Below, one piece after another: positions 1 to 64,000 of a DNA stretch of 64,000 nt. Within the stretch, counting starts at the first letter, position 1, and every line of letters starts with the position of its first letter. Source of the DNA: an uncultured Clostridia bacterium (GTDB lineage Bacteria; Bacillota; Clostridia; Oscillospirales; Acutalibacteraceae); assembly GCA_947166625.1 (NCBI GenBank), contig CAMVEX010000002.1:1-64000 (forward strand), read 5' to 3'. Both the position numbers and the translations under genes were made by a program. The notes under the pieces were generated by a model. That model did not search any database. It was not told where the DNA came from and worked only from the letters and a program-made list of their open reading frames with translations.

Positions 1-95
1 CCGCGGCTTTAGTTTTCCGTGAAAACCAATACTGTTTTACGAATACCCGCCCAACGGCAGGCTTTAATTGAGCCGGAAAAAATTTTTAATTTTTT

Positions 96-127
96 TGCAA
101 CCTTTTTGCCTTTTCAATCGTATTATT
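96..127 (+). promoter_or_regulatory. ECF-type sigma factor promoter, probable autoregulation
   Basis: A -35-like TGCAACC (96-102) followed by a T-run and a -10-like CGTATTAT (119-126). The AACC to CGT spacing is exactly 16 bases, the classic layout of ECF sigma promoters (AAC motif, then CGT). It lies directly upstream of an ECF sigma gene, as expected for a sigma factor that drives its own operon. No good sigma-A hexamer pair is seen in the first 160 bases. Autoregulation is inferred. Confidence 0.65.
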
Positions 128-164
128 GGTGAAGGACCTTCAAAACTTTCAAAAGGAGCCGAGT

Positions 165-644
165 ATGCGACTGCCCATTGAAGCCGCGGTGGAAAAGTAT
201 AAACAATCTCTCTTCGCCGCCGCATTCGCCGTATGCGGAAACCCTGATGATTCAGACGACGCCGTTCAGGAAGCTTTCATAAAATATTATTCATCTGATA
301 AGGAATTTGAAAGCGAGGAACACCTGAAGGCCTGGCTTATAAGGGTAGCCGTAAACAGAGCGAAAGATATCTCATCATCATTTTGGAAAAGGAACCGCGT
401 TTCGTGGGAGGAATACATGGAAACGGTCACCTTTGAAGCGCCGGAAGACAGCGATCTGTTTTCCGCAGTGATGAAGCTTGATGAAAAATACAGAGCCGTT
501 ATCCATCTGTATTATTATGAGGATTATCAAATCAAGGAAATAGCCGAAATACTCGGCAGCAGCGAAAGCGCGGTAAAAAGCCGGCTCAGCCGCGCGAGAA
601 AACTGCTGAAAATAATGCTGTCGGAGGATTGGAACGATGAATAA
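165..644 (+). CDS. ECF-family RNA polymerase sigma factor
   Basis: A 159-residue sigma-70 family protein, the usual size for group IV (ECF) factors. Region 2 lies at about residues 15-75, with the acidic AVQEAF stretch and the LKAWLIRVAVNRAKD helix that bind core and the -10 element. Region 4 lies at about 105-155, with a helix-turn-helix around IKEIAEILGSSESAVKSRLSRARK. The ATG at 165 is chosen over an in-frame TTG at 126 because AAAGGAG ends 8 bases before it and the upstream residues do not resemble the family. It overlaps the next gene by 8 bases, so sigma and putative anti-sigma are translationally coupled. The stimulus is unknown. Confidence 0.9.
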   Translation: MRLPIEAAVEKYKQSLFAAAFAVCGNPDDSDDAVQEAFIKYYSSDKEFESEEHLKAWLIRVAVNRAKDISSSFWKRNRVSWEEYMETVTFEAPEDSDLFSAVMKLDEKYRAVIHLYYYEDYQIKEIAEILGSSESAVKSRLSRARKLLKIMLSEDWNDE

Positions 645-1239
645 TTCAGAAAAATACAAAAGAACTTTTTCCGCAATTCATCCCTCTGCGGATTATATGG
701 AAGCAATCGTTAAAACGGAGGGCAAAAAGATGGAAGGCAAAAAAAGATACAGTATGCCTAAAATTCTTGCAGCATGCCTCGCCGCGGTCCTTCTTCTGGC
801 GGGCGTCACCGCAGGCGCTTACGCCGCGGATGTAGGCGGAATTCAGAGAAAGGTGCAGATATGGACTCAGGGCGAATTGACCGACGCTGTTTTCACGGTA
901 ACAACTGACGGAAAATATTCGGAATACACTGCAACATATACTGACGCCGACGGTAAAGAGCACACAATATCCGGCGGAGGAGTAGCCTATGACTTTTTCG
1001 GCAGAGAACGCGCTCTTACCGAGGAAGAGCTTCTTGAGGAAATCAACTCCCCTCAGATCGATATTACGGAAGACGGCAGGTTTTTTGTCTATTGCAGAGA
1101 TCAAAAAATCGAGATCACCGATAAATTTGAAGACGGCATCTGCCATGTCAAGCTCACAATAGACGGCAAGCCTCTCTATATGACCGTTTCGGAAGAAGGC
1201 GGATATTCCACAAGTCCGCGCCGCTTCCCCAAAATCTGA
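637..1239 (+). CDS. Membrane-anchored putative anti-sigma factor
   Basis: A 200-residue protein with a cytoplasmic N-terminus of about 45 residues, one hydrophobic segment (about residues 46-66, ILAACLAAVLLLAGVTAGAY) and an extracytoplasmic part of about 130 residues. That part is rich in acidic residues and short beta-like stretches (EYTATYTDADGK, KIEITDKFEDG). No zinc-binding ZAS motif (HxxxCxxC) is present, so this is not a classic zinc anti-sigma. The role is inferred from its 8-base overlap with the ECF gene and its topology. It may sense an envelope signal. A strong terminator follows, so the pair forms a two-gene operon. Confidence 0.6.
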   Translation: MNNSEKYKRTFSAIHPSADYMEAIVKTEGKKMEGKKRYSMPKILAACLAAVLLLAGVTAGAYAADVGGIQRKVQIWTQGELTDAVFTVTTDGKYSEYTATYTDADGKEHTISGGGVAYDFFGRERALTEEELLEEINSPQIDITEDGRFFVYCRDQKIEITDKFEDGICHVKLTIDGKPLYMTVSEEGGYSTSPRRFPKI

Positions 1240-1262
1240 AACCCGAAAACCATTCTCGTTTG

Positions 1263-1293
1263 CGAAGAGCCGCCGGCGGCTCTTCGTTTTTTT
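1263..1293 (+). terminator. Rho-independent terminator of the first sigma/anti-sigma operon
   Basis: A perfect 24-base palindrome (1263-1286, CGAAGAGCCGCC and its complement) is followed by seven Ts. It lies 23 bases after the anti-sigma stop codon. Confidence 0.9.
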
Positions 1294-1309
1294 GTTACTT
1301 ATTCTTAAC

Positions 1310-1338
1310 TTGTTTCGGGGAGCGTTTTCTGCTATAAT
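1310..1338 (+). promoter_or_regulatory. Sigma-A promoter of the phosphatidyltransferase gene
   Basis: TTGTTT (1310-1315), a 17-base spacer and a perfect TATAAT (1333-1338), 48 bases before the ATG at 1386. Confidence 0.75.
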
Positions 1339-1385
1339 GGATATGTAAGATCGTAGGTATAAAAAATTTATTCAAGGAGTTTGCT

Positions 1386-1961
1386 ATGAAAAAACATCTT
1401 GCCAATCTTTTTACTTTTTCGCGGATCCTCCTGTCCTTCTGGCTCTTTTCTTTCAAAGAATTCACGCCCCTCTACCTCGGCATTTTTCTGTATTGCGGGT
1501 TATCGGACGCTCTTGACGGATTTTGCGCCAGGAAATTCGGCACCGTCGGCAACCTCGGCGCGACCCTTGACACCCTCGGGGACCTGCTGCTTTATTTCGG
1601 AATGGCAAAGATACTGCTCGGCAATGAAAAATATCATTTTGATTCGCGGATCTATTTCTGGTTTATCGGCGTTGTCGTAATTTTTGCCGTCTCCGCATTC
1701 ACGGGCCTCGGCAGATTCAAAAAGCTCATTTTTGTCCATACGCTCACGGGCAAACTTTTCGGCATTTTCGTTTTTCTCGTGCCTTACGCCTGCTTCTTTA
1801 ATCTTCAAAACGTGTTCGGGTGCGTGGTCTGTTCATGCGCTACGGTAAACGCCGCTGAATCCTTTATTGTCCAGGCATTCGCTCCCGTCCCCGTGTCGGA
1901 TATAAAATTCGCATGGGATATAAGGAAGCTCAAGTCCGCTGAAAAAGGCGATGAAAATTAA
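1386..1961 (+). CDS. CDP-alcohol phosphatidyltransferase family membrane protein
   Basis: A 191-residue membrane protein that transfers a phosphatidyl group from CDP-diacylglycerol to an alcohol. The full family signature D-G-x2-A-R-x8-G-x3-D-x3-D is present at about residues 44-66 (DGFCARKF, then GATLDTLGD), so the metal-binding aspartates are intact. Several hydrophobic segments follow (LLLYFGMAKILL, FWFIGVVVIFAVSAF, LFGIFVFLVPYACFF). AAGGAG lies 7 bases before the ATG. The length and motif fit PgsA-like or phosphatidylinositol-phosphate synthase-like enzymes; the acceptor alcohol cannot be read from the sequence. It is a single-gene unit bounded by its own promoter and terminator. Confidence 0.85.
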   Translation: MKKHLANLFTFSRILLSFWLFSFKEFTPLYLGIFLYCGLSDALDGFCARKFGTVGNLGATLDTLGDLLLYFGMAKILLGNEKYHFDSRIYFWFIGVVVIFAVSAFTGLGRFKKLIFVHTLTGKLFGIFVFLVPYACFFNLQNVFGCVVCSCATVNAAESFIVQAFAPVPVSDIKFAWDIRKLKSAEKGDEN

Positions 1962-1978
1962 GACCCGTCCTTCATTTT

Positions 1979-2006
1979 GCTCACAGCTTGACTGTGAGCT
2001 TTTTAT
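1979..2006 (+). terminator. Rho-independent terminator
   Basis: An 8-base-pair stem (GCTCACAG / CTGTGAGC, 1979-1999) with a CTTGA loop, followed by TTTTTATTTT. It ends the phosphatidyltransferase transcript. Confidence 0.85.
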
Positions 2007-2031
2007 TTTCGTTTTTTGATTATTTTATCGG

Positions 2032-2060
2032 TTGATATTTATCCGCAAAAATGATAATCT
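2032..2060 (+). promoter_or_regulatory. Sigma-A promoter of the NifU-like/GH38/PGM operon
   Basis: TTGATA (2032-2037), a 17-base spacer and TAATCT (2055-2060), 28 bases before the ATG at 2089. Confidence 0.6.
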
Positions 2061-2088
2061 ATATACAGTAAATATTTGAGAGGTCATT

Positions 2089-2322
2089 ATGGAAGAATAT
2101 ATCAACAGCTATATCTGCGAGCGCCTTCAGGGAGACGGCGGCTATGTTAAATTCGTTTCGTTTGAAGGCGGGATCCTCACTCTGCTGTTTCGCGGAGAAT
2201 GCTCCAAATGCGGCATTCTTGACCGCTGCTACGACTGGATAGCGGAGAGGATCAAAAAAGATAAGGGCGAAGAAGTAAAAATCAACGCCATCCGCAAAAG
2301 ACCGTATTTTCAGGAAAAATGA
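2089..2322 (+). CDS. NifU C-terminal-domain-like protein (iron-sulfur scaffold type)
   Basis: A 77-residue protein matching the NifU/Nfu C-terminal domain. It has the DGG motif at residues 16-18 (QGDGGYVKFV) followed by a beta strand and the CxxC cluster-binding motif CSKC at about residues 38-41. A third cysteine (LDRC) follows, which is not part of the usual motif. In this family two monomers bridge a 4Fe-4S cluster for delivery to apoproteins. Its separation from IscU-type scaffolds is typical of Firmicute Nfu proteins. It is the first gene of a tight cluster (12 bases to the GH38 gene), although no functional link to sugar metabolism is evident. Confidence 0.75.
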   Translation: MEEYINSYICERLQGDGGYVKFVSFEGGILTLLFRGECSKCGILDRCYDWIAERIKKDKGEEVKINAIRKRPYFQEK

Positions 2323-2334
2323 GGCTGACAGTTT

Positions 2335-5286
2335 ATGGCACACATTAAAGTTGAACGCAGAAGTATGCGCCCGGAGGAGCTTACCGATATCCGCCTGACG
2401 CGGCTTAAAAAAGCGATATATTCAAGCCGTTATGAGATAAAAACCTTTACCATCCGCGACGCCCGCCAGGTAAGCGAAATGAATTTTGAGTTTTATGACG
2501 GAGGAATTCCACGCCCGCTCAAACGCGGAGATCTTTATTTCACCCCCGACGGCACAGCATTTATCGAGGCAGATTTTGAGATACCCGACTCTCTTTACGG
2601 CAAAAATTACTGCTTCGTTTTATCGACCGCCGCGGAGATGATCGTAAAGGTAAACGGCAAATATGTCGGCGGCATCGACCCCAACCGCGAAAGAATAAAT
2701 CTCTCTGATTATGTAAAGGATAAGGAGCTTCACTTTGAGATAACCGCCTACAACCGCTCAAAGCCCGATGATGAGAGAAATCCCGAGGTGCTTGCAGTGC
2801 GCGGATGCCGCCAGATTTTTGAAGGCGGATATATCGCCGAGATAAATGAAAATATTCATTCGCTCATCTATGATATCGAGCTTATCAGAGATATATATTC
2901 AAGCGGAGAATTTGACGAAGACCAGGGCGCAGGGCTGATTTTGAAGCTCGGCAGGGCGCTCGATCTGATAGATTACGATAATATACGGGACGGCGACGTG
3001 ATCTCCGCCCGCGAATATATTGAAAAACACATTTATTCCGATGACACTTACCGCGGCAACGGCTTCGTTGAGCTCGTGGGCCACTCTCATCTTGATATAG
3101 CTTATTACTGGCGCAGGATACACAGCGTTCAGAAAAATATGCGCACCGTGCTTATCCAGCTTCGGCTTATGGATAAATATCCCGATTTCAAATACGCCCA
3201 CACCCAGGCATACACATACGAAACTCTCGAAAAATACTTCCCGGAAGTTTTTGAGGAGATGAAAGCGCGTATCAAAGAGGGGCGGTTTGAGCCTGCCGGA
3301 GCCATGTATATCGAGCCGGATTGCAATATTCCTTCTGCCGAATCGCTCATAAGGCAATGCCTCTACGGGCAGAATTACTGGCGCAAAAAATTCGGCATCA
3401 CCGTCGATAACGCCTGGCTTCCCGATGTATTCGGCAACAGTTGGATTTTGCCTCAGATTCTCAAAAAAAGCGGAGTAAAATACTTCGTTTCAAATAAAAT
3501 GAGCACATGGAACGACACCAACCGTTTTCCCCACAATAATTTTATATGGCGGGGCATAGACGGCAGCGAGGTGTTTGCCTGCGTCCCTCCGACCCACTTC
3601 ATTTCCTGGAATATGCCCTCGCAGATCAAGGCGAATTGGGAGGCTTTTCAGGATAAAGATACGGGCAGCCGCTCCCTGCAAATGTTCGGCTACGGAGACG
3701 GCGGCAGCGGATGCACCGAAGAAATGATCGAGCTTATGCACCGATTTGAAAAAGTTTCCGCCATGCCGCGCACGAAGCATACGACGGGCAGGGAATATCT
3801 TCACACTAATTTTGACAGAGCGGAAAATCTCTCGGTCTGGGACGGCGAGCTTTATCTTGAAATGCATCGCGGCACCTTCACCACAAAGGCAAAATTAAAG
3901 GATCTCAACCGCCGCGCCGAATTTATGCTCCGCGACGCCGAGATTATCTCTTCATTGCGCCGCAAAGCCGGGGAAGAATATCCATCTCAAAAGATAAGGG
4001 ATATTTATAAAAAACTGATGGTAAATCAGTTTCATGATATTCTGCCCGGGAGCCACATCACGCCCGTATATAAAGACGCGCTTGCCGATTTCGATGAGAT
4101 ATTCACGGGCCTTAATGAGATAATCGGGAACGGCGGCAGGTTCTTTAATTCACTGAATTTCACAAGGCGGTCCTTTACATTCGCGCAGGATGAGAATTCC
4201 TCCGACACAAGGCACGGAAAAAAGGGCAGATTTGTTTATACCGCTCTGCCTCCCCTCTCCTGCGGCGAAATTCCCGAATCCGATTCAAGCGAAAAAGCAT
4301 TTTTGATTGACGGCTTAAATGCCGAAACACCTTATTACAAGATCAAATTCGCAGACGACGGCAGCATTGTTTCTCTGTATGACAGAGAGCTTGACAGAGA
4401 ATGGGTCACAGACGGCGGCAATTTCAACTGCCTCAGACTTTTTAAGGATTTGCCCGGGAATTATGACGCATGGGATATTCTGCCCGATTATAAAGAAAAA
4501 GAGGTCGGCTTTGAAATCGCTTCTCCCCTCAGATTTATCGGCTCAGACGGAGAATGCGCAAGATTTGAGGCGGTTTTGAAAACCGGTCAAAGCGAATGGA
4601 AAAGGATAATCAGGCTGTTTTCGCGTTCAAGAGGCATCGAGACGGAAAATATCGTTGACTGGCACGAGAGCCATAAACTCGCTAAAGTTTTCTTTGATTG
4701 CAATATTCTTTCGAGAGAACTTGTCTGCGACACCTCCGCGGGATTTATCAGGCGCGAAACTCACAGAAACACCACCTGGCAGCAGGCGAGATTTGAAACC
4801 TGCATGCACAAATGGTGTGATATGAGCGAAACGGGAGGCGGAGTTGCGCTTATAAACGAGAATAAATACGGCGTGGGCGCCGAAAACAATATCTTTTCCG
4901 TTTCTCTGCTCAGAGCCACCGAAAGGCCAGACCCGGAATCCGATGCGGGGCGCCACGATTTCTGCTATATGATATATCCCCACCCGGGCGACGCCGTTTC
5001 GGCTCAGATAAACAACCTTGCCCTTGAATATAATATCCCGCCCGTAAAAGCGGACATACCCGATTGCCTTATTCCCGATTTTTCTCCCCTCTTTTTGCAG
5101 GCTGTCAAGCTCTCGGAAGACGGAAAGATGATAATTTACCGCCTGAGCGAGCAAAACGGCGCGAGAGGAAAAATCAGATTCGGCAAAAAGATGAAGCTCC
5201 TCAATATGCTTGAGGATATTGAAGGCGAAGGGAGCGAAGCGGAATACTCCCCGTTTGAAATAATGACTGTCGGTGAAGAAATATGA
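2335..5286 (+). CDS. GH38 family alpha-mannosidase
   Basis: A 983-residue retaining glycoside hydrolase of family 38, which removes alpha-linked mannose from glycans. The zinc-binding HSHLD motif is at residues 250-254, followed by YYWR. The nucleophile motif WLPDVFG places the catalytic aspartate at residue 364. The rest of the catalytic half (FVSNKMSTWND, FIWRGIDGSEVF) and the long beta-sandwich C-terminal half are in order. No signal peptide is seen, so it should act in the cytoplasm on imported oligosaccharides. Linkage preference is not readable. It shares 4 bases (ATGA) with the downstream hexose phosphomutase gene, which supports a shared role in mannose handling. Confidence 0.88.
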   Translation: MAHIKVERRSMRPEELTDIRLTRLKKAIYSSRYEIKTFTIRDARQVSEMNFEFYDGGIPRPLKRGDLYFTPDGTAFIEADFEIPDSLYGKNYCFVLSTAAEMIVKVNGKYVGGIDPNRERINLSDYVKDKELHFEITAYNRSKPDDERNPEVLAVRGCRQIFEGGYIAEINENIHSLIYDIELIRDIYSSGEFDEDQGAGLILKLGRALDLIDYDNIRDGDVISAREYIEKHIYSDDTYRGNGFVELVGHSHLDIAYYWRRIHSVQKNMRTVLIQLRLMDKYPDFKYAHTQAYTYETLEKYFPEVFEEMKARIKEGRFEPAGAMYIEPDCNIPSAESLIRQCLYGQNYWRKKFGITVDNAWLPDVFGNSWILPQILKKSGVKYFVSNKMSTWNDTNRFPHNNFIWRGIDGSEVFACVPPTHFISWNMPSQIKANWEAFQDKDTGSRSLQMFGYGDGGSGCTEEMIELMHRFEKVSAMPRTKHTTGREYLHTNFDRAENLSVWDGELYLEMHRGTFTTKAKLKDLNRRAEFMLRDAEIISSLRRKAGEEYPSQKIRDIYKKLMVNQFHDILPGSHITPVYKDALADFDEIFTGLNEIIGNGGRFFNSLNFTRRSFTFAQDENSSDTRHGKKGRFVYTALPPLSCGEIPESDSSEKAFLIDGLNAETPYYKIKFADDGSIVSLYDRELDREWVTDGGNFNCLRLFKDLPGNYDAWDILPDYKEKEVGFEIASPLRFIGSDGECARFEAVLKTGQSEWKRIIRLFSRSRGIETENIVDWHESHKLAKVFFDCNILSRELVCDTSAGFIRRETHRNTTWQQARFETCMHKWCDMSETGGGVALINENKYGVGAENNIFSVSLLRATERPDPESDAGRHDFCYMIYPHPGDAVSAQINNLALEYNIPPVKADIPDCLIPDFSPLFLQAVKLSEDGKMIIYRLSEQNGARGKIRFGKKMKLLNMLEDIEGEGSEAEYSPFEIMTVGEEI

Positions 5287-6908
5287 ATGATTATAATTAC
5301 TGGATTGAACTCGATGATGAGATGAAGGCCGAGCTTACGGGAATATCCGACGATAAAGAGCTTGAGGACAGATTCTATAAAAATCTTGAATTCGGCACAG
5401 GCGGTATGCGCGGAAAAATGGGCGCCGGCCCAAACAGGATGAATATTTATACCGTTGCAAAAGCCACAAAAGGTCTCGCCGCATATCTTAAATCATCGGG
5501 CGAAGAAAATACCTCCGTTGCGATCGCTTATGATTCAAGGAATAATTCATTGCGCTTCGCGAAAACGGCAGCCTGTGCGCTTGCCTGCGAAAATATCAAG
5601 GTGTATATTTTTGATAAGCTGCAACCAACGCCCGTTCTTTCATACGCGGTGAGATACCTCAAATGCTCCGCGGGAATAGTTATCACCGCGAGCCACAATC
5701 CGAAAGAGTATAACGGATATAAGGTGTATGATAAAAACGGATGCCAGCTCACGCCGAAATATGCCGACAGGCTGATCGGATTTGTCAATGAAACACCTCT
5801 CGAGGCTGTTGCGGATATTCGCTCTCTCGACTTTGAAAAAATGCTCGATTACGGCAAGATCTCATACATCGGCTCAGAGGTGATCGACAGCTTCATAAAT
5901 GAATGCGAAGCCCTTTCCTTATATAAAAGCAGCGAAAACCTCAGAATAGTATATACCCCGCTCCACGGCACGGGGAATATCCCCGTAAGGCGGATCTTAT
6001 CAAAATACGATGTGATCCCCGTGGATGAACAGTGTGAGCCCGACGGCGATTTCTCAACGGTGCGCTCACCGAATCCCGAAGAAAAGGACGCCCTCGATCT
6101 CGCTATCTCAAAAGCCGGGGAGGTCGAAGCGGACCTTGTGATCGGGACCGACCCGGACTGCGACAGAGTAGGCATTGCGGTCAGGGATTCGGGTAAATAC
6201 ATCCTGCTGACAGGAAACCAGACAGGCGCCCTGCTCGCCGATTTCATAATGAAGCATCGCGCTCTGCCCGAAAACGCAGCGATAGTCACCACCATAGTAA
6301 CAAGCTCTCTCGGAGCCGATATTGCCCGAAAGCACGGATGCCATGTTTTCTTGACCCTGACGGGCTTCAAATATATCGGCGAAAAAATCTGCGAATGGGA
6401 AAAGAGCGCAGATCACACTTTTATCTTCGGATATGAAGAGAGCTACGGCTATCTCGCCGGCACCCACGCAAGAGATAAAGACGCCGTATCTTCATCCATG
6501 CTCATCGCCGAAATGGCGGCACATCACAAATCAAGGGGGAAAAACCTTGCACAGGCGCTTGAAGAGATATATAATGAATACGGATATTACTATGACTGCC
6601 TCGAAACGATCATCCTCGAGGGCAAAGACGGCGCCGAAAAAATCAAACTCACGATGGATTCTCTCAGACAAAGCGAAAGTTCACTGTTTGACGATTTAAG
6701 CGATGTGACCGATTATCTTGCAGGAATAGGCGATCTGCCTAAAGAGAATGTGCTCCGTTTTAATTTCAATGACGGCTCATGGGCGGCGGTAAGGCCGTCG
6801 GGCACCGAACCCAAGTTAAAGCTTTATTTCTCGATCAAAGGTAAAAACGAAGCGCTTGCTTCAGAACGGCAGATCATGATAAAGAATAAACTGCTCAGTT
6901 TAATGTGA
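5283..6908 (+). CDS. Phosphohexomutase (phosphoglucomutase/phosphomannomutase, PGM2/PgcA type)
   Basis: A 541-residue alpha-D-phosphohexomutase that interconverts hexose 1- and 6-phosphates. All four active-site loops are visible: phosphoserine loop TASHNP (Ser137), metal loop DPDCDR, sugar-binding loop GYEESYGY and the C-terminal phosphate loop RPSGTEPK. The long insertions and total length match the PGM2/PgcA branch rather than the short ManB/GlmM branch, but whether glucose or mannose phosphate is preferred is unresolved. Its start overlaps the GH38 stop by 4 bases. A product sugar phosphate could feed the glycogen operon found later in the window. Confidence 0.9.
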   Translation: MNDYNYWIELDDEMKAELTGISDDKELEDRFYKNLEFGTGGMRGKMGAGPNRMNIYTVAKATKGLAAYLKSSGEENTSVAIAYDSRNNSLRFAKTAACALACENIKVYIFDKLQPTPVLSYAVRYLKCSAGIVITASHNPKEYNGYKVYDKNGCQLTPKYADRLIGFVNETPLEAVADIRSLDFEKMLDYGKISYIGSEVIDSFINECEALSLYKSSENLRIVYTPLHGTGNIPVRRILSKYDVIPVDEQCEPDGDFSTVRSPNPEEKDALDLAISKAGEVEADLVIGTDPDCDRVGIAVRDSGKYILLTGNQTGALLADFIMKHRALPENAAIVTTIVTSSLGADIARKHGCHVFLTLTGFKYIGEKICEWEKSADHTFIFGYEESYGYLAGTHARDKDAVSSSMLIAEMAAHHKSRGKNLAQALEEIYNEYGYYYDCLETIILEGKDGAEKIKLTMDSLRQSESSLFDDLSDVTDYLAGIGDLPKENVLRFNFNDGSWAAVRPSGTEPKLKLYFSIKGKNEALASERQIMIKNKLLSLM

Positions 6909-6922
6909 AAAGGAGAATGAAC

Positions 6923-8767
6923 ATGAAAAAAATCTTATCTGTTTTACTTGCGGCGGTGATCGCGCTTTCGTGCGCGTCTCTTTTTGCCGCGGGCGCGGCG
7001 ACACAGCAGCTTTGGATTTGGTTCGGCGGAGAGGATGTTGAATCCATAGAGTCCGATAAAGCGGTTTCCTGGTTGCAGGCTGAAAACGGAGAATATTATC
7101 TTTTCGTCCCCTCATACTGGGATGCAGGCGCTCTTAAAATCTTCACAAGCGTCAGCTCAGAGGTAAAAATGGGCGATACCGCAATAGTCAGCGGCGAAAC
7201 ATATTCCCTCGGCGAAAGCGGAGTTTTTACCTACGCGGGAACAGACTATAAATACAATGTGGTTCCTTCATCGGGAGTGGGCACGATATTCATCAAGACC
7301 GAAAGCGGCTCGCTTGACGCCATCCACGCCGATAAGAGCCATTCGGAGAAGGGCAATATCTATATTTACAATGAAAAGGGCAAATGCCAGACCCTTGACG
7401 ACAATAAGCAGGAGGATAACGAGCTCTCCACAATCAAAGGCAGAGGCAACGCTTCATGGCAGGCCCCCAAAAAGCCTTATAACATCAAGCTCGCAAATAA
7501 ATATAAGATCTTCGGAATGCAAAAGAGCAAAAAATGGAGTCTCATTGCAAATTATGAAGACACCTCGCTTATGAGAAACTCCGTCGCATTCGGCGCTGCG
7601 GCAGATGCAGGTATGGCATACACTCCCGAATACGCTCCGACTGATCTCTATATCAACAGCATATATCAGGGCTCCTACCTGCTCACAAGCAGGATCGAGG
7701 CATCGAGCAAGAGAGTGGATGTAGAAAATCTCGATGATATAAATGAAGAGATCTGCATTGACAAATACGGCGAGGATTTCGATATGGATACCCTCGCGCG
7801 CGGCGGAGTTTACGGCAGATTTTCGGGTCTTCTCGAAAATACATACAAATATGTGGAAATTCCCGAGTCGGATAAAAACACAGCCGTCGGCGGATATATC
7901 CTCGAAATGGAGCTTGCAAACAGATACGCCGACGAAATGAGCGGATTTGTTACCGCGGACAGCCAGCCCATCTGTATGAAAGAGCCCGAATACGCCTCAA
8001 AAGAGCAGATGGAATTCATCAGCGATTATTATCAGAGATTTGAGGACGCAGTAAAGAGCGAAACGGGCAAAAACAGCAAAGGCGAAGCCTATACCGAGCT
8101 TGCGGATATCGAATCATCTGCAAAATACTACCTGCTGAGCGAATGGTATGAAAACCTCGATTCAGGTCTGACAAGCACATATTTCTATCTTGATTCAAGC
8201 AAAGACGGCATCCTTTATGCCGGCCCGGTGTGGGATTATGATATGGCTTTCGGCAACTTCACCGAAACGAGATTCGGGATTGATTTTGCAAATCCTGAGG
8301 AATTCGCCGTCTGCTTCAACAGGCAATACAGAAACACCGTATTCGGCAAAACGGATATATATGAGAATCCCACGATATTCAACCGCCTCTGCCAAAAGGA
8401 TGATTTCGTTCAGGCTTGTAAAAGATATTGGGATGCGGGCGTAAAAGAATCCGTTACCGCATGGTCGGGCGAAAAATTTGACGAATATAAAGCTCTTATC
8501 AGAGATTCGGCCGTGATGAATCATATCCTTTGGAACACATATAAAACCGCCGATGTAAAGAGCGTTGCAGAGAAATACGATGCCGACGCCGCGGCTCTCA
8601 AAGATTTCACCGTAAAGAGGACCGCTTTCCTTGACACAAATCTCGGCAAGGTTCAGGAGAATCCTCACAAAACGGGATTTTTCGCCTCGCTCGGCAAAAA
8701 GATACTTAAAGGCGCAAATGATCTGTTTGAAAAGATCATAGTTGTTTTCAAGCTGGAAAATAAATAA
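6923..8767 (+). CDS. Secreted CotH-kinase family protein
   Basis: A 614-residue protein with an N-terminal signal peptide (MKKILSVLLAAVIALSC, cleavage near AAGAA). It starts at the ATG at 6923, which has AAGGAG 7 bases upstream, rather than at an in-frame start at 6905. An N-terminal beta domain of about 100 residues is followed by the CotH domain: IKGRGNASW near residue 170, KKPYNIKL, the KKWSLIANYEDTSLMRN core and the WDYDMAFGN motif near 440 that carries the metal-binding Asp of the protein-kinase-like fold. CotH was defined as a spore-coat kinase, but secreted CotH proteins in gut Clostridia are also linked to cell-surface carbohydrate systems. No dockerin or sortase signal is seen. It follows the PGM gene by 14 bases. 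Confidence 0.82.
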   Translation: MKKILSVLLAAVIALSCASLFAAGAATQQLWIWFGGEDVESIESDKAVSWLQAENGEYYLFVPSYWDAGALKIFTSVSSEVKMGDTAIVSGETYSLGESGVFTYAGTDYKYNVVPSSGVGTIFIKTESGSLDAIHADKSHSEKGNIYIYNEKGKCQTLDDNKQEDNELSTIKGRGNASWQAPKKPYNIKLANKYKIFGMQKSKKWSLIANYEDTSLMRNSVAFGAAADAGMAYTPEYAPTDLYINSIYQGSYLLTSRIEASSKRVDVENLDDINEEICIDKYGEDFDMDTLARGGVYGRFSGLLENTYKYVEIPESDKNTAVGGYILEMELANRYADEMSGFVTADSQPICMKEPEYASKEQMEFISDYYQRFEDAVKSETGKNSKGEAYTELADIESSAKYYLLSEWYENLDSGLTSTYFYLDSSKDGILYAGPVWDYDMAFGNFTETRFGIDFANPEEFAVCFNRQYRNTVFGKTDIYENPTIFNRLCQKDDFVQACKRYWDAGVKESVTAWSGEKFDEYKALIRDSAVMNHILWNTYKTADVKSVAEKYDADAAALKDFTVKRTAFLDTNLGKVQENPHKTGFFASLGKKILKGANDLFEKIIVVFKLENK

Positions 8768-8785
8768 ACTCTTTATCACACAGAA

Positions 8786-8816
8786 GCCTGCCGGCTTATC
8801 ACCGGCAGGCTTTTTT
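8786..8816 (+). terminator. Rho-independent terminator of the GH38/PGM/CotH operon
   Basis: A 9-base-pair stem GCCTGCCGG / CCGGCAGGC (8786-8810) followed by six Ts, 18 bases after the CotH stop. Confidence 0.92.
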
Positions 8817-8837
8817 CGGGCTTATGCAGGGAATTCG

Positions 8838-9647
8838 TCATTCGACGCTCCCGTATTTTGCTATCATATCCGCTTCCATCCGGTCAACATCTATCCAATC
8901 GGATGTCTTTGAAACATAGCCCTTTTCAACGGCTTTTTCAAATTCATCGGCATTTCGGTAAGGGTAAAAGCCTTCGGGGCGCCCCTCATAATACTCGTTG
9001 ATCTTTTCATCATCAAAGGTATAAATAATATCGCCGTTATAGATTTCATCCGCTTCCTGCGCAGCGTAATCCCCGGGATCCATCACCGGACTTCCGCCGA
9101 AAACATTCCGCCTGATTTTTGCCCATTTCAGATTCGCCTTATCAAAATCCTCCCTCGAAATATCAAAGTGTTGAACGAAAGCCTTCATCGCCATTTCGTC
9201 GGAATCGCCCCGGCTTTGATCAAATTTATCATACCATCTTTCGTATTCCTCTTCTTTCACGATTTGCGCAAAAGGCTCCGGAATATCATAATAAATCATT
9301 CTGTATTTCATCCCGGAAAATGCTGCCGTGCTTTCCTCGGCGCTTTTGGTGATTCCGTCTTTTACCGCTTGTGCCCCGACATTGGAATAACCTCTTCCGT
9401 AGTTTGTTTTTGAATTCTGTGATGAATAATCCTCATCGGCTTCGACATAGTTATATTCCGCAGGATCCGCGGATTTGGCTCCGAGATCAAGTCTTCCGCT
9501 TGAAACAGCGCCGATAACAATGCAGACCGTCAAAACCGCCGCCGTCACTCCAGCCGCAGTTATCCGCTTTCTGATCACCGCGCGTTTTTCTTCGTATATA
9601 CGGACTTTATCCGCAACGCTTTTTGCCATTTCTTCACTCGTTTTCAT
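8838..9647 (-). CDS. Membrane-anchored putative anti-sigma factor of the second ECF system
   Basis: A 269-residue protein with a short basic cytoplasmic N-terminus (about 35 residues), one membrane segment (VTAAVLTVCIVIGAVSSG) and an acidic, Tyr-rich extracytoplasmic part of about 210 residues. No zinc anti-sigma motif and no known fold are recognised. The ATG at 9647 is chosen because AAGGAGGG sits 8-9 bases upstream; an in-frame start at 9668 lies upstream of that SD. It overlaps the sigma gene by 14 bases. The anti-sigma role is inferred from coupling and topology. Its exterior is larger than and unlike that of the first system, so the two probably sense different signals. Confidence 0.55.
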   Translation of the reverse strand: MKTSEEMAKSVADKVRIYEEKRAVIRKRITAAGVTAAVLTVCIVIGAVSSGRLDLGAKSADPAEYNYVEADEDYSSQNSKTNYGRGYSNVGAQAVKDGITKSAEESTAAFSGMKYRMIYYDIPEPFAQIVKEEEYERWYDKFDQSRGDSDEMAMKAFVQHFDISREDFDKANLKWAKIRRNVFGGSPVMDPGDYAAQEADEIYNGDIIYTFDDEKINEYYEGRPEGFYPYRNADEFEKAVEKGYVSKTSDWIDVDRMEADMIAKYGSVE

Positions 9648-10212
9648 AGATAAAGCCCTCCTTTTCAAGCTCTTTTTTCAGCGCGGCTCTCGCCCTGCTT
9701 ATCAGCATTTCAACAGAATGAACGCTCTTTTTGAGCACCGCTGCGGTCTCTTTGTTGCTAAGCCCTTCAAAATATGTGAGCCAGAGCGCCTCGCGGTATT
9801 CCGCCTTAAGTTTATTCATCGCTCTGTGAACTGTCAGCCTGCGCTCCTCACGGAAAAACTCCTCTTCAAGATTTTGCTCATCCGCCAAATCATAGTGGCT
9901 GTCCAAAGGCTCCGTTCGGCGGCGTTTTTCCTTCCTGAGATGATCGATGGCAAGATTCCTGCCGATTGTATAGAGCCAGGTCTTGAATGATGCTCCGCCT
10001 TTATTCTTCGGCTTTTTGATAAAAAGGCGCACGAAGGTATCCTCGGCAAGCTCCTCGGCGGTGTCAAGATTTTTTACATAGCCGTTCAGATAAAGAATCA
10101 GCCCGTCTTTATATTCGGTTATTATTTCCTCAAGCGCGCCCGCGTCCCCTTTGAGAAAACGGCTGTAAGCGTCGGAGCTGCCGCTCAAACCGATCACCCT
10201 TTCATCTTTCAT
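9634..10212 (-). CDS. ECF-family RNA polymerase sigma factor
   Basis: A 192-residue sigma-70 family ECF factor. Region 2 (about residues 25-95) contains AEELAEDTFVRLF and the -10-binding WLYTIGRNLAIDHLRKEKRR helix. Region 4 (about 125-185) contains LKAEYREALWLTYFEGLSNKETAAVLKKS and the recognition helix VEMLISRARAAL. It shares little beyond these motifs with the ECF factor at 165-644. The SD before the ATG at 10212 is weak. It appears to be transcribed from a sigma-A promoter rather than autoregulated, unlike the first system. Confidence 0.9.
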   Translation of the reverse strand: MKDERVIGLSGSSDAYSRFLKGDAGALEEIITEYKDGLILYLNGYVKNLDTAEELAEDTFVRLFIKKPKNKGGASFKTWLYTIGRNLAIDHLRKEKRRRTEPLDSHYDLADEQNLEEEFFREERRLTVHRAMNKLKAEYREALWLTYFEGLSNKETAAVLKKSVHSVEMLISRARAALKKELEKEGFIYENE

Positions 10213-10254
10213 TATTTTAACGAATTCCGGGAAAAGACCTCACACTTTTGATCC

Positions 10255-10283
10255 ATTATATCAGTTTATTGATTTTATTTCAA
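10255..10283 (-). promoter_or_regulatory. Sigma-A promoter of the second ECF operon
   Basis: On the minus strand TTGAAA (10283-10278), a 17-base spacer and a perfect TATAAT (10260-10255). It is nearly back-to-back with the plus-strand promoter at 10286-10314. Confidence 0.75.
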
Positions 10284-10285
10284 TA

Positions 10286-10314
10286 TTGCGCCGCGGCAAA
10301 CGATATGTTATATT
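10286..10314 (+). promoter_or_regulatory. Sigma-A promoter of the amidohydrolase gene
   Basis: TTGCGC (10286-10291), a 17-base spacer and TATATT (10309-10314). The two divergent -35 boxes lie 2 bases apart, so polymerase binding on the two sides should interfere. Confidence 0.55.
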
Positions 10315-10336
10315 ATTGCGGAAAGGGCTGATAAAA

Positions 10337-11134
10337 ATGATAATAGATTTTCACACTCATTGTTTCCCCGATTTCCTTGCCGAAAAGACAACGGAAATTC
10401 TCCGCCGGCGGAGCGGGATACTCAGACCTGCACACAGCGGGACCGCGGCTTCGCTTCTGAATACTGCAAAACGAGCGGGCGTTGATCACAGCGTTGTTTT
10501 GAATATAGCGACAAATCCCCATCAGCAGACAAAGGTGAATGATTTTGCGATCTCTCTGCTGAATACCGAAGGGATAATTCCGTTCGGCTCCGTTCACCCC
10601 GAAAGCGAAAACGCGCTCAGTGAGCTTGACAGGCTTTATGATGCAGGCATACGCGGCATAAAATTTCATCCCGATTATCAGGGTTTTTACTGCGATGAGG
10701 ACAGAATGCTCCCGATATATGAAAAAATCGGCAGACTCGGTTTTATCACCGTATTTCACTGCGGGCTTGATATGGGCATCCCCCTGCCGATCCACTGCAA
10801 CGCAAAAAGGCTCGGGGAGATACTCCCCTCTTTCTCGGGCGCTCCCGTGATCGCCGCTCATTTCGGAGGCTTCGGCGACTGTGAGAATGTTGAAAAATAT
10901 CTCTGCGGCAAAGATGTTTATCTTGATACCGCGTATTGCTCGGGCGTTCTTCCGCCCGCGGCAGCGAAGGAAATAATCGCGATCCACGGCGCAGACAGGA
11001 TCCTCATGGCGAGCGACTCCCCCTGGAACGACCCTGCCGACAGCATTGAGCTGATCAAATTCTTTGAACTTTCGGATGAAGATGAGGCAAAGATCCTCGG
11101 CGAAAACGCGGCAAGACTTCTTAATATAAATTGA
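10337..11134 (+). CDS. Amidohydrolase family metal-dependent hydrolase
   Basis: A 265-residue TIM-barrel hydrolase of the amidohydrolase-2 (ACMSD-like) type. Metal ligands are visible in order: DFHTH at residues 4-8, KFHPDYQGF near 115, FHCG near 145, AAHFGG near 180 and the final aspartate in MASDSPWND near 230. The ATG at 10337 directly precedes the IIDFHTH strand and has GAAAGGG upstream; in-frame codons back to 10286 overlap the promoter. The substrate is unknown; close relatives are usually annotated only as metal-dependent hydrolases. It is a single-gene unit. Confidence 0.82.
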   Translation: MIIDFHTHCFPDFLAEKTTEILRRRSGILRPAHSGTAASLLNTAKRAGVDHSVVLNIATNPHQQTKVNDFAISLLNTEGIIPFGSVHPESENALSELDRLYDAGIRGIKFHPDYQGFYCDEDRMLPIYEKIGRLGFITVFHCGLDMGIPLPIHCNAKRLGEILPSFSGAPVIAAHFGGFGDCENVEKYLCGKDVYLDTAYCSGVLPPAAAKEIIAIHGADRILMASDSPWNDPADSIELIKFFELSDEDEAKILGENAARLLNIN

Positions 11135-11150
11135 AAAAATGATGATAAAA

Positions 11151-11180
11151 ATTATCCGGACAGTCTTTCGACTGCCCGGA
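11151..11180 (-). terminator. Terminator of the PFOR gene (possibly bidirectional)
   Basis: An 11-base-pair stem at 11155-11180. Read on the minus strand it closes with a GAAA tetraloop, its one imperfect pair is a G-U wobble, and it is followed by TAATTTTTAT. On the plus strand that pair is an A-C mismatch. This shows it evolved mainly to terminate the PFOR transcript, but it also lies just after the convergent amidohydrolase. Confidence 0.8.
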
Positions 11181-11199
11181 ATTTGTGTTTATAATGCGA

Positions 11200-14100
11200 T
11201 TATTCGGCATCTGTATGAGGAGCATAGAGATCCTTGAGACGGAGCAGGTGAGCATATCTCTCGACGGAGGTCTTTTCAGCCTTGTCAAAGAGAGCCTCGG
11301 CTCTGTCGGGGAATGCGCGGGTAAGTGATGAATAACGCGCTTCGTTCATGATGAAATCTCTGTAGCTTGCGGTAGCGGGCTTGGAATCGATGGTAAACGG
11401 ATTCTTGCCCTCCGCCTTGAGAGCGGGATTATAGCGGAAGAGGTTCCAGTATCCGCAATCAACAGCCTTCTTCATCTCGGACTGGCAGTTGGTCATGCCG
11501 CCCTTGATCGAATGCATCTCGCAGGGTGCATAAGCGATGATGATCGACGGGCCGTGATATGCCTCAGCCTCATTGAGAGCCTTGATAGTCTGGTTGTTAT
11601 CGGCGCCCATAGCGATCTGTGCAACATAAACATAGCCGTAGCTCATTGCGATCTCTGCAAGGCTCTTCTTGGCAACCTCTTTACCTGCCGCCGCAAACTG
11701 AGCGACCTGGCCGATATTGGAAGCCTTTGAAGCCTGTCCGCCGGTGTTGGAGTAAACCTCGGTATCAAATACCATGATGTTGACATCTTCGCCGGAAGCG
11801 AGAACATGGTCAACACCGCCGAAGCCGATATCATATGCCCAGCCGTCGCCGCCGAAGATCCATACGGACTTCTTGGCGAGGTATTCTTTATTTGCAACGA
11901 TGGCTTTGCAGTTTTCACAATCTCTGTCTTTGATAGCCTCAACAAGAGCGTCTGCCGCTGCGGCATTTGCCTTGCCGTCTTCGAGAGTATCAAGATAAGC
12001 CTGCGCAGCAGCCTTAGCGTTTTCGGGAGCATTCTCGCTCTCTGCGATATGCTTAACTCTCTCTATAAGAGAATTGCGGACTGCCTTTTGGCCGAGATAC
12101 ATACCGTAACCGTGCTCTGCGTTATCTTCAAAGAGGGAGTTTGCCCAAGCGGGGCCGTGACCCTTCTTATCAACGGTGTAGGGCGATGTTGCCGCGGGGC
12201 CGCCCCAGATGGACGAACAGCCGGTGGCGTTTGAAATATACATTCTGTCGCCGAAGAGCTGGGTGATAAGGCGCGCATAAGAAGTCTCGGCGCAGCCTGC
12301 ACATGAGCCGGAGAACTCAAGAAGCGGGGTCTTATACTGGCTGCCGATCACGGTATTGTCGGCAAGATCTTCTTTGACGGAAACATTGGCAACCATATAA
12401 TCGAATACGGGCTGCATTGCATCCTGGCTCTCTCTTGAAACCATGGTGAGCGAATTTGTCGGGCAGACGCCGATACATACGCCGCATCCCATACAATCAA
12501 GCGGAGAAACCGCGAGGGTGTATTTATAGGAATCTTTGCCCTTGCCCTTCTTGGGAACGATAATTGCGTTCTCGGGAGCGTTTGCCGCTTCCTCTTCGGT
12601 GAGGGCATAAGGTCTGATGGTAGCGTGCGGGCAGACATAGGAGCACTTGTTGCACTGTGCGCAGGTCTCGCCGTTCCATGCGGGAACATTGACTGCAACG
12701 CCGCGCTTCTCATAAGCGGCAGCGCCCTGCTCGAAGGTACCGTCAACATGATCCATAAACGCGGAAACGGGAAGTGAATCGCCGTTCATGGCGCCTACGG
12801 GCTTCATGATGCTGTCAACCTGCTTAACGAGCTTCGCGGGGCCGTTTTCGGCGGCTGCTTCGCAGGTATCGACCGCGTTTGCCCAATCTGCGGGCACTTC
12901 GATCTTCTTATAGGCGGATGCGCCGAGATCGATAGCCTTCTCATTCATTTCGACTATCTCTTTGCCCTTCTTCATGAACTTCTGGGCTTTTTCTTTCATA
13001 TAGCCGATAGCTTCCTCTTCGGGAAGGATCTTTGAAAGTGAGAAGAAAGCGGACTGAAGGATCGTATTTGTACGCTTGCCGAGGCCGATCTGGGCGGCAA
13101 GGTCGATAGCGTTGACCGTGTAAAGCTGAATGTTGTTTGCGGCAATATATCTCTTTGCTTCTGCATTGAGCTTCTCGCCGAGTTCTTTCTCATCCCACTG
13201 GCAGTTGATAAGGAAAACGCCGCCGGGCTTGACATCGTTGACCATCTTGAATCCCTTTTCAACATAGGAGGGATTGTGGCAGGCAACGAAGTTTGCCTTA
13301 TTGATGTAATAGGGGCTTCTGATGGGCTCGTCACCGAAACGCAGATGGCTGATGGTAACGCCGCCGGTCTTTTTGGAGTCATACTGGAAATATGCCTGAA
13401 CATACTTATCGGTATGGTCGCCTATGATCTTGATGGAGTCCTTGTTTGCGCCGACGGTACCGTCGCCGCCGAGGCCCCAGAATTTGCACTCGATGGTGCT
13501 TGCGGCCGCAGTGTTGGGAGCTTCTTTTTCTTCAAGTGAAAGGCAGGTAACATCATCATTGATGCCGAGAGTGAAATTATGCTTGGGAGCATCTTTTGAA
13601 AGCTCGTCATATACTGCGAATACGCTTGCGGGAGGAGTATCCTTTGAGCCGAGGCCGTATCTGCCGCCGACGATCTTTATATCAGCCCTGCCCTGAGCGG
13701 CAAGAGCGGCAACAACATCGAGATAAAGAGGCTCGCCGAGAGCGCCGGGCTCCTTAGTCCTGTCAAGAACGGCGATCTTCTTTGCCGAAGCGGGGATCGC
13801 GGCTGCAAGTTTTTCCGCTGAGAAGGGTCTGTAAAGACGGACCTTTACGAGGCCGACCTTTTCGCCCTTGGCGGTAAGATAATCTATAACTTCCTCAGCT
13901 ACGTCGCAGATCGAGCCCATGGCGATGATAACTCTTTCGGCATCGGGGGCGCCGTAGTAATTGAAGAGCTGATAGTTTGTGCCGAGCTTTGCGTTGACCT
14001 TCTGCATATATTCCTCGACAACGGCGGGAAGCTCGTCATAATACTTATTGCAGGCTTCTCTGTGCTGGAAGAAAATATCGCCGTTTTCGTGTGAGCCGCG

Positions 14101-14745
14101 CATTACGGGTCTCTCGGGGTTGAGAGCGCGCTTGCGGAACGCTTCAACAGCGTCCATATCGCACATTTCCTTGAGATCTGCATAATCCCAGACGGAAATC
14201 TTCTGAATTTCGTGGGAGGTACGGAAACCGTCAAAGAAGTTGATGAAAGGAACTCTGCCCTTGATAGCCGCAAGATGAGCTACCGCACCGAGATCCATAA
14301 CTTCCTGCGTATTGGTTTCTGCGAGCATTGCAAAACCGGTCTGACGGCAGGCATATACATCCGAATGATCGCCGAAAATGTTAAGAGCGTGAGACGCCAC
14401 GGTACGGGCGGAAACATGGAATACGCCGGGAAGAAGCTCGCCGGCTATCTTATACATATTGGGGATCATGAGGAGAAGTCCCTGAGACGCGGTGTAGGTA
14501 GTTGTGAGAGCGCCCGCGGCAAGTGAGCCGTGAACCGTACCCGCTGCACCGGCTTCCGATTGCATCTCGGCTACCTTTACGGTATTTCCGAAAATATTCT
14601 TGAGTCCTTTTGCCGACCACTGGTCAACATAGTCTGCCATGGGGCTGGACGGAGTAATCGGATAAATGCCGGCTACTTCCGTAAAGGCATAGGAAACATG
14701 AGCCGCCGCCTGGTTGCCATCCATGGTGATCTTTTTTCTTTCCAT
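11200..14745 (-). CDS. nifJ: Pyruvate:ferredoxin (flavodoxin) oxidoreductase
   Basis: A 1181-residue single-chain PFOR, the usual length. It oxidises pyruvate with CoA to acetyl-CoA and CO2 and reduces ferredoxin, using thiamine diphosphate and three 4Fe-4S clusters. The N-terminal domain has YPITPSSPMADYVD near residue 30. The ferredoxin-like domain has CAQCNKCSYVCPHATIRPY and CMGCGVCIGVCPTNS. The C-terminal part has the CAGCAETSY cluster/ThDP region and GGDGWAYDIGFGG, which contains the ThDP/Mg motif. GGAGGT lies 8 bases before the ATG. It is a monocistronic unit and the main pyruvate-oxidising enzyme visible here, which indicates strict anaerobic fermentation. Confidence 0.97.
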   Translation of the reverse strand: MERKKITMDGNQAAAHVSYAFTEVAGIYPITPSSPMADYVDQWSAKGLKNIFGNTVKVAEMQSEAGAAGTVHGSLAAGALTTTYTASQGLLLMIPNMYKIAGELLPGVFHVSARTVASHALNIFGDHSDVYACRQTGFAMLAETNTQEVMDLGAVAHLAAIKGRVPFINFFDGFRTSHEIQKISVWDYADLKEMCDMDAVEAFRKRALNPERPVMRGSHENGDIFFQHREACNKYYDELPAVVEEYMQKVNAKLGTNYQLFNYYGAPDAERVIIAMGSICDVAEEVIDYLTAKGEKVGLVKVRLYRPFSAEKLAAAIPASAKKIAVLDRTKEPGALGEPLYLDVVAALAAQGRADIKIVGGRYGLGSKDTPPASVFAVYDELSKDAPKHNFTLGINDDVTCLSLEEKEAPNTAAASTIECKFWGLGGDGTVGANKDSIKIIGDHTDKYVQAYFQYDSKKTGGVTISHLRFGDEPIRSPYYINKANFVACHNPSYVEKGFKMVNDVKPGGVFLINCQWDEKELGEKLNAEAKRYIAANNIQLYTVNAIDLAAQIGLGKRTNTILQSAFFSLSKILPEEEAIGYMKEKAQKFMKKGKEIVEMNEKAIDLGASAYKKIEVPADWANAVDTCEAAAENGPAKLVKQVDSIMKPVGAMNGDSLPVSAFMDHVDGTFEQGAAAYEKRGVAVNVPAWNGETCAQCNKCSYVCPHATIRPYALTEEEAANAPENAIIVPKKGKGKDSYKYTLAVSPLDCMGCGVCIGVCPTNSLTMVSRESQDAMQPVFDYMVANVSVKEDLADNTVIGSQYKTPLLEFSGSCAGCAETSYARLITQLFGDRMYISNATGCSSIWGGPAATSPYTVDKKGHGPAWANSLFEDNAEHGYGMYLGQKAVRNSLIERVKHIAESENAPENAKAAAQAYLDTLEDGKANAAAADALVEAIKDRDCENCKAIVANKEYLAKKSVWIFGGDGWAYDIGFGGVDHVLASGEDVNIMVFDTEVYSNTGGQASKASNIGQVAQFAAAGKEVAKKSLAEIAMSYGYVYVAQIAMGADNNQTIKALNEAEAYHGPSIIIAYAPCEMHSIKGGMTNCQSEMKKAVDCGYWNLFRYNPALKAEGKNPFTIDSKPATASYRDFIMNEARYSSLTRAFPDRAEALFDKAEKTSVERYAHLLRLKDLYAPHTDAE

Positions 14746-14802
14746 AAGATGTTACCTCCAAAAATTGTGTGCAAATTTAATAAGTGAAAAACACCATTGA
14801 AT

Positions 14803-14831
14803 ATTTTATCATCATCATTCTGTTTTGTAAA
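14803..14831 (-). promoter_or_regulatory. Sigma-A promoter of the PFOR gene
   Basis: On the minus strand TTTACA (14831-14826), a 17-base spacer and TAAAAT (14808-14803), giving a leader of about 50 bases. The surrounding 14760-14960 stretch is very AT-rich (UP-element-like), which fits a highly expressed gene. Confidence 0.65.
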
Positions 14832-14927
14832 TAATTATTTTTTATATTTTTATAAAGTTTTACATGTTATTTTTACCACAACTCGCCCAATTTATTTATT
14901 ATTATTATACAAAATAATAACAATTTC

Positions 14928-14956
14928 TTGACTTTACACTTGAAATAGTATAATAT
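14928..14956 (+). promoter_or_regulatory. Sigma-A promoter of the RNase Y operon
   Basis: TTGACT (14928-14933) with TATAAT at 14949-14954 (15-base spacer), or TAATAT at 14951-14956 (17-base spacer). The start would lie about 105 bases before the rny start codon. Together with the PFOR promoter it accounts for the 14746-15065 gap. Confidence 0.65.
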
Positions 14957-14984
14957 TTTCGTAATGGTGTCAATTTGTGCCTTT

Positions 14985-15000
14985 GCGGGAGCGATCCCGC
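14985..15000 (+). other. GNRA-capped hairpin in the rny leader
   Basis: A perfect 6-base-pair stem GCGGGA / TCCCGC with a GCGA tetraloop and no following T-run, located inside the predicted 5' leader of rny about 65 bases before the start codon. It is not a terminator. It could stabilise the transcript or serve as a processing or binding site. Confidence 0.5.
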
Positions 15001-15065
15001 TGCACCATATATAATTTTATCTTATTCAGATACTCAAGATATTTGAACGAAAGGAGGAATCCGAA

Positions 15066-16625
15066 TTGCACTTTGATCTTATCAGCCTTCTTATCGGCAT
15101 CGTTGCCGGTCTGATAATCGGCGCTGTCGTCGGTTTCGTTGCCGGCGGAGCCCACAGAAAGAAGGTTGCGGAGGCTGCGATCGGCTCGGCTGAGAAGGAA
15201 GCGAATAAAATCCTCAGCGATGCGATAGCAAGCGCCGAAGCAAAGAAAAAAGAATCAATTCTCGAAGCAAAAGACGAGATTCATAAGCAGAGATCCGAAA
15301 CAGAAAAAGAACTTCGCGAAAGAAGAAAAGAAGTCACACGCCTTGAGCAGCGCATTACTCAAAAGGAGGAGGCACTGGATAAAAAGACGAATAACCTCGA
15401 AAAGAAAGAGGAGATCCTCGAATCCAAAATCAAGACGGCTGACGAAAAGCTTACCGAAATCGAAAGTCTTAAAAAGAGCGAACTCGATATTCTCGAAAGA
15501 ATTTCGGGTTTCTCTCAGGAAGAGGCGAAATCCTACATCATCAAGCAGCTTGACGAAAAGCTTGATCACGAAAAAGCGGTCAAGATCAAGGAATATGAGC
15601 AAAAGACAAGAGATGATGCGGATAATATCGCCAGAGAGATACTCAGCACCGCAATTCAGCGCTGCGCGGCAGACCACGCCAGCGAAGCCACAGTATCGGC
15701 CGTTCCTCTGCCCAATGATGAAATGAAGGGCAGAATAATCGGCAGAGAGGGCAGGAATGTCAGGACCCTCGAAATGATCACGGGCGTCAGCTTCATTATC
15801 GACGACACACCCGAGGTGATCACGATTTCCTCATTTGATCCCGTTCGCAGGGAGATAGCGAGGATCACTCTTGAAAAGCTCATACAGGACGGCAGGATTC
15901 ATCCCGCAAGAATAGAGGAGCTTTATGAAAAAGCAAAGCGCGAGGTCGAGCAGACCATCAAGCAGACGGGCGAAAAAGCCGTTATCGAGGCAAATGTAGG
16001 CAACGTCAACCCCGAGATAGTCAAGCTTCTCGGCAAGCTCAAATACCGCACCAGCTACGGCCAGAATGTGCTTAACCACTCCCTTGAAGTTTCCTCGCTC
16101 TGCGGGCTTATGGCTTCGGAGCTCGGCGTAGATGTCAAGCTCGCCAAGAGAGCCGGTCTTCTTCACGATATCGGCAAGGCCCTTGACCACGAAATGGAGG
16201 GCACTCATATCCAGCTCGGCGCTGAATTCGCCAAAAAATACAGAGAAAACGATACGATCGTCAACGCCATTGAGGCTCACCACGGCACAGTTGAGCCCAA
16301 GAGCACGGTTGCGGTCCTCGTCCAGGCGGCAGACGCCATCTCGGCGGCAAGACCCGGCGCGAGAAGAGAAGATCTTCAGAATTATATCAAGAGACTTGAA
16401 GCTCTCGAAAATATCGCCACCTCATTTGACGGAGTTGAGCGCTCATTCGCCATCCAGGCGGGCAGAGAAGTCAGGATCATCGTCAAGCCCGAGGTCGTCA
16501 ACGACGATAAAATGGTCATTCTCGCGAGAGAAATCGCAGAAAAAATCGAAAGCACTATGGAATATCCCGGCGAAATCAAGGTCAATCTCATCAGAGAGAC
16601 CCGCGCTTTCGGCGTAGCAAAATAA
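15066..16625 (+). CDS. rny: Ribonuclease Y
   Basis: A 519-residue membrane-anchored endoribonuclease that initiates mRNA decay in Firmicutes. It has an N-terminal membrane helix (about residues 5-28), a long charged coiled coil (about 35-200), a KH RNA-binding domain with the [13 protein letters not shown] loop (about 215-275), and an HD phosphohydrolase domain with [12 protein letters not shown] (about 365) and EAHHG. The start is a TTG at 15066 with AAGGAGG 8 bases upstream; no ATG fits before the membrane helix. It is followed by ymdB, the gene order conserved in many Firmicutes. Confidence 0.97.
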
Positions 16626-16634
16626 AACAGACAG

Positions 16635-16660
16635 GGGCTTGCTTGATTTTATGCAAGCCC
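16635..16660 (+). other. Intercistronic hairpin between rny and ymdB
   Basis: An 8-base-pair stem GGGCTTGC / GCAAGCCC with a 10-base loop, starting 9 bases after the rny stop. There is no T-run, so it is more likely an mRNA-stabilising or partial attenuation element than a terminator. Confidence 0.5.
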
Positions 16661-16689
16661 TTGAATATTCTCAAAGGAAAGAGACAGTT

Positions 16690-17457
16690 ATGGTTATATT
16701 CGCTGTAGGCGACATTGTTTCGGACTCAGGCTGTGAGTTCCTGCAAAAAAAGCTCCCCGCCTTCAAAAGGCTGAAGGGCATTGATTTTACGATAGTAAAC
16801 GGTGAAAACTCCGCGGTAGGCAACGGGATAACGCCCTGCTCCGCTCAGATGATTTTTGACGCAGGCGCCGATTTTATCACGACCGGAAATCATGTATTCA
16901 AGCGCAGAGAGATCTACACCTTTCTCGATGAAAATCCGAGAATAATAAGGCCCGCGAATTTTCATCCGCAGTCACCCGGAAGGGGCTATGAAATCATAGA
17001 CCTCGGCTACACTCGGATCTGCATAATAAATCTGTCCGGCAGAGTATATATGGATATGTGCGGCAATCCTTTTGAAACCGCGGATGAGATCCTGAGCAAA
17101 GTTGACTGCAAGATAAAAATAGTCGATTTTCACGCGGAGGCTACTGCGGAAAAGGGAGCTCTCGCACGGTATCTCGACGGCAGAGTTTCGGCGGTATTCG
17201 GCACTCATACCCATATCCAGACAAATGACGCCGCCATTCTCCCCTGCGGCACGGGATTCATAACGGATATCGGAATGACGGGGCCCGCAGATTCCGTTCT
17301 CGGAGTCAAGCCCGAGCTTTCCATCCATTATATGAAAACGGGTATGCCGACAAGATTTGACGCCGCGGGCGGAAGATGCAAAATGTGCGGCTGCATATTC
17401 GAAATAGATAATAAAACGGGCGTCTGCACCTGCGCAGAACCCGTAACGGTGGAGTGA
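16690..17457 (+). CDS. ymdB: YmdB-type metallophosphoesterase (TIGR00282 family)
   Basis: A 255-residue calcineurin-like phosphoesterase. In Bacillus, YmdB hydrolyses cyclic nucleotides such as 2',3'-cAMP and influences biofilm and motility decisions. Metal-binding motifs are in order: GDIVSDSG (residues 7-14), VNGENSAVGNGIT, TTGNHVF, DFHAEATAEK and GTHTHIQTND. The ATG at 16690 is chosen because AAGGAAAG lies before it and the protein begins directly with the first strand; an in-frame start at 16639 lies in the intercistronic hairpin. It is co-transcribed with rny, so RNA decay and cyclic-nucleotide turnover may be co-regulated. Confidence 0.9.
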   Translation: MVIFAVGDIVSDSGCEFLQKKLPAFKRLKGIDFTIVNGENSAVGNGITPCSAQMIFDAGADFITTGNHVFKRREIYTFLDENPRIIRPANFHPQSPGRGYEIIDLGYTRICIINLSGRVYMDMCGNPFETADEILSKVDCKIKIVDFHAEATAEKGALARYLDGRVSAVFGTHTHIQTNDAAILPCGTGFITDIGMTGPADSVLGVKPELSIHYMKTGMPTRFDAAGGRCKMCGCIFEIDNKTGVCTCAEPVTVE

Positions 17458-17460
17458 TCT

Positions 17461-18171
17461 ATGCAAAAGCTTCTCAGCTATATGCGCTCGGCGATCCAAA
17501 AATACGATATGATCGAGGACGGTGACAAAGTCGCCGTGGGAGTGAGCGCGGGGAAAGATTCTCTGTCTCTGCTGGCGGCCATGGCAAGGCTCCGCGATTT
17601 TTATCCGAAAAAATTTGAGCTTATCGCGATAACGATAGATATGCGCTTCGGCGATACCGACGGAGATTTCGGGGAAATAACCGAGTTCTGTGATAAGCTC
17701 GGCGTGGAATATCATATCATACCCACCAATCTTGAAAGACTGATTTTTGATGTGAGGAAAGAATCCAATCCCTGCTCCCTCTGCTCTAAAATGCGAAGAG
17801 GCGCATTAAATAAAAATGCCAAGGCTCTCGGATGCAATAAAGTGGCGCTCGGCCATCACCTCGACGATGTGGCTGAAACGCTGATTATGAATCTCTTTTC
17901 AAGCGCCTCTCTCGATTGCTTTATGCCCGTCACTTACCTTGACAGAAGCGATATCACCGTGATAAGACCTATGATATTCGCCAGAGAAAGCGACTGCGCG
18001 AGAACGGCGAGAAAGCTCGACCTGCCGGTCAAAAAAAGTTCCTGCCCCGAGGACGGCAAGACAGAACGCGAAGAAACAAAGCAGTTTCTTTCGTCACTTG
18101 AAAAGAAATACGGCAATATCCGCTCAAAAATTCTGCTCGCCATGCAAAATAAAGGCATCAACGGCTATTGA
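17461..18171 (+). CDS. PP-loop ATPase, TtcA-like tRNA thiolation protein
   Basis: A 236-residue adenine nucleotide alpha-hydrolase of the TtcA/TtuA group. The PP-loop is SAGKDS (residues 30-35), with alanine replacing the first glycine of the more common SGGKDS. A CxxC pair (CSLC, near residue 105) and a later Cys (SSCPEDG, near 198) are the expected ligands of the 4Fe-4S cluster. The GHHLDDVAET motif is intact. In this family the cluster supports 2-thiolation of tRNA. Which base is modified cannot be told from the sequence. It starts 3 bases after ymdB and ends the rny-ymdB operon. Confidence 0.8.
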   Translation: MQKLLSYMRSAIQKYDMIEDGDKVAVGVSAGKDSLSLLAAMARLRDFYPKKFELIAITIDMRFGDTDGDFGEITEFCDKLGVEYHIIPTNLERLIFDVRKESNPCSLCSKMRRGALNKNAKALGCNKVALGHHLDDVAETLIMNLFSSASLDCFMPVTYLDRSDITVIRPMIFARESDCARTARKLDLPVKKSSCPEDGKTEREETKQFLSSLEKKYGNIRSKILLAMQNKGINGY

Positions 18172-18178
18172 TATGGTA

Positions 18179-18210
18179 AAACCGGCGTCCCGAGGGGCGT
18201 CGGTTTATTA
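18179..18210 (+). terminator. Rho-independent terminator of the rny operon
   Basis: A 9-base-pair stem AAACCGGCG / CGTCGGTTT (18179-18206, one G-U pair) with a GC-rich loop and a broken T-tract (TTTATTATTTAT). It sits between convergent genes. Confidence 0.7.
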
Positions 18211-18222
18211 TTTATCTCGGTT

Positions 18223-20409
18223 TTATACGCATTCGATGATTCCGTTTAAGGCTCTGAGCTCAAAGGACGCCTTGATATCTTCGGACGATGTGCCGAGCAT
18301 AACGGTATGATTTCCGTCGTGAAGTCCGTATTTCATATCGGAATCATAGTAACAAAAATCTTCGGGCTTCAGGCAAATTTCGATTTGGCGGCTTTCTCCG
18401 CTTTCAAGCTCGGTGCGCTTATAGTTTTTCAGCTCCTTAATGGGCCTTGAAACGCCGCAGTTATATGAGCCGAGATAAAGCTGAAAGACTTCGGCGCCCT
18501 TGAATTTGCCGGTATTCGCGGCGGTAAATGAAACGCAGACATTGTTTTTATCCGCCTTGATTTTCACTCCCGAAATTTCAAATGAAGTATATGACAAGCC
18601 GTATCCGAATGGGTAAAGAGGTTTGCCGTCATTGTCACAATAGGCGTAACCGCGGCCGGACGGTTTGCAGGTATAATTCAAGGGAAGCTGACCGACCGAT
18701 TTCGGAATGGTTATCGGCAGCTTTGCGGAGGGATTTGTTTCTCCGAATAATATTTCGACCAGCGCTCTCGCTCCCTGCTCGCCGGGATACCAAGCCTCTA
18801 CGACCGCCGGTGCATCATCTATCCAGGCAGACATATCTATCGGAGCGCCGTTTTCAAGGATGATGACCGTATTTTCGCACGCTTTGCAAAGGCGGATGAT
18901 CGACTCCTCCTGATTATCGGTGATGACCGTCTCGCTTTCATCGACTATAAAACCGCCCTCCGCTCCCGAGGAAACACCGGAGGCGATACGGGGAAGGCGG
19001 AGATCGCTGCGGTCACTCCCCTCGCCCTCAAGAATTGAGGTGAAATACAGATTTATATCGCAAAGCGGCGCCTGCTTCTCTATTTCTTTACTGTCGCAGT
19101 AAACGATCTCTGCGCCGTCTCCGAAGTATTCTCCGAGCGCTTCAAGCGGAGAAGGAGCGTCCTCCCCGCGCCACGGGGCTTTGTAAGGTCCCGAATAATT
19201 GGAGCCTATCGGTATCAGCTCAGCGCTTTTGCCGTAAACGCCTATTCTCTTGATTTTTTCTTTTTTGAGAGGGAGGATCCCCTCGTTTTTCAGAAGTATT
19301 ATCGTTTCTCTCGCGGATTCAAGGGCAAGACTTCTGTGCTCTGCGCATCTGACAAGCTTCTGAGCCGTCTCGGGATCTTTATAAGGCGATTCAAACAGAC
19401 CGAGTCTGAATTTTGCGGTCAGGATCCTCAACACATTCCTGTCAAGCTCGGCTTCGGTGATAAGCCCTTTCCCGACCGCTTCTTTTACTTCGTCAAAGCG
19501 TAAAAAGGGCAGGATGACATCAAGCCCCGCTTTGAGCGCCGCCGCTGCGGCTTCCGGAACCGAGGAAACGATTTTATGAGCATCGCTCAACCCCTCCACA
19601 CCGCAGTAATCTGAGACGACAAAGCCATCAAAACCCCATTCATCGCGGAGAATATCTGTCAGAAGGCGTTTGTTAGCGCTGCAAGGCACGCCTTCCCAGC
19701 CGTTATACGCAGCCATCACAGAGCCCGCTCCCGCTTCAAAGCACGCCTTAAACGGAGGAAGGATCGTTTCGCGCATGGTGCGTTCGCTTATTTCCGAGTA
19801 ATTTGAATCTCTGCCTCCTGCCGCGTAATTATCGGCAAAATGCTTCGGAGTGGCTGTGACGCCGTTCTTTTGCAGACCGCGGCACATCGCCGCTCCCATA
19901 TCGGATGAGAGCTTCACATCCTCCCCGTATGTTTCAACGGTCCTGCCCCATCTGCAATCTCTTGCAAGATTGACTACGGGGGAAAAAACCTGCCTTACTC
20001 CGACAGCGGCGCATTCCCTGCCTATCACATCGGCAACGCGCCCTACCATTTCGGGATCGAACGATGAAGCCAGACCTATAGGCTGAGGAAAATTGGTGCA
20101 CATTCCCCACTGCGCCCCGTGAAGAGCCTCTCCGTTTTCGATAGGCGGAATACAATGAGGCTGAGCCTCAATGCTGATTTTTACATCGCGGTTGATCCTC
20201 TCCGCCACCTGCGCGGGATCGGCGGGGATTTCACGGTTTTGATGCATAAAATGCCCGGGATTGCGATAGCTTCCGCAAAGCGGATCGCGCTTTTTTTCAT
20301 ATTCTTCATCCACATCAAACAGCATTTCGGCTGTGACCTGATAGATTTTTTCATCAAGAGACATTTCTTTCAGCAGACTTTCGGCGCGCTCTTTGAATTT
20401 ATCCGTCAT
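18223..20409 (-). CDS. GH3 family beta-glycosidase (beta-glucosidase or beta-xylosidase)
   Basis: A 728-residue family 3 glycoside hydrolase without a signal peptide, so probably cytoplasmic. The N-terminal TIM barrel has SPVVNLARDCRWGRTVETYGED, KHFADNYAAGGRD and the nucleophile motif GFVVSDYCGVEGL (Asp near residue 270). The alpha/beta sandwich domain follows (RRVAL-type region SLALESARETIILLKNEG), then a C-terminal fibronectin-III-like domain from about residue 615. The ATG at 20409 follows AGAGGTGAG; two in-frame GTGs lie just upstream (20418 and 20412). Which glycoside it cleaves is undetermined. A palindrome overlaps its promoter. Confidence 0.88.
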   Translation of the reverse strand: MTDKFKERAESLLKEMSLDEKIYQVTAEMLFDVDEEYEKKRDPLCGSYRNPGHFMHQNREIPADPAQVAERINRDVKISIEAQPHCIPPIENGEALHGAQWGMCTNFPQPIGLASSFDPEMVGRVADVIGRECAAVGVRQVFSPVVNLARDCRWGRTVETYGEDVKLSSDMGAAMCRGLQKNGVTATPKHFADNYAAGGRDSNYSEISERTMRETILPPFKACFEAGAGSVMAAYNGWEGVPCSANKRLLTDILRDEWGFDGFVVSDYCGVEGLSDAHKIVSSVPEAAAAALKAGLDVILPFLRFDEVKEAVGKGLITEAELDRNVLRILTAKFRLGLFESPYKDPETAQKLVRCAEHRSLALESARETIILLKNEGILPLKKEKIKRIGVYGKSAELIPIGSNYSGPYKAPWRGEDAPSPLEALGEYFGDGAEIVYCDSKEIEKQAPLCDINLYFTSILEGEGSDRSDLRLPRIASGVSSGAEGGFIVDESETVITDNQEESIIRLCKACENTVIILENGAPIDMSAWIDDAPAVVEAWYPGEQGARALVEILFGETNPSAKLPITIPKSVGQLPLNYTCKPSGRGYAYCDNDGKPLYPFGYGLSYTSFEISGVKIKADKNNVCVSFTAANTGKFKGAEVFQLYLGSYNCGVSRPIKELKNYKRTELESGESRQIEICLKPEDFCYYDSDMKYGLHDGNHTVMLGTSSEDIKASFELRALNGIIECV

Positions 20410-20440
20410 CACACTCACCTCTTGTATTTGATCGCCTTGA

Positions 20441-20480
20441 TAAGATGTTTTATCTTAACATAAACCGGCCGATAAATCAA
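20441..20480 (-). promoter_or_regulatory. GH3 promoter with an overlapping palindromic operator candidate
   Basis: On the minus strand TTGATT (20480-20475), a 17-base spacer and TAAGAT (20457-20452). The -10 is itself one arm of a 16-base palindrome TAAGAT-GTTTT-ATCTTA (20441-20457 region) that extends across the start site. This is where a repressor would block initiation. Regulator unknown. Confidence 0.55.
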
Positions 20481-20546
20481 TAAAATAAAGCACCCCAAAC
20501 AAATATCTTTTGAAGAAAAAGCGGAAATAACGGCAAAAATTTGCTC

Positions 20547-20575
20547 TTGATTTTTACCCTGCGCTCGGTTATAAT
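20547..20575 (+). promoter_or_regulatory. Sigma-A promoter of tRNA-Leu
   Basis: TTGATT (20547-20552), a 17-base spacer and TATAAT (20570-20575), 19 bases before the tRNA 5' end. Confidence 0.8.
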
Positions 20576-20594
20576 ACAGTAGCGTGATACATAC

Positions 20595-20682
20595 GCCGGT
20601 GTGATGGAATTGGCAGACGTGCCGGACTCAAAATCCGGTGGGCTAATACCCCGTGCGGGTTCGACCCCCGCCACCGGCACCA
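20595..20682 (+). tRNA. tRNA-Leu (anticodon CAA)
   Basis: An 88-base class II tRNA with CCA encoded. The acceptor stem is GCCGGTG / CACCGGC with discriminator A, the anticodon stem is CCGGA / TCCGG around the loop CTCAAAA, and there is a long variable arm. The T arm is GCGGG-TTCGACC-CCCGC. The anticodon CAA reads UUG. Confidence 0.97.
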
Positions 20683-20684
20683 AA

Positions 20685-20714
20685 AAATCCTCGTCTTTTG
20701 ACGGGGATTTTCAG
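20685..20714 (+). terminator. Terminator of tRNA-Leu
   Basis: A stem AAATCCTCGTC / GACGGGGATTT with a TTTT loop, followed by TTTTC. An almost identical hairpin core recurs at 24984-25010, far from any tRNA. Confidence 0.8.
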
Positions 20715-20715
20715 T

Positions 20716-20810
20716 TATATTTGCCTTCGTCGAGTTCTATTGCGTTGCAGCTATATTCGGCTTACGCCGAGTGGTATTGCGCTGCGCGCAGTTTTATTCG
20801 AATATAATAT
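20716..20810 (+). repeat. Imperfect tandem 36-base repeat with palindromic ends (REP-like element)
   Basis: Two degenerate copies of a unit beginning TATATT with a period of 36 bases (20716 and 20752). They share the pattern TATATTyGsCTT...CGAGT..TATTGCG.TGC. A TTTTATTCGAATATAATAT tail inverts the TATATTCG start. There is no coding capacity of note. Together with the flanking terminators it fills the 20683-21012 gap. It looks like a dispersed intergenic repeat of the host genome, but only one full copy is in this window. Confidence 0.5.
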
Positions 20811-20874
20811 CACTTTGCGGTAAAGCCGCTGAAACAGGCTGAATTTACCACGGCAGGCAGTCAGCGGACAGTCA

Positions 20875-20905
20875 AAATCCCCGACCGAAGCCGGGGATTT
20901 CTTTT
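20875..20905 (+). terminator. Rho-independent terminator-like hairpin
   Basis: A 9-base-pair stem AAATCCCCG / CGGGGATTT (20875-20900) followed by CTTTTAC. Its loop is CCGAAGC-like. It is a second terminator after tRNA-Leu and the repeat. Confidence 0.65.
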
Positions 20906-21012
20906 ACATCTGTTCCATTCTGCGAGCAATCATCAAAGGTATCGGTATTGAAGATAAAAACTCGGTATCATATCAAAAACGTTCTCCGAAATCATATTTT
21001 ATTTCTTTCGTC

Positions 21013-21840
21013 TTAAAGCGCGTTTTTCGGGCAGTTTTTTACACACTCAAGGCACAGAATACATTCCGTACCGTTTTTCCTTTTTCTCGAATTATCCGTT
21101 ACATCCACATCCATCGGGCAGACGCTTTTGCATTTACCGCAATTCACGCATCTGTCTTTTTTACATTTGACCCGAAAAAGCGAAAAGAAGCTCATGGGTT
21201 TCAGAAACACCGCTACCGGGCAAAAATATTTGCAGAAAGCCCGGTTATCCTTAAATATAAACGCCATTGATATTCCGACAGCATAATAAATGATATTGCC
21301 GATTATGAATGCCCAAAACATTATGCGCTCTATGCCGCCGACCTGCGAAAGGAAAAGGAGAGAAACGAACGCAAACGATAAGGCGAATGTAATGTATCTG
21401 ATCCATCCGAGTTTCTTTCTCGGGCCCTGCGGGACCTTGTAGGGCAAGAAATCAAGGATCATCGCGGTCCAGCAGGCATAGCCGCACCAGCCCCTGCCGA
21501 AAATCAGGGGGCCGAATATTTTTGCCACCGCGTAGTGGATCGTCGCCGCTTCAAATACACCTGTAAAAAGATAATACCAAAATCCTTCTATCTGCATATT
21601 CTCACCGCGTATCAACCCGAGATAAATAAGCATATAGATGCCGACGAGAAGCTGAACCGCCCGCCTTGCATACCCTTTCTTCTCAATAATGAGAAGGAGC
21701 CCGACAGAAACGGAAACGCCTATATAGCTGAAATTAAACAGATAAAAAATGTTATCTTTCGTGATCCAAAGAGCGATTGCCGCCGATTCAAAAATCAAAA
21801 ACATAAAAAGCGGCAGCAGATACTTCTTGATAAGCTTCAT
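21013..21840 (-). CDS. NapH/YccM-type 4Fe-4S membrane ferredoxin
   Basis: A 275-residue membrane protein with about five hydrophobic segments. It has the NapH-type cysteine loops WCGYACW (near residue 118) and FCKYFCPVAVF (near 205), and a C-terminal double ferredoxin domain with CVNCGKCKSVCPMDV and CILCLECVKNCPKNA. Such proteins move electrons between membrane quinones or flavins and soluble partners. No NapA or NosR partner is nearby, so the redox partner is unknown. It is the last gene of a minus-strand run and starts 45 bases after the Gfo/Idh gene. The SD GGTGA precedes the ATG. Confidence 0.82.
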   Translation of the reverse strand: MKLIKKYLLPLFMFLIFESAAIALWITKDNIFYLFNFSYIGVSVSVGLLLIIEKKGYARRAVQLLVGIYMLIYLGLIRGENMQIEGFWYYLFTGVFEAATIHYAVAKIFGPLIFGRGWCGYACWTAMILDFLPYKVPQGPRKKLGWIRYITFALSFAFVSLLFLSQVGGIERIMFWAFIIGNIIYYAVGISMAFIFKDNRAFCKYFCPVAVFLKPMSFFSLFRVKCKKDRCVNCGKCKSVCPMDVDVTDNSRKRKNGTECILCLECVKNCPKNAL

Positions 21841-21885
21841 TTCTTCACCTTCACCGGATCGGGTTTTACGGATATGATTTTAAGA

Positions 21886-23085
21886 TTATTTTCCCTTGTA
21901 CGGAAGAGCGCAGGGAAGAGATATTCCCTCTCCGTTTTCATCGGGAAACGGTGTGAGCGTATCGCCCCGGACCGCATCGCGTTCAGAAGGACTACGGAAA
22001 TCGGGAATACGGATATTTTCGCCGTGATTCAGACAGCTTCTCCAGCCAAGAATGGCAGTCGCAGACATTGCAACAGCTCTGTAAACATCAAAAAACGGCT
22101 CTGCACCGTCAATCAGATATTTTTTTATTTCAAGGACCACCCTGTAATCTCCGCCGCCGTGACCGGCAGACTTCGCCTTCTCCGCATCAGCTCCGCTCTC
22201 GGATAAATCGGCGTCAAGCAGAGAAATCAGCTCTTCATTCTCTGGTTTAGTGTGTTCAAAATAATATTTTCTAACCTTTCCGTGTTCAATATATCCGCCC
22301 CACTCCGCGCTTGCTGTATCACCTGCAACGCGATAACGGCTGTAATCGCTCGCCATTGCGGTACATCCGGTAAAACGGGCTATCATTCCGTTATCCATCT
22401 CACAAAACATCATACCGACACCGTCATAGTTGTGACGCCAATCTTTGATTTTATACAGCAGATCGGAATGCGCCGCACGCGCGCTGACATAGAGAGGCAT
22501 CGACTTTGTCATATACATGATCGGGCCGAGCGCGTGAGTGACATAATAAGTGCGGGGCATCCATGCACGCCAGTGATTTTTGCCGGGTGTCAGCTCCCGA
22601 AGTTGCTCATTACTGCCGGAATGATTATATTCCCCCTCTGCGTAAAGCAGGGTGCCGAGAGATCCTTCGGAAATGATCCGCTCCATTATCAGATTTTCCG
22701 TTGAAAACGGATAATTCTCGGCGAGCATATACTTGCGGCTGGTCTGCTCCGCGCATTCAACCAATTCCACGCATTGCGCAAGGGTTGCCGCGGCAGTACA
22801 TTCGCTTATGACATCAAGCCCGGCTCGCATTGCTTTGACCGCATAAACCGAGTGCTCATGGAAATAATTTGCGAGAAAGACCGCGGTCATACCGCGCTTC
22901 TTTCCCTGAGCGAGGAATTCATCAAAATTGCTGCATAGCGCCGCGTGTTTGAACTCATCTCTGTGTTCATAAAGCTTCTCTTTATCTTTATCGCAGACAG
23001 CGGCGATTTCTATTTCTTCATCCTGCAAAAAAAGATTGATATATGAATTGCCGCGCCAGGCACCGAACACACCTATTTTAAGCAT
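21886..23085 (-). CDS. Gfo/Idh/MocA family NAD(P)-dependent oxidoreductase
   Basis: A 399-residue protein with an N-terminal Rossmann domain (MLKIGVFGAWRGNSYINLF; the nucleotide loop is GAWRGN) and the C-terminal alpha/beta substrate domain of the Gfo/Idh/MocA family. SECTAAATLAQCVELVE corresponds to the EKP-type region, but the usual EKP is replaced by ECT, so the catalytic lysine is missing at its usual place. The family oxidises sugars, inositols or bile-pigment-like substrates. The ATG at 23085 has AAAGGAG 8 bases upstream and overlaps the stop of the upstream GNAT gene by 8 bases. Confidence 0.82.
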   Translation of the reverse strand: MLKIGVFGAWRGNSYINLFLQDEEIEIAAVCDKDKEKLYEHRDEFKHAALCSNFDEFLAQGKKRGMTAVFLANYFHEHSVYAVKAMRAGLDVISECTAAATLAQCVELVECAEQTSRKYMLAENYPFSTENLIMERIISEGSLGTLLYAEGEYNHSGSNEQLRELTPGKNHWRAWMPRTYYVTHALGPIMYMTKSMPLYVSARAAHSDLLYKIKDWRHNYDGVGMMFCEMDNGMIARFTGCTAMASDYSRYRVAGDTASAEWGGYIEHGKVRKYYFEHTKPENEELISLLDADLSESGADAEKAKSAGHGGGDYRVVLEIKKYLIDGAEPFFDVYRAVAMSATAILGWRSCLNHGENIRIPDFRSPSERDAVRGDTLTPFPDENGEGISLPCALPYKGK

Positions 23086-23524
23086 TTTCAAGGCTCCTTT
23101 CCATCCTGATACAGTCGAAGGTATCGCCGTGAATGACATCGGGGCAGGTTATGACATAGCCGAGCTTTTCATAGAATTTCACGGCAACATCACGGCTCTC
23201 GACGACGGATTTTTTGTAACCGAGCTCGCGAATCCACGCCTCCGCTTCCTCGATCACGCGCCTGCCCAGACCTTTCCCTCGGTATTCGGGGAGCACGACG
23301 ACTCTGCCCGTCATCACCGAATCGCCGTCAAGAGCGTAAAAACGGCAGGTGGCTACGGGGAATTCATCATCCGTCAAAACGATATAATTTGTATCGGGCG
23401 AATCATGCCCGTCAAATTCGCGGCGCAGGGTGATCCCGTGCTGCTTTGCCATGCCCTGAATGCGGACATAATATGCTCCCGCCCTCTGCCAGGTTTCGGT
23501 CGCTCTGATAACCTTGATATTCAT
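23078..23524 (-). CDS. GNAT family N-acetyltransferase
   Basis: A 148-residue GNAT acyltransferase. The acetyl-CoA pyrophosphate loop is RGKGLGRRVIEEAEAW (near residue 82), preceded by the GRVVVLPEYRG strand, and the C-terminal VKFYEKLGYVI motif is typical. The ATG at 23524 follows GGGAGGG; in-frame codons upstream to 23641 lie in the intergenic spacer. It is coupled to the oxidoreductase by an 8-base overlap. The substrate is unknown. Confidence 0.87.
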   Translation of the reverse strand: MNIKVIRATETWQRAGAYYVRIQGMAKQHGITLRREFDGHDSPDTNYIVLTDDEFPVATCRFYALDGDSVMTGRVVVLPEYRGKGLGRRVIEEAEAWIRELGYKKSVVESRDVAVKFYEKLGYVITCPDVIHGDTFDCIRMERSLENA

Positions 23525-23573
23525 AATTTTCCCTCCCGCCGTATAAAAATTCTCTGAAAACCTAAGCGCCGGT

Positions 23574-24392
23574 TTACGCGTTTTTGAGCGCATCGATAAA
23601 ATCATCCATAAACCGTTCTCTTGTTTTTTCGTCTGTTTCAAGCAGAGAAAGATAAGGATTTAAGTCTTCAAGCTCAACCAAAAGCAGATCGCCGTCTTTC
23701 GTTTTGCAGGCATCCACTCTCTGAATGCCTTTCTCTATTGTATTCCATTCGATGAATCTCTTTGCGAAAGCGATTTCATCATCACTGCACGCGTATTCTT
23801 TTAAATCCCATCTTTTCGCTTTGTCCGGTGCATACAGCGCGTATTCAAATTTATCATTGATAAAAAAGAAGGATACCTCATAGACAAAGTCGATTTCGGG
23901 TTGGATTAAAAACTCTCCGCAGACCGGAGCCGAGCCGATCAGTTCCTCTTTTGTGACGAATCGAAGTCCTATTGAATCGGCGCCGTCCTTCGGTTTAACT
24001 ACATATCTCTCAGATTCGGGCAAAAGGCCCAGATCCTCAAGCGAATCCACGGCAGGTATTACGGGATAGTCTTCGACGGTCAAATCAAGCAGATACTGCT
24101 TTCCGAGCATATCGGCTTTGCCTGTAAAGGAATTAAAAGTATTAAGCCGCTTTTCTTTGACACGGCTGATGAAAGAACGGTAAATCTCTTTATACCCAAT
24201 AACGCTTCCGGTGTTTCTGAAAACGATCAGATCCGCCGTATCTTCAAAGCTCCCGGCGCATTTGGGATGGCAGAGCGCGATATCAAAATGATCCTTCAGC
24301 CTGCCTGTTATATAAATATCCTCTTCGCAGTAGTTTCTGCCTTTCGCTTCATAGTTCAAATCGGTAAGATAAAGCAGTTTTTCGTTCGCCAT
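23574..24392 (-). CDS. ATP-grasp-like protein of unknown function
   Basis: A 272-residue protein with an ATP-grasp pattern. There is a nucleotide-binding lysine strand RYVVKPKDGADSIGL (near residue 128), a second basic/acidic strand FLIQPEIDFVYEVSFFFI and a metal-binding end DGDLLLVELEDLNPYLSLL (near 235). This resembles glutathione synthetase-type folds, but no specific family is recognised. ATP-grasp enzymes join a carboxylate to an amine or thiol. It starts after AAGGAG. Neighbours are a GNAT and an oxidoreductase, possibly a small modification pathway. Confidence 0.6.
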   Translation of the reverse strand: MANEKLLYLTDLNYEAKGRNYCEEDIYITGRLKDHFDIALCHPKCAGSFEDTADLIVFRNTGSVIGYKEIYRSFISRVKEKRLNTFNSFTGKADMLGKQYLLDLTVEDYPVIPAVDSLEDLGLLPESERYVVKPKDGADSIGLRFVTKEELIGSAPVCGEFLIQPEIDFVYEVSFFFINDKFEYALYAPDKAKRWDLKEYACSDDEIAFAKRFIEWNTIEKGIQRVDACKTKDGDLLLVELEDLNPYLSLLETDEKTRERFMDDFIDALKNA

Positions 24393-24424
24393 ATTTTCTC
24401 CTTTTTATTGACGGTGCCGTTATT

Positions 24425-24829
24425 TTAAGCAAAGCTGAAAAGATTACCAATACTCATCATGGTATTATAAAGAAAGTCGCGGAACGCTCTGACGGCATTC
24501 TGAAACAAATTGCCTTCGGGCTTAACCGGGGTAAGCGAGTTTGTGGTTATGTCGCGAACTCCCATACGGAAATATTTTTCGGCAGTCTTGACATCATCTG
24601 CAATCCAGACCATTGTTTTAAGACCGGATTTTTGAGTGAGCCTGACCCATTCCCTGCCCCACACAAAAGCAAAATCAACACCGTCAAGGCCGTTGTCAAG
24701 AGCAAACTGCACCGTTTGGCTGAATTCTTCTCCGGGAGCTCCGCCTATGATTATATAGACGGGTGTTTCGGGCATAAGCTTTTTGATGCTTGCACAAATC
24801 TCTCTGTCAAAAGAGATGATTATAAACAT
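24425..24829 (-). pseudogene. C-terminal remnant of a glycerophosphodiester phosphodiesterase
   Basis: A 134-codon frame matching only the last half of a GDPD barrel: a VSSFD-like strand (IIISFDREICASIKKL), LDGVDFAFVWGREWVRLTQKSGLKTMVWIADDV and the terminal GVRDITTNSL motif. The N-terminal HRG and ExD catalytic motifs are absent. A promoter (24875-24903) and a GGAGG SD with ATG at 24842 remain upstream, but that ATG is in another frame and reaches a stop after 11 codons. This fits a 5' deletion that removed the active site. It might still be expressed as a fragment, but no enzymatic function is expected. Confidence 0.7.
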
Positions 24830-24874
24830 ATTTTTTCTTCATAAATACAAGCCTCCCCGTGTCTGCTCCCGATT

Positions 24875-24903
24875 ATTGTATCATATTGTATTCCGGGATT
24901 CAA
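24875..24903 (-). promoter_or_regulatory. Sigma-A promoter of the GDPD remnant / ATP-grasp run
   Basis: On the minus strand TTGAAT (24903-24898), a 17-base spacer and TACAAT (24880-24875). It would still drive the ATP-grasp, GNAT, oxidoreductase and ferredoxin genes through the GDPD remnant. Confidence 0.65.
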
Positions 24904-25214
24904 CGGTATGAGCAAATAATAAACCTGCAAATCAGGATTTCACCGCGCAGCAATTTCATACGCCCGTAAGGACGGGTAAAGATAAAAAATCCTCGTCTTT
25001 TGACGAGGACTTTTCTGTGTGTATTGCGCTAAGGTGCAACTTTTAAATGTCATTATTACCAAACGAACAATCATGAAAGCAACCCGCTTAAACAGGGCAA
25101 TGGGTGCTGTTGGCTGTGGTGTTGTGTATAGCGTCTCCAAATTAGAGTGTTCAATTTTCCTTCCTCGTATTTGTTGGTTTTGGTTTAATTAAATGATATT
25201 TACGCTAATCAATT
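24904..25214. other. Intergenic stretch with two hairpins and one arm of an inverted 12-mer
   Basis: No credible gene. It holds a small hairpin CCCGT-AAGG-ACGGG (24963-24976), the terminator at 24984-25010 and GGTGCAACTTTT at 25033-25044. The reverse complement of that 12-mer recurs at 27452-27463, at the other side of the AT-rich island. The rest (25045-25214) shows no structure I recognise. Confidence 0.5.
24984..25010 (-). terminator. Rho-independent terminator of the AT-rich island genes
   Basis: An 8-base-pair perfect stem TCCTCGTC / GACGAGGA with a 4-base loop (TTTT on plus). Read on minus it is followed by TTTTTTA, a strong U-tract, so it should end the 25215-27001 transcript. Its core is identical over 22 bases (AAAAAATCCTCGTCTTTTGA plus CG) to the tRNA-Leu terminator. 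Confidence 0.8.
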
Positions 25215-25670
25215 TTACATAATTTGACCATATGCAACATCATATTCACCATAGTATAAGTTTAATGCGACATCAGTATACTCAATGAATTCACCATATT
25301 CTCTCCGCGTGGATTCATCAACGACAAAACCGAAATTACCTAATTTTATTGTAATTATGCTGTTACTCAAGAGCTTTTCGAACAATCCAAAAAAGTGATT
25401 TCTATGTTCGAATGACTGCTTTAGAGATAATCCATTCGCATTTTCAGAAAAAAGGTAGTTGCCCTTTGATATATATTTTTCATCACGACTGTAAATGGAA
25501 AGAGTTTTTATTGGTATTATACTGTTTTCTTTAGTTAAACCATTTCTTTTTATTAAATCGATGGTTTTGATAAAACTATCATCTGAATAAAAAAATATGT
25601 CCTTGATCGTTTTATCCTGGTTGATAAGTTTTAATTCTCCTTGAAAAGGATTCTCGTAATCGATTGCCAT
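25215..25670 (-). CDS. Orphan protein of unknown function
   Basis: A 151-residue protein I do not recognise. It has no signal peptide or membrane segment, is rich in aromatic residues, Ile and Asn, and its base composition is clearly AT-richer than the flanking chromosome. The ATG at 25670 follows AAGGAGAGG, so translation looks real. Its end (EYTDVALNLYYGEYDVAYGQIM) and small size are reminiscent of the soluble single-domain proteins found beside secreted effectors, but no such family was identified. It lies last in the AT-rich cluster, 16 bases after the decayed tail of the neighbouring gene. Confidence 0.6.
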   Translation of the reverse strand: MAIDYENPFQGELKLINQDKTIKDIFFYSDDSFIKTIDLIKRNGLTKENSIIPIKTLSIYSRDEKYISKGNYLFSENANGLSLKQSFEHRNHFFGLFEKLLSNSIITIKLGNFGFVVDESTRREYGEFIEYTDVALNLYYGEYDVAYGQIM

Positions 25671-25686
25671 CTAATCCTCTCCTTGA

Positions 25687-26669
25687 TTATGAGATATCTA
25701 TCCAAATTGCAGGTCGAACTGCATTTGTATTTTCGTACCATCTATTGTATTCGCTTAAGTAATACTTTCCTGAATAATCACCATAATAAAAGCAATTAAT
25801 GCAGCAACAATCGGACCGCCTATGATGGCTGTTTTTTTGTAAAGCGCCTTTTTCTTCTCGGCGGCAATTCGTGCCTCTTCCGCCTTGCGTTTGCGCTCTG
25901 CTTCTGCCTTTTCCTCGGCAATTATTATCTCTTGGATTTTAGCATTGCACTCGTCAATTTTAGTGTTGCTATCCTTCCAGTCAATAATTGATTCAAAATA
26001 TTCTATTGCTTTTTTGCAGTTTTCTTTTTTGCCTTTTGAAAACTCATCAAGCGCCTTGTTATAAATGCCGTCTTTTTTCAGCACTTTAGGATCAACCGAA
26101 ATCATTTCGATTATACTATTGCCACAGGAAAAACATTTCTCACTGTGGTTTATAGCTCCGCATGAGCAGATAAACAAGTCTCTGTATTTTTGAGGCAAAT
26201 ATCTACAGTTAATTCCAAATTGCTTTTTTATCTGATAAATTTGATCTTCATCATAATTAGCGTTTAATTCTTTAATTTCAGGGATTGAAACTGCCTGTGA
26301 AAAGTCCGCCTCATATGAAGTATCATCACAGAAGATAATCTTTATATTATCTGCCGAAAAAGATCGGGTTCCGGCATTATTCAAGAAAACAGGAATTTTA
26401 GCGCCGATTTCTTCATTGAAGTTGCAGTTTAAGTCAAGATACTCATAAACAATCTTTTCGCCGATATTATTCTTTTGTACATCGTAACCGGAAAATGAAG
26501 CAATAACAGCTTTTATAGTTTTATCACTTATATTCTTGATCTTCAACTGAATAAAGACTCTGCCAGTTTCATTATCCTTTGTTATAGCGCCGGCACTGAT
26601 AACAACAGGAGAACCGACTACATACATGTTTTTATCAAGTTCAAACAGACGCTGATATCTTTCAGACAT
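25687..26669 (-). pseudogene. Zinc-ribbon membrane protein with decayed DUF6273-type C-terminus
   Basis: The intact frame (26669-25755, 304 codons) has a beta-rich N-terminal domain (about 1-130) and a cysteine-rich zinc ribbon (FICSCGAINHSEKCFSCGNS, near 170). It then has a tetratrico-like helix pair (LDEFSKGKKENCKKAIEYFES), a charged EAERKRKAEEARIAAEKKK coil and one membrane helix near the end. Right after the helix a different frame reads KYYLSEYNRWYENTNAVRPA then IWIDIS and stops at 25687. That matches the closing segment (VRPAxWxxxS) typical of DUF6273 domains that follow such a helix. A deletion with frameshift most likely removed the domain. The truncated protein may still be made. Confidence 0.65.
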
Positions 26670-26683
26670 ATTTTAATGCCTCC

Positions 26684-27001
26684 TTATATTTCGGGAATGT
26701 CATCCATTGCCGGTTTTGAAATAGCGGTGGCTGTTTTACCTTCTTTTATGTTATTGGAACCACACTCTATGTTGTCGGAAATAGATTTCAGATATTCAAG
26801 TGTTTCAGCTATGGCATAGAAGAATAATGGCATAACCAAAGCACTGAATAAACCGACAATTACCGTTCCTATGCCGATGCCGATGAATAGTTCTTCATCT
26901 GCTATACCAAATATAAACATTATAATTCCGCCGATGATTTCAAGGATTCCCACTACAACTAATCTTTTTGCAATTTTTCTGAAATTTGGTGCTACTGACA
27001 T
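26684..27001 (-). CDS. Small two-helix membrane protein
   Basis: A 105-residue protein with two hydrophobic segments, about residues 12-33 (LVVVGILEIIGGIIMFIFGI) and 38-65 (GIGIGTVIVGLFSALVMPLFFYAI), and a hydrophilic tail ending in MDDIPEI. No family is recognised. A strong SD (AGGAGAG) precedes the ATG at 27001. It starts 14 bases before the zinc-ribbon gene and is the first gene downstream of a structured leader with a terminator, so its expression may be set by transcription attenuation. It is AT-rich like its neighbours. Confidence 0.6.
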   Translation of the reverse strand: MSVAPNFRKIAKRLVVVGILEIIGGIIMFIFGIADEELFIGIGIGTVIVGLFSALVMPLFFYAIAETLEYLKSISDNIECGSNNIKEGKTATAISKPAMDDIPEI

Positions 27002-27056
27002 AATAACTCTCCTTCAATTTTATTATATTAGCCGTCTTGACGACAGCTTATAAAAC

Positions 27057-27083
27057 AAAAAGTGCGTAGCCGAAGCTACGCAC
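27057..27083 (-). terminator. UUCG-capped terminator inside the leader of the AT-rich cluster
   Basis: On the minus strand a perfect 9-base-pair stem GTGCGTAGC / GCTACGCAC closed by a TTCG tetraloop, followed by TTTTTGTTTT. Its 5' arm (27083-27075) can alternatively pair with 27098-27090, which would prevent the terminator. It lies 60 bases before the ATG at 27001. Confidence 0.85.
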
Positions 27084-27224
27084 GAAAAACGCATAGCTCT
27101 GACTGTCGCCAAACAAAACCGACACACGATGACCGTTCAAAGTATGCGGATACAGAGTATGCATTTTTACCCAAAGACAAAAATACACACCTTGAACAGT
27201 CAATAATATTCGGTTTTGTTTGGC
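27062..27224 (-). ncRNA. Structured leader RNA, candidate riboswitch/attenuator or small RNA
   Basis: A minus-strand RNA of about 165-175 nt, beginning where the promoter predicts. P1 is 15 perfect pairs (27224-27210 with 27122-27108). P2 is 12 continuous pairs (27201-27190 with 27142-27131), with G-U wobbles only if read on minus. P3 is 10 pairs (27188-27179 with 27168-27159). A GTAT-CCGC-ATAC mini-hairpin sits beside P3. Downstream of P1, 27101-27091 can pair with junction bases 27162-27153 (10 pairs, one bulge). Alternatively 27098-27090 pairs with 27082-27074 (9 pairs) to form an antiterminator that excludes the UUCG terminator. No sequence motif of a known riboswitch class is recognised. 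Confidence 0.6.
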
Positions 27225-27230
27225 AAGAAC

Positions 27231-27260
27231 AGTATAACATAAAGAAAATATATAAATCAA
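27231..27260 (-). promoter_or_regulatory. Sigma-A promoter of the structured leader
   Basis: On the minus strand TTGATT (27260-27255), an 18-base spacer and TATACT (27236-27231). Initiation 7 bases downstream falls at 27224, exactly the first base of helix P1. Confidence 0.75.
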
Positions 27261-27351
27261 TCTGTTTTATAAATCTTTTCTGATTTTACTACAGATTGAT
27301 GGAGTGGAAAATCATTTATTACACTTTTATATCAAAAAGTTAAACAGCAAA

Positions 27352-27389
27352 AGCCGGACTTCTAATCATTTACGATTAAAAATCCGGCT
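27352..27389 (-). terminator. Terminator-like hairpin
   Basis: A 7-base-pair GC-rich stem AGCCGGA / TCCGGCT extended by an imperfect AT-rich stem with a short loop. On minus it is followed by TTTTGCTGTTT. It is probably the end of the tRNA-Gly transcript or a guard before the island. Confidence 0.55.
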
Positions 27390-27502
27390 GAAAAACTGTA
27401 TTCAATTCAAAATGCGTGAGTTCGAGTCCTGTAAGCCCAGAAAATCGGTCAAAAAGTTGCACCGATAATAAAACCTGAAAACCGCCTCTAAAAAGTGTGA
27501 AT

Positions 27503-27521
27503 CCCCTTGATACACAAGGGG
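27503..27521. other. Perfect hairpin downstream of tRNA-Gly
   Basis: CCCCTTG / CAAGGGG with a 5-base loop. Read on minus, a run of five Ts follows only after 8-9 bases, so it is a weak terminator or processing hairpin of the tRNA-Gly transcript. The rest of 27390-27555 holds a T-arm-like stretch (GAGTTCGAGTCCTG, 27418-27431) and AAAAGTTGCACC (27452-27463). Confidence 0.5.
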
Positions 27522-27555
27522 TTTCGGAAGAATTTGCACTTTCGCACAACAAAGA

Positions 27556-27629
27556 TGGAGCAGGGTACGGGAGTCGAACCCGCCGCTGAGGCTTGGGAAG
27601 CGTCCGTATTACCGATATACTAACCCTGC
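27556..27629 (-). tRNA. tRNA-Gly (anticodon CCC)
   Basis: A 74-base tRNA with encoded CCA and discriminator T. The acceptor stem is GCAGGGT / ACCCTGC, the D stem GTAT / ATAC, the anticodon loop TTCCCAA and the T arm GCGGG-TTCGACT-CCCGT. The anticodon stem GACGC / GCCTC has a C-C mismatch at its middle pair (29-41), which is unusual. All other features are normal. Confidence 0.93.
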
Positions 27630-27645
27630 AAAATATTACTCAATG

Positions 27646-27674
27646 ATATTATCACAACCGCGGCAAAAAATCAA
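27646..27674 (-). promoter_or_regulatory. Sigma-A promoter of tRNA-Gly
   Basis: On the minus strand TTGATT (27674-27669), a 17-base spacer and TAATAT (27651-27646), about 16 bases before the tRNA 5' end. Confidence 0.7.
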
Positions 27675-27689
27675 GACAAAAAATCAGAG

Positions 27690-27715
27690 AAAAAAGCCGC
27701 GCCCGAGGGTGCGGC
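27690..27715 (-). terminator. Rho-independent terminator of the C2H2-like secreted protein gene
   Basis: On minus a GC-rich stem GCCGCACCC / GGGCGCGGC (27715-27696) followed by TTTTTT. Confidence 0.88.
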
Positions 27716-27743
27716 TTCAAAAATCGAAAAAAGTTTAATTCGA

Positions 27744-28202
27744 TCAGCCTTTAACAGCCGAAATGATGGTCTTACCGAGAGCTACGATCTCACCGAAATC
27801 AACGCCGGCAAAGAGAGCCTTTACAAGGCTTACAAGACCGCCGAAAAGATCGCCCCAAGCTACGCCCTTAACTGCTTCAAAGAGCTTGCCGCCGTAATAC
27901 TTAACATAGCCGATGGTGCTGTAATCGCCATTGTGGGGGCAATTGGCAACGTGAAGATCATAAGCTTCTTTGGTAGCAAACTGCTCGCCGCAGCCGCCGT
28001 CTTTGTAATCATCGCCGGTATAGGGGCAGGTTACAAAGTGACCGTTGGTGAAGTTATAGGTCTTCATATGCTCTGTGTAAGCGGCCTCAGTGGTGAAGGT
28101 TTCACCGCAATAGGGGCACTTTGTCTCCCATGCGCTTGCCATTACGGACATAGCGGAGAGAACGAAAAGAACTGCAAAAAATACCGAAAGAACCTTTTTC
28201 AT
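27744..28202 (-). CDS. Secreted protein with C2H2 zinc-finger-like motifs
   Basis: A 152-residue protein with a clear signal peptide (MKKVLSVFFAVLFVLSAMSVMASA). The mature part has two C2H2-like units: CPYCGETFTTEAAYTEHMKTYN and CPYTGDDYKDGGCGEQFATK then YDLHVANC. They carry the aromatic and spacing pattern of zinc fingers. The C-terminal 45 residues are hydrophobic/amphipathic (LFGGLVSLVKALFAGV). The ATG at 28202 has AAGGAAG 8 bases upstream; an in-frame codon at 28238 lies within the leader. Zinc fingers outside the cell are odd; metal binding is inferred. It is a single gene with a near-consensus promoter. Confidence 0.75.
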   Translation of the reverse strand: MKKVLSVFFAVLFVLSAMSVMASAWETKCPYCGETFTTEAAYTEHMKTYNFTNGHFVTCPYTGDDYKDGGCGEQFATKEAYDLHVANCPHNGDYSTIGYVKYYGGKLFEAVKGVAWGDLFGGLVSLVKALFAGVDFGEIVALGKTIISAVKG

Positions 28203-28226
28203 CGTAAAACTTCCTTTTCTGAGATT

Positions 28227-28245
28227 TGCAACGCTCACGGTTGCA
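28227..28245 (-). other. Inverted repeat in the leader of the C2H2-like protein gene
   Basis: TGCAAC - 7 bases - GTTGCA, located between the predicted start site and the SD. It can form a 6-base-pair leader hairpin or serve as an operator. Confidence 0.45.
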
Positions 28246-28256
28246 CTGTGATAATG

Positions 28257-28285
28257 ATTTTATCACCAATTATCCGCACTGTCAA
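28257..28285 (-). promoter_or_regulatory. Strong sigma-A promoter of the C2H2-like protein gene
   Basis: On the minus strand a consensus TTGACA (28285-28280), a 17-base spacer and TAAAAT (28262-28257). Confidence 0.85.
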
Positions 28286-28349
28286 TAATAATGTTAAAAA
28301 ATTATCGACATTTTGTTACGCTTTTATGAATTCACACAAGATATTGCGG

Positions 28350-29714
28350 TCAAGAATCCTCTTCTTCTTTATCCTCTTCATTTTCTACGGGCAATATCTC
28401 GATCTTTATCTTATCTATCCTTCGCTCATCCATTGAAAGGATGGTGAATTTGAGATTTTCATACTGAGTTTCTATCGGAAGCTCGGAATCCTCGCCGGGA
28501 AGATAGCCGAGAATGCTTATGACAAATCCGGCAAGGGTATCGTAATCGCCCTCGGGAATATCCACCCCGACAATTTCGTCGATTTCATCTATATCGGTAG
28601 TGCCGTCAACGGTGAAGGTGGTTTCGTCGATCTGCCTGATCTCCTCTTCTTCTTCATCATCGTATTCGTCGCGGATGTTGCCTACAATCGCCTCAATAAG
28701 GTCTTCGAGAGTGACGATCCCTGCGGTCCCTCCGTATTCATCCACGACTACGGCAAACTGGGTGCGGCTCTCGGTCATTGATTTGAAAACATCCTGGCAG
28801 GGCTGTGTTTCGGCGACATAGAGAGGCTTCCTCATTACCTTCTTGATAGTCAGGCTCTTCGGCATAGCCTGCCCCACATATTTGAGCAGATCCTTGGCGT
28901 AGAGGACACCGACGATATTATCCTGATCCCCCTCAAAGACGGGTATGCGCGAATAGCCGTTTTCAACGCAGAGATCCGCAACTTCTTCGAGAGATTTATT
29001 TATCTCGATGGCGGTCATTTCGGTGCGGTGGGTCATTATATCACCCGCGTCGAGATCATCGAATTCAAAGATGTTGTCTATCATCTCCGCCTGGGCATTT
29101 TCGATAACGCCCTTTTCTTCGCCGGCATCGACCATCATGCGTATCTCTTCCTCGGTCACATTTTCCTCATCGGCATTCGGATCGAAGCCGAACAGGCGCA
29201 CAACGGCATTTGTGGAGAGAGAAAGGAATTTGACAAAGGGCTTTGTGATTTTGGCAAAGCCCAGCAGGATGCCGACCACTTTATATGACACCTTTTCGGG
29301 TATCTGCATCGCGATCCTCTTGGGGGCAAGCTCACCGAGAACGAGCGAGAAATAAGACATGATTATTGTGATAAGCACCACGGAAATAGCGGAAATCACG
29401 CCCGTTGGCAGAGGATTCCCCGGGATTGAGGAAAGCTTTGCCGTGAGCATTGCCGCAAAATTCTGAGACGCGGAAGCCGAAGTCAGGAATCCCGCGAGCG
29501 TGACGCCTATCTGAATTGTTGACAGAAATGCGCTGGAATTATCGGTGAGTTTGACTATCTGCTTCGCCTTTTTATCGCCTTCTTCTGCAAGGTGGCGTAT
29601 CTTGGTATCATTGAGAGAAATAATGGCTATTTCGCTCATTGCAAAGAATGCGTTTATGATTATGAGCAAAAGCAGAAGCAAAAGTTTCAATACGATCTGT
29701 AAGCCTGGACCCAT
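28350..29714 (-). CDS. CNNM/CorC-HlyC family membrane protein
   Basis: A 454-residue hemolysin-C/CorC-like protein, linked in other bacteria to magnesium or cobalt efflux. The DUF21 (CNNM) transmembrane domain occupies about residues 1-195 and includes LGELAPKRIAMQIPE. Two CBS domains follow (about 215-335, with DIMTHRTEM and VVDEYGGTAGIVTLEDLIEAIVGNI). A C-terminal CorC/HlyC domain (about 355-440) then ends in a very acidic tail. AAGGAG precedes the start. It follows the GH130 gene by 50 bases without a visible terminator, so it may be read from the same transcript. Confidence 0.9.
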   Translation of the reverse strand: MGPGLQIVLKLLLLLLLIIINAFFAMSEIAIISLNDTKIRHLAEEGDKKAKQIVKLTDNSSAFLSTIQIGVTLAGFLTSASASQNFAAMLTAKLSSIPGNPLPTGVISAISVVLITIIMSYFSLVLGELAPKRIAMQIPEKVSYKVVGILLGFAKITKPFVKFLSLSTNAVVRLFGFDPNADEENVTEEEIRMMVDAGEEKGVIENAQAEMIDNIFEFDDLDAGDIMTHRTEMTAIEINKSLEEVADLCVENGYSRIPVFEGDQDNIVGVLYAKDLLKYVGQAMPKSLTIKKVMRKPLYVAETQPCQDVFKSMTESRTQFAVVVDEYGGTAGIVTLEDLIEAIVGNIRDEYDDEEEEEIRQIDETTFTVDGTTDIDEIDEIVGVDIPEGDYDTLAGFVISILGYLPGEDSELPIETQYENLKFTILSMDERRIDKIKIEILPVENEEDKEEEDS

Positions 29715-29764
29715 ACGGGTTGATCACTCCTTAATTGGTAAATAATATAAATCCTGTCTGTATC

Positions 29765-30727
29765 TTATCTGCACAGTGAAATAAGCTCTTTGACATCGGC
29801 AAAAGCGAGGCATTCCACCATATCGGACGCGCCGTAATAAATCTTGACCTCACCGCTGTCTTCAAGGATCATTCCGCCGGGGAAAATAACATCTTTGCGG
29901 AATCCGTTTTTCAGTTCAAAATCTCTGTCGCAGACGATCAGCGGTTTATCGCTTTTTCCGATAATCTTTGAGGGATCATCAAGGTCAAGCAGCATTATGC
30001 CCGCCCGGTAGATTTTCTGCCATTTATCCTCCCAGCCGTTTTTGCCTCTTGAGAGGTCGCGCTCGACGGCGTGAAAGAGCGTGAGCCAGCCTTCTTCCGT
30101 CTTGACCGGAGGAGCGGCAGGGCCGATCTTATTATCGGCAAAAGGAACATCCTCAACGCCCATAATGAGCTTATGATCGCCCCAGTGGATCAGATCGGGG
30201 CTTTCACAGACCCACATATCAAATCTGTCTTTGCCTCTTGAATAGACCGGCATCGGGCGCTCAAGGAGCACATAGTTTCCGCTTATTTTTTCGGGAAAAA
30301 GAGCGAGATTGCGGTTATCAGGAGGAAGAAACGAGAGGATCTCAATCTCTTTGAATTCATGAAGCTTCCCCACTCCGCCGAGAAGGCCGTGTTTCGTGTC
30401 GCAGGCAAAACAGATGAATATTTCGCCGTCAATCGCGGTCAGGCGGGGGTCATAGATCCGCTTTATTTCCGGATTTTCTTCGCAAAGCGAAATGACCGTA
30501 TCGCAGACATCCCATTTTATGCCGTCATCGCTGAACGCGATGCCGAGACTTGTTCCGTCAAATTTGCTGCCGTCAAACGCCCCGTAATCATTGCGGAAAA
30601 CCATCACATATTTTTCGCCGGATTTGCAAACTCCAGCGTTGAAAACCAGCTCCGCCGGGTAGGGAACATCCGCTTTTGTGAGAACGGGTCTGTCAAGTTT
30701 TCTGATAATATCGGATGATTTTTCCAT
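29765..30727 (-). CDS. GH130 family beta-mannoside phosphorylase
   Basis: A 320-residue five-bladed propeller enzyme of family GH130, which phosphorolyses beta-mannosides to mannose 1-phosphate. Visible motifs are FNAGVCKSGEKYVMVFRN (blade 1), IYDPRLT (catalytic-site Asp), PPDNRNLALFPEKI, LLERPMPVY and the end KIYYGASDMVECLAFADV. There is no signal peptide, so it is cytoplasmic. Subfamily (mannosylglucose, mannobiose or mannooligosaccharide) cannot be assigned by eye. It starts 1 base after the sugar kinase gene, so the two are coupled. Its product would feed the phosphohexomutase at 5283-6908. Confidence 0.87.
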   Translation of the reverse strand: MEKSSDIIRKLDRPVLTKADVPYPAELVFNAGVCKSGEKYVMVFRNDYGAFDGSKFDGTSLGIAFSDDGIKWDVCDTVISLCEENPEIKRIYDPRLTAIDGEIFICFACDTKHGLLGGVGKLHEFKEIEILSFLPPDNRNLALFPEKISGNYVLLERPMPVYSRGKDRFDMWVCESPDLIHWGDHKLIMGVEDVPFADNKIGPAAPPVKTEEGWLTLFHAVERDLSRGKNGWEDKWQKIYRAGIMLLDLDDPSKIIGKSDKPLIVCDRDFELKNGFRKDVIFPGGMILEDSGEVKIYYGASDMVECLAFADVKELISLCR

Positions 30728-30728
30728 T

Positions 30729-31808
30729 TTATCTCTTAACTCTCGCGTTTCCGCTCCAGACGGACCAGATCATATCTTCATCGGCAGGCTGAGCATAATC
30801 GGTCAGGAAGGTGGTGGCAAGCGCTCCGCTCGCCCAGCCGAATTCGATCCATCTTGCGCTCTCCCAGCCCTTGATGATGGCATAGAGCAATCCGCCGACA
30901 AAGCCGTCGCCGCCGCCGATACGGTCGAGCACTCTGATCTCTCTCGGCTCGACGGTAAACCATTCATCGCCCGCGAGCATTATCGCGCCCCAGAGGTGGG
31001 TATTCGCGTTAACGACCTGTCTGAGAGTGGTGGCAAACACCTTGGCATTCGGATAAGCCGCCTTTACTCTTGAAATCATTTCTTTGAACGAATCAATCTT
31101 AGCCCCTATATCTTTGCCGCCCGCTTCGGGTCCCTGAATTCCAAGGCATAGCTGGAAATCCTCCTCGTTGCCGACAAGGACATCCGCGGCTCCGGCGATC
31201 TCCGAGAATATCTCGCTGAGCTCCTGCTCCCTGCCCTTCCAGAAGGTCGCGCGGTAGTTGAGATCGAATGAGATCACGGTGCCGTATTTTTTTGCGGCCC
31301 TCGCCAGTTCAAGGCAAAATCTTCCGGTATCCGGTGAGAGGGCGGCGATAAGCCCCGAAAGATGAAGCACTCCGACCCCTTCTCTGCCGAAAATGCGGTC
31401 TATGTCAAAATCATTTATATTCAAGGTCCTGCCGACTTCGCCGGCGCGGTCATTCTCGACTCTCGGGCCTCTCGAACCGCATCCGCTGTCTGCGATATTG
31501 AACTGGTGGCGGTAGCCCCAGGGGCCGCCCTTCTCAACATCTTTGCCCTCAAATACCATCCCTCTCGCTCTGAGATCCTGCTTGATGAATGAGGCTATCT
31601 GGCTGTCTTTGACAAAGGTGGTAAGCACCTTGACCGGCAGACCGAGATAAGATGAAATTGAAGCCACATTGGTTTCTGCAGATGTTGCCTGCATTCTGAA
31701 AAGATTTGATGATGCGACGGTCTGACCCTCTGCAGGGCAGATTCTCACGCCCATACTGGTGGGCACAACCATTGCCCAGGAACAGTTTTCTTTGATTTTG
31801 ATATCCAT
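30729..31808 (-). CDS. PfkB family carbohydrate kinase (gluconate- or 2-keto-3-deoxygluconate-type)
   Basis: A 359-residue ribokinase-fold kinase. The C-terminal signature is DRIGGGDGFVGGLLYAI with the catalytic base Asp in GGGD (replacing the common GAGD). The FDLNYRATFWKGREQ strand resembles KdgK proteins. N-terminal substrate-lid residues are present but no glycine-rich AxGN motif is clear. It lies between gnd (56 bases upstream) and the GH130 gene. In that context it could phosphorylate gluconate to give the Gnd substrate, or 2-keto-3-deoxygluconate as its closest relatives do. Confidence 0.8.
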   Translation of the reverse strand: MDIKIKENCSWAMVVPTSMGVRICPAEGQTVASSNLFRMQATSAETNVASISSYLGLPVKVLTTFVKDSQIASFIKQDLRARGMVFEGKDVEKGGPWGYRHQFNIADSGCGSRGPRVENDRAGEVGRTLNINDFDIDRIFGREGVGVLHLSGLIAALSPDTGRFCLELARAAKKYGTVISFDLNYRATFWKGREQELSEIFSEIAGAADVLVGNEEDFQLCLGIQGPEAGGKDIGAKIDSFKEMISRVKAAYPNAKVFATTLRQVVNANTHLWGAIMLAGDEWFTVEPREIRVLDRIGGGDGFVGGLLYAIIKGWESARWIEFGWASGALATTFLTDYAQPADEDMIWSVWSGNARVKR

Positions 31809-31864
31809 AATTTTACTCCCGTTTCAAAAATAAGAGCATATCAGTTTGAATCTGATAGGTTTTT

Positions 31865-33316
31865 TTAAACGTTATACTGCTCTGCGGATGTGTCTCCGCC
31901 CTCGCCGGTCCAATTGGTATGGAAAAACTGACCTCTCGGAGCGTCGATTCTCTCGTAGGTGTGCGCGCCGAAATAATCGCGCTGAGCCTGAAGCAGATTT
32001 TGCGGAAGCCTCGCGCAGCGGTAGCCGTCATAGTAATTCAGAGCGGCGGTCATCGCGGGCAGAGGGATTCCGTTTACTATTGCCGCGGAGCATACTCTTC
32101 TCCAGCCCTCCTGAGCTTTATCCATAACTCCCTTGAAATAGGGATCGAGCAAAAGATTTGTCAATTCGGGATTATTGTCATACGCCTCTTTGATCTTGCC
32201 GAGGAATACGCTTCTGATGATGCATCCGCCTCTCCACATAAGGGCGATACCGCCGTAATTGAGATTCCAGCCGTAAGTGGCGGCGGCGGAGCGCATAAGA
32301 GTGTAACCCTGAGCGTAAGAGACGATCTTTGCTGCGAAAAGAGCATTCTCAATATCCGAAATAAACTGCTCTTTGTCGCCCTTGAACTCGGGCTTGGGTC
32401 CGGTAAGAACGCCCGAAGCCCCCACTCTCTCCTCTTTCATGGCGCTGAGGCATCTGGCAAAAACAGCCTCTGCAATGAGGGTAAGCGGGATCCCTTCGTC
32501 AAGAGCGGCGATGCCCGTCCACTTGCCGGTGCCCTTCTGGCCGGCGGTATCGAGTATCTTTTCAACTATCGGGCCGCCGTCCGTATCTTTATAAGCGAGA
32601 ATATCTCTCGTGATTTCGATAAGGTAGCTGTCAAGCTCGCGCTCATTCCAGCGGGCAAAGACCTCGTGCATCTCATCATCGCTCATTCCGAGCAGATCGC
32701 GCATAAGCTGATAAGCTTCGCAGATGAGCTGCATATCGCCGTATTCAATCCCGTTATGTACCATTTTTACAAAGTGACCGGCTCCGTTTTCGCCTACCCA
32801 GTCACAACAGGGGGTGCCGTCCTCAACCTTTGCACAGATGCTCTGGAAGATAGGCTTTACATATTCCCATGCCGCGAGCGAGCCGCCGGGCATCATTGAA
32901 GGACCTTTGAGGGCTCCCTCTTCACCGCCCGAAACACCGGTGCCGATATACAGAAGACCTTTGCTCTCAACATAAGCGGTCCTGCGGGCCGTATCGGGGA
33001 AGTGGGAATTGCCGCCGTCTATGATGATATCTCCGCTTTCAAGCAGCGGGATAAGCTGCTCGATCATATCGTCAACGGATTTTCCCGCTTTAATCATCAT
33101 CATTACCTTGCGGGGTTTTTCAAGAGAATCGACAAGCTCTTTAAGGGAATAAGTTCCCCTGATATTTTTGCCTGCCGCTCTGCCGTTTATGAATTTCTCT
33201 ACCTTAGCGGCAGTCCTGTTGTAAACGGATACGGTAAAGCCCTTGCTCTCCATATTCATTACGAGGTTTTCGCCCATTACGGCAAGACCGATAAGGCCTA
33301 TATCTGATTTTTTCAT
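31865..33316 (-). CDS. gnd: 6-phosphogluconate dehydrogenase, decarboxylating
   Basis: A 483-residue long-form Gnd, which converts 6-phosphogluconate to ribulose 5-phosphate, CO2 and reduced cofactor. The N-terminal Rossmann loop is GLAVMGENLVMNME (residues 10-23). The catalytic region has TGVSGGEEGALKGPSMMPGG and KMVHNGIEYGDMQ (Lys and Asn), and the C-terminal tail has RRDYFGAHTYERID-like YFGAHTYERID then FFHTNWTGEGG. It is complete. The start overlaps the end of the upstream LarA-type gene by 4 bases (ATGA), so the two proteins are made together. Confidence 0.96.
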   Translation of the reverse strand: MKKSDIGLIGLAVMGENLVMNMESKGFTVSVYNRTAAKVEKFINGRAAGKNIRGTYSLKELVDSLEKPRKVMMMIKAGKSVDDMIEQLIPLLESGDIIIDGGNSHFPDTARRTAYVESKGLLYIGTGVSGGEEGALKGPSMMPGGSLAAWEYVKPIFQSICAKVEDGTPCCDWVGENGAGHFVKMVHNGIEYGDMQLICEAYQLMRDLLGMSDDEMHEVFARWNERELDSYLIEITRDILAYKDTDGGPIVEKILDTAGQKGTGKWTGIAALDEGIPLTLIAEAVFARCLSAMKEERVGASGVLTGPKPEFKGDKEQFISDIENALFAAKIVSYAQGYTLMRSAAATYGWNLNYGGIALMWRGGCIIRSVFLGKIKEAYDNNPELTNLLLDPYFKGVMDKAQEGWRRVCSAAIVNGIPLPAMTAALNYYDGYRCARLPQNLLQAQRDYFGAHTYERIDAPRGQFFHTNWTGEGGDTSAEQYNV

Positions 33317-34578
33317 TGGGAGTCTCCTTCCTTTTTATCACAGACCCACAACCCCAGCGCGGGATTGCCGATATAAAAAATTTCTTCTCCGTCTATATTG
33401 CAAAAGCCGTCCGTCAGAGCCGCGGGATCATATTTCTTCACGGCTTCGCGATAAGGCAGATATTTGAATCCGGCTCCGGTAACCTCTTCGCCGGTCAGTT
33501 TCTCGGTGCAGTAGGTTATAGAAAATCTGCCGTCTGACGAGCCGTGGATCAAATGAGCCGCGACCGAGAGATTCGCCTTGAGGTCTTCATTCTCCGCAGT
33601 GAGCTTGAGAATGTTTTCTCTGCCAACATAGCCGTATTTGCGGATAAGCCGGTCATTCTCCGCGTCCTCTCCGAACTTGGAAACGCCGGGCGCGAGAATT
33701 ATCAGCTCGCCGCCGTCCGCTATGGCCATTCTCGTCCTGTAAACGGCTTTGTTCCCGAGCCAAGTGCTTTTGAATTCACGCGGATCGAGATAAACCACGA
33801 CCTTTTTGAAAGGCTCTTTTACATGGACGAGATTCAACTCGCGGCTGAGCTCGACAGCCTGCTCAAAGGGCTTGCGGCCTTCGCCGATATAAAGCCCGTG
33901 GATCAGAGTTTCGTCATCTCTGTTGGTAGTGACGGTGAGGACATACATCAGGGGCACATCCGCAAGAAAATGCTCCTGGGCGTAATCGAAAACTTTTCGC
34001 ACCGGCGAAAAATCTCTGCCCATTATCCTCTCCATTCCGTAAAAGGCTCCGAGCATATGGGAGGAATTTATCATACTGCTGCCGCCGCAGCCGACAAAAA
34101 TATTCTTTGAATAATTTGCCATCCCGACCACTTCGTGCGGCACGACCTGACCGATAGATATGATCAGATCGTATGATTTATCCATTATGAGTTTATTGAC
34201 TTCTACATCTATCTTATCGGTGACAAGCCCCTCAGAGACCTGAGAAACAAACTCTCCGGGCACCTCTCCGATTTTTACGATATCGCGCCTCCAATTATGG
34301 ACGATTATCTTTTCAAAAGGAATTCCGCTCCCGAAAAATGCAAGGCATTCCTCCTCGGTCATCGGCTCGTGAGTGCCGAGAGCGGGCATGATATCCACCT
34401 CGCAGGAATCCTTCAGAAGCTCGTAATAGATCGCCGTGATCTTCCCCGCGCCGGAATAAAGCCTGGTATAGTCCGGCGGCAGCAGCAAAACTTTATGAAG
34501 CTCTTTGCCCTCGATCGACTTTTTGAGGGAAGCGCGAAGCTCACCGTCCGATATCGTGTAAACGGGTGTTTCTGCCAT
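33313..34578 (-). CDS. LarA-family nickel-pincer racemase/epimerase homologue
   Basis: A 421-residue protein of the lactate racemase (DUF2088) family. Residues that in LarA bind the nickel-pincer cofactor and catalyse proton transfer are present: GTHEPM (His near 101), VVPHEVVGMANYSKNIFVGCGG (His and the cofactor-anchoring Lys) and SSHMLGAFYG (His). LarA homologues include epimerases of lactate, malate and sugar acids such as gluconate/mannonate. The coupled gnd gene favours a sugar acid here. The cofactor-building LarB, LarC and LarE are not in this window. It is the first gene of the run, behind a promoter with an overlapping palindrome. Confidence 0.85.
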   Translation of the reverse strand: MAETPVYTISDGELRASLKKSIEGKELHKVLLLPPDYTRLYSGAGKITAIYYELLKDSCEVDIMPALGTHEPMTEEECLAFFGSGIPFEKIIVHNWRRDIVKIGEVPGEFVSQVSEGLVTDKIDVEVNKLIMDKSYDLIISIGQVVPHEVVGMANYSKNIFVGCGGSSMINSSHMLGAFYGMERIMGRDFSPVRKVFDYAQEHFLADVPLMYVLTVTTNRDDETLIHGLYIGEGRKPFEQAVELSRELNLVHVKEPFKKVVVYLDPREFKSTWLGNKAVYRTRMAIADGGELIILAPGVSKFGEDAENDRLIRKYGYVGRENILKLTAENEDLKANLSVAAHLIHGSSDGRFSITYCTEKLTGEEVTGAGFKYLPYREAVKKYDPAALTDGFCNIDGEEIFYIGNPALGLWVCDKKEGDSQ

Positions 34579-34609
34579 TTTCTCACCCTTTCGTGTATAA
34601 ATTCAGTTT

Positions 34610-34639
34610 ATAATACCATAATTACAGCTTGCGGGCAAG
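34610..34639 (-). promoter_or_regulatory. Promoter of the LarA/gnd run with overlapping palindrome
   Basis: On the minus strand TTGCCC (34638-34633), a 17-base spacer and TATTAT (34615-34610). The -35 sits inside CTTGC-GG-GCAAG (34628-34639), a 5+5 palindrome that could be a regulator site. Confidence 0.55.
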
Positions 34640-34672
34640 GGTCAATATAAATAAAATTTAACATTTGTTTTA

Positions 34673-34701
34673 TTGAAAACACAGCAGAGTTATGGTAGAA
34701 T
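34673..34701 (+). promoter_or_regulatory. Sigma-A promoter of the propeller protein gene
   Basis: TTGAAA (34673-34678), a 17-base spacer and TAGAAT (34696-34701), 51 bases before the GTG start. Confidence 0.65.
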
Positions 34702-34752
34702 ATATGCGGTAAACAGAAAGAAATACAGATTACCTTAAGCGAGGTGAACGAA

Positions 34753-36423
34753 GTGGAAGCGGTTTTTAATTTCATAAAATCGGCATTTGCCGCGCTTATG
34801 TCGTTATTTGTGATGATACAGGGGCTTTTCGGTATTCAGGGTAAAAAACCTGCCGATACGGGGATACCCGAGATCGCTCCCGGGATCATCACCGCAGACG
34901 ATATATCCGATGCGGGAGCCGCTCAGCCCGTGATCGCCGAAGACACGGAAACGCCATCGGTGAATTACGCCGACCCGAACACGGCATTTGCAAGCGATTT
35001 TGAGCTGAATTTTGATTCTTCGACCCGTTCTCTGCCTTCAGAATATACGGCAAACGAAAACAAGGTTTATAAAGCGGTGTCTTCCTCATACGAAACCGCG
35101 GATACCATACATTCAAGGCTTACAGGCATTTCGTTAGTCGGTGTGAGAAACGCTCTCAATAAACTTGTTTCTGACGGATATATTCAGACCAAGACCGTAT
35201 CAAACGCCGCGAATTACAAGCGGCTTGCCGAAAATCTCTATATCAACGGCGCTGTCAAAAGCGGTGATTACTACTATGTCTGCGGAGAGGGCTCGTCGAT
35301 TTCGGGCAGCTATCAGGGAAGCATTTACAGCTGCTCTTTCATATCAAAGCATTCGCAGGACGGCACGCTCGTAAAATCCGTTGAGATCTCAAACGCTTCA
35401 AATGAGATCCATTACACCGATATTACCTCATCCGGCGACGGCGGAACAGCAGTCTGCGGATACAAATATACGGGGACGGGAGCGCTGAGCTACGCATTCA
35501 TAGAAAAGTATGACGCGGATATAAATCTCGTATGGTCAAAGAAGCTTTACGGCGACGGAAGCGACTATCTCAACTGCATCGCTCTGTGTTCCGACGGAGG
35601 ATTTGTCGCGGGAGGAAACACCACCTCCACAACCCATGATTTTGACGGCATACCCAATTACGGATTTTCGTGCGCGGTGCTGATGAAATTCAATCCCGAC
35701 GGAGAGCGTGTCTGGTGCAGGTATCTCGGCGGAAGCGGCATAGCGGATGTGACGGATGTGGACACCGACTCTCTGGGCAATATTTTTGCCGATATTTCGG
35801 CGGTGCCAAACGACGGCGAATTCGCCGGATTCAGCGGAAAAATAAAGAATTCTCTCGACAATGTCATTATCAGATATGATAACAACGGTCTGATGAAATG
35901 GAAATGCGTTCTCTCGACCAACAGCCGCGATTATTTTGACAGAGTGTGCGCGGACGGCAGCGGCGGATGCCTTGCCGGCGGCAATTTCACCTACACGGCA
36001 GGCGGTCTGACGGTCGCCTCCGGCACCCTGAGCGGGCTTGTAGTCAGCGGAAAGAGCGATATAGTCGTTGTATCTATCGGCTCCTACGGTACCATTACAA
36101 AATCGAGGCTTCTCAAGGGCACCGGCGGAGATTTCCTCAGAGACATCAAGAAGGTCAGAAACGGCTGGCTGCTTGTCGGATATTCGGATTCTTATGACGG
36201 AGAGTTCGGAGCGGATCTCGGAGATTATGACGCATTTGCCGAAGTGATAGATACCAAGCTCGCCAAGGCGGGGATGACGATAATCGGCGGCTCCGAACGC
36301 GACACGGCGACGGCGGCGGTATCGGACGGCGGCTCATTCACGGTATTCGGAGATATTGATTCGACCGAAAGCGGAGCCGTTACAAGCAGCTATTTCGTAA
36401 ACAGATACACATTGAACAACTGA
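34753..36423 (+). CDS. Membrane-anchored beta-propeller protein with a winged-helix-like segment
   Basis: A 556-residue protein. The GTG at 34753 is chosen because GAGGTGA lies 6 bases upstream; another in-frame GTG at 34744 overlaps that SD. An N-terminal hydrophobic helix (FAALMSLFVMIQGLFGI) anchors it. Residues about 105-145 (ETADTIHSRLTGISLVGVRNALNKLVSDGYIQTK) look like a winged-helix unit. From about residue 170 onward at least six repeats carry GG(F/T)xxxG and xxWxKxLG(G)SG-like strands, as in delta-60/SBBP propellers. No anchor is seen at the C-terminus. Function unknown; the combination of a DNA-binding-like fold and a propeller outside the membrane is odd. Confidence 0.65.
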   Translation: MEAVFNFIKSAFAALMSLFVMIQGLFGIQGKKPADTGIPEIAPGIITADDISDAGAAQPVIAEDTETPSVNYADPNTAFASDFELNFDSSTRSLPSEYTANENKVYKAVSSSYETADTIHSRLTGISLVGVRNALNKLVSDGYIQTKTVSNAANYKRLAENLYINGAVKSGDYYYVCGEGSSISGSYQGSIYSCSFISKHSQDGTLVKSVEISNASNEIHYTDITSSGDGGTAVCGYKYTGTGALSYAFIEKYDADINLVWSKKLYGDGSDYLNCIALCSDGGFVAGGNTTSTTHDFDGIPNYGFSCAVLMKFNPDGERVWCRYLGGSGIADVTDVDTDSLGNIFADISAVPNDGEFAGFSGKIKNSLDNVIIRYDNNGLMKWKCVLSTNSRDYFDRVCADGSGGCLAGGNFTYTAGGLTVASGTLSGLVVSGKSDIVVVSIGSYGTITKSRLLKGTGGDFLRDIKKVRNGWLLVGYSDSYDGEFGADLGDYDAFAEVIDTKLAKAGMTIIGGSERDTATAAVSDGGSFTVFGDIDSTESGAVTSSYFVNRYTLNN

Positions 36424-36441
36424 AAACAGCATATAATAATT

Positions 36442-36471
36442 GCCTCCCTTTCCGATGAAAGGGAGGCTTTG
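36442..36471. terminator. Bidirectional terminator between convergent genes
   Basis: A perfect 11-base-pair stem GCCTCCCTTTC / GAAAGGGAGGC (36442-36467) with a CGAT loop, followed on plus by TTTGAATTT and on minus by AATTATTAT. Confidence 0.82.
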
Positions 36472-36481
36472 AATTTCGGTT

Positions 36482-38260
36482 TTAATCCGCTGTGCTTTCG
36501 GGCGGAGCAACTGAACTGATGGGCTCCTGAGCGGAAGTCGAGGGTGTGAGAGTAGTGGATTCGCTCTGAGAAGCGGTGGTGGAATATATACCGGTATAGC
36601 TGTTTCTGCCGGTGGTGAATTCCTCGGTCGCCTGCTCGGTATAGACCTTGAGCGTGACCGTGGTGCCCACATCATACTCCTGATTTTCGGTGAGCGACAT
36701 CTCTATAACTTCATCTTCGGAATACCAGCCTCTCTCGCTTACATCCATTCGCTCCACCTCAAAGCCGAGGCCGGTAAGCTGCTGATAGGCTTCCTCGTAT
36801 GATTTGCCGACCACATTCGGCAGAGTTATCATTTCGCTGCCCTTGCTCACGGTGAGGACTATCGAGCTGCCTTTGGGCACGGATGTATCGGCGGGCACGC
36901 TCTGTGAAATGATAGTTCCTTTGGGAAATTCGGAATTGAAAACTTCATCTGCCGTGATCTTGAAATTCCTGTTGAATACGGGATTTGCCTGAATGGCGTC
37001 ATAATTGTAAACCGAAAAATCGGGAACCTGGACCTGCTCTGCCTGAGTGGTGGCTTCGGCGGTAGTCTGCCCGGGATTTTTGAGGTTGATCTTTCCCGAT
37101 TTATCAAGAGCGAAAAGAGCTCCCGTAATAGCGACCGCGCCGACAAGAAGGACGCACGCAAGGGTGATAAGAAATACTGCGGCGTTGCTTTTTTCTTTCT
37201 TTTGAGGCTTGCCGGCCGTCTGAGGAGCCGCGGCGGGTCTGTTCGGGATCTGAGGAGCCGGCTCAGCCTTGCCGTAATTAGTCCCCACCGCCGTCGCCGC
37301 CGGAGAGGCGGAGAGCTCTGCGCGAAGCTGCTCGACGGTCTTGGTCCTGTCCTGAGGCAAGATCTGAAGGCCGTTGATAAGCCCGTTTATCACATAGGCG
37401 GGTAGCGCTTCGGCAAATTTACCGGGCACCATAAGGCGATCGTTTGCCATACGCTCCTTTGCGGAAATCGGATCGCTTCCGATAAGGGTGCGGTAAAGCA
37501 CGGCGGTAAAGGCATATATATCGGTCCACGGGCCCTGGCGGACATCAAAACCGTACTGCTCCGCGGCGGCGTAACCGTCATATATCTGCGGGGTCAGACG
37601 GCTGCCGACGGTCCTCACCTCGCCTATTGCAAAGCCGGTTATCTTGATCTTGCCGTCCTCGCCTATCACGAGAGTCGTGGGCGAAATCCCGCGATGGATG
37701 ATACCGTTCGTATGAAGAGTTCCGAGGGTCGAGAGGGTCGGCATAAGAAGCTGCCTCGCCTTCTCCCAAGTAATATATCCGGTCTTGCTTCTGAGCAGGA
37801 AATCACGTAGGGAAATGCCGTCAAAATGATCATAGACCGCGTATGAGGTGCTGTAATCCTCGACCACATCCGTCACATTTATGAGGGCGGAAAGCCCGCT
37901 GAGCTTGGCAAGTTTGCCCCAGAGCTCTTCAAAACTGCGGCGGAGATCGGCATAGACCGCTTCGGATCCGAGCCTTACCTGCAAGCCGAGATTCGGCAAA
38001 ACTCTCGTTGTAATGGAAACGGGAATGAATTCCCTGATATTTACGGCTTTTTTATCTCTGAGATCCCATGCGATGTAGGTCGCGCCCTCTCCGTTGGTGT
38101 CGATGACCTTTCCGACAAGATAGCGGTTGCCGACGACCGTCCTCACGGGGAGATAAGGCGCCGGCTGCGGAGTTTCAACATGATATCCGCAATAGGGGCA
38201 TTTCTTTTCGTCGCCTATTTCGTGCATACAGCCCATGCAAAGGTTTTCGGAACTTATCAT
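36482..38260 (-). CDS. PASTA-domain serine/threonine pseudokinase
   Basis: A 592-residue protein: an N-terminal zinc ribbon (CMGCMHEIGDEKKCPYCGY), a Hanks-type kinase fold (about residues 45-300), a Pro-rich linker, one membrane helix (NAAVFLITLACVLLVGAVAI) and two PASTA repeats (about 420-485 and 490-555), then a Ser/Thr-rich tail. PASTA repeats bind peptidoglycan fragments. All three catalytic positions are lost: the VAIK lysine is Arg76, the HRD motif is HRG (Gly191) with the following Asn changed to Thr, and DFG reads GFA (Gly209). It should be a cell-wall-sensing scaffold rather than an enzyme. It has its own promoter. Confidence 0.85.
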   Translation of the reverse strand: MISSENLCMGCMHEIGDEKKCPYCGYHVETPQPAPYLPVRTVVGNRYLVGKVIDTNGEGATYIAWDLRDKKAVNIREFIPVSITTRVLPNLGLQVRLGSEAVYADLRRSFEELWGKLAKLSGLSALINVTDVVEDYSTSYAVYDHFDGISLRDFLLRSKTGYITWEKARQLLMPTLSTLGTLHTNGIIHRGISPTTLVIGEDGKIKITGFAIGEVRTVGSRLTPQIYDGYAAAEQYGFDVRQGPWTDIYAFTAVLYRTLIGSDPISAKERMANDRLMVPGKFAEALPAYVINGLINGLQILPQDRTKTVEQLRAELSASPAATAVGTNYGKAEPAPQIPNRPAAAPQTAGKPQKKEKSNAAVFLITLACVLLVGAVAITGALFALDKSGKINLKNPGQTTAEATTQAEQVQVPDFSVYNYDAIQANPVFNRNFKITADEVFNSEFPKGTIISQSVPADTSVPKGSSIVLTVSKGSEMITLPNVVGKSYEEAYQQLTGLGFEVERMDVSERGWYSEDEVIEMSLTENQEYDVGTTVTLKVYTEQATEEFTTGRNSYTGIYSTTASQSESTTLTPSTSAQEPISSVAPPESTAD

Positions 38261-38385
38261 ATATTATACTCCTTTCGAAGTTAACACTCTGTTTCGGCGT
38301 TGAATTCACGCAGGCGGGCCGTCGCTCCGCAATGAATATCAAACCGCCGGAAGATGTTGAGATACACACATCCCCTATTATGTGA

Positions 38386-38414
38386 ATAGTAACAAACAGG
38401 TGTGTTTTTGTCAA
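38386..38414 (-). promoter_or_regulatory. Sigma-A promoter of the PASTA pseudokinase gene
   Basis: On the minus strand a consensus TTGACA (38414-38409), a 17-base spacer and TACTAT (38391-38386), with a leader of about 120 bases. Together with the glg promoter it accounts for the 38261-38576 gap. Confidence 0.75.
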
Positions 38415-38498
38415 TCTATGTTACCAAGTTGTAATAATTTTAGTCATTTTAATTAAAATTTATAAAATAATTTCGTTAATCATCGGTGAGCGCAGTTC

Positions 38499-38527
38499 TT
38501 GAATTATTCACATAAGGCTGATATAAT
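38499..38527 (+). promoter_or_regulatory. Sigma-A promoter of the glycogen directon
   Basis: TTGAAT (38499-38504), a 17-base spacer and a perfect TATAAT (38522-38527), 50 bases before glgB. No further terminator or strong promoter is seen until 52.7 kb. Confidence 0.78.
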
Positions 38528-38576
38528 TTATTTTGAATATTTATATATTTAGATTACATCCGGAAGGAAAGTTATC

Positions 38577-40475
38577 ATGTCATACGAAAACAATGTTCCT
38601 CTGTATCTTTTTCATCAGGGGACAAACGCGAAGGCATACGAATTTCTCGGCTCTCATCCCGCCGAAGGCGGAGGAGTGGTTTTCAGAGTGTGGGCTCCCA
38701 ATGCCGCGAGTATCAGCCTGACCGGTGATTTCAACGGATGGGATACAAGAGCAAACCCCATGTCAAAAATCAGCAGCGGAGTATGGGAATGCACCGTGCC
38801 CGTCGTAAACCGGTATGAAAGCTACAAGTATTTTATCACCGCCGCCGACGGCAGGACTTTCTATAAGGCCGATCCTTTCGCTTTTCATGCGGAGACAAGG
38901 CCCGGCACCGCTTCAAAATACTATCCGGGGCTTGATTTCAAATGGAGCGATAAAACCTGGCTCAAAAAGAGAAAAGCAGCGGATATATATGCTTCTCCCG
39001 TAAACATCTATGAAGTCCATGCGGGCTCGTGGCAGCTCTATGACGACGGCAACCCCCTTTCCTACCGCGAGCTTGCCGAAAGGCTTGTGCCCTATGTGAA
39101 AGAGATGGGATATACCCATATCGAGCTTATGCCCGTTATGGAGCATCCTTTTGACGGAAGCTGGGGCTATCAGGTAACGGGGTATTTCGCCCCCACTTCG
39201 CGCTACGGCACTCCCGAGGATTTCGCTTACTTTGTGGATCACGCTCACAAAAACGGGATCGGAGTCATTCTCGACTGGGTGCCCGCCCACTTTCCCAAAG
39301 ACGCATTCGGGCTCTATGAATTTGACGGCTCGAAATGCTATGAGTACGAAGACCTTCGCAAGGGTGAGCATTTCCAATGGGGCACCAGAGTTTTTGACTA
39401 CGGCAAAAACGAGGTGCAGAGTTTCCTTGTTTCAAGCGCGATGTTCTGGATAGAAAAATATCACGTTGACGGGCTCAGGGTTGACGCGGTCGCCTCAATG
39501 CTCTATCTCGACTACGGCAGGAATGACGGCCAGTGGATAGCGAACGCCTACGGAGGAAGAGAAAACCTCGAAGCGGTCGCATTCCTGAGAAAGCTTAACG
39601 AATCCATATTCCGCGAGCATTCCGATGTGATGATGATCGCAGAAGAAAGCACCGCGTGGCCGATGGTTTCAAAGCCCACCTACAGTGGCGGCCTCGGATT
39701 CAATTTCAAATGGAATATGGGCTGGATGAACGATTGCCTGCGTTATTTCTCGCTCGACGGCATATTCCGCAAATTCAATCACGACTGCCTCACCTTCTCA
39801 TTTTTCTACGCTTTCAGCGAAAATTTCGTCTTGCCGATTTCTCATGATGAGGTCGTCCACGGCAAATGCTCGCTGATCAACAAGATGCCCGGCACATACG
39901 AGGAAAAATTCGCGGGAGTCCGCTCATTTCTCGGATATATGATGTCGCATCCCGGCAAAAAGCTCCTGTTTATGGGCAGCGAATTCGGTCAGTTTATCGA
40001 ATGGAATTATAAGCAGCAACTTGATTGGCTTCTCCTCGATTATGAAGCGCACAGGCAGCTCAAGCAATACACGGCCGATCTTAATAAATTCTATCTCGAC
40101 AACCCTGCCTTTTGGGAGGATGATTACAGTTGGGACGGCTTCAGCTGGATAGTCAGCGACGATTGCGATAATTCCGTTGCCGCATACCTCAGAAGAGACA
40201 AGCAGGGCAAAGAGATAATCGTATTGTGTAATTTCACGGGAGTTACCCGGAAGGGCTACCGCATAGGAGTGCCCGCCCCCGGCACATACCGCCCGGTATT
40301 CTCATCAGCTTCACCCGCTTACGGCGGAAGGGATGAGAGCACAAAAGCGTCCGTCAGGGCAAAGAAAATACCGATGCACGGCTTTGATTACAGCATTGAG
40401 CTCGATATTGAGGGTCTGAGCTGTATGTATCTTAAAAACACCTCAAGGAAGAAAACAGACAAGGAGGATAAATAA
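38577..40475 (+). CDS. glgB: 1,4-alpha-glucan (glycogen) branching enzyme
   Basis: A 632-residue GH13 branching enzyme that makes alpha-1,6 branches in glycogen. It has an N-terminal CBM48 domain (RVWAPNAASISLTGDFNGW, about residues 38-58). The GH13 barrel has VILDWVPAHF, the nucleophile region GLRVDAVASMLYLDY, the acid/base AEEST and the ISHDEVVHGK motif near residue 425. The C-terminal beta domain follows. AAGGAAAG precedes the ATG. The stop abuts the glgC start with no gap. Confidence 0.95.
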   Translation: MSYENNVPLYLFHQGTNAKAYEFLGSHPAEGGGVVFRVWAPNAASISLTGDFNGWDTRANPMSKISSGVWECTVPVVNRYESYKYFITAADGRTFYKADPFAFHAETRPGTASKYYPGLDFKWSDKTWLKKRKAADIYASPVNIYEVHAGSWQLYDDGNPLSYRELAERLVPYVKEMGYTHIELMPVMEHPFDGSWGYQVTGYFAPTSRYGTPEDFAYFVDHAHKNGIGVILDWVPAHFPKDAFGLYEFDGSKCYEYEDLRKGEHFQWGTRVFDYGKNEVQSFLVSSAMFWIEKYHVDGLRVDAVASMLYLDYGRNDGQWIANAYGGRENLEAVAFLRKLNESIFREHSDVMMIAEESTAWPMVSKPTYSGGLGFNFKWNMGWMNDCLRYFSLDGIFRKFNHDCLTFSFFYAFSENFVLPISHDEVVHGKCSLINKMPGTYEEKFAGVRSFLGYMMSHPGKKLLFMGSEFGQFIEWNYKQQLDWLLLDYEAHRQLKQYTADLNKFYLDNPAFWEDDYSWDGFSWIVSDDCDNSVAAYLRRDKQGKEIIVLCNFTGVTRKGYRIGVPAPGTYRPVFSSASPAYGGRDESTKASVRAKKIPMHGFDYSIELDIEGLSCMYLKNTSRKKTDKEDK

Positions 40476-41690
40476 ATGGCAAGAAAACAGGAATGTATCG
40501 CCATGCTTTTAGCCGGCGGTCAGGGAAGCCGTCTCGGCATTCTCACAAAAAATATCGCTAAACCCGCCGTACCTTACGGCGGCAAATACCGCATAATCGA
40601 CTTCCCGCTTTCAAACTGCGTGAATTCGGGAATATATACCGTGGGCGTGCTTACCCAATATCAGCCGCTCGCGCTCAACGACTATATCGGCAACGGTCAG
40701 CCCTGGGATCTCGACAGAGCGGACGGCGGAGTGCATATTCTCTCCCCCTATCAGCAGATAAAGGGCACCGAATGGTATAAAGGCACGGCAAATTCGATCT
40801 ATCAGAATATCAAATTCATCGAGAGATACGATCCCGAATATGTCCTTATCCTGTCGGGCGACCACATTTATAAGATGGATTATTCAAAGATGCTCGACTA
40901 TCATAAAGAAAACAATGCGGATTGCACGATCGCCATGATAGAAGTCCCCTGGGAAGAGGCAAGCCGCTTCGGCCTGATGCTTGTCAATGACGACGGCTCA
41001 ATAGCCGAATTTGAGGAAAAGCCCAAAAATCCGAGAAGCAACAAGGCTTCGATGGGCATTTACATCTTTAATTGGAAAAAGCTTCGCAGCTATCTCATAG
41101 AGGATGAGGCGAATGAAAACTCCGGCAACGATTTCGGCCACGATGTGATCCCCGCAATGCACGCCGCCGGCGAGAGAATGTTTGCCTATCAGTTTGACGG
41201 CTACTGGAAGGATGTCGGAACTATCGACTCCCTCTGGGATTCAAACCTCGACCTGCTCAATCCGAAGGTCGATCTCGATCTCGACGATGACAGCTGGAAG
41301 ATTTATTCGAGATCTCCCGTTGCTCCGCCTCACTATGTCGGCGCAAACGCAGTGATAGAGAATTCAATGATCACCGAGGGCTGCGAAATAGACGGCAGCG
41401 TTGATTTCTCCGTTCTCTTTGCCAATGTCAAGGTTGAAAAGGGAGCGAATGTCAAATATTCGATAGTGATGCCCGGAACGGTCATCAAGAGCGGCGCCTC
41501 GGTGCAGTATTCCATAGTCGCGGAAAATACCGTGATAGAAGAAGGCGCGACAGTCGGCAAGAGCCCCGAAGAAATGAAAAACATAGAGGATTGGGGAGTC
41601 GCCGTCGTAGGCAGCGGCGTTACGATCGGCAAAAACGCCGAGGTCGCTCCCAAATCAATGATAGATACCGATATCGGAGGTGAAAACTGA
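40476..41690 (+). CDS. glgC: Glucose-1-phosphate adenylyltransferase, catalytic subunit
   Basis: A 404-residue ADP-glucose pyrophosphorylase, which makes ADP-glucose from ATP and glucose 1-phosphate. The N-terminal nucleotide loop [14 protein letters not shown] and the [11 protein letters not shown] motif are intact, as are [15 protein letters not shown] and YWKDVGT. A left-handed beta-helix forms the C-terminus. It shares its last base with the glgD start. In Firmicutes GlgC pairs with GlgD for full activity. Confidence 0.95.
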
Positions 41691-42802
41691 TGGCTGCAAA
41701 AAATGTACTCGGAATTATTTTTTCAAACGCTTATGACGAGGTTATCCCCGAGATCACCGCTTTCAGGACCATGGGCTCCGTCCCGTTTGCAAGCCGTTAC
41801 CGCCTGATAGATTTTCAGCTTTCATATATGGTAAACGCAGGCATCCCCAGAGTAGGCATACTCACCAACAGCAACTACCGCTCGCTTATGGATCATATCG
41901 GCAACGGCAAGGCGTGGGATCTCGCGAGAAAGAGAGAGGGGCTCACCATACTGCCTCCGTTCAATCACCCCGATACCGGCGTATTCAAGGGCAAGCTTGA
42001 CGCTCTCTACGGCTCGATAGGCTACATCAGCGATTCGGGCAAGGATTATGTCCTCGTCACGGACTGCAACATAGTTTCCGATATAGATTATGATTCGCTT
42101 ATGAATTATCATCTTGAGACAAAGGCCGAGATCACGCTTGCGTATTCCGAAGGCCTTGCCACGGGAATCAAAAACGGCATGGAATACGAGCTTTCGGATG
42201 ACGGAAGAATAACCGCGATGAAATATATCGATTCGTGCAGCGACAATATGAAAACCTCTCTCAAGACGATGGTGATAAACCGCACTCTGCTTGAGCGCCT
42301 GCTTCACGAAGCGAATTCAAAAAGGATCACCGATTTTGAGACCTTATTTGCCGATAACACCTCAAATCTCAGGATCTACGGTTACCGTCACGACGGCTAT
42401 GTGAAGATAATCGAAAATATCAAAACTTACTATGAAGCAAACCTCGACCTGCTTAATCCCGAAGTGAGAAACGCTCTCTTTACCCCCGAAAAGCCCATCT
42501 ATACAAAGACGAGCGACAAGGTGCCCGCCAAATACGGCATTGCGGCAAAGGCGGTCAATTCTCTTATTGCGGACGGGTGCAAGGTTTACGGCGAGGTCGA
42601 AAACTGCATTCTCTTCAGAGGCGTGACCGTTTCAAAGGGAGCGAAGATCAAAAATTCGATCATAATGCAGGATACCTTCATTGGCGAAAATGCGGCTGTT
42701 GAATATGTGATCACGGATAAGGATGTTAATATCGGCGCGGGCAAAAAACTCTGCGGCGCCGAGAATTATCCGATATACATCGGGAAGGGAATAAACATCT
42801 GA
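41690..42802 (+). CDS. glgD: Glucose-1-phosphate adenylyltransferase regulatory subunit
   Basis: A 370-residue paralogue of GlgC. The catalytic GGxGxRL loop is replaced by IFSNAYDEVIPE, which is typical of GlgD, while ASRYRLIDFQLS and the C-terminal beta-helix are kept. It forms a mixed complex with GlgC and modulates its activity. Its ATG overlaps the glgC stop by one base, so the two subunits should be made in balance. Confidence 0.93.
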   Translation: MAAKNVLGIIFSNAYDEVIPEITAFRTMGSVPFASRYRLIDFQLSYMVNAGIPRVGILTNSNYRSLMDHIGNGKAWDLARKREGLTILPPFNHPDTGVFKGKLDALYGSIGYISDSGKDYVLVTDCNIVSDIDYDSLMNYHLETKAEITLAYSEGLATGIKNGMEYELSDDGRITAMKYIDSCSDNMKTSLKTMVINRTLLERLLHEANSKRITDFETLFADNTSNLRIYGYRHDGYVKIIENIKTYYEANLDLLNPEVRNALFTPEKPIYTKTSDKVPAKYGIAAKAVNSLIADGCKVYGEVENCILFRGVTVSKGAKIKNSIIMQDTFIGENAAVEYVITDKDVNIGAGKKLCGAENYPIYIGKGINI

Positions 42803-42813
42803 GGTAAATTTGA

Positions 42814-43530
42814 ATGGCAGCAAACAGAGCAAAGAAAGAGAATATAATCACTATAGCGGTAGTTGTTTTTGCCGTTATACTCTCGGCGGTGGTGATTCTC
42901 GTTAAAACGGGCGTTATCGGCAAGCCGAGCAATGAGCCCTCCGAAGCTCAGGAGGGTATAGACTACGAGGTAGTTACCACCAAGGTGCTTAAAAGCGTGG
43001 TAAACGATCAGGGCGATGTGGAATATGTGTGGATCGACGAAGTCTATACGCGCCCGCTCCATTCATCAAATCACCGCTACCCGACCACCACCACTACGAC
43101 AAAGCCCACCACCGAGGATGATATGACCTATTTCATAGAGCAATCCGAGGTAGTGAATGTAACGGATGAGAACGGCGAGCAGGTGACGGATGAAAACGGC
43201 GAGCCCGTCACAAAGATAAATGTTGTCACCATAATAACCGACAAGAACGGTAAAACCACCACATCCAAGGATACCACGACGGAGACTACCACAGAGACAA
43301 CCAGCGAAAGAACGACCAAGATAGTTTATGTAACTGACCCGATCTTAAAGAAGCCCATAAAAAATATCAAGGGCGAATATATTGTATCCGGTGTTGAAAC
43401 CGAACCGGAAACAACCGCCCCGACGACTGCGAAACCGTCTTCGACAACGAAGCCGTCCACGACCAAAAAGCCTGCTTCGAGCGCCGAGGATGATACTGCA
43501 TCCTCCACAACGGCTCCCAAAAGCGAATAA
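42814..43530 (+). CDS. Thr-rich membrane-anchored protein of the glycogen operon
   Basis: A 238-residue protein of unknown function. It has a basic start, one membrane helix (ITIAVVVFAVILSAVVILV, about residues 12-30) and an exterior of about 200 residues with poly-Thr stretches (YPTTTTTTKPTTED, KDTTTETTTETTSERTT) and a Thr/Pro/Lys-rich tail. A short tandem repeat VTDENGEQ-VTDENGEP lies near residues 113-128. Such Thr/Pro linkers resemble wall-spanning or glycosylated segments, but no sortase or binding domain is seen. It sits 11 bases after glgD and 47 before glgA, an unexpected place for a surface protein. Confidence 0.65.
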   Translation: MAANRAKKENIITIAVVVFAVILSAVVILVKTGVIGKPSNEPSEAQEGIDYEVVTTKVLKSVVNDQGDVEYVWIDEVYTRPLHSSNHRYPTTTTTTKPTTEDDMTYFIEQSEVVNVTDENGEQVTDENGEPVTKINVVTIITDKNGKTTTSKDTTTETTTETTSERTTKIVYVTDPILKKPIKNIKGEYIVSGVETEPETTAPTTAKPSSTTKPSTTKKPASSAEDDTASSTTAPKSE

Positions 43531-43577
43531 AAATGTCCGCATCCAATGCGGCGCAAACAAAATTAAGGAATGATAAG

Positions 43578-44996
43578 ATGAAAGTTTTATATGCAGCAAG
43601 TGAAGCTCTGCCGTTTGCGGCAAGCGGCGGACTTGCAGATGTAGCCGGCTCTCTCCCCGGAGCGCTGCGCAAAAGAAAAACTGCGTGCAGAGTGGTAATG
43701 CCTCTCTACGGATCGGTGAGCGAGGAAATGCGCTCAAGCATGAAATTCATTACAAATATTATGGTGCCCGTTTCATGGCGCAGACAGTATTGCGGCATTT
43801 TTGAGGCTCACGCCAACGGCGTTGTGTATTATCTGCTCGATAACGAATATTATTTCAAGAGAAATTCTCTTTACGGCCATTATGATGACGGCGAGCGTTT
43901 TGCGTTTTTCTCAAGAGCGGTCCTTGAAATACTACCTTATATTGATTTCAAGCCCGATATAATTCACTGCAACGATTGGCAGACCGCCCTTATCCCAGTA
44001 TATTATTCCACGATGTATGCAAACCGCGAGGGATATACCGGGATCAAGACGGTATTTACCATCCACAATATCCAGTATCAGGGAATTTACGGAAAAGAGA
44101 TACTCGGCGATGTTTTCGGGCTCGGCGAGGAGCATTACAGCCTCGTTGAATTCGGCGACGATATCAACCTCATGAAGGGCGCCATCGAATGCGCCAATAA
44201 AGTGACGACAGTCAGCCACACTTACGCCGAAGAAACGCTCGATCCGTGGTTCAGCCACGGCCTGCATCCGATCCTTAAAGAGAGAAGCTACAAGCTCTCG
44301 GGCATCTTGAACGGTATAGACACGGATAATTACAACCCCGAGACGGATAAAGACATTCCGTTTAACTATTCGATAGATGATAAAAGCGGCAAGGCAAAGG
44401 ATAAAAACGCTTTGCAGGAGCTCTTTAATCTGCCGCAGAGACCCGACACCCCGATAATCGCCATGGTTTCGCGCCTTGTTTCTCACAAGGGACTTGACCT
44501 TGTGAAAAAGGTTATCTGGAATATCCTCGGCACTACAGATATGCAGTTTTTCCTTCTCGGCGCCGGAGATTGGGAATATGAGGCGTTTTTCAAAGAGCTT
44601 GCCGCGGCGTTCCCCGATAAAGTGGGGCTTCGTCTCGGATTCGTCCCCGATCTTGCGCGCAAGATCTACGCGGGCGCCGATATATTCCTTATGCCTTCAA
44701 AGAGCGAGCCCTGCGGTCTGTCGCAGATGGTGGCGCTCAGATACGGCACCGTCCCGATAGTCAGAGAAACGGGCGGTCTCAAAGATACCGTTACCGACAG
44801 CGGCGACGGCAAGGGCAACGGCTTCACCTTCAAGAGCTATGACGCTTATGATATGCAGGACGGTATCTGGAGAGCTCTCGGCGCATACAGCGACAAAGAC
44901 TACTGGGCAAAGCTCGTTGACAGAGCCATGAGATGCGACAACAGCTGGAGCCGCAGCGCCAAGGAATACATCAATCTTTACAAATCGATCGAGTAA
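43578..44996 (+). CDS. glgA: Glycogen synthase (ADP-glucose type)
   Basis: A 472-residue GT5 enzyme that extends alpha-1,4-glucan from ADP-glucose. The N-terminal ADP-glucose motif is KVLYAASEALPFAASGGLADV (a KVGGL-type loop in variant form, SGGLADV). HCNDWQTALIPVYY, TIHNIQYQG, LNGIDTDNYNPE and the C-terminal PSKSEPCGLSQMVALRYGT with the catalytic Glu are all present. The ATG at 43578 has AAGGAA 7 bases upstream; an in-frame ATG at 43533 lies directly after the preceding stop. The stop is 1 base from the next gene. Confidence 0.95.
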   Translation: MKVLYAASEALPFAASGGLADVAGSLPGALRKRKTACRVVMPLYGSVSEEMRSSMKFITNIMVPVSWRRQYCGIFEAHANGVVYYLLDNEYYFKRNSLYGHYDDGERFAFFSRAVLEILPYIDFKPDIIHCNDWQTALIPVYYSTMYANREGYTGIKTVFTIHNIQYQGIYGKEILGDVFGLGEEHYSLVEFGDDINLMKGAIECANKVTTVSHTYAEETLDPWFSHGLHPILKERSYKLSGILNGIDTDNYNPETDKDIPFNYSIDDKSGKAKDKNALQELFNLPQRPDTPIIAMVSRLVSHKGLDLVKKVIWNILGTTDMQFFLLGAGDWEYEAFFKELAAAFPDKVGLRLGFVPDLARKIYAGADIFLMPSKSEPCGLSQMVALRYGTVPIVRETGGLKDTVTDSGDGKGNGFTFKSYDAYDMQDGIWRALGAYSDKDYWAKLVDRAMRCDNSWSRSAKEYINLYKSIE

Positions 44997-44997
44997 T

Positions 44998-45624
44998 ATG
45001 AAAACCTACATCATATATCTTATCAGACACGCCGTCAATGAATTCGCGGATAAGGGCAGATATATCGGGCACACCGACGTCTCTCTCTCGGAAGAGGGGC
45101 GTGCCGAACTCAATCAGCTCAATGACAATTTCGGCTACCCCTATGTTGAAAGCGTTTTTTCGAGCCCTCTCAAAAGATGCACCGAAACCGCAAAGATCAT
45201 TTATCCCGAAAAGGAGCCCATAATAATCGAGGCTCTTTCCGAAATGAATTTCGGAGAATTTGAAAACAAGACCGCCGCAGATCTGCAGGGAAATGAGGAT
45301 TTTGCCCTCTGGCTCGAGGGAAAATCGGCTCCCCCATTCGGCGAAACAAGCAACGCATTCGGTCAGAGAGTCTGCGGAGCTTTTGAAAAAATCATAGACG
45401 GTATGATGAGGAGCGGGGTATTCACTTCCGCTGTAATCACCCATGCCGGGGTCATCGGCTCGATTCTCGCGGCATACGGCCTGCCTCAGGCACCGATGCA
45501 CGAGTGGTTTACCCCCAACTGTTGCGGCTATACGCTCAGAGTCGATCCCGCGCTGTGGATGAGAAATAAAAAATTCGAGGTGTTTGCAAAAATCCCCGAA
45601 GATTCTTCTTCCGGCACCTCATAA
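44998..45624 (+). CDS. Histidine phosphatase family protein
   Basis: A 208-residue phosphoglycerate-mutase-fold phosphatase. The catalytic RH motif is IRHAVNEF (His near residue 9; the usual RHGxT is varied). SSPLKRCTETAKII, the acidic EMNFGEFENKT and THAGVIGSIL with the second catalytic His follow. The substrate is unknown; relatives act on sugar phosphates, alpha-ribazole phosphate or peptides. Its place one base after glgA suggests a sugar-phosphate role. Confidence 0.83.
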   Translation: MKTYIIYLIRHAVNEFADKGRYIGHTDVSLSEEGRAELNQLNDNFGYPYVESVFSSPLKRCTETAKIIYPEKEPIIIEALSEMNFGEFENKTAADLQGNEDFALWLEGKSAPPFGETSNAFGQRVCGAFEKIIDGMMRSGVFTSAVITHAGVIGSILAAYGLPQAPMHEWFTPNCCGYTLRVDPALWMRNKKFEVFAKIPEDSSSGTS

Positions 45625-45639
45625 AACGAGGTTATAATA

Positions 45640-47004
45640 ATGTCAATAATCGAATCAAAATTTACCAAAGAAGATATCCACTCTTTTTCGGACAAGATAA
45701 TACAAAATTACTATATTTCCCCCGATAACTTCGCAAAATTCAATGTTAAAAGAGGTCTCAGAAATTCAGACGGCACCGGAGTAATGGCGGGTGTGACCAA
45801 AATATGCTCCGTTGAGGGATATTATATCGAGGACGGTGAAAAAACTCCGAAGGAGGGTCACCTCACTTATCGCGGCATAGAAATCACGGATATAGTCAAC
45901 GCCTGTATCAAAGAAAACAGATTCGGCTTTGAAGAAGTGGTTTGGCTGCTCCTTTTCGGCTCTTTGCCCACAAAAGGCCAGCTTGAATTCTTCAACAATA
46001 CTCTTGCCGATTGCCGCGAGCTTCCCGAGGATTTCATTGAGGATATGATAATGAAGGCTCCTTCGAGCGATGTGATGAATAAAATCGCCAGAAGCGTCCT
46101 CGCACTCTATTCCTTTGATAATAATCCCGACAGCACGGATCTCGACAATGTAATAAGGCAATGCATAAATCTTATAGCTCAGATTCCGCCTATTATGGCT
46201 TACGCCTATCAGGTCAAGCGCAGGCACTACTACCGCAAGAGTATGTATATTCATCCGCTTGTACCCGAATACAGCACGGCGCAGACAATTCTCCGCTCCA
46301 TAAGGCCTAACAAACAGTTTACCGATGAGGAAGCGAAACTTCTCGATATATGCCTTATTTGCCATGCCGAGCACGGCGGCGGAAACAATTCAACCTTTAC
46401 CGCCAGATCTCTCACATCAAGCGGAACCGACACTTACGCCGTAATATCCGGCGCGATAGGCGCGCTCAAAGGCCCGAAACACGGCGGCGCGAACAAAAAG
46501 GTTTCTCAGATGATAGAATTCATAAAGAATGATGTCGGCAATTATACCGATGAGGGTGCGATCAAGGATGAGCTTGTAAAAATCCTCGCAAAAGAGGCGG
46601 GCGACAGGAGCGGACTGATCTACGGTATGGGTCACGCTGTCTATACCCTTTCGGATCCGCGCGCCATGATCCTCAAAAAGAAAGCCGAGGAATTCTCTGC
46701 GGGGACGGAGTTTGAAGATGAATTCCGCCTTCTCTCCCTTATAGAGAAGCTCACGCCCGAGATAGTTTCTTCAGGCAAGGGGATCAACAAGGTGATGTGC
46801 GCCAATGTCGATCTTTATTCGGGGCTCATCTACAAAATTCTCAGAGTGCCCGACGATCTTTACACCCCCCTCTTTACCGTCGCCAGATCCGCAGGCTGGT
46901 CCGCTCACAGGATAGAAGAGCTCATCACCGGCGGCAGGATAATGCGGCCCGCATATAAAAATATCAACCCCAAGCATAAATATATTCCCATTTCAGACAG
47001 ATAA
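45640..47004 (+). CDS. Citrate synthase (citrate/2-methylcitrate synthase family)
   Basis: A 454-residue type II citrate synthase-like enzyme that joins oxaloacetate and acetyl-CoA. Catalytic motifs are visible: HAEHGGGNNSTFTAR (His near residue 247), GPKHGGANKKV (second His) and GMGHAVYTLSDPRA. The N-terminal extension of about 50 residues is family-typical. It gives the cell an entry to an incomplete TCA branch for glutamate synthesis. It lies 15 bases after the phosphatase gene and has an SD in GAGG. The methylcitrate reaction cannot be excluded. Confidence 0.92.
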   Translation: MSIIESKFTKEDIHSFSDKIIQNYYISPDNFAKFNVKRGLRNSDGTGVMAGVTKICSVEGYYIEDGEKTPKEGHLTYRGIEITDIVNACIKENRFGFEEVVWLLLFGSLPTKGQLEFFNNTLADCRELPEDFIEDMIMKAPSSDVMNKIARSVLALYSFDNNPDSTDLDNVIRQCINLIAQIPPIMAYAYQVKRRHYYRKSMYIHPLVPEYSTAQTILRSIRPNKQFTDEEAKLLDICLICHAEHGGGNNSTFTARSLTSSGTDTYAVISGAIGALKGPKHGGANKKVSQMIEFIKNDVGNYTDEGAIKDELVKILAKEAGDRSGLIYGMGHAVYTLSDPRAMILKKKAEEFSAGTEFEDEFRLLSLIEKLTPEIVSSGKGINKVMCANVDLYSGLIYKILRVPDDLYTPLFTVARSAGWSAHRIEELITGGRIMRPAYKNINPKHKYIPISDR

Positions 47005-47015
47005 GAGGCAATTTT

Positions 47016-47909
47016 ATGATAAAAAAATTCAGACCCGTTTTCACAAATCAGGCGATTGTGCTGGCTGCCGCTCTGCTGATCACCCTCCCTTTGAGGACAG
47101 TACAGCATCTGAGCAATATCGAGGCGGGTACGGGATTCTATAAAAGAATCGACGCCAATATCGTAATTTACGGAATATTGCTTGCCGCGGCAATGGCCTA
47201 TTTCATCGTGACCGCGTTTATGAAGAGAAAGAAAGTGATCCTCTCTACCGCTCCCGAAAAGCTTCCGGGATGCGGAGTGCTCGCCTTCCTTGCTGCCGCG
47301 GCGGTGGGATATTCCGCCTTTCTCGATTTCAAAGGTGCGGGCGAGGATGCTTCGGCATATACGGTTTCTTCGACCGTCACAAGCGCGGTAAACGGCCCGC
47401 TTGCCACTGTTCAGCTTGTTTTCGGCGGCCTTACGGCTGTGTTTTTCATCCTGCTGGCGATCGTTTTCCTCTCGGGAAAATCGGCTTCATCTTTTAAGCT
47501 TCTGTCGCTCGCTCCCGTTCTCTGGCTTGTGCTTAAGCTCGTAAGCAGGTTTACGCGCACGATTTCTTATATCAGAGTCTCCGATCTCGCAATGGAGATG
47601 ATAGCGGCAGTCTTTCTTCTGCTCTTCTTTATGGCGTTTGCCCAGACGAATTCAAATGTTGAAGCCAAGGGCAACGAATGGAAGCTTGCCGGCTTCGGAT
47701 TCCCCGCCGCTCTGCTCTGCCTCAATATGTTCATCCCGAGGCTTGTCACGGAGCTTTCATCCGGCGGCAGGACTATGTATATCCTCTCCCGCGCAGATTT
47801 TGCCGATCTCGCCGTCGCTCTGTTTATCATAGCCACCGTCCTCACGAGGATCTCGCCCGAAACGGCAAATATCACTGTTAAAACAACTCAAGGGGAAGCG
47901 GCGGAATAA
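47016..47909 (+). CDS. Polytopic membrane protein of unknown function
   Basis: A 297-residue protein with about eight predicted membrane segments (for example IVIYGILLAAAMAYFIVTAF, LVFGGLTAVFFILLAIVFL, AAVFLLLFFMAFA and FADLAVALFIIATVL). No catalytic or transport signature is recognised. It is embedded in the directon, 11 bases after citrate synthase and 3 before the AEC transporter. Confidence 0.7.
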   Translation: MIKKFRPVFTNQAIVLAAALLITLPLRTVQHLSNIEAGTGFYKRIDANIVIYGILLAAAMAYFIVTAFMKRKKVILSTAPEKLPGCGVLAFLAAAAVGYSAFLDFKGAGEDASAYTVSSTVTSAVNGPLATVQLVFGGLTAVFFILLAIVFLSGKSASSFKLLSLAPVLWLVLKLVSRFTRTISYIRVSDLAMEMIAAVFLLLFFMAFAQTNSNVEAKGNEWKLAGFGFPAALLCLNMFIPRLVTELSSGGRTMYILSRADFADLAVALFIIATVLTRISPETANITVKTTQGEAAE

Positions 47910-47912
47910 TCA

Positions 47913-48842
47913 ATGTTTTGGAAAAATGTATTTATTGCCGGAGATCAGGTCATAATCCTATACATAATGGCGATAATCGGAGTGATTGCCGCCAAAACCG
48001 GCATCTTTACGGAAAGCACGGGCAAGAAATGCACCGACCTTCTGTTTTATGTGATAACTCCGGCAAAAATACTTGAAAGCTTTTTTACTCTCGAATACAG
48101 CTCCGAGCATATCCGGGGGCTGTTTGCGGCTGTAGGCTGCGGGCTGCTTATGCACGCTGTTGCCGCGCTCGCGATAATGCCTTTTTTCAATAAATCGGCT
48201 CCCGAGCAATCCACGGTATATAAATTCGCCGCTATGTACGGCAACTGCGGATATATGGGCCTGCCCCTTGTGGATGCCGTGGTGGGCAAAGAAGGCGTTT
48301 TCTACTGCTCCGCCGTAATAATATCATTTCAGATCGTTTCGTTTACTCACGGCGTCTGGCTGATGACGAAGCATAAAGAGGGCAAATCAAAAATAGATTT
48401 GAAAAAGATAATTCTGAACCCCGGCGTGCTTCCCGTGTTTGTCGGCCTCCCCGTTTTTATGCTCAGCGTTGATCTGCCGAATCTTATAATGACTCCCGTT
48501 AAATCCATAGCAGGGATGAATTCGCCGCTTGCGATGCTGATATTCGGCACTTTTATAGCAAGCACGAATTTCAAATCAATATTCAGGCAGTGGCGCATCC
48601 TCTTCGTTGCGCTGTTTAAGCTGATATTCATGCCGCTCGCAATGATAGCCGCTCTCAAGCTAAGCGGCATAAGCGGCGCTCTCGCCACTACCCTGCTCAT
48701 CGCCTCGGCAACACCGAGCGCAAACAACACCATAATGTTTGCCGCGAAATATGATAACGACGCTTCTCTCGCCTCTCAGGCGGTTTCGGTGATCAGCTTC
48801 CTGTCGATAATCACGCTTCCGGTCATGATCGCGCTGCTATGA
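47913..48842 (+). CDS. AEC family (auxin efflux carrier-like) transporter
   Basis: A 309-residue membrane protein with about ten helices of the bile/arsenite/riboflavin transporter fold, AEC branch. The family pattern is visible in YGNCGYMGLPLVDAVVG (helix 4 region, after residue 105) and the discontinuous helix ASATPSANNTIMFAAKY near 270. Bacterial members move dicarboxylates or other organic anions; placement beside citrate synthase would fit, but this is inference. It overlaps the next gene by 4 bases. Confidence 0.87.
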   Translation: MFWKNVFIAGDQVIILYIMAIIGVIAAKTGIFTESTGKKCTDLLFYVITPAKILESFFTLEYSSEHIRGLFAAVGCGLLMHAVAALAIMPFFNKSAPEQSTVYKFAAMYGNCGYMGLPLVDAVVGKEGVFYCSAVIISFQIVSFTHGVWLMTKHKEGKSKIDLKKIILNPGVLPVFVGLPVFMLSVDLPNLIMTPVKSIAGMNSPLAMLIFGTFIASTNFKSIFRQWRILFVALFKLIFMPLAMIAALKLSGISGALATTLLIASATPSANNTIMFAAKYDNDASLASQAVSVISFLSIITLPVMIALL

Positions 48843-49630
48843 AAGAAATACTTGACCGGGCTTCGCCCCTGTGGGGGATATGCCCGTTTGTAAAAATCAA
48901 AGATAATCTCATTGAATGCAGGGCAAAAAGCCGTCTGCCCGTCAATTCGCGCAGCGTTATAATCACGGCTTTCCCATATCTGCTCGATGAAAAATATTAT
49001 AAAGACTCAAATATATCGAAGTATTCCGTCCCTGCGGACTATCATCCGATAATAACCGCGAGGCTTGATAAGGCCGCCGCGGAGCTGAGAGAAAAGTATC
49101 CCGGCTATGAATTTGAGGTGTTTGCCGATAATTCACCGATACCCGAAGTCCGTGCCGCGAGCATAGCGGGAATCGGCGTTATCGGGAGCAATTCTCTGCT
49201 TATTACCGAGAGATACGGCTCATTCGTCTTTCTCGGAGAGATAGTTACCGATATGCCCCTCGCCGCCGGGAACGGAGAAATAAAAGAATGTATCAAATGC
49301 GGCAGATGCACTGCCGCCTGCCCCGGCTCCGCCATAATCAACGGCAAAATAGACAGAGAAAAATGCCTTTCGCATATCACTCAAAAAAAAGGAATTCTGA
49401 CAGAGGAAGAAAAAAATATGATCCGCTCTTCGGGCTGTATCTGGGGATGCGACATCTGCCAGAATGTATGCCCGCTGAATTCGGGGGCAGATTTAACTCA
49501 GATAAAAGAATTTGAAGAAACCGCCAAAAACAGAGCGGACGCCGATACGCCGATCGAAGGCAGGGCATACGCCTGGCGCGGCGAAAAAGTAATACGCAGG
49601 AATTTAGAGCTTCAGAAGGAGAAAGAATGA
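48839..49630 (+). CDS. QueG-like 4Fe-4S protein (short epoxyqueuosine-reductase homologue)
   Basis: A 263-residue relative of epoxyqueuosine reductase. It has the central cobalamin/substrate domain with ADYHPIITARL, FADNSPIPEVRAA (the Asp corresponding to the QueG catalytic Asp) and GIGVIGSNSLLITERYGSFVFLGEIVTD. A double-cluster ferredoxin domain follows (CIKCGRCTAACPGSAI and CIWGCDICQNVCPLN). It is about 100 residues shorter than QueG because the C-terminal HEAT region is missing and the N-terminus is reduced. It may reduce a different substrate or be a minimal QueG. It overlaps neighbours on both sides by 4 bases. Confidence 0.75.
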   Translation: MKEILDRASPLWGICPFVKIKDNLIECRAKSRLPVNSRSVIITAFPYLLDEKYYKDSNISKYSVPADYHPIITARLDKAAAELREKYPGYEFEVFADNSPIPEVRAASIAGIGVIGSNSLLITERYGSFVFLGEIVTDMPLAAGNGEIKECIKCGRCTAACPGSAIINGKIDREKCLSHITQKKGILTEEEKNMIRSSGCIWGCDICQNVCPLNSGADLTQIKEFEETAKNRADADTPIEGRAYAWRGEKVIRRNLELQKEKE

Positions 49631-50535
49631 AAGCGACCGGCTTTGACAAATCAAATCATACTCACGCTCTTATCGCGGGCGCTCTCGAAGTCGGCAGATT
49701 TCCTCACGCCGCTCTTATCGAAGGAGGCACGCCCGATGAAAGGCGAAGCCTTGCGGCAAAAATCACCGCCGCCCTCCTCTGCCAGAATGATGAAATAATC
49801 CCCTGCGGGGAGTGTCACTCCTGCATAAAGGCTCTCGGAGGATTTCACCCCGATATTCTTTTTTACGAGCCCAAAAGAAATCCCAAGACCGCCTCAAAAA
49901 CGGCAAATTATTATGTTGATTACATAAGAGAAATCAGAGATTCCTCTTTCATCATACCGATGGAAGCCGACACCAAAATCGCGGTCCTCTGCGAAGCCCA
50001 GCTTATGAATGAGCAGGCGCAGAATGCTTTCCTCAAAATTCTTGAGGAGCCACCCGAATTCGCGGTTTTTATATTGCTTTCATCCACAAAATCGGTGTTT
50101 CTCTCCACCATCCTCTCAAGGGTCACCGTCTATACCCTCTCATCGGACGCGGCGGAAACGGACAGCGATATTCCTTATGAAAATGCGCTGGCGGCTGCTC
50201 AAAGCGTTGCTCGGGCGGTGGTAGCGGATAATCATTTTGAAATTGTCAGAGCAGCCGGTGTGTTTGACAAAAATCAGGAACTTCTAAAGGCGTCTCTCCC
50301 TCTCATGAGCGAAATTTTTGTGAAAGCACTCAAAATCAAATATTCAGCCCTGAACGGCGAAGCCGGCGATGAAGTGAGCGAACTGCTCTCAAGGCGCCTT
50401 TCAAGAAGGACCCTGTTAAAGCTTACAGATTATGTGAATCTCATATCCGATTCACTTTCGATAAACGCAAATCCCAATCTTACAATAACGAGGCTCTGCA
50501 CCTTATTCAAAAACGCCTCGAATGAACAGGAGTAA
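49627..50535 (+). CDS. holB: DNA polymerase III delta' subunit (clamp loader)
   Basis: A 302-residue AAA+-fold protein. A degenerate Walker A (IEGGTPDERRSLAAKI) is typical of delta'. The zinc-binding module is CGECHSCIKALGGFHPD near residue 60. EIRDSSFIIPMEADTKIAVLCEAQLMNEQAQNAFLKILEEPPE is the classic sensor region, and the SRC-like loop reads LSRV. It is a clamp-loader stator at the replication fork. The neighbouring ricT matches the holB-ricT order known from Bacillus. Confidence 0.92.
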   Translation: MKATGFDKSNHTHALIAGALEVGRFPHAALIEGGTPDERRSLAAKITAALLCQNDEIIPCGECHSCIKALGGFHPDILFYEPKRNPKTASKTANYYVDYIREIRDSSFIIPMEADTKIAVLCEAQLMNEQAQNAFLKILEEPPEFAVFILLSSTKSVFLSTILSRVTVYTLSSDAAETDSDIPYENALAAAQSVARAVVADNHFEIVRAAGVFDKNQELLKASLPLMSEIFVKALKIKYSALNGEAGDEVSELLSRRLSRRTLLKLTDYVNLISDSLSINANPNLTITRLCTLFKNASNEQE

Positions 50536-50537
50536 TT

Positions 50538-51401
50538 ATGGCAGAAATAGTAGGAATCCGTTTCAAAGAAATCGGCAAGGTTTATTATTTCGACCCCGAC
50601 GGCTCGGCCTTCCGCAAGGGGGACCATGCGATAGTTGAAACGGTCAGAGGAATAGAATGCGGCGAAGTCGCGATCGAAAACAAAGAGGTCAACGAAGACG
50701 AGATCGTAAAGCCCCTCAAAAAAATACTCAGACCCGCAAGCGAGGCTGATGTAAAGGTATATAACGAAAATAAGAAAAAAGAGGTCGAAGCGGAAACAAT
50801 CTGCAAAAAAAGGATAGAAGCGCACGGCCTTGAAATGAACCTTGTTGATGTGGAATACACTTTTGACAGGGGCAAGATCATCTTTTATTTCACCGCGGAC
50901 GGCAGAGTCGATTTCAGAGAGCTTGTCAAAGACCTCGCGGGTATATTCCGCACAAGGATTGAACTCCGCCAGATAGGCGTAAGAGATGAGGCAAAAATGA
51001 TAGGCGGTCTCGGGATTTGCGGCAGGCCGTTTTGCTGCAGCAGTTTTCTCGGAGGCTTCCAGCCCGTTTCGATAAAAATGGCCAAAGAGCAGGGTCTTTC
51101 GCTCAATCCCGGCAAAATCAGCGGAGCCTGCGGCAGGCTTATGTGCTGCCTCAAATATGAGCAGGATGCTTATGACCATCTGCTTAAAATCACCCCGAAA
51201 CCCGGCGCGATAGTAAAAACCGCCGACGGCCGCGGTACCGTCACGGAAATAAGCCTGCTGACAGGTAAGATAAAAGTCCTGCTCGACAGCAATCCCGCTG
51301 GCATCCCCAAATCCTATAACCGCAAGGATATCAAGCTCATCAAGGACGCTCAGATAAAGATAGAAAAAGAGGAGCTTGACGCACTCAAGGATATTGAGTA
51401 A
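50538..51401 (+). CDS. ricT: PSP1-domain protein RicT (YaaT family)
   Basis: A 287-residue PSP1-family protein. In Bacillus, RicT joins RicA and RicF in an iron-sulfur complex that activates RNase Y and favours sporulation and competence. The C-terminal cysteine set is intact: GICGRPFCCSSFLGGF and ISGACGRLMCCLKYE. It follows holB by 2 bases, the conserved neighbourhood. Its known partner enzyme RNase Y is also in this window (15066-16625), although in another operon. Confidence 0.93.
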   Translation: MAEIVGIRFKEIGKVYYFDPDGSAFRKGDHAIVETVRGIECGEVAIENKEVNEDEIVKPLKKILRPASEADVKVYNENKKKEVEAETICKKRIEAHGLEMNLVDVEYTFDRGKIIFYFTADGRVDFRELVKDLAGIFRTRIELRQIGVRDEAKMIGGLGICGRPFCCSSFLGGFQPVSIKMAKEQGLSLNPGKISGACGRLMCCLKYEQDAYDHLLKITPKPGAIVKTADGRGTVTEISLLTGKIKVLLDSNPAGIPKSYNRKDIKLIKDAQIKIEKEELDALKDIE

Positions 51402-52114
51402 TGATATATAACGCTCAAAATATAATAAATTTCAGAGATCTTGACGGTTTCAAAAGCCGTTACGGAGTGACAAACGGCAAGCGGGTATTCAGATGCGGTA
51501 TTCCGAAAGATCCGACAGACGAAGACACAGCGCTTCTGAAAAAGCTCGGGATCAGGACGGTAATAGACCTCAGAGGCAAAGACGAAGTGTCTCAGGCGCC
51601 GTCGTTATTTGAAAACAACTCCGAATTTTTTTATTATAACATTCCCCTGCTCGAAGCGAACCCCGCACTGAATGATGTCAGGCTTCCGATATGGAAGATG
51701 TATGCCTTATCACTCACGGAATACGCAGACGGATACAGAGATCTGTTCAGACTTATGGGAAACCTTGACGAGCCGTTTCTCTATCACTGCTTTTTGGGCA
51801 AAGACAGAACGGGGCTGGTATCCGCCCTGCTGCTCGGCGCCGCGGGAGTTTATGAGGATGAAATAATCAATGACTATACTCCGTCTTTTGATCTTATCAA
51901 GCCTTTTATCGACCGCGAAATCGAAAACGATACGGGGCTGATATGGGATCAGGATATTTCAAGGCTGCAATCAAACGCCTCTTATATCCGCGATACTCTT
52001 GAATATCTCAGGCGCGAACACGGCGGGATAAACGGATATCTGCTCAAAACCGGCCTCACTCAAACCGAAATCAACAAAGCTGCAAATAATTTATTTAAGG
52101 AGAATATATTATGA
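51401..52114 (+). CDS. Protein tyrosine/serine phosphatase (DSP-like)
   Basis: A 237-residue phosphatase with the Cys-based active-site loop HCFLGKDRTG (CX5R, near residue 130). The NFRDLDGF N-terminal motif and TVIDLRGKDE strand are typical of the bacterial tyrosine-protein phosphatase (Y_phosphatase3) group. It shares a base with ricT and 4 bases with the next gene. Targets are unknown; relatives act on phosphoproteins or phosphoinositides. Confidence 0.85.
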   Translation: MIYNAQNIINFRDLDGFKSRYGVTNGKRVFRCGIPKDPTDEDTALLKKLGIRTVIDLRGKDEVSQAPSLFENNSEFFYYNIPLLEANPALNDVRLPIWKMYALSLTEYADGYRDLFRLMGNLDEPFLYHCFLGKDRTGLVSALLLGAAGVYEDEIINDYTPSFDLIKPFIDREIENDTGLIWDQDISRLQSNASYIRDTLEYLRREHGGINGYLLKTGLTQTEINKAANNLFKENIL

Positions 52115-52695
52115 GAAAGAATTTAGGACCTATGCCCGCCGTTTTTCCCATGCCCGTGCTCATGGTCGCTGCCTATGACAAGGACGGAATCCCCTGCGCG
52201 CTCAACGCCGCCTGGGGAAATATATGCGATATGGATAAAATTATTCTCTTCATAAGCGAGGATCATAAAACGACGGAGAATATCCGTCAGTCAAAAGCTT
52301 TCACGGTCTCTCTCGCTGATAAAGACAATATGGAAGCCGCCGATTTCTTCGGAATCGCAACGGGCAATTCCATGCCGGATAAATTTAAAAAATCAGGATG
52401 TCACGCCGTAAAAAGCGAATTTGTAAATGCTCCGATAATCACCGAATTCCCGGTCACGATGGAATGCGAGCTCGCGGATATTATCAACAATGAGAATTTC
52501 TATGCCGTAGTCGGCAAGATAGTCAATGTGAGCGCGGATGAAAAGGTGTTTGACGAAAAGGGCAAAATAGATCCTCGCAAGGTAAACGCTCTGGTGTTTG
52601 ACCAATTCAAATCGGGCTATTATGTGGCAAATGAAAAGGTCGGCAAAGCCTGGAACGCAGGCAAGGAGCTTATGAAAGCCGCTCAGGGTAAATAA
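52111..52695 (+). CDS. Flavin reductase / flavoredoxin family protein
   Basis: A 194-residue FMN-binding split-barrel protein. N-terminal AVFPMPVLMVAAYDKDG and NAAWGNICDMD, followed by SKAFTVSLADKDNMEAADFFG, are typical of flavoredoxins that bind FMN and pass electrons in anaerobes. It is the last gene of the directon, followed by a terminator. Confidence 0.85.
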   Translation: MRKNLGPMPAVFPMPVLMVAAYDKDGIPCALNAAWGNICDMDKIILFISEDHKTTENIRQSKAFTVSLADKDNMEAADFFGIATGNSMPDKFKKSGCHAVKSEFVNAPIITEFPVTMECELADIINNENFYAVVGKIVNVSADEKVFDEKGKIDPRKVNALVFDQFKSGYYVANEKVGKAWNAGKELMKAAQGK

Positions 52696-52708
52696 CAGGT
52701 TAAAAGAC

Positions 52709-52740
52709 AAGGCGCCTCCCCTCGGGGAAGCGCCTTAAAT
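52709..52740. terminator. Bidirectional terminator at the end of the glycogen directon
   Basis: A stem of 7 plus 5 pairs with one mismatch (AAGGCGC-TCCCC / GGGGA-GCGCCTT, 52709-52736) and weak T-tracts (TTAAATTATT on plus, TCTTTT on minus). It lies between convergent genes. Confidence 0.78.
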
Positions 52741-52748
52741 TATTATTC

Positions 52749-53663
52749 TCAATCTATGGTAGTGGGCTCGCTCGGGTCGGACATATCAACGGAATATGTG
52801 ACCGAGTCGCGATAGCGAAGCTGAACGGGAACTTTGCCGATGCTCTCGAGCTTTCCGTTTCCGGTAACGGAAGTTTTCACATCAATATTTTTGATATATT
52901 CTATCGAAGTGATCTCATCGGTCTCTACATCGGCGCGGAGTATTATCTGGCAGTTATCATAAACCAGCACCGGCTTTTCGACCGACATATAAGCGTTCGC
53001 TTTTTCAAATTCCTTCAAAGCATCATCGACATTGCCCATATCATAGGCTTTTTCGAGCGTTTCGGGCAGGGCGGGGCTCTTGAGGGTGACGGTAACGGTC
53101 CTCTGAGTTCCCTCGTCGCGGCAGGTCGCGCTCTCTACATCATCAAGCGTGAGCTTGCTCACATAATTCTGACCCTTTACGGGCAGGAAATCGGTGAGAT
53201 CGTCGCCGTATTCCGCCTCGGCTCCGTCTTCGCGGAGCATATAATCCTTGAGGGAATCTATCGCGATATTCACATAATCGTTTTCGCTGTAAGGCAGGCT
53301 CTCTCTTTCCTCGACCTCGTTGCCGTTTTCATCCTTTGTGAGAGTGACCTTTTCGATTTTGCCAATGCTCTTATCGCGGCTCATCGAAACGCTCGCCTTG
53401 ACCTGTTTGAGCTCATTTATCTTCAGATTGAAATATTCAAAAATCGTTACGGTATTTTCCGCAAGCTTTTCGGGCGTGTATTCCGTATCGGTCACTACCT
53501 TGCTCTCGCTGTCATAAGAGGTGGTTATATCCGTCGGGAGAGGAGTTTTGGCCTTCACGGTGGTCGTGGTTTCTTCATCCTCATAGAGTGTACAGCCGGC
53601 GAAGCTGAAAAGCATCGCAATTATAACAAGAGAAGAAACGGCAAAAAGAGCAATTTTTTTCAT
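52749..53663 (-). CDS. Lipoprotein of unknown function
   Basis: A 304-residue protein with a lipoprotein signal peptide and lipobox FAGC (Cys25). A Thr-rich linker (EDEETTTTVKAKT) follows. The rest is a soluble exterior with beta-rich repeats (SVSMSRDKSIGKIEKVTL, GQNYVSKLTLDDVESATC). No domain is recognised. GGGGG precedes the ATG. It lies 51 bases after the M28 peptidase gene. Confidence 0.75.
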   Translation of the reverse strand: MKKIALFAVSSLVIIAMLFSFAGCTLYEDEETTTTVKAKTPLPTDITTSYDSESKVVTDTEYTPEKLAENTVTIFEYFNLKINELKQVKASVSMSRDKSIGKIEKVTLTKDENGNEVEERESLPYSENDYVNIAIDSLKDYMLREDGAEAEYGDDLTDFLPVKGQNYVSKLTLDDVESATCRDEGTQRTVTVTLKSPALPETLEKAYDMGNVDDALKEFEKANAYMSVEKPVLVYDNCQIILRADVETDEITSIEYIKNIDVKTSVTGNGKLESIGKVPVQLRYRDSVTYSVDMSDPSEPTTID

Positions 53664-53714
53664 ACAATAACCCCCATAGTTATATGATTCGCCGTAAAAA
53701 TTCCGAAAGACTGA

Positions 53715-54992
53715 TTATGAAAGCCCCTTTTCATCAAAGAGGAACGCGCAGTTGAGGCAGAGATCAACGCCGGCTTCAATGGTCTTAAGCTCCATATTAT
53801 CGGCAGTGTCAAGCCTTGTATGATAATAGCGCGCGGGAGCGGGATCCATGGCGGCAAAGCAGGTCGCTTTAAGCCCCGCCTGGGTGATCGCCGCGGCATC
53901 CGAAGAGCCGAAGAACAGATTTTCGTAGGGTATATCAAGATCGCAGAGCTTGCCTGCGTCATAGACGAGTTTTGAAACCTCGTCGCTGTTTTTGACCGTG
54001 CCGGTCATATCCTTATGATAAATGCCCATAAACTCATAATCTCTTATGGTATCAAGGCAAACGAACACCGTTTCAACATCCTTCTCGGCTTTGAATTCAT
54101 CGGCGTGAGCCTTGCAGAATGCCTTTGCTCCTCTGAGGCCGGCTTCTTCCGCGCCGGTGCATATAACCATGACCTCGGTATTTTCAAAGCGGATATCGTG
54201 ATCCTGCATAAATCTCGGGACAGCCATTGAAACGAGGCAGCCGGTGAGATTGTCATTCGCGCCGTCAACGATTCTTTTTTTATCATAGAAAAGCAGGCAT
54301 ACGAGGAAAACGGGGATAAGGCAGGCATTCACGATCGAGAGGATCCAGAGCGCTCCGCCCTGCTGAACGGGCTTATCTTTCAGCACAAACACAAGGGCGA
54401 TAATTCCGTGAACAAGGGTATAGGCGGCGCCGCCGAGTCCGAGACCGATCACGGGAAGCAGGAGCTTGGGACCTCCCCAATAAGTGAATCTCCATTCGGG
54501 AGCCGAATCGGCGTGGCCCGAAAATACTATCCTTCTCTTTGTTTCGCCCGAGGCTTTCCTCACGGCGATAACATTATGAGAAACCTTCTTTTTCATAAAA
54601 GGGTCAAGAGTCTGCTTATAGAGCAGAAATTCAGTGATAACAAAGAAGAATGCTACCGCGACTATGCCTACGGCAACCGCTGTGAATATCAGGGCAAACT
54701 GAGGCAGGAAATGGGTCAGTAAAAGCAGAATTGTCGCCGCCGTGACGCAGAATACCGTGAGCTGGACCCAGCTCATAAACGCCCACGGAGCAAGCTTGAA
54801 ATCCTCGATTTTAACATCATCGCAGGTGGTTTTAAGCTCATCTGCCATCCACTGCTGGGCTTCATACTCTTTTTCGCTGCCCGCGCAGCGCGGACCGAAT
54901 TCCTTGCATATCTTCTTTATGTTTCTGATAACATAATTTGAATACATCCTTCTTTCGGAAGGATAGTTTTTTACGGTTTCACTCGGTTTCAT
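53715..54992 (-). CDS. M28 family zinc aminopeptidase with membrane segments
   Basis: A 425-residue protein with an N-terminal region, two pairs of membrane helices (about residues 78-125 and 175-230) interrupting the peptidase fold, and M28 zinc motifs. These are SGHADSAPEW (His/Asp near 160), GANDNLTGC (bridging Asp), CTGAEEAGLRGAKAF (catalytic Glu) and the final YYHTRLDTADN (His). Membrane-inserted M28 peptidases are common in Clostridia; the substrate is unknown. Confidence 0.83.
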   Translation of the reverse strand: MKPSETVKNYPSERRMYSNYVIRNIKKICKEFGPRCAGSEKEYEAQQWMADELKTTCDDVKIEDFKLAPWAFMSWVQLTVFCVTAATILLLLTHFLPQFALIFTAVAVGIVAVAFFFVITEFLLYKQTLDPFMKKKVSHNVIAVRKASGETKRRIVFSGHADSAPEWRFTYWGGPKLLLPVIGLGLGGAAYTLVHGIIALVFVLKDKPVQQGGALWILSIVNACLIPVFLVCLLFYDKKRIVDGANDNLTGCLVSMAVPRFMQDHDIRFENTEVMVICTGAEEAGLRGAKAFCKAHADEFKAEKDVETVFVCLDTIRDYEFMGIYHKDMTGTVKNSDEVSKLVYDAGKLCDLDIPYENLFFGSSDAAAITQAGLKATCFAAMDPAPARYYHTRLDTADNMELKTIEAGVDLCLNCAFLFDEKGLS

Positions 54993-55011
54993 AATCTCAC
55001 TTCCTTATCTG

Positions 55012-56070
55012 TCAGGGCGTTTTGCCGAGATATTCTTCAAGGCAAAGACCGCTGGCTTTGATTTTTTTTGCGTTTTCGACGCCGACGTAGCGCCAATGCC
55101 ACGGCTCATATATGATTTCGGTTATTTTTTCTTTATCCTTGGGATAGCGGAGAATAAATCCGTAATCCTGCGCATGAGCCTGGAGCCACGCGAAAGCCTT
55201 CGTATTCTCAAAGCTCTGCTCAAGCGAGATAATATCCATCGCGAGGCCGGCGTTATGCTCGCTCGTGCCGGGAGGAAGGATTATCTTTGCCGCCGCCTGC
55301 GTTGCCGCAACTTTGGTATAACCCTGATTTATATATGTATTTATCTTTCTCTCAAAATTCGTCTTTTGAAGCTCGTATGAGCGGTAGCCCGAAACGGTGT
55401 TGAGATATATTCCGTCCTTAGCGGCGGCGAGATACATCTCGTTATAATGAGGCGCAACCCTGTAATCGAGATATTTGCTCTGGGTGTTGCCCGCGATCGA
55501 ATAGGCAAGCTTCGGCTTATAATCGGAGCTTATGATGTAATGCCTGTTAACAAGCACCATTTCCCAGTTTGAATCGGTGATCTCGATATAAGTGGGGTTA
55601 AATCCCGCATAAGAATACTCATAAGCGCCCGCGACGCTTGCAGAGGTCTTTGATGAAGCGGCTGCGGAGGAAGTCTGCTTCGCCGAGGCGGTCGTTTTGG
55701 TCGAAGCCGAAGTTTCGGCTTCTTTGTCTTTTCTGCCAAAAAGCCCCGATTTTTTTGTTTTTTCGGTAACAGCCGATGTGACCCGGTCAATGGCGGAGGT
55801 TATTTCGCGGCTTGTACCGACATAGACGGTGTGCGCGGTCTCCGGCAGACCGGATGATGAGCCTTCTGCCTGGGTCTGAGTATCATCATATTCCGAAGCG
55901 GATTCATAGGGATAATCCGAAACGGGGCTGAAGGTCTCCGACGAATCGCCGGCATTATTTGAAATATCTATAGTGCCGATGCCGGAGGGCTTAAATACGG
56001 TTACTGCGCCGAAGGCAAGCAACCCGACGGCAACCAGCGACACGGCGACCGTCATCATCGTTTTTTTCAT
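55012..56070 (-). CDS. VanY-type D-Ala-D-Ala carboxypeptidase (M15)
   Basis: A 352-residue exported zinc peptidase. It has an N-terminal membrane anchor (VAVSLVAVGLLAFGAVTVF), a long Ser/Thr/Ala-rich linker to about residue 150 and then the M15B catalytic domain. The zinc motifs are SEHNAGLAMDII (His and Asp) and EPWHWRYVG (Glu and His). It trims peptidoglycan stem peptides. No vanH/A/X or VanRS genes are nearby, so it is a housekeeping cell-wall enzyme, not a resistance cassette. It starts 5 bases after the sugar transferase. Confidence 0.9.
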   Translation of the reverse strand: MKKTMMTVAVSLVAVGLLAFGAVTVFKPSGIGTIDISNNAGDSSETFSPVSDYPYESASEYDDTQTQAEGSSSGLPETAHTVYVGTSREITSAIDRVTSAVTEKTKKSGLFGRKDKEAETSASTKTTASAKQTSSAAASSKTSASVAGAYEYSYAGFNPTYIEITDSNWEMVLVNRHYIISSDYKPKLAYSIAGNTQSKYLDYRVAPHYNEMYLAAAKDGIYLNTVSGYRSYELQKTNFERKINTYINQGYTKVAATQAAAKIILPPGTSEHNAGLAMDIISLEQSFENTKAFAWLQAHAQDYGFILRYPKDKEKITEIIYEPWHWRYVGVENAKKIKASGLCLEEYLGKTP

Positions 56071-56075
56071 TTTAA

Positions 56076-56660
56076 TTACCTCTCATCGTCTTTGCCCGCG
56101 CCCTCTACCACATCTTTACCGGTGAGCACGGCAAAAACCGTCTTAAACAATATCTTGATATCAAGAAACAATGTGCGATTTTCAACATACTGTCTGTCAA
56201 ACTCCGCCTTTTCTTCGGCGGTGAGATTATCTCTGCCGTTTATCTGAGCAAGCCCCGTCATACCGGGCAGCACGGAATACACATTGTAACGCTCTCTCAG
56301 CTTTCTGATATCCTCTTCCTCGGGTATCAGCGGCCTGGGGCCGACGAAGCTCATTTCTCCGCGCAGGATGTTTATGAGCTGGGGCAGCTCGTCAAGGCTT
56401 GTCTTTCGGAGGAATCTGCCGCTTCGGGTGATACACTCCCTCGATTCATCGAGGGCACCGCTCGCGACATTCCTCGTCCCGTTTTTCATGGTCCTGAATT
56501 TGAGGATATCAAACAGCTCATTATTTTTGCCGACACGCGGCTGCCTGAAAATGACCGGCGACCCGTCATCCGCTGAAATGATCAGGCTTATGATCAGAAA
56601 TACGGGCGACAGAAGTATCAGCAAAATAAGACTTGCCGAAAAATCAAATACTCTTTTCAT
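56076..56660 (-). CDS. Bacterial sugar transferase (polyprenyl-phosphate glycosyl-1-phosphate transferase)
   Basis: A 194-residue short-form initiating transferase that puts a sugar phosphate on undecaprenyl phosphate. It has an N-terminal reentrant membrane helix (LILLILLSPVFLIISLII). Conserved motifs follow: PVIFRQPRVGKNNELFDILKFRTM, RKTSLDELPQLINILRGEMSFVGPRPLIPEE and the PGMTGLAQINGRD loop. The N-terminal membrane domain of long forms is absent. No other capsule genes are adjacent. Confidence 0.9.
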   Translation of the reverse strand: MKRVFDFSASLILLILLSPVFLIISLIISADDGSPVIFRQPRVGKNNELFDILKFRTMKNGTRNVASGALDESRECITRSGRFLRKTSLDELPQLINILRGEMSFVGPRPLIPEEEDIRKLRERYNVYSVLPGMTGLAQINGRDNLTAEEKAEFDRQYVENRTLFLDIKILFKTVFAVLTGKDVVEGAGKDDER

Positions 56661-56700
56661 TGTCCACCTCTTAAAAAATCAGCAGGCTTAAAATTTACAA

Positions 56701-57813
56701 TTATTTGTTTTTCAGCGATTCCATTTTAAGATAGGCATTGATGAAGCCGTCAATATCGCCGTCCATAACCGCCTGAATATTTCCCATTTCGTAGCCGGTG
56801 CGATGATCCTTGGCAAGGGTGTAGGGCATAAAGACATAAGAACGGATCTGGCTGCCCCACGCGATTTCTCTCTGCTCGCCCTTGATATCGCCTATCTTAT
56901 CGAGATGCTCTCTCTCTTTGATCTCGATAAGCTTTGAGCGGAGCATCTTCATTGCGACCTCGCGATTTTGATGCTGGCTTCGCTCTACCTGGCAGGCACA
57001 GACTATCCCGGTGGGGATATGGGTGATCCTGACGGCGGACGAGGTCTTATTTACCTTTTGGCCTCCCGCTCCGCTTGAGCGGTAATAATCTATCTTGAGA
57101 TCGTCGGGATTTATTTCGACCTCAACGGTATCGTCGATTTCGGGCATAACCTCAAGAGATGCGAAAGATGTATGCCTCCTGCCCGATGCGTCAAACGGCG
57201 AGATCCTGACAAGGCGGTGAACTCCCATTTCGCCCTTGAGATAGCCGTAGGCATTCTCTCCCTCAATTCTCAAAACGGCTGATTTGAGGCCTGCTTCATC
57301 GCCGTCGAGGAAATCTATCATACTGACCGAGAAGCCTCTCTTTTCAGCCCAATGCTGATACATTCTGACAAGCATCTGATTCCAATCCTGCGCTTCGGTG
57401 CCGCCGGCGCCCGCGTGGAAGGTGAGAATGGCGGGGCTATTGTCATATTCGCCCGAGAGCAGGGTGCTGAGGGTCATATCCTCAAGTTTTTTAACAAAGC
57501 CGTCAACCGCCGCCTTGCATTCATCGAGCATATCGAGATCTTCCGCCTCATCGGCAAGCTCGATAAGCACAAGCGAATCATCGTATTCCGCAGAAAGATT
57601 CTCATAAGATTTTATCTTGTTTCTGAGCTGTGTGATCCTCTGCTGGACCTTCTGTGAATTTTCAACATCGTTCCAGAAACCGTCAGCCTCGGTCTGCTTC
57701 TCAAGATCCGACGCCTCGGCATTCATTTTTTCTATTCCGAGCGCCTCACCGAGCTGCTTGAGTTTCTCTTCATAATCGGTGAGAGCAAGTCTTAATTCTT
57801 CAAACTGTAACAT
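56701..57813 (-). CDS. prfB: Peptide chain release factor 2
   Basis: A 370-residue class I release factor reading UGA and UAA. The stop-codon recognition motif is SPF (RISPFDASGRRHTSF) and the peptidyl hydrolysis motif is GGQ in SSGAGGQKVNK. The N-terminal segment MLQFEELRLALTDYEEKLKQ aligns with the usual RF2 start. It runs straight through LGEALGIEKM, where most bacteria carry an in-frame UGA frameshift site (CTTTGA), so programmed frameshifting is absent. The ATG at 57813 is a homology choice: the nearest SD-like GAAAGGAAAGG is about 20 bases upstream, and an in-frame ATG at 57858 lies only about 10 bases after the predicted transcript start. Confidence 0.92.
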   Translation of the reverse strand: MLQFEELRLALTDYEEKLKQLGEALGIEKMNAEASDLEKQTEADGFWNDVENSQKVQQRITQLRNKIKSYENLSAEYDDSLVLIELADEAEDLDMLDECKAAVDGFVKKLEDMTLSTLLSGEYDNSPAILTFHAGAGGTEAQDWNQMLVRMYQHWAEKRGFSVSMIDFLDGDEAGLKSAVLRIEGENAYGYLKGEMGVHRLVRISPFDASGRRHTSFASLEVMPEIDDTVEVEINPDDLKIDYYRSSGAGGQKVNKTSSAVRITHIPTGIVCACQVERSQHQNREVAMKMLRSKLIEIKEREHLDKIGDIKGEQREIAWGSQIRSYVFMPYTLAKDHRTGYEMGNIQAVMDGDIDGFINAYLKMESLKNK

Positions 57814-57874
57814 AAATCGAGCAAGGCAAATATGCCTTTCCTTTCTACCGCAAATCATAATTTATCAGTTATAT

Positions 57875-57903
57875 ATTATATAATAGGATAAGTAAAAAGT
57901 AAA
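57875..57903 (-). promoter_or_regulatory. Sigma-A promoter of prfB
   Basis: On the minus strand TTTACT (57903-57898), a 17-base spacer and TATAAT (57880-57875). Confidence 0.65.
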
Positions 57904-57919
57904 GGAATAATTTATGAAT

Positions 57920-57950
57920 AAAAGCCCTCTTCCGAATGGCGGAAAAGGGC
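57920..57950 (-). terminator. Terminator of the secreted hydrolase gene
   Basis: On minus a stem GCCCTTTTCCG / CGGAAGAGGGC (57950-57924, one imperfect pair) with a CCATT loop, followed by TTTTATT. Confidence 0.78.
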
Positions 57951-57967
57951 ACGGTGCCGTTTATACT

Positions 57968-59671
57968 TTATCGGTTTATAAAATCTATCGTTCTGTGATA
58001 AATATCTCTGCCTACGGCAGGCTTCATATAATATACCGTCAATGAACTGTGGCCGTCGGGAATTTCGCCCGTAAATTGAACGCTCATCGTTTTGCCGGGC
58101 GCGATCATTCTGCCCGCGGGCAGCTTTAATCTGACCGAATCCATTTTGACCGCGAGGATCACGATTCCCGATCTCCCGGAAAGATTGGTGATAACAAGAC
58201 GGTTTTCATCCTTATCTGTATAGCCCGGAGCGCAGCCGTAAAAATCGGCGGCAACGCTTCTGTAAGGTGCTCTCGAATAATTGAACTGCGGGAAAGATTC
58301 ATCGGAATGGACATCCATTCTTTTCTCTGCGAAGAGCAAGGTCTTTACAAGATCGAATCCGTAAGGGTCCTTGGCATAACAGCCGTGATATTCATCCTTG
58401 ATAAACCATGTATGCTCGGGCAGGTAGCAGCTTGTGGCATCGATCTGCATCGAAGGCGCAAGGTGGCAGTGTCTCTTATCGTTGCAGACGGTGAAGGCAG
58501 GCTTATAACCGTCGGGCAGGCGCTTCTCCGCTCCGGAGCATATTGCTCCGCTTGTTCTCTCTGCGTCAAGCAGCATATCGGCGAGTTTTCCGCCGCCGAA
58601 AGCCGTATAATCCACATAGTTGCAGATAATCGAGATATTTATGCCGCGTTTCATGCAGCTCAGGAAATTCCTGCGGTAGTTTTTCATCACATCATTGTGA
58701 ATGATGTCGCTCTTTTTGATAAGCTTCGCGCTCGCTTTTTTATCGAGAAAAATGGGCTTGAGCTCATTATAATCCTCGGGTGTGAGCAGATCCCAGAGGC
58801 TTCCCCAGGTAAGCGGCATTTCTCTTATTTCTTTAAGGAACGCCTCGACCGTCGGCTCAAGACGGCTCAAATCAAGATTTTTGAGCACGGGGGCGATATT
58901 TGTTTCGGCTCCCAAAAGGCTCTCGGCAAGAGCGATAAGGCTCCTTGTGCAGAATTCGGTTTCGCCTAAAAAGAATCTGCGGGTAAACGAGGTCCCTCCC
59001 AAAGCGGGAACATCCATTACGGCATTTTTAACGGGAGCGGTATTTTTGAAAAGCGAAAGATACACGCCTGTGATAAATCCGCCGTAGCTCATACCGAAAA
59101 TATTGACCTTTTTGCTGCCGGTATAACTGAGTACATCTTTTACATAGCGGTCAAGCTCCTGCGCGCAGTCATAACCGCCCATCCTGAAATCATACTGGAA
59201 GAGAAACACCTTCTCAGCACCGATCTTTTTCGCTGAATAAGCGCACAATTCGGGCTCGTTGATCTCATCGGGAGCATTTTCCAGCAGGTAAGCGTAATTT
59301 GAAATCGCCGGATCATTGGGATAATGGACGATATCATATTTTGACGAGCCGTCCGGATTTGTGTACATCTTATCGAGAATTATCTCTCCGCCCTGAGCTA
59401 CGGTCACACCCAGCGGCGCTCCGTTACCCAGCAGGAAAACTGCAAGGCATCTGATAAAATTGGGGAAATCCCTCAAGGTCTGCCCGAGAGCGTCACCGAC
59501 CCCGAAAGGCCATATCGTTTTTTGAGAAGCTGTGCCGAAATTTTCATAAAGGTTGCCCGAAGAATATCCGCTGACGATTATAACGGGCAGATCGCCCTCC
59601 TGCGCAAACGCAGGCATAACGGACAGCGCAATAATTATCGCAGTAAGAATAATTCCCAACGCTTTTTTCAT
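57968..59671 (-). CDS. Secreted alpha/beta-hydrolase (lipase/LCAT-like)
   Basis: A 567-residue exported protein with a signal peptide (MKKALGIILTAIIIALSVMPAFA). The alpha/beta-hydrolase fold opens with LPVIIVSGYSSGN. An LCAT-type region EKVFLFQYDFRMGGYDCAQELDRYV leads to the nucleophile elbow FGMSYGGFI (Ser near residue 195). A His in CNDKRHCHLAPS may complete the triad. The last 90 residues form an Ig-like beta domain. It probably acts on lipids or esters outside the cell. CAGGAGG precedes the ATG. Confidence 0.75.
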   Translation of the reverse strand: MKKALGIILTAIIIALSVMPAFAQEGDLPVIIVSGYSSGNLYENFGTASQKTIWPFGVGDALGQTLRDFPNFIRCLAVFLLGNGAPLGVTVAQGGEIILDKMYTNPDGSSKYDIVHYPNDPAISNYAYLLENAPDEINEPELCAYSAKKIGAEKVFLFQYDFRMGGYDCAQELDRYVKDVLSYTGSKKVNIFGMSYGGFITGVYLSLFKNTAPVKNAVMDVPALGGTSFTRRFFLGETEFCTRSLIALAESLLGAETNIAPVLKNLDLSRLEPTVEAFLKEIREMPLTWGSLWDLLTPEDYNELKPIFLDKKASAKLIKKSDIIHNDVMKNYRRNFLSCMKRGINISIICNYVDYTAFGGGKLADMLLDAERTSGAICSGAEKRLPDGYKPAFTVCNDKRHCHLAPSMQIDATSCYLPEHTWFIKDEYHGCYAKDPYGFDLVKTLLFAEKRMDVHSDESFPQFNYSRAPYRSVAADFYGCAPGYTDKDENRLVITNLSGRSGIVILAVKMDSVRLKLPAGRMIAPGKTMSVQFTGEIPDGHSSLTVYYMKPAVGRDIYHRTIDFINR

Positions 59672-59698
59672 ACTTTCCTCCTGTAAGGGCGTGAAGAT

Positions 59699-62494
59699 TT
59701 ATTTCTTTCCGAAGAGGATAGTCCCCGCTATGCCGACGCATTCGATCAGCATAATGAGAACTGCCGCAAGCACGCCGAGCCCGCTCTGCGAAACTCCGAA
59801 GACGATCGTGAGAATGATCCCGACCGCCATTGCGGCTATCTGCATAAAGAGGCCGATCTTATTCTTTGCAGCCATTGAGCAGGCGGCAGCCATCGCCTTA
59901 AGCATGGAATAAGCCGAGCCGTCATGGATTATGCCGGCAGGCGCTCTGTCGATGATAGTATCCTTCCTGCGCTTGTAGAGCCTGCCCGCAACCGATGAAA
60001 GGATCTTGAAATTGTCGGGATTCAGCCCGAAGCTCTCCGAGATCAGATTTTCCGTTACATTCACGTCATTGGTGCGTACAAGTATCTGAACTCCGTTATT
60101 CTCAAGCTGTTTGAGATAGTTTCTTATGTTTTCATCCACGCTGTAACTCACCACAAACATAGCCGCGAGCTGCTCGTTGCAGGCAAGATAAATCACCTTC
60201 CTGCCGTCGTGGGCGTATCGGTCTTCAAAAGCCTTTTCGGGAGCCTTGATATTATGGTGGATGAGCATATTTCTGTTGCCGAGAAGCACCTTCTGCTCAT
60301 AGATCCTCGCGGAAATGCCCATTTTATCTTCATAGACAAGCTCTCTCACAGGAGGAAGAAGATCCTGTCTGCCGTCCACGACCTGCTCAAAGCATTCTCT
60401 GAGGGGTCCGCCCGATTTTATCACCATGGCGGCGGCGTAAAGCAGAACCACATCTATACGCATGCTCTTGAAATCCTTCATTCCGTGCATGGTGCAGCTT
60501 CTGCGGTCAAAGATATCGGCGCTGTCAAGCACCACCGCATTCGCCTGCGCCACGGAATCCGCCGTATCGATCCCGGCGATCATGGTGCCCTCGCGGTTAA
60601 GGCGCTTATTTGTGATAAAGGTAATGAATGAAGGGATAAATCTGCCGAAAATCGGTGCGCTGAGGCATACGGCGGCGGCAAACGCCGTGAAAAATGCCAT
60701 AAATTCTTTTTTGACTATGCCTATAACTATTCCCGCCGCAGCGGAAACAACGAGGGAAACTATAAGCATAATCTTTGTGTATTTATCGGAATCTTTTTCG
60801 CTCTCTGAATTTTTGATAAAATCCGTCGGGAACTCAAGATTTGATGAATAATACATCTTTGCGTCGCCCATAAGGAGACCTCTGCCGAGCTCAAAAACCT
60901 CGCTCTCATTCTCAAACGGATGGACGGCATACATATTATGATCGTAAGTGAAGGCGCAAACGGCAAAATTATCAAGGATCCTGCGCGCGTCTATCATATC
61001 GGTGATTTTATTGAGAAGCAGGCCGAATACCGCGATCGCGCCAAAGACGGGATATGCGCCCTTGTCAACGGTGACAGCGGCGATGGCATTATGGATCAGC
61101 GCGATCACGACCGCGACGACGGTAGCGGAATTGCCGGTTATTTTGCCCTTGACGGTCTGTGTGAATGTGTCAAAAAATCTCGTTGAATCAAAGAAAACGG
61201 CAAGAATGATAAGCAGAGCGTTAACTACATACATAATAACGCTGTTTTGCCCGAACAAAGTGAGCTCAATTACTCCCGACTTCACCAGAGAAGTAAGGAG
61301 AGCGATTATCACGAGCACTCCCTCAACAGCGCCCATTATCGCCACATTTCTGACCGTCTTTTGCGCTCTCTCGGTGAGCCTGGTGTGGATCCTGCTGCGC
61401 TCGGAGGGATCGTTATATTCGCCGATGGTATCCGCGAGAGAGGTGCTTGCGGCGGATTCCTGCTCCTCGGGCTGATATACATCATCCGCGAGAGGAAGAT
61501 CCTCATTCATCTCATCAAAGACATCGCTGAATTCTTCATCCAGATTATCTATCTTGAAGCCCCTTGCCTTTTGCCTGCGCTTCTCAAAAAGAGTCTCCTC
61601 AATATCATCCTCTTTGGACTGCTCAGGAACAGCCTCTTCGGGAATATCCACAAAATCGGTGAGGATTATCTGACCTTCTACATCAGCCCCCGCTTTTTCT
61701 TCGGGCTTATCGGGGCGTGAAGGCAGATTGACTATCTTTGTTTTTTCTTCGTCAAATTTTCTTGAAGCGGCGTCTTCGGCAGCCATGACCACAGGCATTC
61801 CGTCGAGATCTTCGCCCTCTTCGGATTCATTCTTTTTGACTACGATGCCGGATTTATCATAGGGATATTCCGGCTCTTTTTCTTCATCCTCGGGAAGCTC
61901 GATATCCTCGGGTCTGAGCTTCTCAAAGAATTTCTTTCTGAAATCCAGCCCAGGCTTCTCAGCCTCTTCTTTCTTTGTTTCCACGGGCTGAGTAACAGTC
62001 GGCGGGAGAGGCTCGCGCTTCTCGGTATGGTTGCTGTATTTGATCTCGGCAGGCTCCGGGACCGCATCCGGCATAACGACCGTTTCAAGCTCAAAATTAA
62101 ACGGATCGAAATCATCGGCTATACCGTCATCCTCAAAAAACATCTCCTGCCCGAATACCTCGCCGCCCGAAAAAATATCGGTGGGCTCGGGGATCTCCTC
62201 CTCTGCCGATAAATTGAAATCATCGGTTTTGAGAGTAAACATCCCTTCATCGTATTCGCTGCCGGAAAGCATCTGCTCAAGCTTTTGAGCGGCAGACCTC
62301 GTCTTGGGCTCCGACGGTTCAAATGATTCTCCGCTCTCCTCGGCGATGAGCCTGTCTATATCCTCAAGCGACCATTCTTTTGAAGGCGTACCGTCTGCAT
62401 CTCCGGCTTCGGGAATTCCCTCCGAAGAACGGACCTCGCTCAGAATCTTTTCAAGCTCTTCGTTTTGTAAATCCGTATTTGTAAAATCGCTCAT
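59699..62494 (-). CDS. P-type-ATPase-like membrane protein lacking the phosphorylation motif
   Basis: A 931-residue protein. The first about 370 residues are acidic, low-complexity and cytoplasmic. A membrane domain follows with two helix pairs (near 385-445 and 460-510), another pair (near 580-640) and two C-terminal helices. The layout copies heavy-metal P-type ATPases: AAVCLSAPIFGRFIP replaces the CPC/SPC helix and VVLDSADIFDRRS replaces VVFDKTGTLT (Asp657 kept, KTGT lost). TNDVNVTENLI replaces TGDN and IIHDGSAYSMLKAM replaces GDGxNDAPAL. The ATG at 62494 with GAAGGG is preferred over upstream in-frame codons that run into rlmB. It lies 10 bases after rlmB. Confidence 0.72.
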   Translation of the reverse strand: MSDFTNTDLQNEELEKILSEVRSSEGIPEAGDADGTPSKEWSLEDIDRLIAEESGESFEPSEPKTRSAAQKLEQMLSGSEYDEGMFTLKTDDFNLSAEEEIPEPTDIFSGGEVFGQEMFFEDDGIADDFDPFNFELETVVMPDAVPEPAEIKYSNHTEKREPLPPTVTQPVETKKEEAEKPGLDFRKKFFEKLRPEDIELPEDEEKEPEYPYDKSGIVVKKNESEEGEDLDGMPVVMAAEDAASRKFDEEKTKIVNLPSRPDKPEEKAGADVEGQIILTDFVDIPEEAVPEQSKEDDIEETLFEKRRQKARGFKIDNLDEEFSDVFDEMNEDLPLADDVYQPEEQESAASTSLADTIGEYNDPSERSRIHTRLTERAQKTVRNVAIMGAVEGVLVIIALLTSLVKSGVIELTLFGQNSVIMYVVNALLIILAVFFDSTRFFDTFTQTVKGKITGNSATVVAVVIALIHNAIAAVTVDKGAYPVFGAIAVFGLLLNKITDMIDARRILDNFAVCAFTYDHNMYAVHPFENESEVFELGRGLLMGDAKMYYSSNLEFPTDFIKNSESEKDSDKYTKIMLIVSLVVSAAAGIVIGIVKKEFMAFFTAFAAAVCLSAPIFGRFIPSFITFITNKRLNREGTMIAGIDTADSVAQANAVVLDSADIFDRRSCTMHGMKDFKSMRIDVVLLYAAAMVIKSGGPLRECFEQVVDGRQDLLPPVRELVYEDKMGISARIYEQKVLLGNRNMLIHHNIKAPEKAFEDRYAHDGRKVIYLACNEQLAAMFVVSYSVDENIRNYLKQLENNGVQILVRTNDVNVTENLISESFGLNPDNFKILSSVAGRLYKRRKDTIIDRAPAGIIHDGSAYSMLKAMAAACSMAAKNKIGLFMQIAAMAVGIILTIVFGVSQSGLGVLAAVLIMLIECVGIAGTILFGKK

Positions 62495-62504
62495 GCCCTT
62501 CACC

Positions 62505-63269
62505 TCACCTGTGTTTAATAACTTCATACATAAGAATTCCCGCCGCAACGGAAGCATTCAGTGAATTTATTTTGCCCTTCATGGGCAGGGATACGATAAA
62601 ATCGCATTTTTCTCTGACGAGCCTGCTGATGCCCTTGCCTTCATTGCTTATTACCAAAGCGACCGGGCCGGAATAATCGACGCTGTCCCACCGGGAGCCG
62701 TCCATATCGGCGCCGTATATCCACAGGCCTTTTGATTTAAGCTCATCTATAGTCTGGGCGAGATTTGATACTCTCGCTACGGGAACATATTCCACCGCCC
62801 CCGCCGAAGCCTTGCCCACGGCGTATGTGAGAGAGGCTCCTCTTCGCTTCGGGATTATTACTCCGTGAGCGCCGCTTGCGTCTGCCGAGCGGATAATCGC
62901 ACCGAGATTATGAGGATCTTCAATACCGTCAAGAATGATGATAAACGGCTTTTCGCCCGCCTGTCCGGCTTTTTCGAGAATATCATCCACCTGAGCATAT
63001 TCTATTGCCGAAGCCCTCGCGGCGATCCCCTGATGGTTGGCTCCGCCGCACATTGCGTCCAGCTTCCTGCGATCGACCTCTTTGATAACTATTCCGAGCT
63101 CTCTCGCCTTGCCTAAAATCATGCCTATCGAGCCGGTACGCTCGCCGGATGCCACATACACCGTATCGGTCTGCCTGCCGTTTTTTATGGCTTCAAGCAC
63201 GGCGTTCCTGCCGATTATCATATCGTCGCCGGCATCATTATTCAATTCCGTCTTCGGTCTTTTATCCAT
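62505..63269 (-). CDS. rlmB: 23S rRNA 2'-O-methyltransferase (RlmB/TrmH family)
   Basis: A 254-residue SPOUT methyltransferase. It has the N-terminal substrate-binding domain (GRNAVLEAIKNGRQTDTVYVA) and the C-terminal knot with motif 1 LDGIEDPHNLGAIIRSADASGAHGVI (Asn and Arg for catalysis), motif 2 ALVISNEGKGISRLVRE (Glu) and motif 3 MKGKINSLNASVAAGILMYE. The best match is RlmB, which methylates G2251 of 23S rRNA; other TrmH-family targets cannot be excluded. GGAGGTGAG precedes the ATG. Confidence 0.92.
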   Translation of the reverse strand: MDKRPKTELNNDAGDDMIIGRNAVLEAIKNGRQTDTVYVASGERTGSIGMILGKARELGIVIKEVDRRKLDAMCGGANHQGIAARASAIEYAQVDDILEKAGQAGEKPFIIILDGIEDPHNLGAIIRSADASGAHGVIIPKRRGASLTYAVGKASAGAVEYVPVARVSNLAQTIDELKSKGLWIYGADMDGSRWDSVDYSGPVALVISNEGKGISRLVREKCDFIVSLPMKGKINSLNASVAAGILMYEVIKHR

Positions 63270-63300
63270 TATCTCACCTCCGCAAACGGATGATTTATTT

Positions 63301-64000
63301 TCAATACAGTTCCTTTATATACGCCTCAACATCGCTTCTTGTGCCCTTGAAGGGACCGGGCGTTTCCATTTTGAGAGATACCGTGGCGGTAGCGGTAAGG
63401 AGCGAATCCTCTATCGAATTATCAAGGCGCTCGTTTATATAGGCGGCAAAGGTGGTGTCTCCCCTGCCGGTCCTACCGCTCAGATTTCGTGATTTTATCG
63501 GGCAGGTATAGAATTCTCTGCCGTCATAAATGAGCACCTCGGTATTATGGGTGATCATTATTTCACGGGAGCCCCACGAATAGAGATGCTTTGCCGCTTC
63601 TTTACGGTCTGAGCAGCCCGTGAGTATCTCCGCCTCGGCGGCGTCGGTTTTGAGATAGGTGATGCACGGGAGGCATTCTTTTTTATCCGCCCAATCCTCA
63701 AAATACATGGAGCCGTCTTCGGCAACGTGCCTGAGCATGCCCTGAACATCGAGGGCAAGCGGTTTTTTCTTGGAGAGAGTTACGATCATTTCCGTATCAA
63801 AATCCCCGTAAACAAGACCGGCGAGATGATAGATGCCTACATCGGCAGCGGGTATCTCGGAGGCTTTGAAGGGGTCGCCCTTTGAGGTGCAGGTGCAGGT
63901 GCGTCTCTCCTTATCGGCTGTATGATAAATATTGGTGATTTCGGTGCTTTTTTTGCTGTCAAGAAGAATGATATCCTCTCTCGGGATCGTAAACTGCTCA
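63301..64000 (-). CDS. PfkB family carbohydrate kinase (5' end outside the window)
   Basis: The open frame runs from 64000 (no start inside the window) to the stop at 63301, about 232 residues. An in-frame Met at 63789 is internal. The C-terminal ribokinase motif is GRTGRGDTTFAAYIN with the catalytic Asp, followed by SLKMETPGPFKGTRSDVEAYI. Upstream the frame reads VGIYHLAGLVYGDFDTEMIVTLS and KKKPLALDVQGMLRHV, typical of the substrate domain. The sugar is unknown. It lies 31 bases before rlmB on the same strand. Confidence 0.82.
   Translation of the reverse strand, partial: EQFTIPREDIILLDSKKSTEITNIYHTADKERRTCTCTSKGDPFKASEIPAADVGIYHLAGLVYGDFDTEMIVTLSKKKPLALDVQGMLRHVAEDGSMYFEDWADKKECLPCITYLKTDAAEAEILTGCSDRKEAAKHLYSWGSREIMITHNTEVLIYDGREFYTCPIKSRNLSGRTGRGDTTFAAYINERLDNSIEDSLLTATATVSLKMETPGPFKGTRSDVEAYIKELY

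Follow-up and report, generated by a model that had tools for sequence, protein, structure and literature searches.

A Multicopy RNA With Competing Terminator and Antiterminator Pairings Is Probably a Transcription-Attenuating Leader of a New Family

Which RNA might be made at the AT-rich island of a 64,000-nucleotide stretch of bacterial DNA (the window, throughout), and what would it do for the genes behind it? A reading of this locus made from the sequence alone had proposed an undescribed riboswitch or attenuator leader, with a free-standing small RNA as the alternative. The island is real, with a G+C content of 0.35 at 25–27 kb compared with mostly 0.45–0.53 elsewhere in the window. We find one structured RNA of about 165 bases on the minus strand, running from 27224 to 27055, which folds to −72 kcal/mol; the mean of 200 shuffled versions is −39.8 kcal/mol and none of the 200 is as stable (z −8.61). 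The opposite strand gives −53 kcal/mol, as expected if the odd pairs are G-U on the transcribed strand, as the sequence-only reading had noted, and was rejected as the RNA on this comparison. Also rejected was a leader peptide: The open frame 27048–27260 spans the element, no Shine-Dalgarno sequence was noticed for it, and in the single other copy that was compared, by eye, the corresponding frame closes early (L002). The promoter proposed upstream is present (table 1), with P1 starting 7 bases after its TATACT hexamer, and is weak evidence by itself, given that a consensus scan of 1.2 kb found 7 such sites versus 4.0 expected. Of 142 copies of the element (see below), 115 have their top-scoring −10-like hexamer at one fixed place, ending 6 bases ahead of P1, and a −35 TTGA was seen by eye, uncounted, in upstream sequences. 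A 17-pair terminator-like hairpin with a T-rich tail (27352–27389, minus strand) lies between tRNA-Gly(ccc) at 27556–27629 and the element, and probably separates the two transcripts.

Table 1. Features of the element and of the genes behind it, in window coordinates.
Feature	Position	Strand	Basis or detail
Promoter-like TTGATT - 18 - TATACT, TG before second hexamer	27231..27260	-	Consensus scan
P1, 5' strand; predicted first transcribed bases	27210..27224	-	15 perfect pairs with 27122-27108
P1/P2 internal loop, 5' side, conserved AUA	27203..27209	-	Conservation, unpaired probability
P2, 5' strand	27192..27202	-	Fold; pairs with 27140-27130
P3, 5' strand	27179..27190	-	Position and swap test
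A strand: P3 loop end (GG), P3 3' strand and bulge CUCUG	27153..27171	-	
P2, 3' strand	27130..27140	-	Fold, pairing
P1, 3' strand	27108..27122	-	Fold, aligned copies
Linker from P1 to tail, conserved CA	27102..27107	-	C and A each at least 90% in 184 copies
A' strand (tail), pairs with A or with 5' half of terminator	27084..27101	-	
Antiterminator hairpin, alternative to A-A' and to terminator	27073..27099	-	10 pairs, −12.1 kcal/mol
Intrinsic terminator: 9-pair stem 27083-27075 with 27070-27062, UUCG loop, U-tract	27055..27083	-	
First gene, 105 aa, hydrophobic stretches, AAGGAG before ATG	26684..27001	-	ORF; no Pfam match above cut-off
Second gene, 304 aa, same direction	25755..26669	-	ORF; no Pfam match
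Third gene, 151 aa, same direction	25215..25670	-	ORF; no Pfam match above cut-off

The architecture previously read from the sequence is recovered almost unchanged. The 15-pair first helix (P1) has no mismatch, two further helices (P2 and P3) follow, and both the UUCG terminator and the antiterminator pairing are found where they had been placed, the latter as a 10-pair hairpin. A third pairing exclusive with these, between the strands that we designate A and A', turned out to be longer than described: It joins 27168–27153 to 27101–27085 in 16 pairs with one bulged C (−17.3 kcal/mol). The same strands are thus contested by P3, A-A', the antiterminator and the terminator. Within the rod formed by P1–P3, the bulge positions UCUA have a mean unpaired probability of 0.75–0.85, and the bulge CUCUG is a probable toehold. 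The end states of the window copy lie about 1.5 kcal/mol apart (terminator form −72, antiterminator form −70.5 kcal/mol), and runs of two programs disagree on which of the two is lowest; taken as isolated hairpins in 184 copies, the terminator has a mean advantage of 3.4 kcal/mol over the antiterminator.

Six more copies, unnoticed in the earlier reading, occur in the same genome. A covariance model finds 7 at E ≤ 0.001, the window copy included, and an E limit of 1 adds four weak matches, all lying opposite copies already known. Within its own genome, blast placed the element at six sites, 73–84% identical in the matches; it also located the element in 34 of 99 relatives, own genome included. 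From the first 35 loci we aligned 31 (alignment A1), leaving out L020, L029 and L039, which have large insertions or a deletion, and the degenerate L021. The covariance model R1, built from P1, part of P2, P3 and the terminator and excluding A-A' and the antiterminator, matches 26/45 genomes of the genus. With 7 candidates scored per genome and strict filters, so that copy counts are lower bounds and absences soft, it further matches at least 142 of 394 sampled genomes of the order (74/169 genera), at least 98 of 391 sampled genomes of the class (three of these 98 from the same order) and a single one of 398 in the phylum sample, namely the genome of the window; the last figure speaks for the specificity of R1. 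In 20 genomes picked for many matches there are 7 to 29 per genome, some few of them perhaps echoes from the opposite strand. The element was also met in two named records, one from an uncultured Clostridia bacterium and one from a Eubacterium sp., which is no measure of distribution; the class is probably Clostridia. For the comparisons below, 142 copies were pooled from two match sets, one of 76 (18 of 94 matches dropped, 17 on the opposite strand plus L021) and one of 66 (2 of 68 dropped, one repeat and one partial copy); a further set of 45 matches lost 3 repeats. The central 90% of the 142 copies are 152–175 bases long.

A viral or plasmid element was considered and rejected: A pattern scan of IMG/VR gave 0 matches, a phage set contained only two unverified faecal scaffolds, and no plasmid matched. 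The two phage-labelled scaffolds carry full copies (L172:2077-2230 and L173:4112-4267), before a lipoprotein-like and a zinc-ribbon-like protein, respectively, and may be bacterial contigs.

The element belongs to no class that we could name. A survey of 2017 reportedly contained 224 candidate RNAs. At gathering score, Rfam 15 recognizes only two tRNAs in the window, with nothing in the element, and one tRNA in 18 loci with other copies; the T-box model has no match at that score in the window or the 18 loci. Neither does the 6S model match there; 6S RNA is usually present in one or two copies per genome, and the genome of the window has 7 copies of the element. Relaxed E-values brought up AaHKsRNA41 (25.7 bits, gathering 97, E 0.00045) and Trp_leader (20.9, gathering 41) at L082, MIR4227 at L018 (23.7 bits, gathering 100), and Bp1_738 on the opposite strand of the window (17.8 bits, gathering 45), all far below gathering score. 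A known Rfam family was rejected as the identity of the element. This is a real and widely conserved RNA family absent from Rfam 15. No published description of the element was found in search listings of open-access literature or in passages of PMC6429828. PMC8040213 reports 3161 automated RNA predictions from the human microbiome, and the family may be listed without a name in the supplementary tables of that study.

Covariation between copies is strong in part of the structure. In A1, 97.0% of the 1076 cells of P1, P2, P3 and the terminator are paired and 16 of 35 pairs have changed on both sides; none of 500 shuffles reaches the observed value on any of five measures, and slid versions of the structure give 31–56%. 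The sequence-only reading had singled out P1–P3 and the antiterminator for this comparison, with a divided result in the 31 copies. P1 (11 modelled pairs, 97.9% paired, 7 of them double-changed) and P2 (6/7 pairs changed on both sides in the segment adjoining P3) covary strongly, double-changed pairs are fewer in P3 (2/8) as in the terminator (1/9), and the antiterminator, though 93.0% of its cells are paired, shows no excess of covariation. Run unaided, RNAalifold recovers three of the elements (P1, P2 and the terminator) and counts 17 double-changed pairs. Two of the outcomes that had been named as speaking against the reading, a hit to a known Rfam family and an absence of compensatory changes, were looked for, and neither occurred.

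The A-A' pairing is also seen in these data. Its cells in A1 are 96.8% paired (of 462), with 10 double-changed cells compared with 2.6 in shuffles (0/500); two of the five measures are unexceptional (double-change pairs 43/500, further pair types 56/500). Ranking all column pairs of the 142 copies by mutual information places a P1 pair first (3-105, z 20.1) and a P3-loop base with a tail base second (consensus 51-131, z 11.4; G-C in 111 copies, A-T in 13), and gives z 7.5 for the A-A' pair 59-124; as column pairs without structural meaning reach z 6.5–6.9, it is 51-131, and not 59-124, that stands far above background. When 184 copies are considered, these two positions read G-C in 147 and A-T in 18. 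P3 leaves the first of them, in its loop, unpaired, and the antiterminator likewise has the tail base in a loop, so that only A-A' explains their covariation.

A swap test on the 184 copies, which like the covariation statistics ignores the relatedness of copies, gave a mean A-A' energy of −16.4 kcal/mol for own strands versus −14.0 kcal/mol with foreign tails (0/5000 permutations), and −14.75 versus −11.06 kcal/mol for P3 with its own and with foreign 3' strands. Own partners are favored for P1 (z −34.7), P2 (−32.1), P3 (−19.6), the terminator (−23.0) and the antiterminator (−8.8), each with 0/2000 permutations, and three control strand pairings show nothing (249, 1515 and 270 of 2000). It should be noted that selecting copies by R1 favors P1, P3 and the terminator, and does not favor A-A' or the antiterminator. 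Among 14 comparisons between tandem or sibling copies, a clear advantage of own tails is seen only at L218 and L088 and in three L154 pairs; four others are equal and the rest near equal or mixed.

Alternative base pairing accounts for nearly all of the sequence that is strongly conserved. The five A positions of the A strand take part in U.A.U alignments of P3, A and the tail in 155, 173, 178, 176 and 146 of 184 copies, with variable neighbors; a triple helix would fit this, and so would the constraint that A must match two partners. Little conserved sequence is left unpaired: AUA in the P1/P2 loop, its three bases each at least 90% conserved in the 184 copies with a mean unpaired probability of about 0.7, and CA after P1. 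Both are candidates for sensing or hinge parts.

As the earlier reading had anticipated, most homologous copies are followed by genes. A Shine-Dalgarno sequence and start codon occur within 65 bases of the U-tract in 112/142 copies, compared with 1910 of 20000 random positions (9.6%) in the same loci, leaving 30/142 copies without them; in the window, the ATG at 27001 is 55 bases after the end of the U-tract. We collected 107 downstream proteins (start within 150 bases, Shine-Dalgarno sequence, at least 50 aa; cut at 380 aa). They match 52 Pfam families in all and show no single shared pathway: BspA-type leucine-rich repeats (LRR_5) occur in 25/107, and other matches are to double zinc ribbons (5), AMP-binding enzymes (4) and EcoRI methylases (2). 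By a crude rule, 72/107 have a signal-like N-terminus versus 225/533 in a control set of other frames with a Shine-Dalgarno sequence from these loci, among which the downstream genes are also counted. Defence genes were rejected as the targets, PADLOC matching few of the 107 (most frequent MTase_II, 2). EcoRI-type adenine methyltransferase genes lie directly behind the element at L090 and L037, most other targets being surface or secreted proteins.

Comparison of these sequences establishes the family, its helices, the coevolving competing pairings and the place before Shine-Dalgarno sites. On this basis, we consider it likely that the element is a terminator-controlled leader RNA (a transcription attenuator) of a new family, which would decide by strand exchange during transcription; it is most likely a transcription on/off switch before many genes, often those for surface proteins. 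We infer the order of events and the ON and OFF assignments as follows. Transcription would start at the first base of P1, and P3, P2 and P1 would zip into the rod during synthesis. A' is made before its antiterminator partner and can therefore invade at the bulge first: The emerging strand would enter the rod at CUCU and proceed through P3 into the P3 loop, forming A-A'. With A' so held by A, the adjacent terminator would fold and transcription would stop after about 165 bases (OFF). Where the rod resists and P3 stays closed, A' would instead pair with the 5' half of the terminator as the antiterminator, and the polymerase would read into the gene (ON). A signal, which could be a protein, an RNA or a ligand on the rod, would presumably tip the balance. 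It counts against the model that A-A', if formed while P1 and P2 persist, would be a pseudoknot spanning the whole rod and would need a sharp bend. A more elaborate form of this model, to which we give little credence, sees a class-wide family of natural toehold switches in which the nascent tail enters the distal end of the rod by strand displacement, in which the A-A' pseudoknot carries a U.A-U triplex, the displaced U5 strand of P3 lying in the major groove of A5-U5 next to the terminator, and in which strand exchange in trans between sibling copies would let gene-less tandem copies tune a set of surface-protein genes.

A short copy of 105 bases (L029:1458-1562) lacks P2 and P3, hence the A strand, and retains P1, the −10 box and the terminator with the tail; it precedes a gene with a signal-like N-terminus and offers a natural, ready-made comparison for the switch model.

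The wider claim of a riboswitch or attenuator leader is supported in its attenuator part, with terminator, antiterminator and third pairing all present, and less so in its riboswitch part. A metabolite or ion riboswitch, in which the rod with its AUA loop, CA linker and U-rich bulge would be the aptamer and a ligand would stabilize either the rod or A-A', strikes us as possible and still improbable. The exclusive terminator and antiterminator in a 5' leader, as predicted from sequence, follow the expression-platform logic of known riboswitches, small conserved unpaired elements exist, and the narrow length range suggests a tertiary fold. However, the sequence of P2 is variable, little conserved sequence is unpaired, no Rfam riboswitch matches at gathering score, and the targets (LRR surface proteins, AMP-binding enzymes, EcoRI-type methylases, zinc ribbons) share no pathway, which is unusual for a metabolite sensor. 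In our judgement, targets so diverse point to a dedicated RNA-binding factor or some general cue rather than to one metabolite.

The copies arranged in tandem are the main evidence for a role in trans or of dosage, and against a pure leader. Two copies each are found at L112, L169, L088 and L216–L222, and four, one of them partial, at L154, spaced by about 50–160 bases. By eye, each complete tandem copy printed has a −10-like box just before it, and the upstream copies mostly run into the −10 box of the next copy and not into a gene, so that a trans-acting role is also possible. At L112, L169 and L222 the upstream copies keep a remnant of a Shine-Dalgarno sequence and start. At L220:511-980 there are two copies, and a repeated AT-rich stretch, identical in kind for both, stands behind each with no gene directly following; this is seemingly a small repeat array. 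That the element is a free-standing small RNA, stable, with its 5' end in a helix and with its own promoter and terminator, acting in trans (for example by protein titration or by pairing with other copies), its genes being read only by leakage, is in our view unlikely. Its structure is intact in these mostly gene-less tandem copies with their own −10 boxes, a single genome has up to 29 matches, and the A of one copy is often able to pair with the A' of another. Yet 112/142 copies directly precede a Shine-Dalgarno sequence and start, A-A' pairs best in cis overall, the terminator and antiterminator coevolve, and Hfq was found in 0/45 genomes of the genus, although not every small RNA requires it.

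An attenuator run by a known antitermination protein (LoaP, a CAT/RAT-type protein, or an ANTAR protein such as EutV) would share the genomic logic of leader, terminator and operon, and ANTAR proteins occur in 26/45 genomes of the genus; nevertheless, LoaP (NF033641 cut-off) and CAT_RBD (at cut-off) were each found in 0/45 of these genomes, and ANTAR is present in 17/26 carriers of the RNA and missing from 9, several of which are incomplete assemblies, making this very improbable. LoaP, CAT_RBD and Hfq were accordingly rejected as partners. A mobile repeat of MITE or REP type, with an inverted repeat and no regulatory role, would account for a multicopy, patchy and palindromic element (with weak opposite-strand model matches) present on two unverified faecal "phage" scaffolds, but is scarcely credible given that copies within one genome differ by compensatory changes and are 73–84% rather than nearly identical, that their position relative to promoter and Shine-Dalgarno sequence is fixed, and that full pairing exists only on the transcribed strand.

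The putative attenuator can be set beside several known systems. SAM-I, purine and T-box leaders have an anti-antiterminator, antiterminator and terminator architecture, and the element is similarly a 5' leader with its own promoter, three exclusive pairings and an intrinsic terminator before a gene; it differs in that its conserved sequence lies in the competing strands, in the absence of a recognizable aptamer, and in targets that share no pathway. Fluoride, preQ1 and SAM-II riboswitches are pseudoknotted switches, and here too loop and stem bases pair with a downstream tail, although over about 16 pairs, which replace the helix P3 and would span a long rod. EutV/ANTAR leaders together with the small RNA EutX/Rli55 are structured leaders with sponge RNAs, comparable with the leader copies and gene-less copies of the element; unlike them, 9/26 carriers of the element have no ANTAR protein, and no dual-hairpin site was identified in it. 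The ToxI RNAs of type III toxin-antitoxin systems share the order of promoter, structured RNA, terminator and gene, whereas the element has no toxin family common downstream and no short tandem repeats of the 36-base type.

The element would rank among the larger unlisted regulatory RNA families of gut bacteria. The BspA-type surface proteins often found behind it serve contact with the host and the community. As three alternative pairings coevolve in each copy, decision by strand exchange is a model that can be tested, and the trigger of such a switch is a clear target for ligand or protein searches.

Two frames on the minus strand near the element were also noted. At 24425–24829, a 134-aa frame matches only the C-terminal part of the GDPD family; lying at the edge of the AT-rich island, it probably represents a truncated gene. 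The small protein encoded at 27744–28205 begins with a hydrophobic stretch in its N-terminal part and has a zf-C2H2 match (E 4.9e-07), a type of zinc finger that is unusual in a bacterium.
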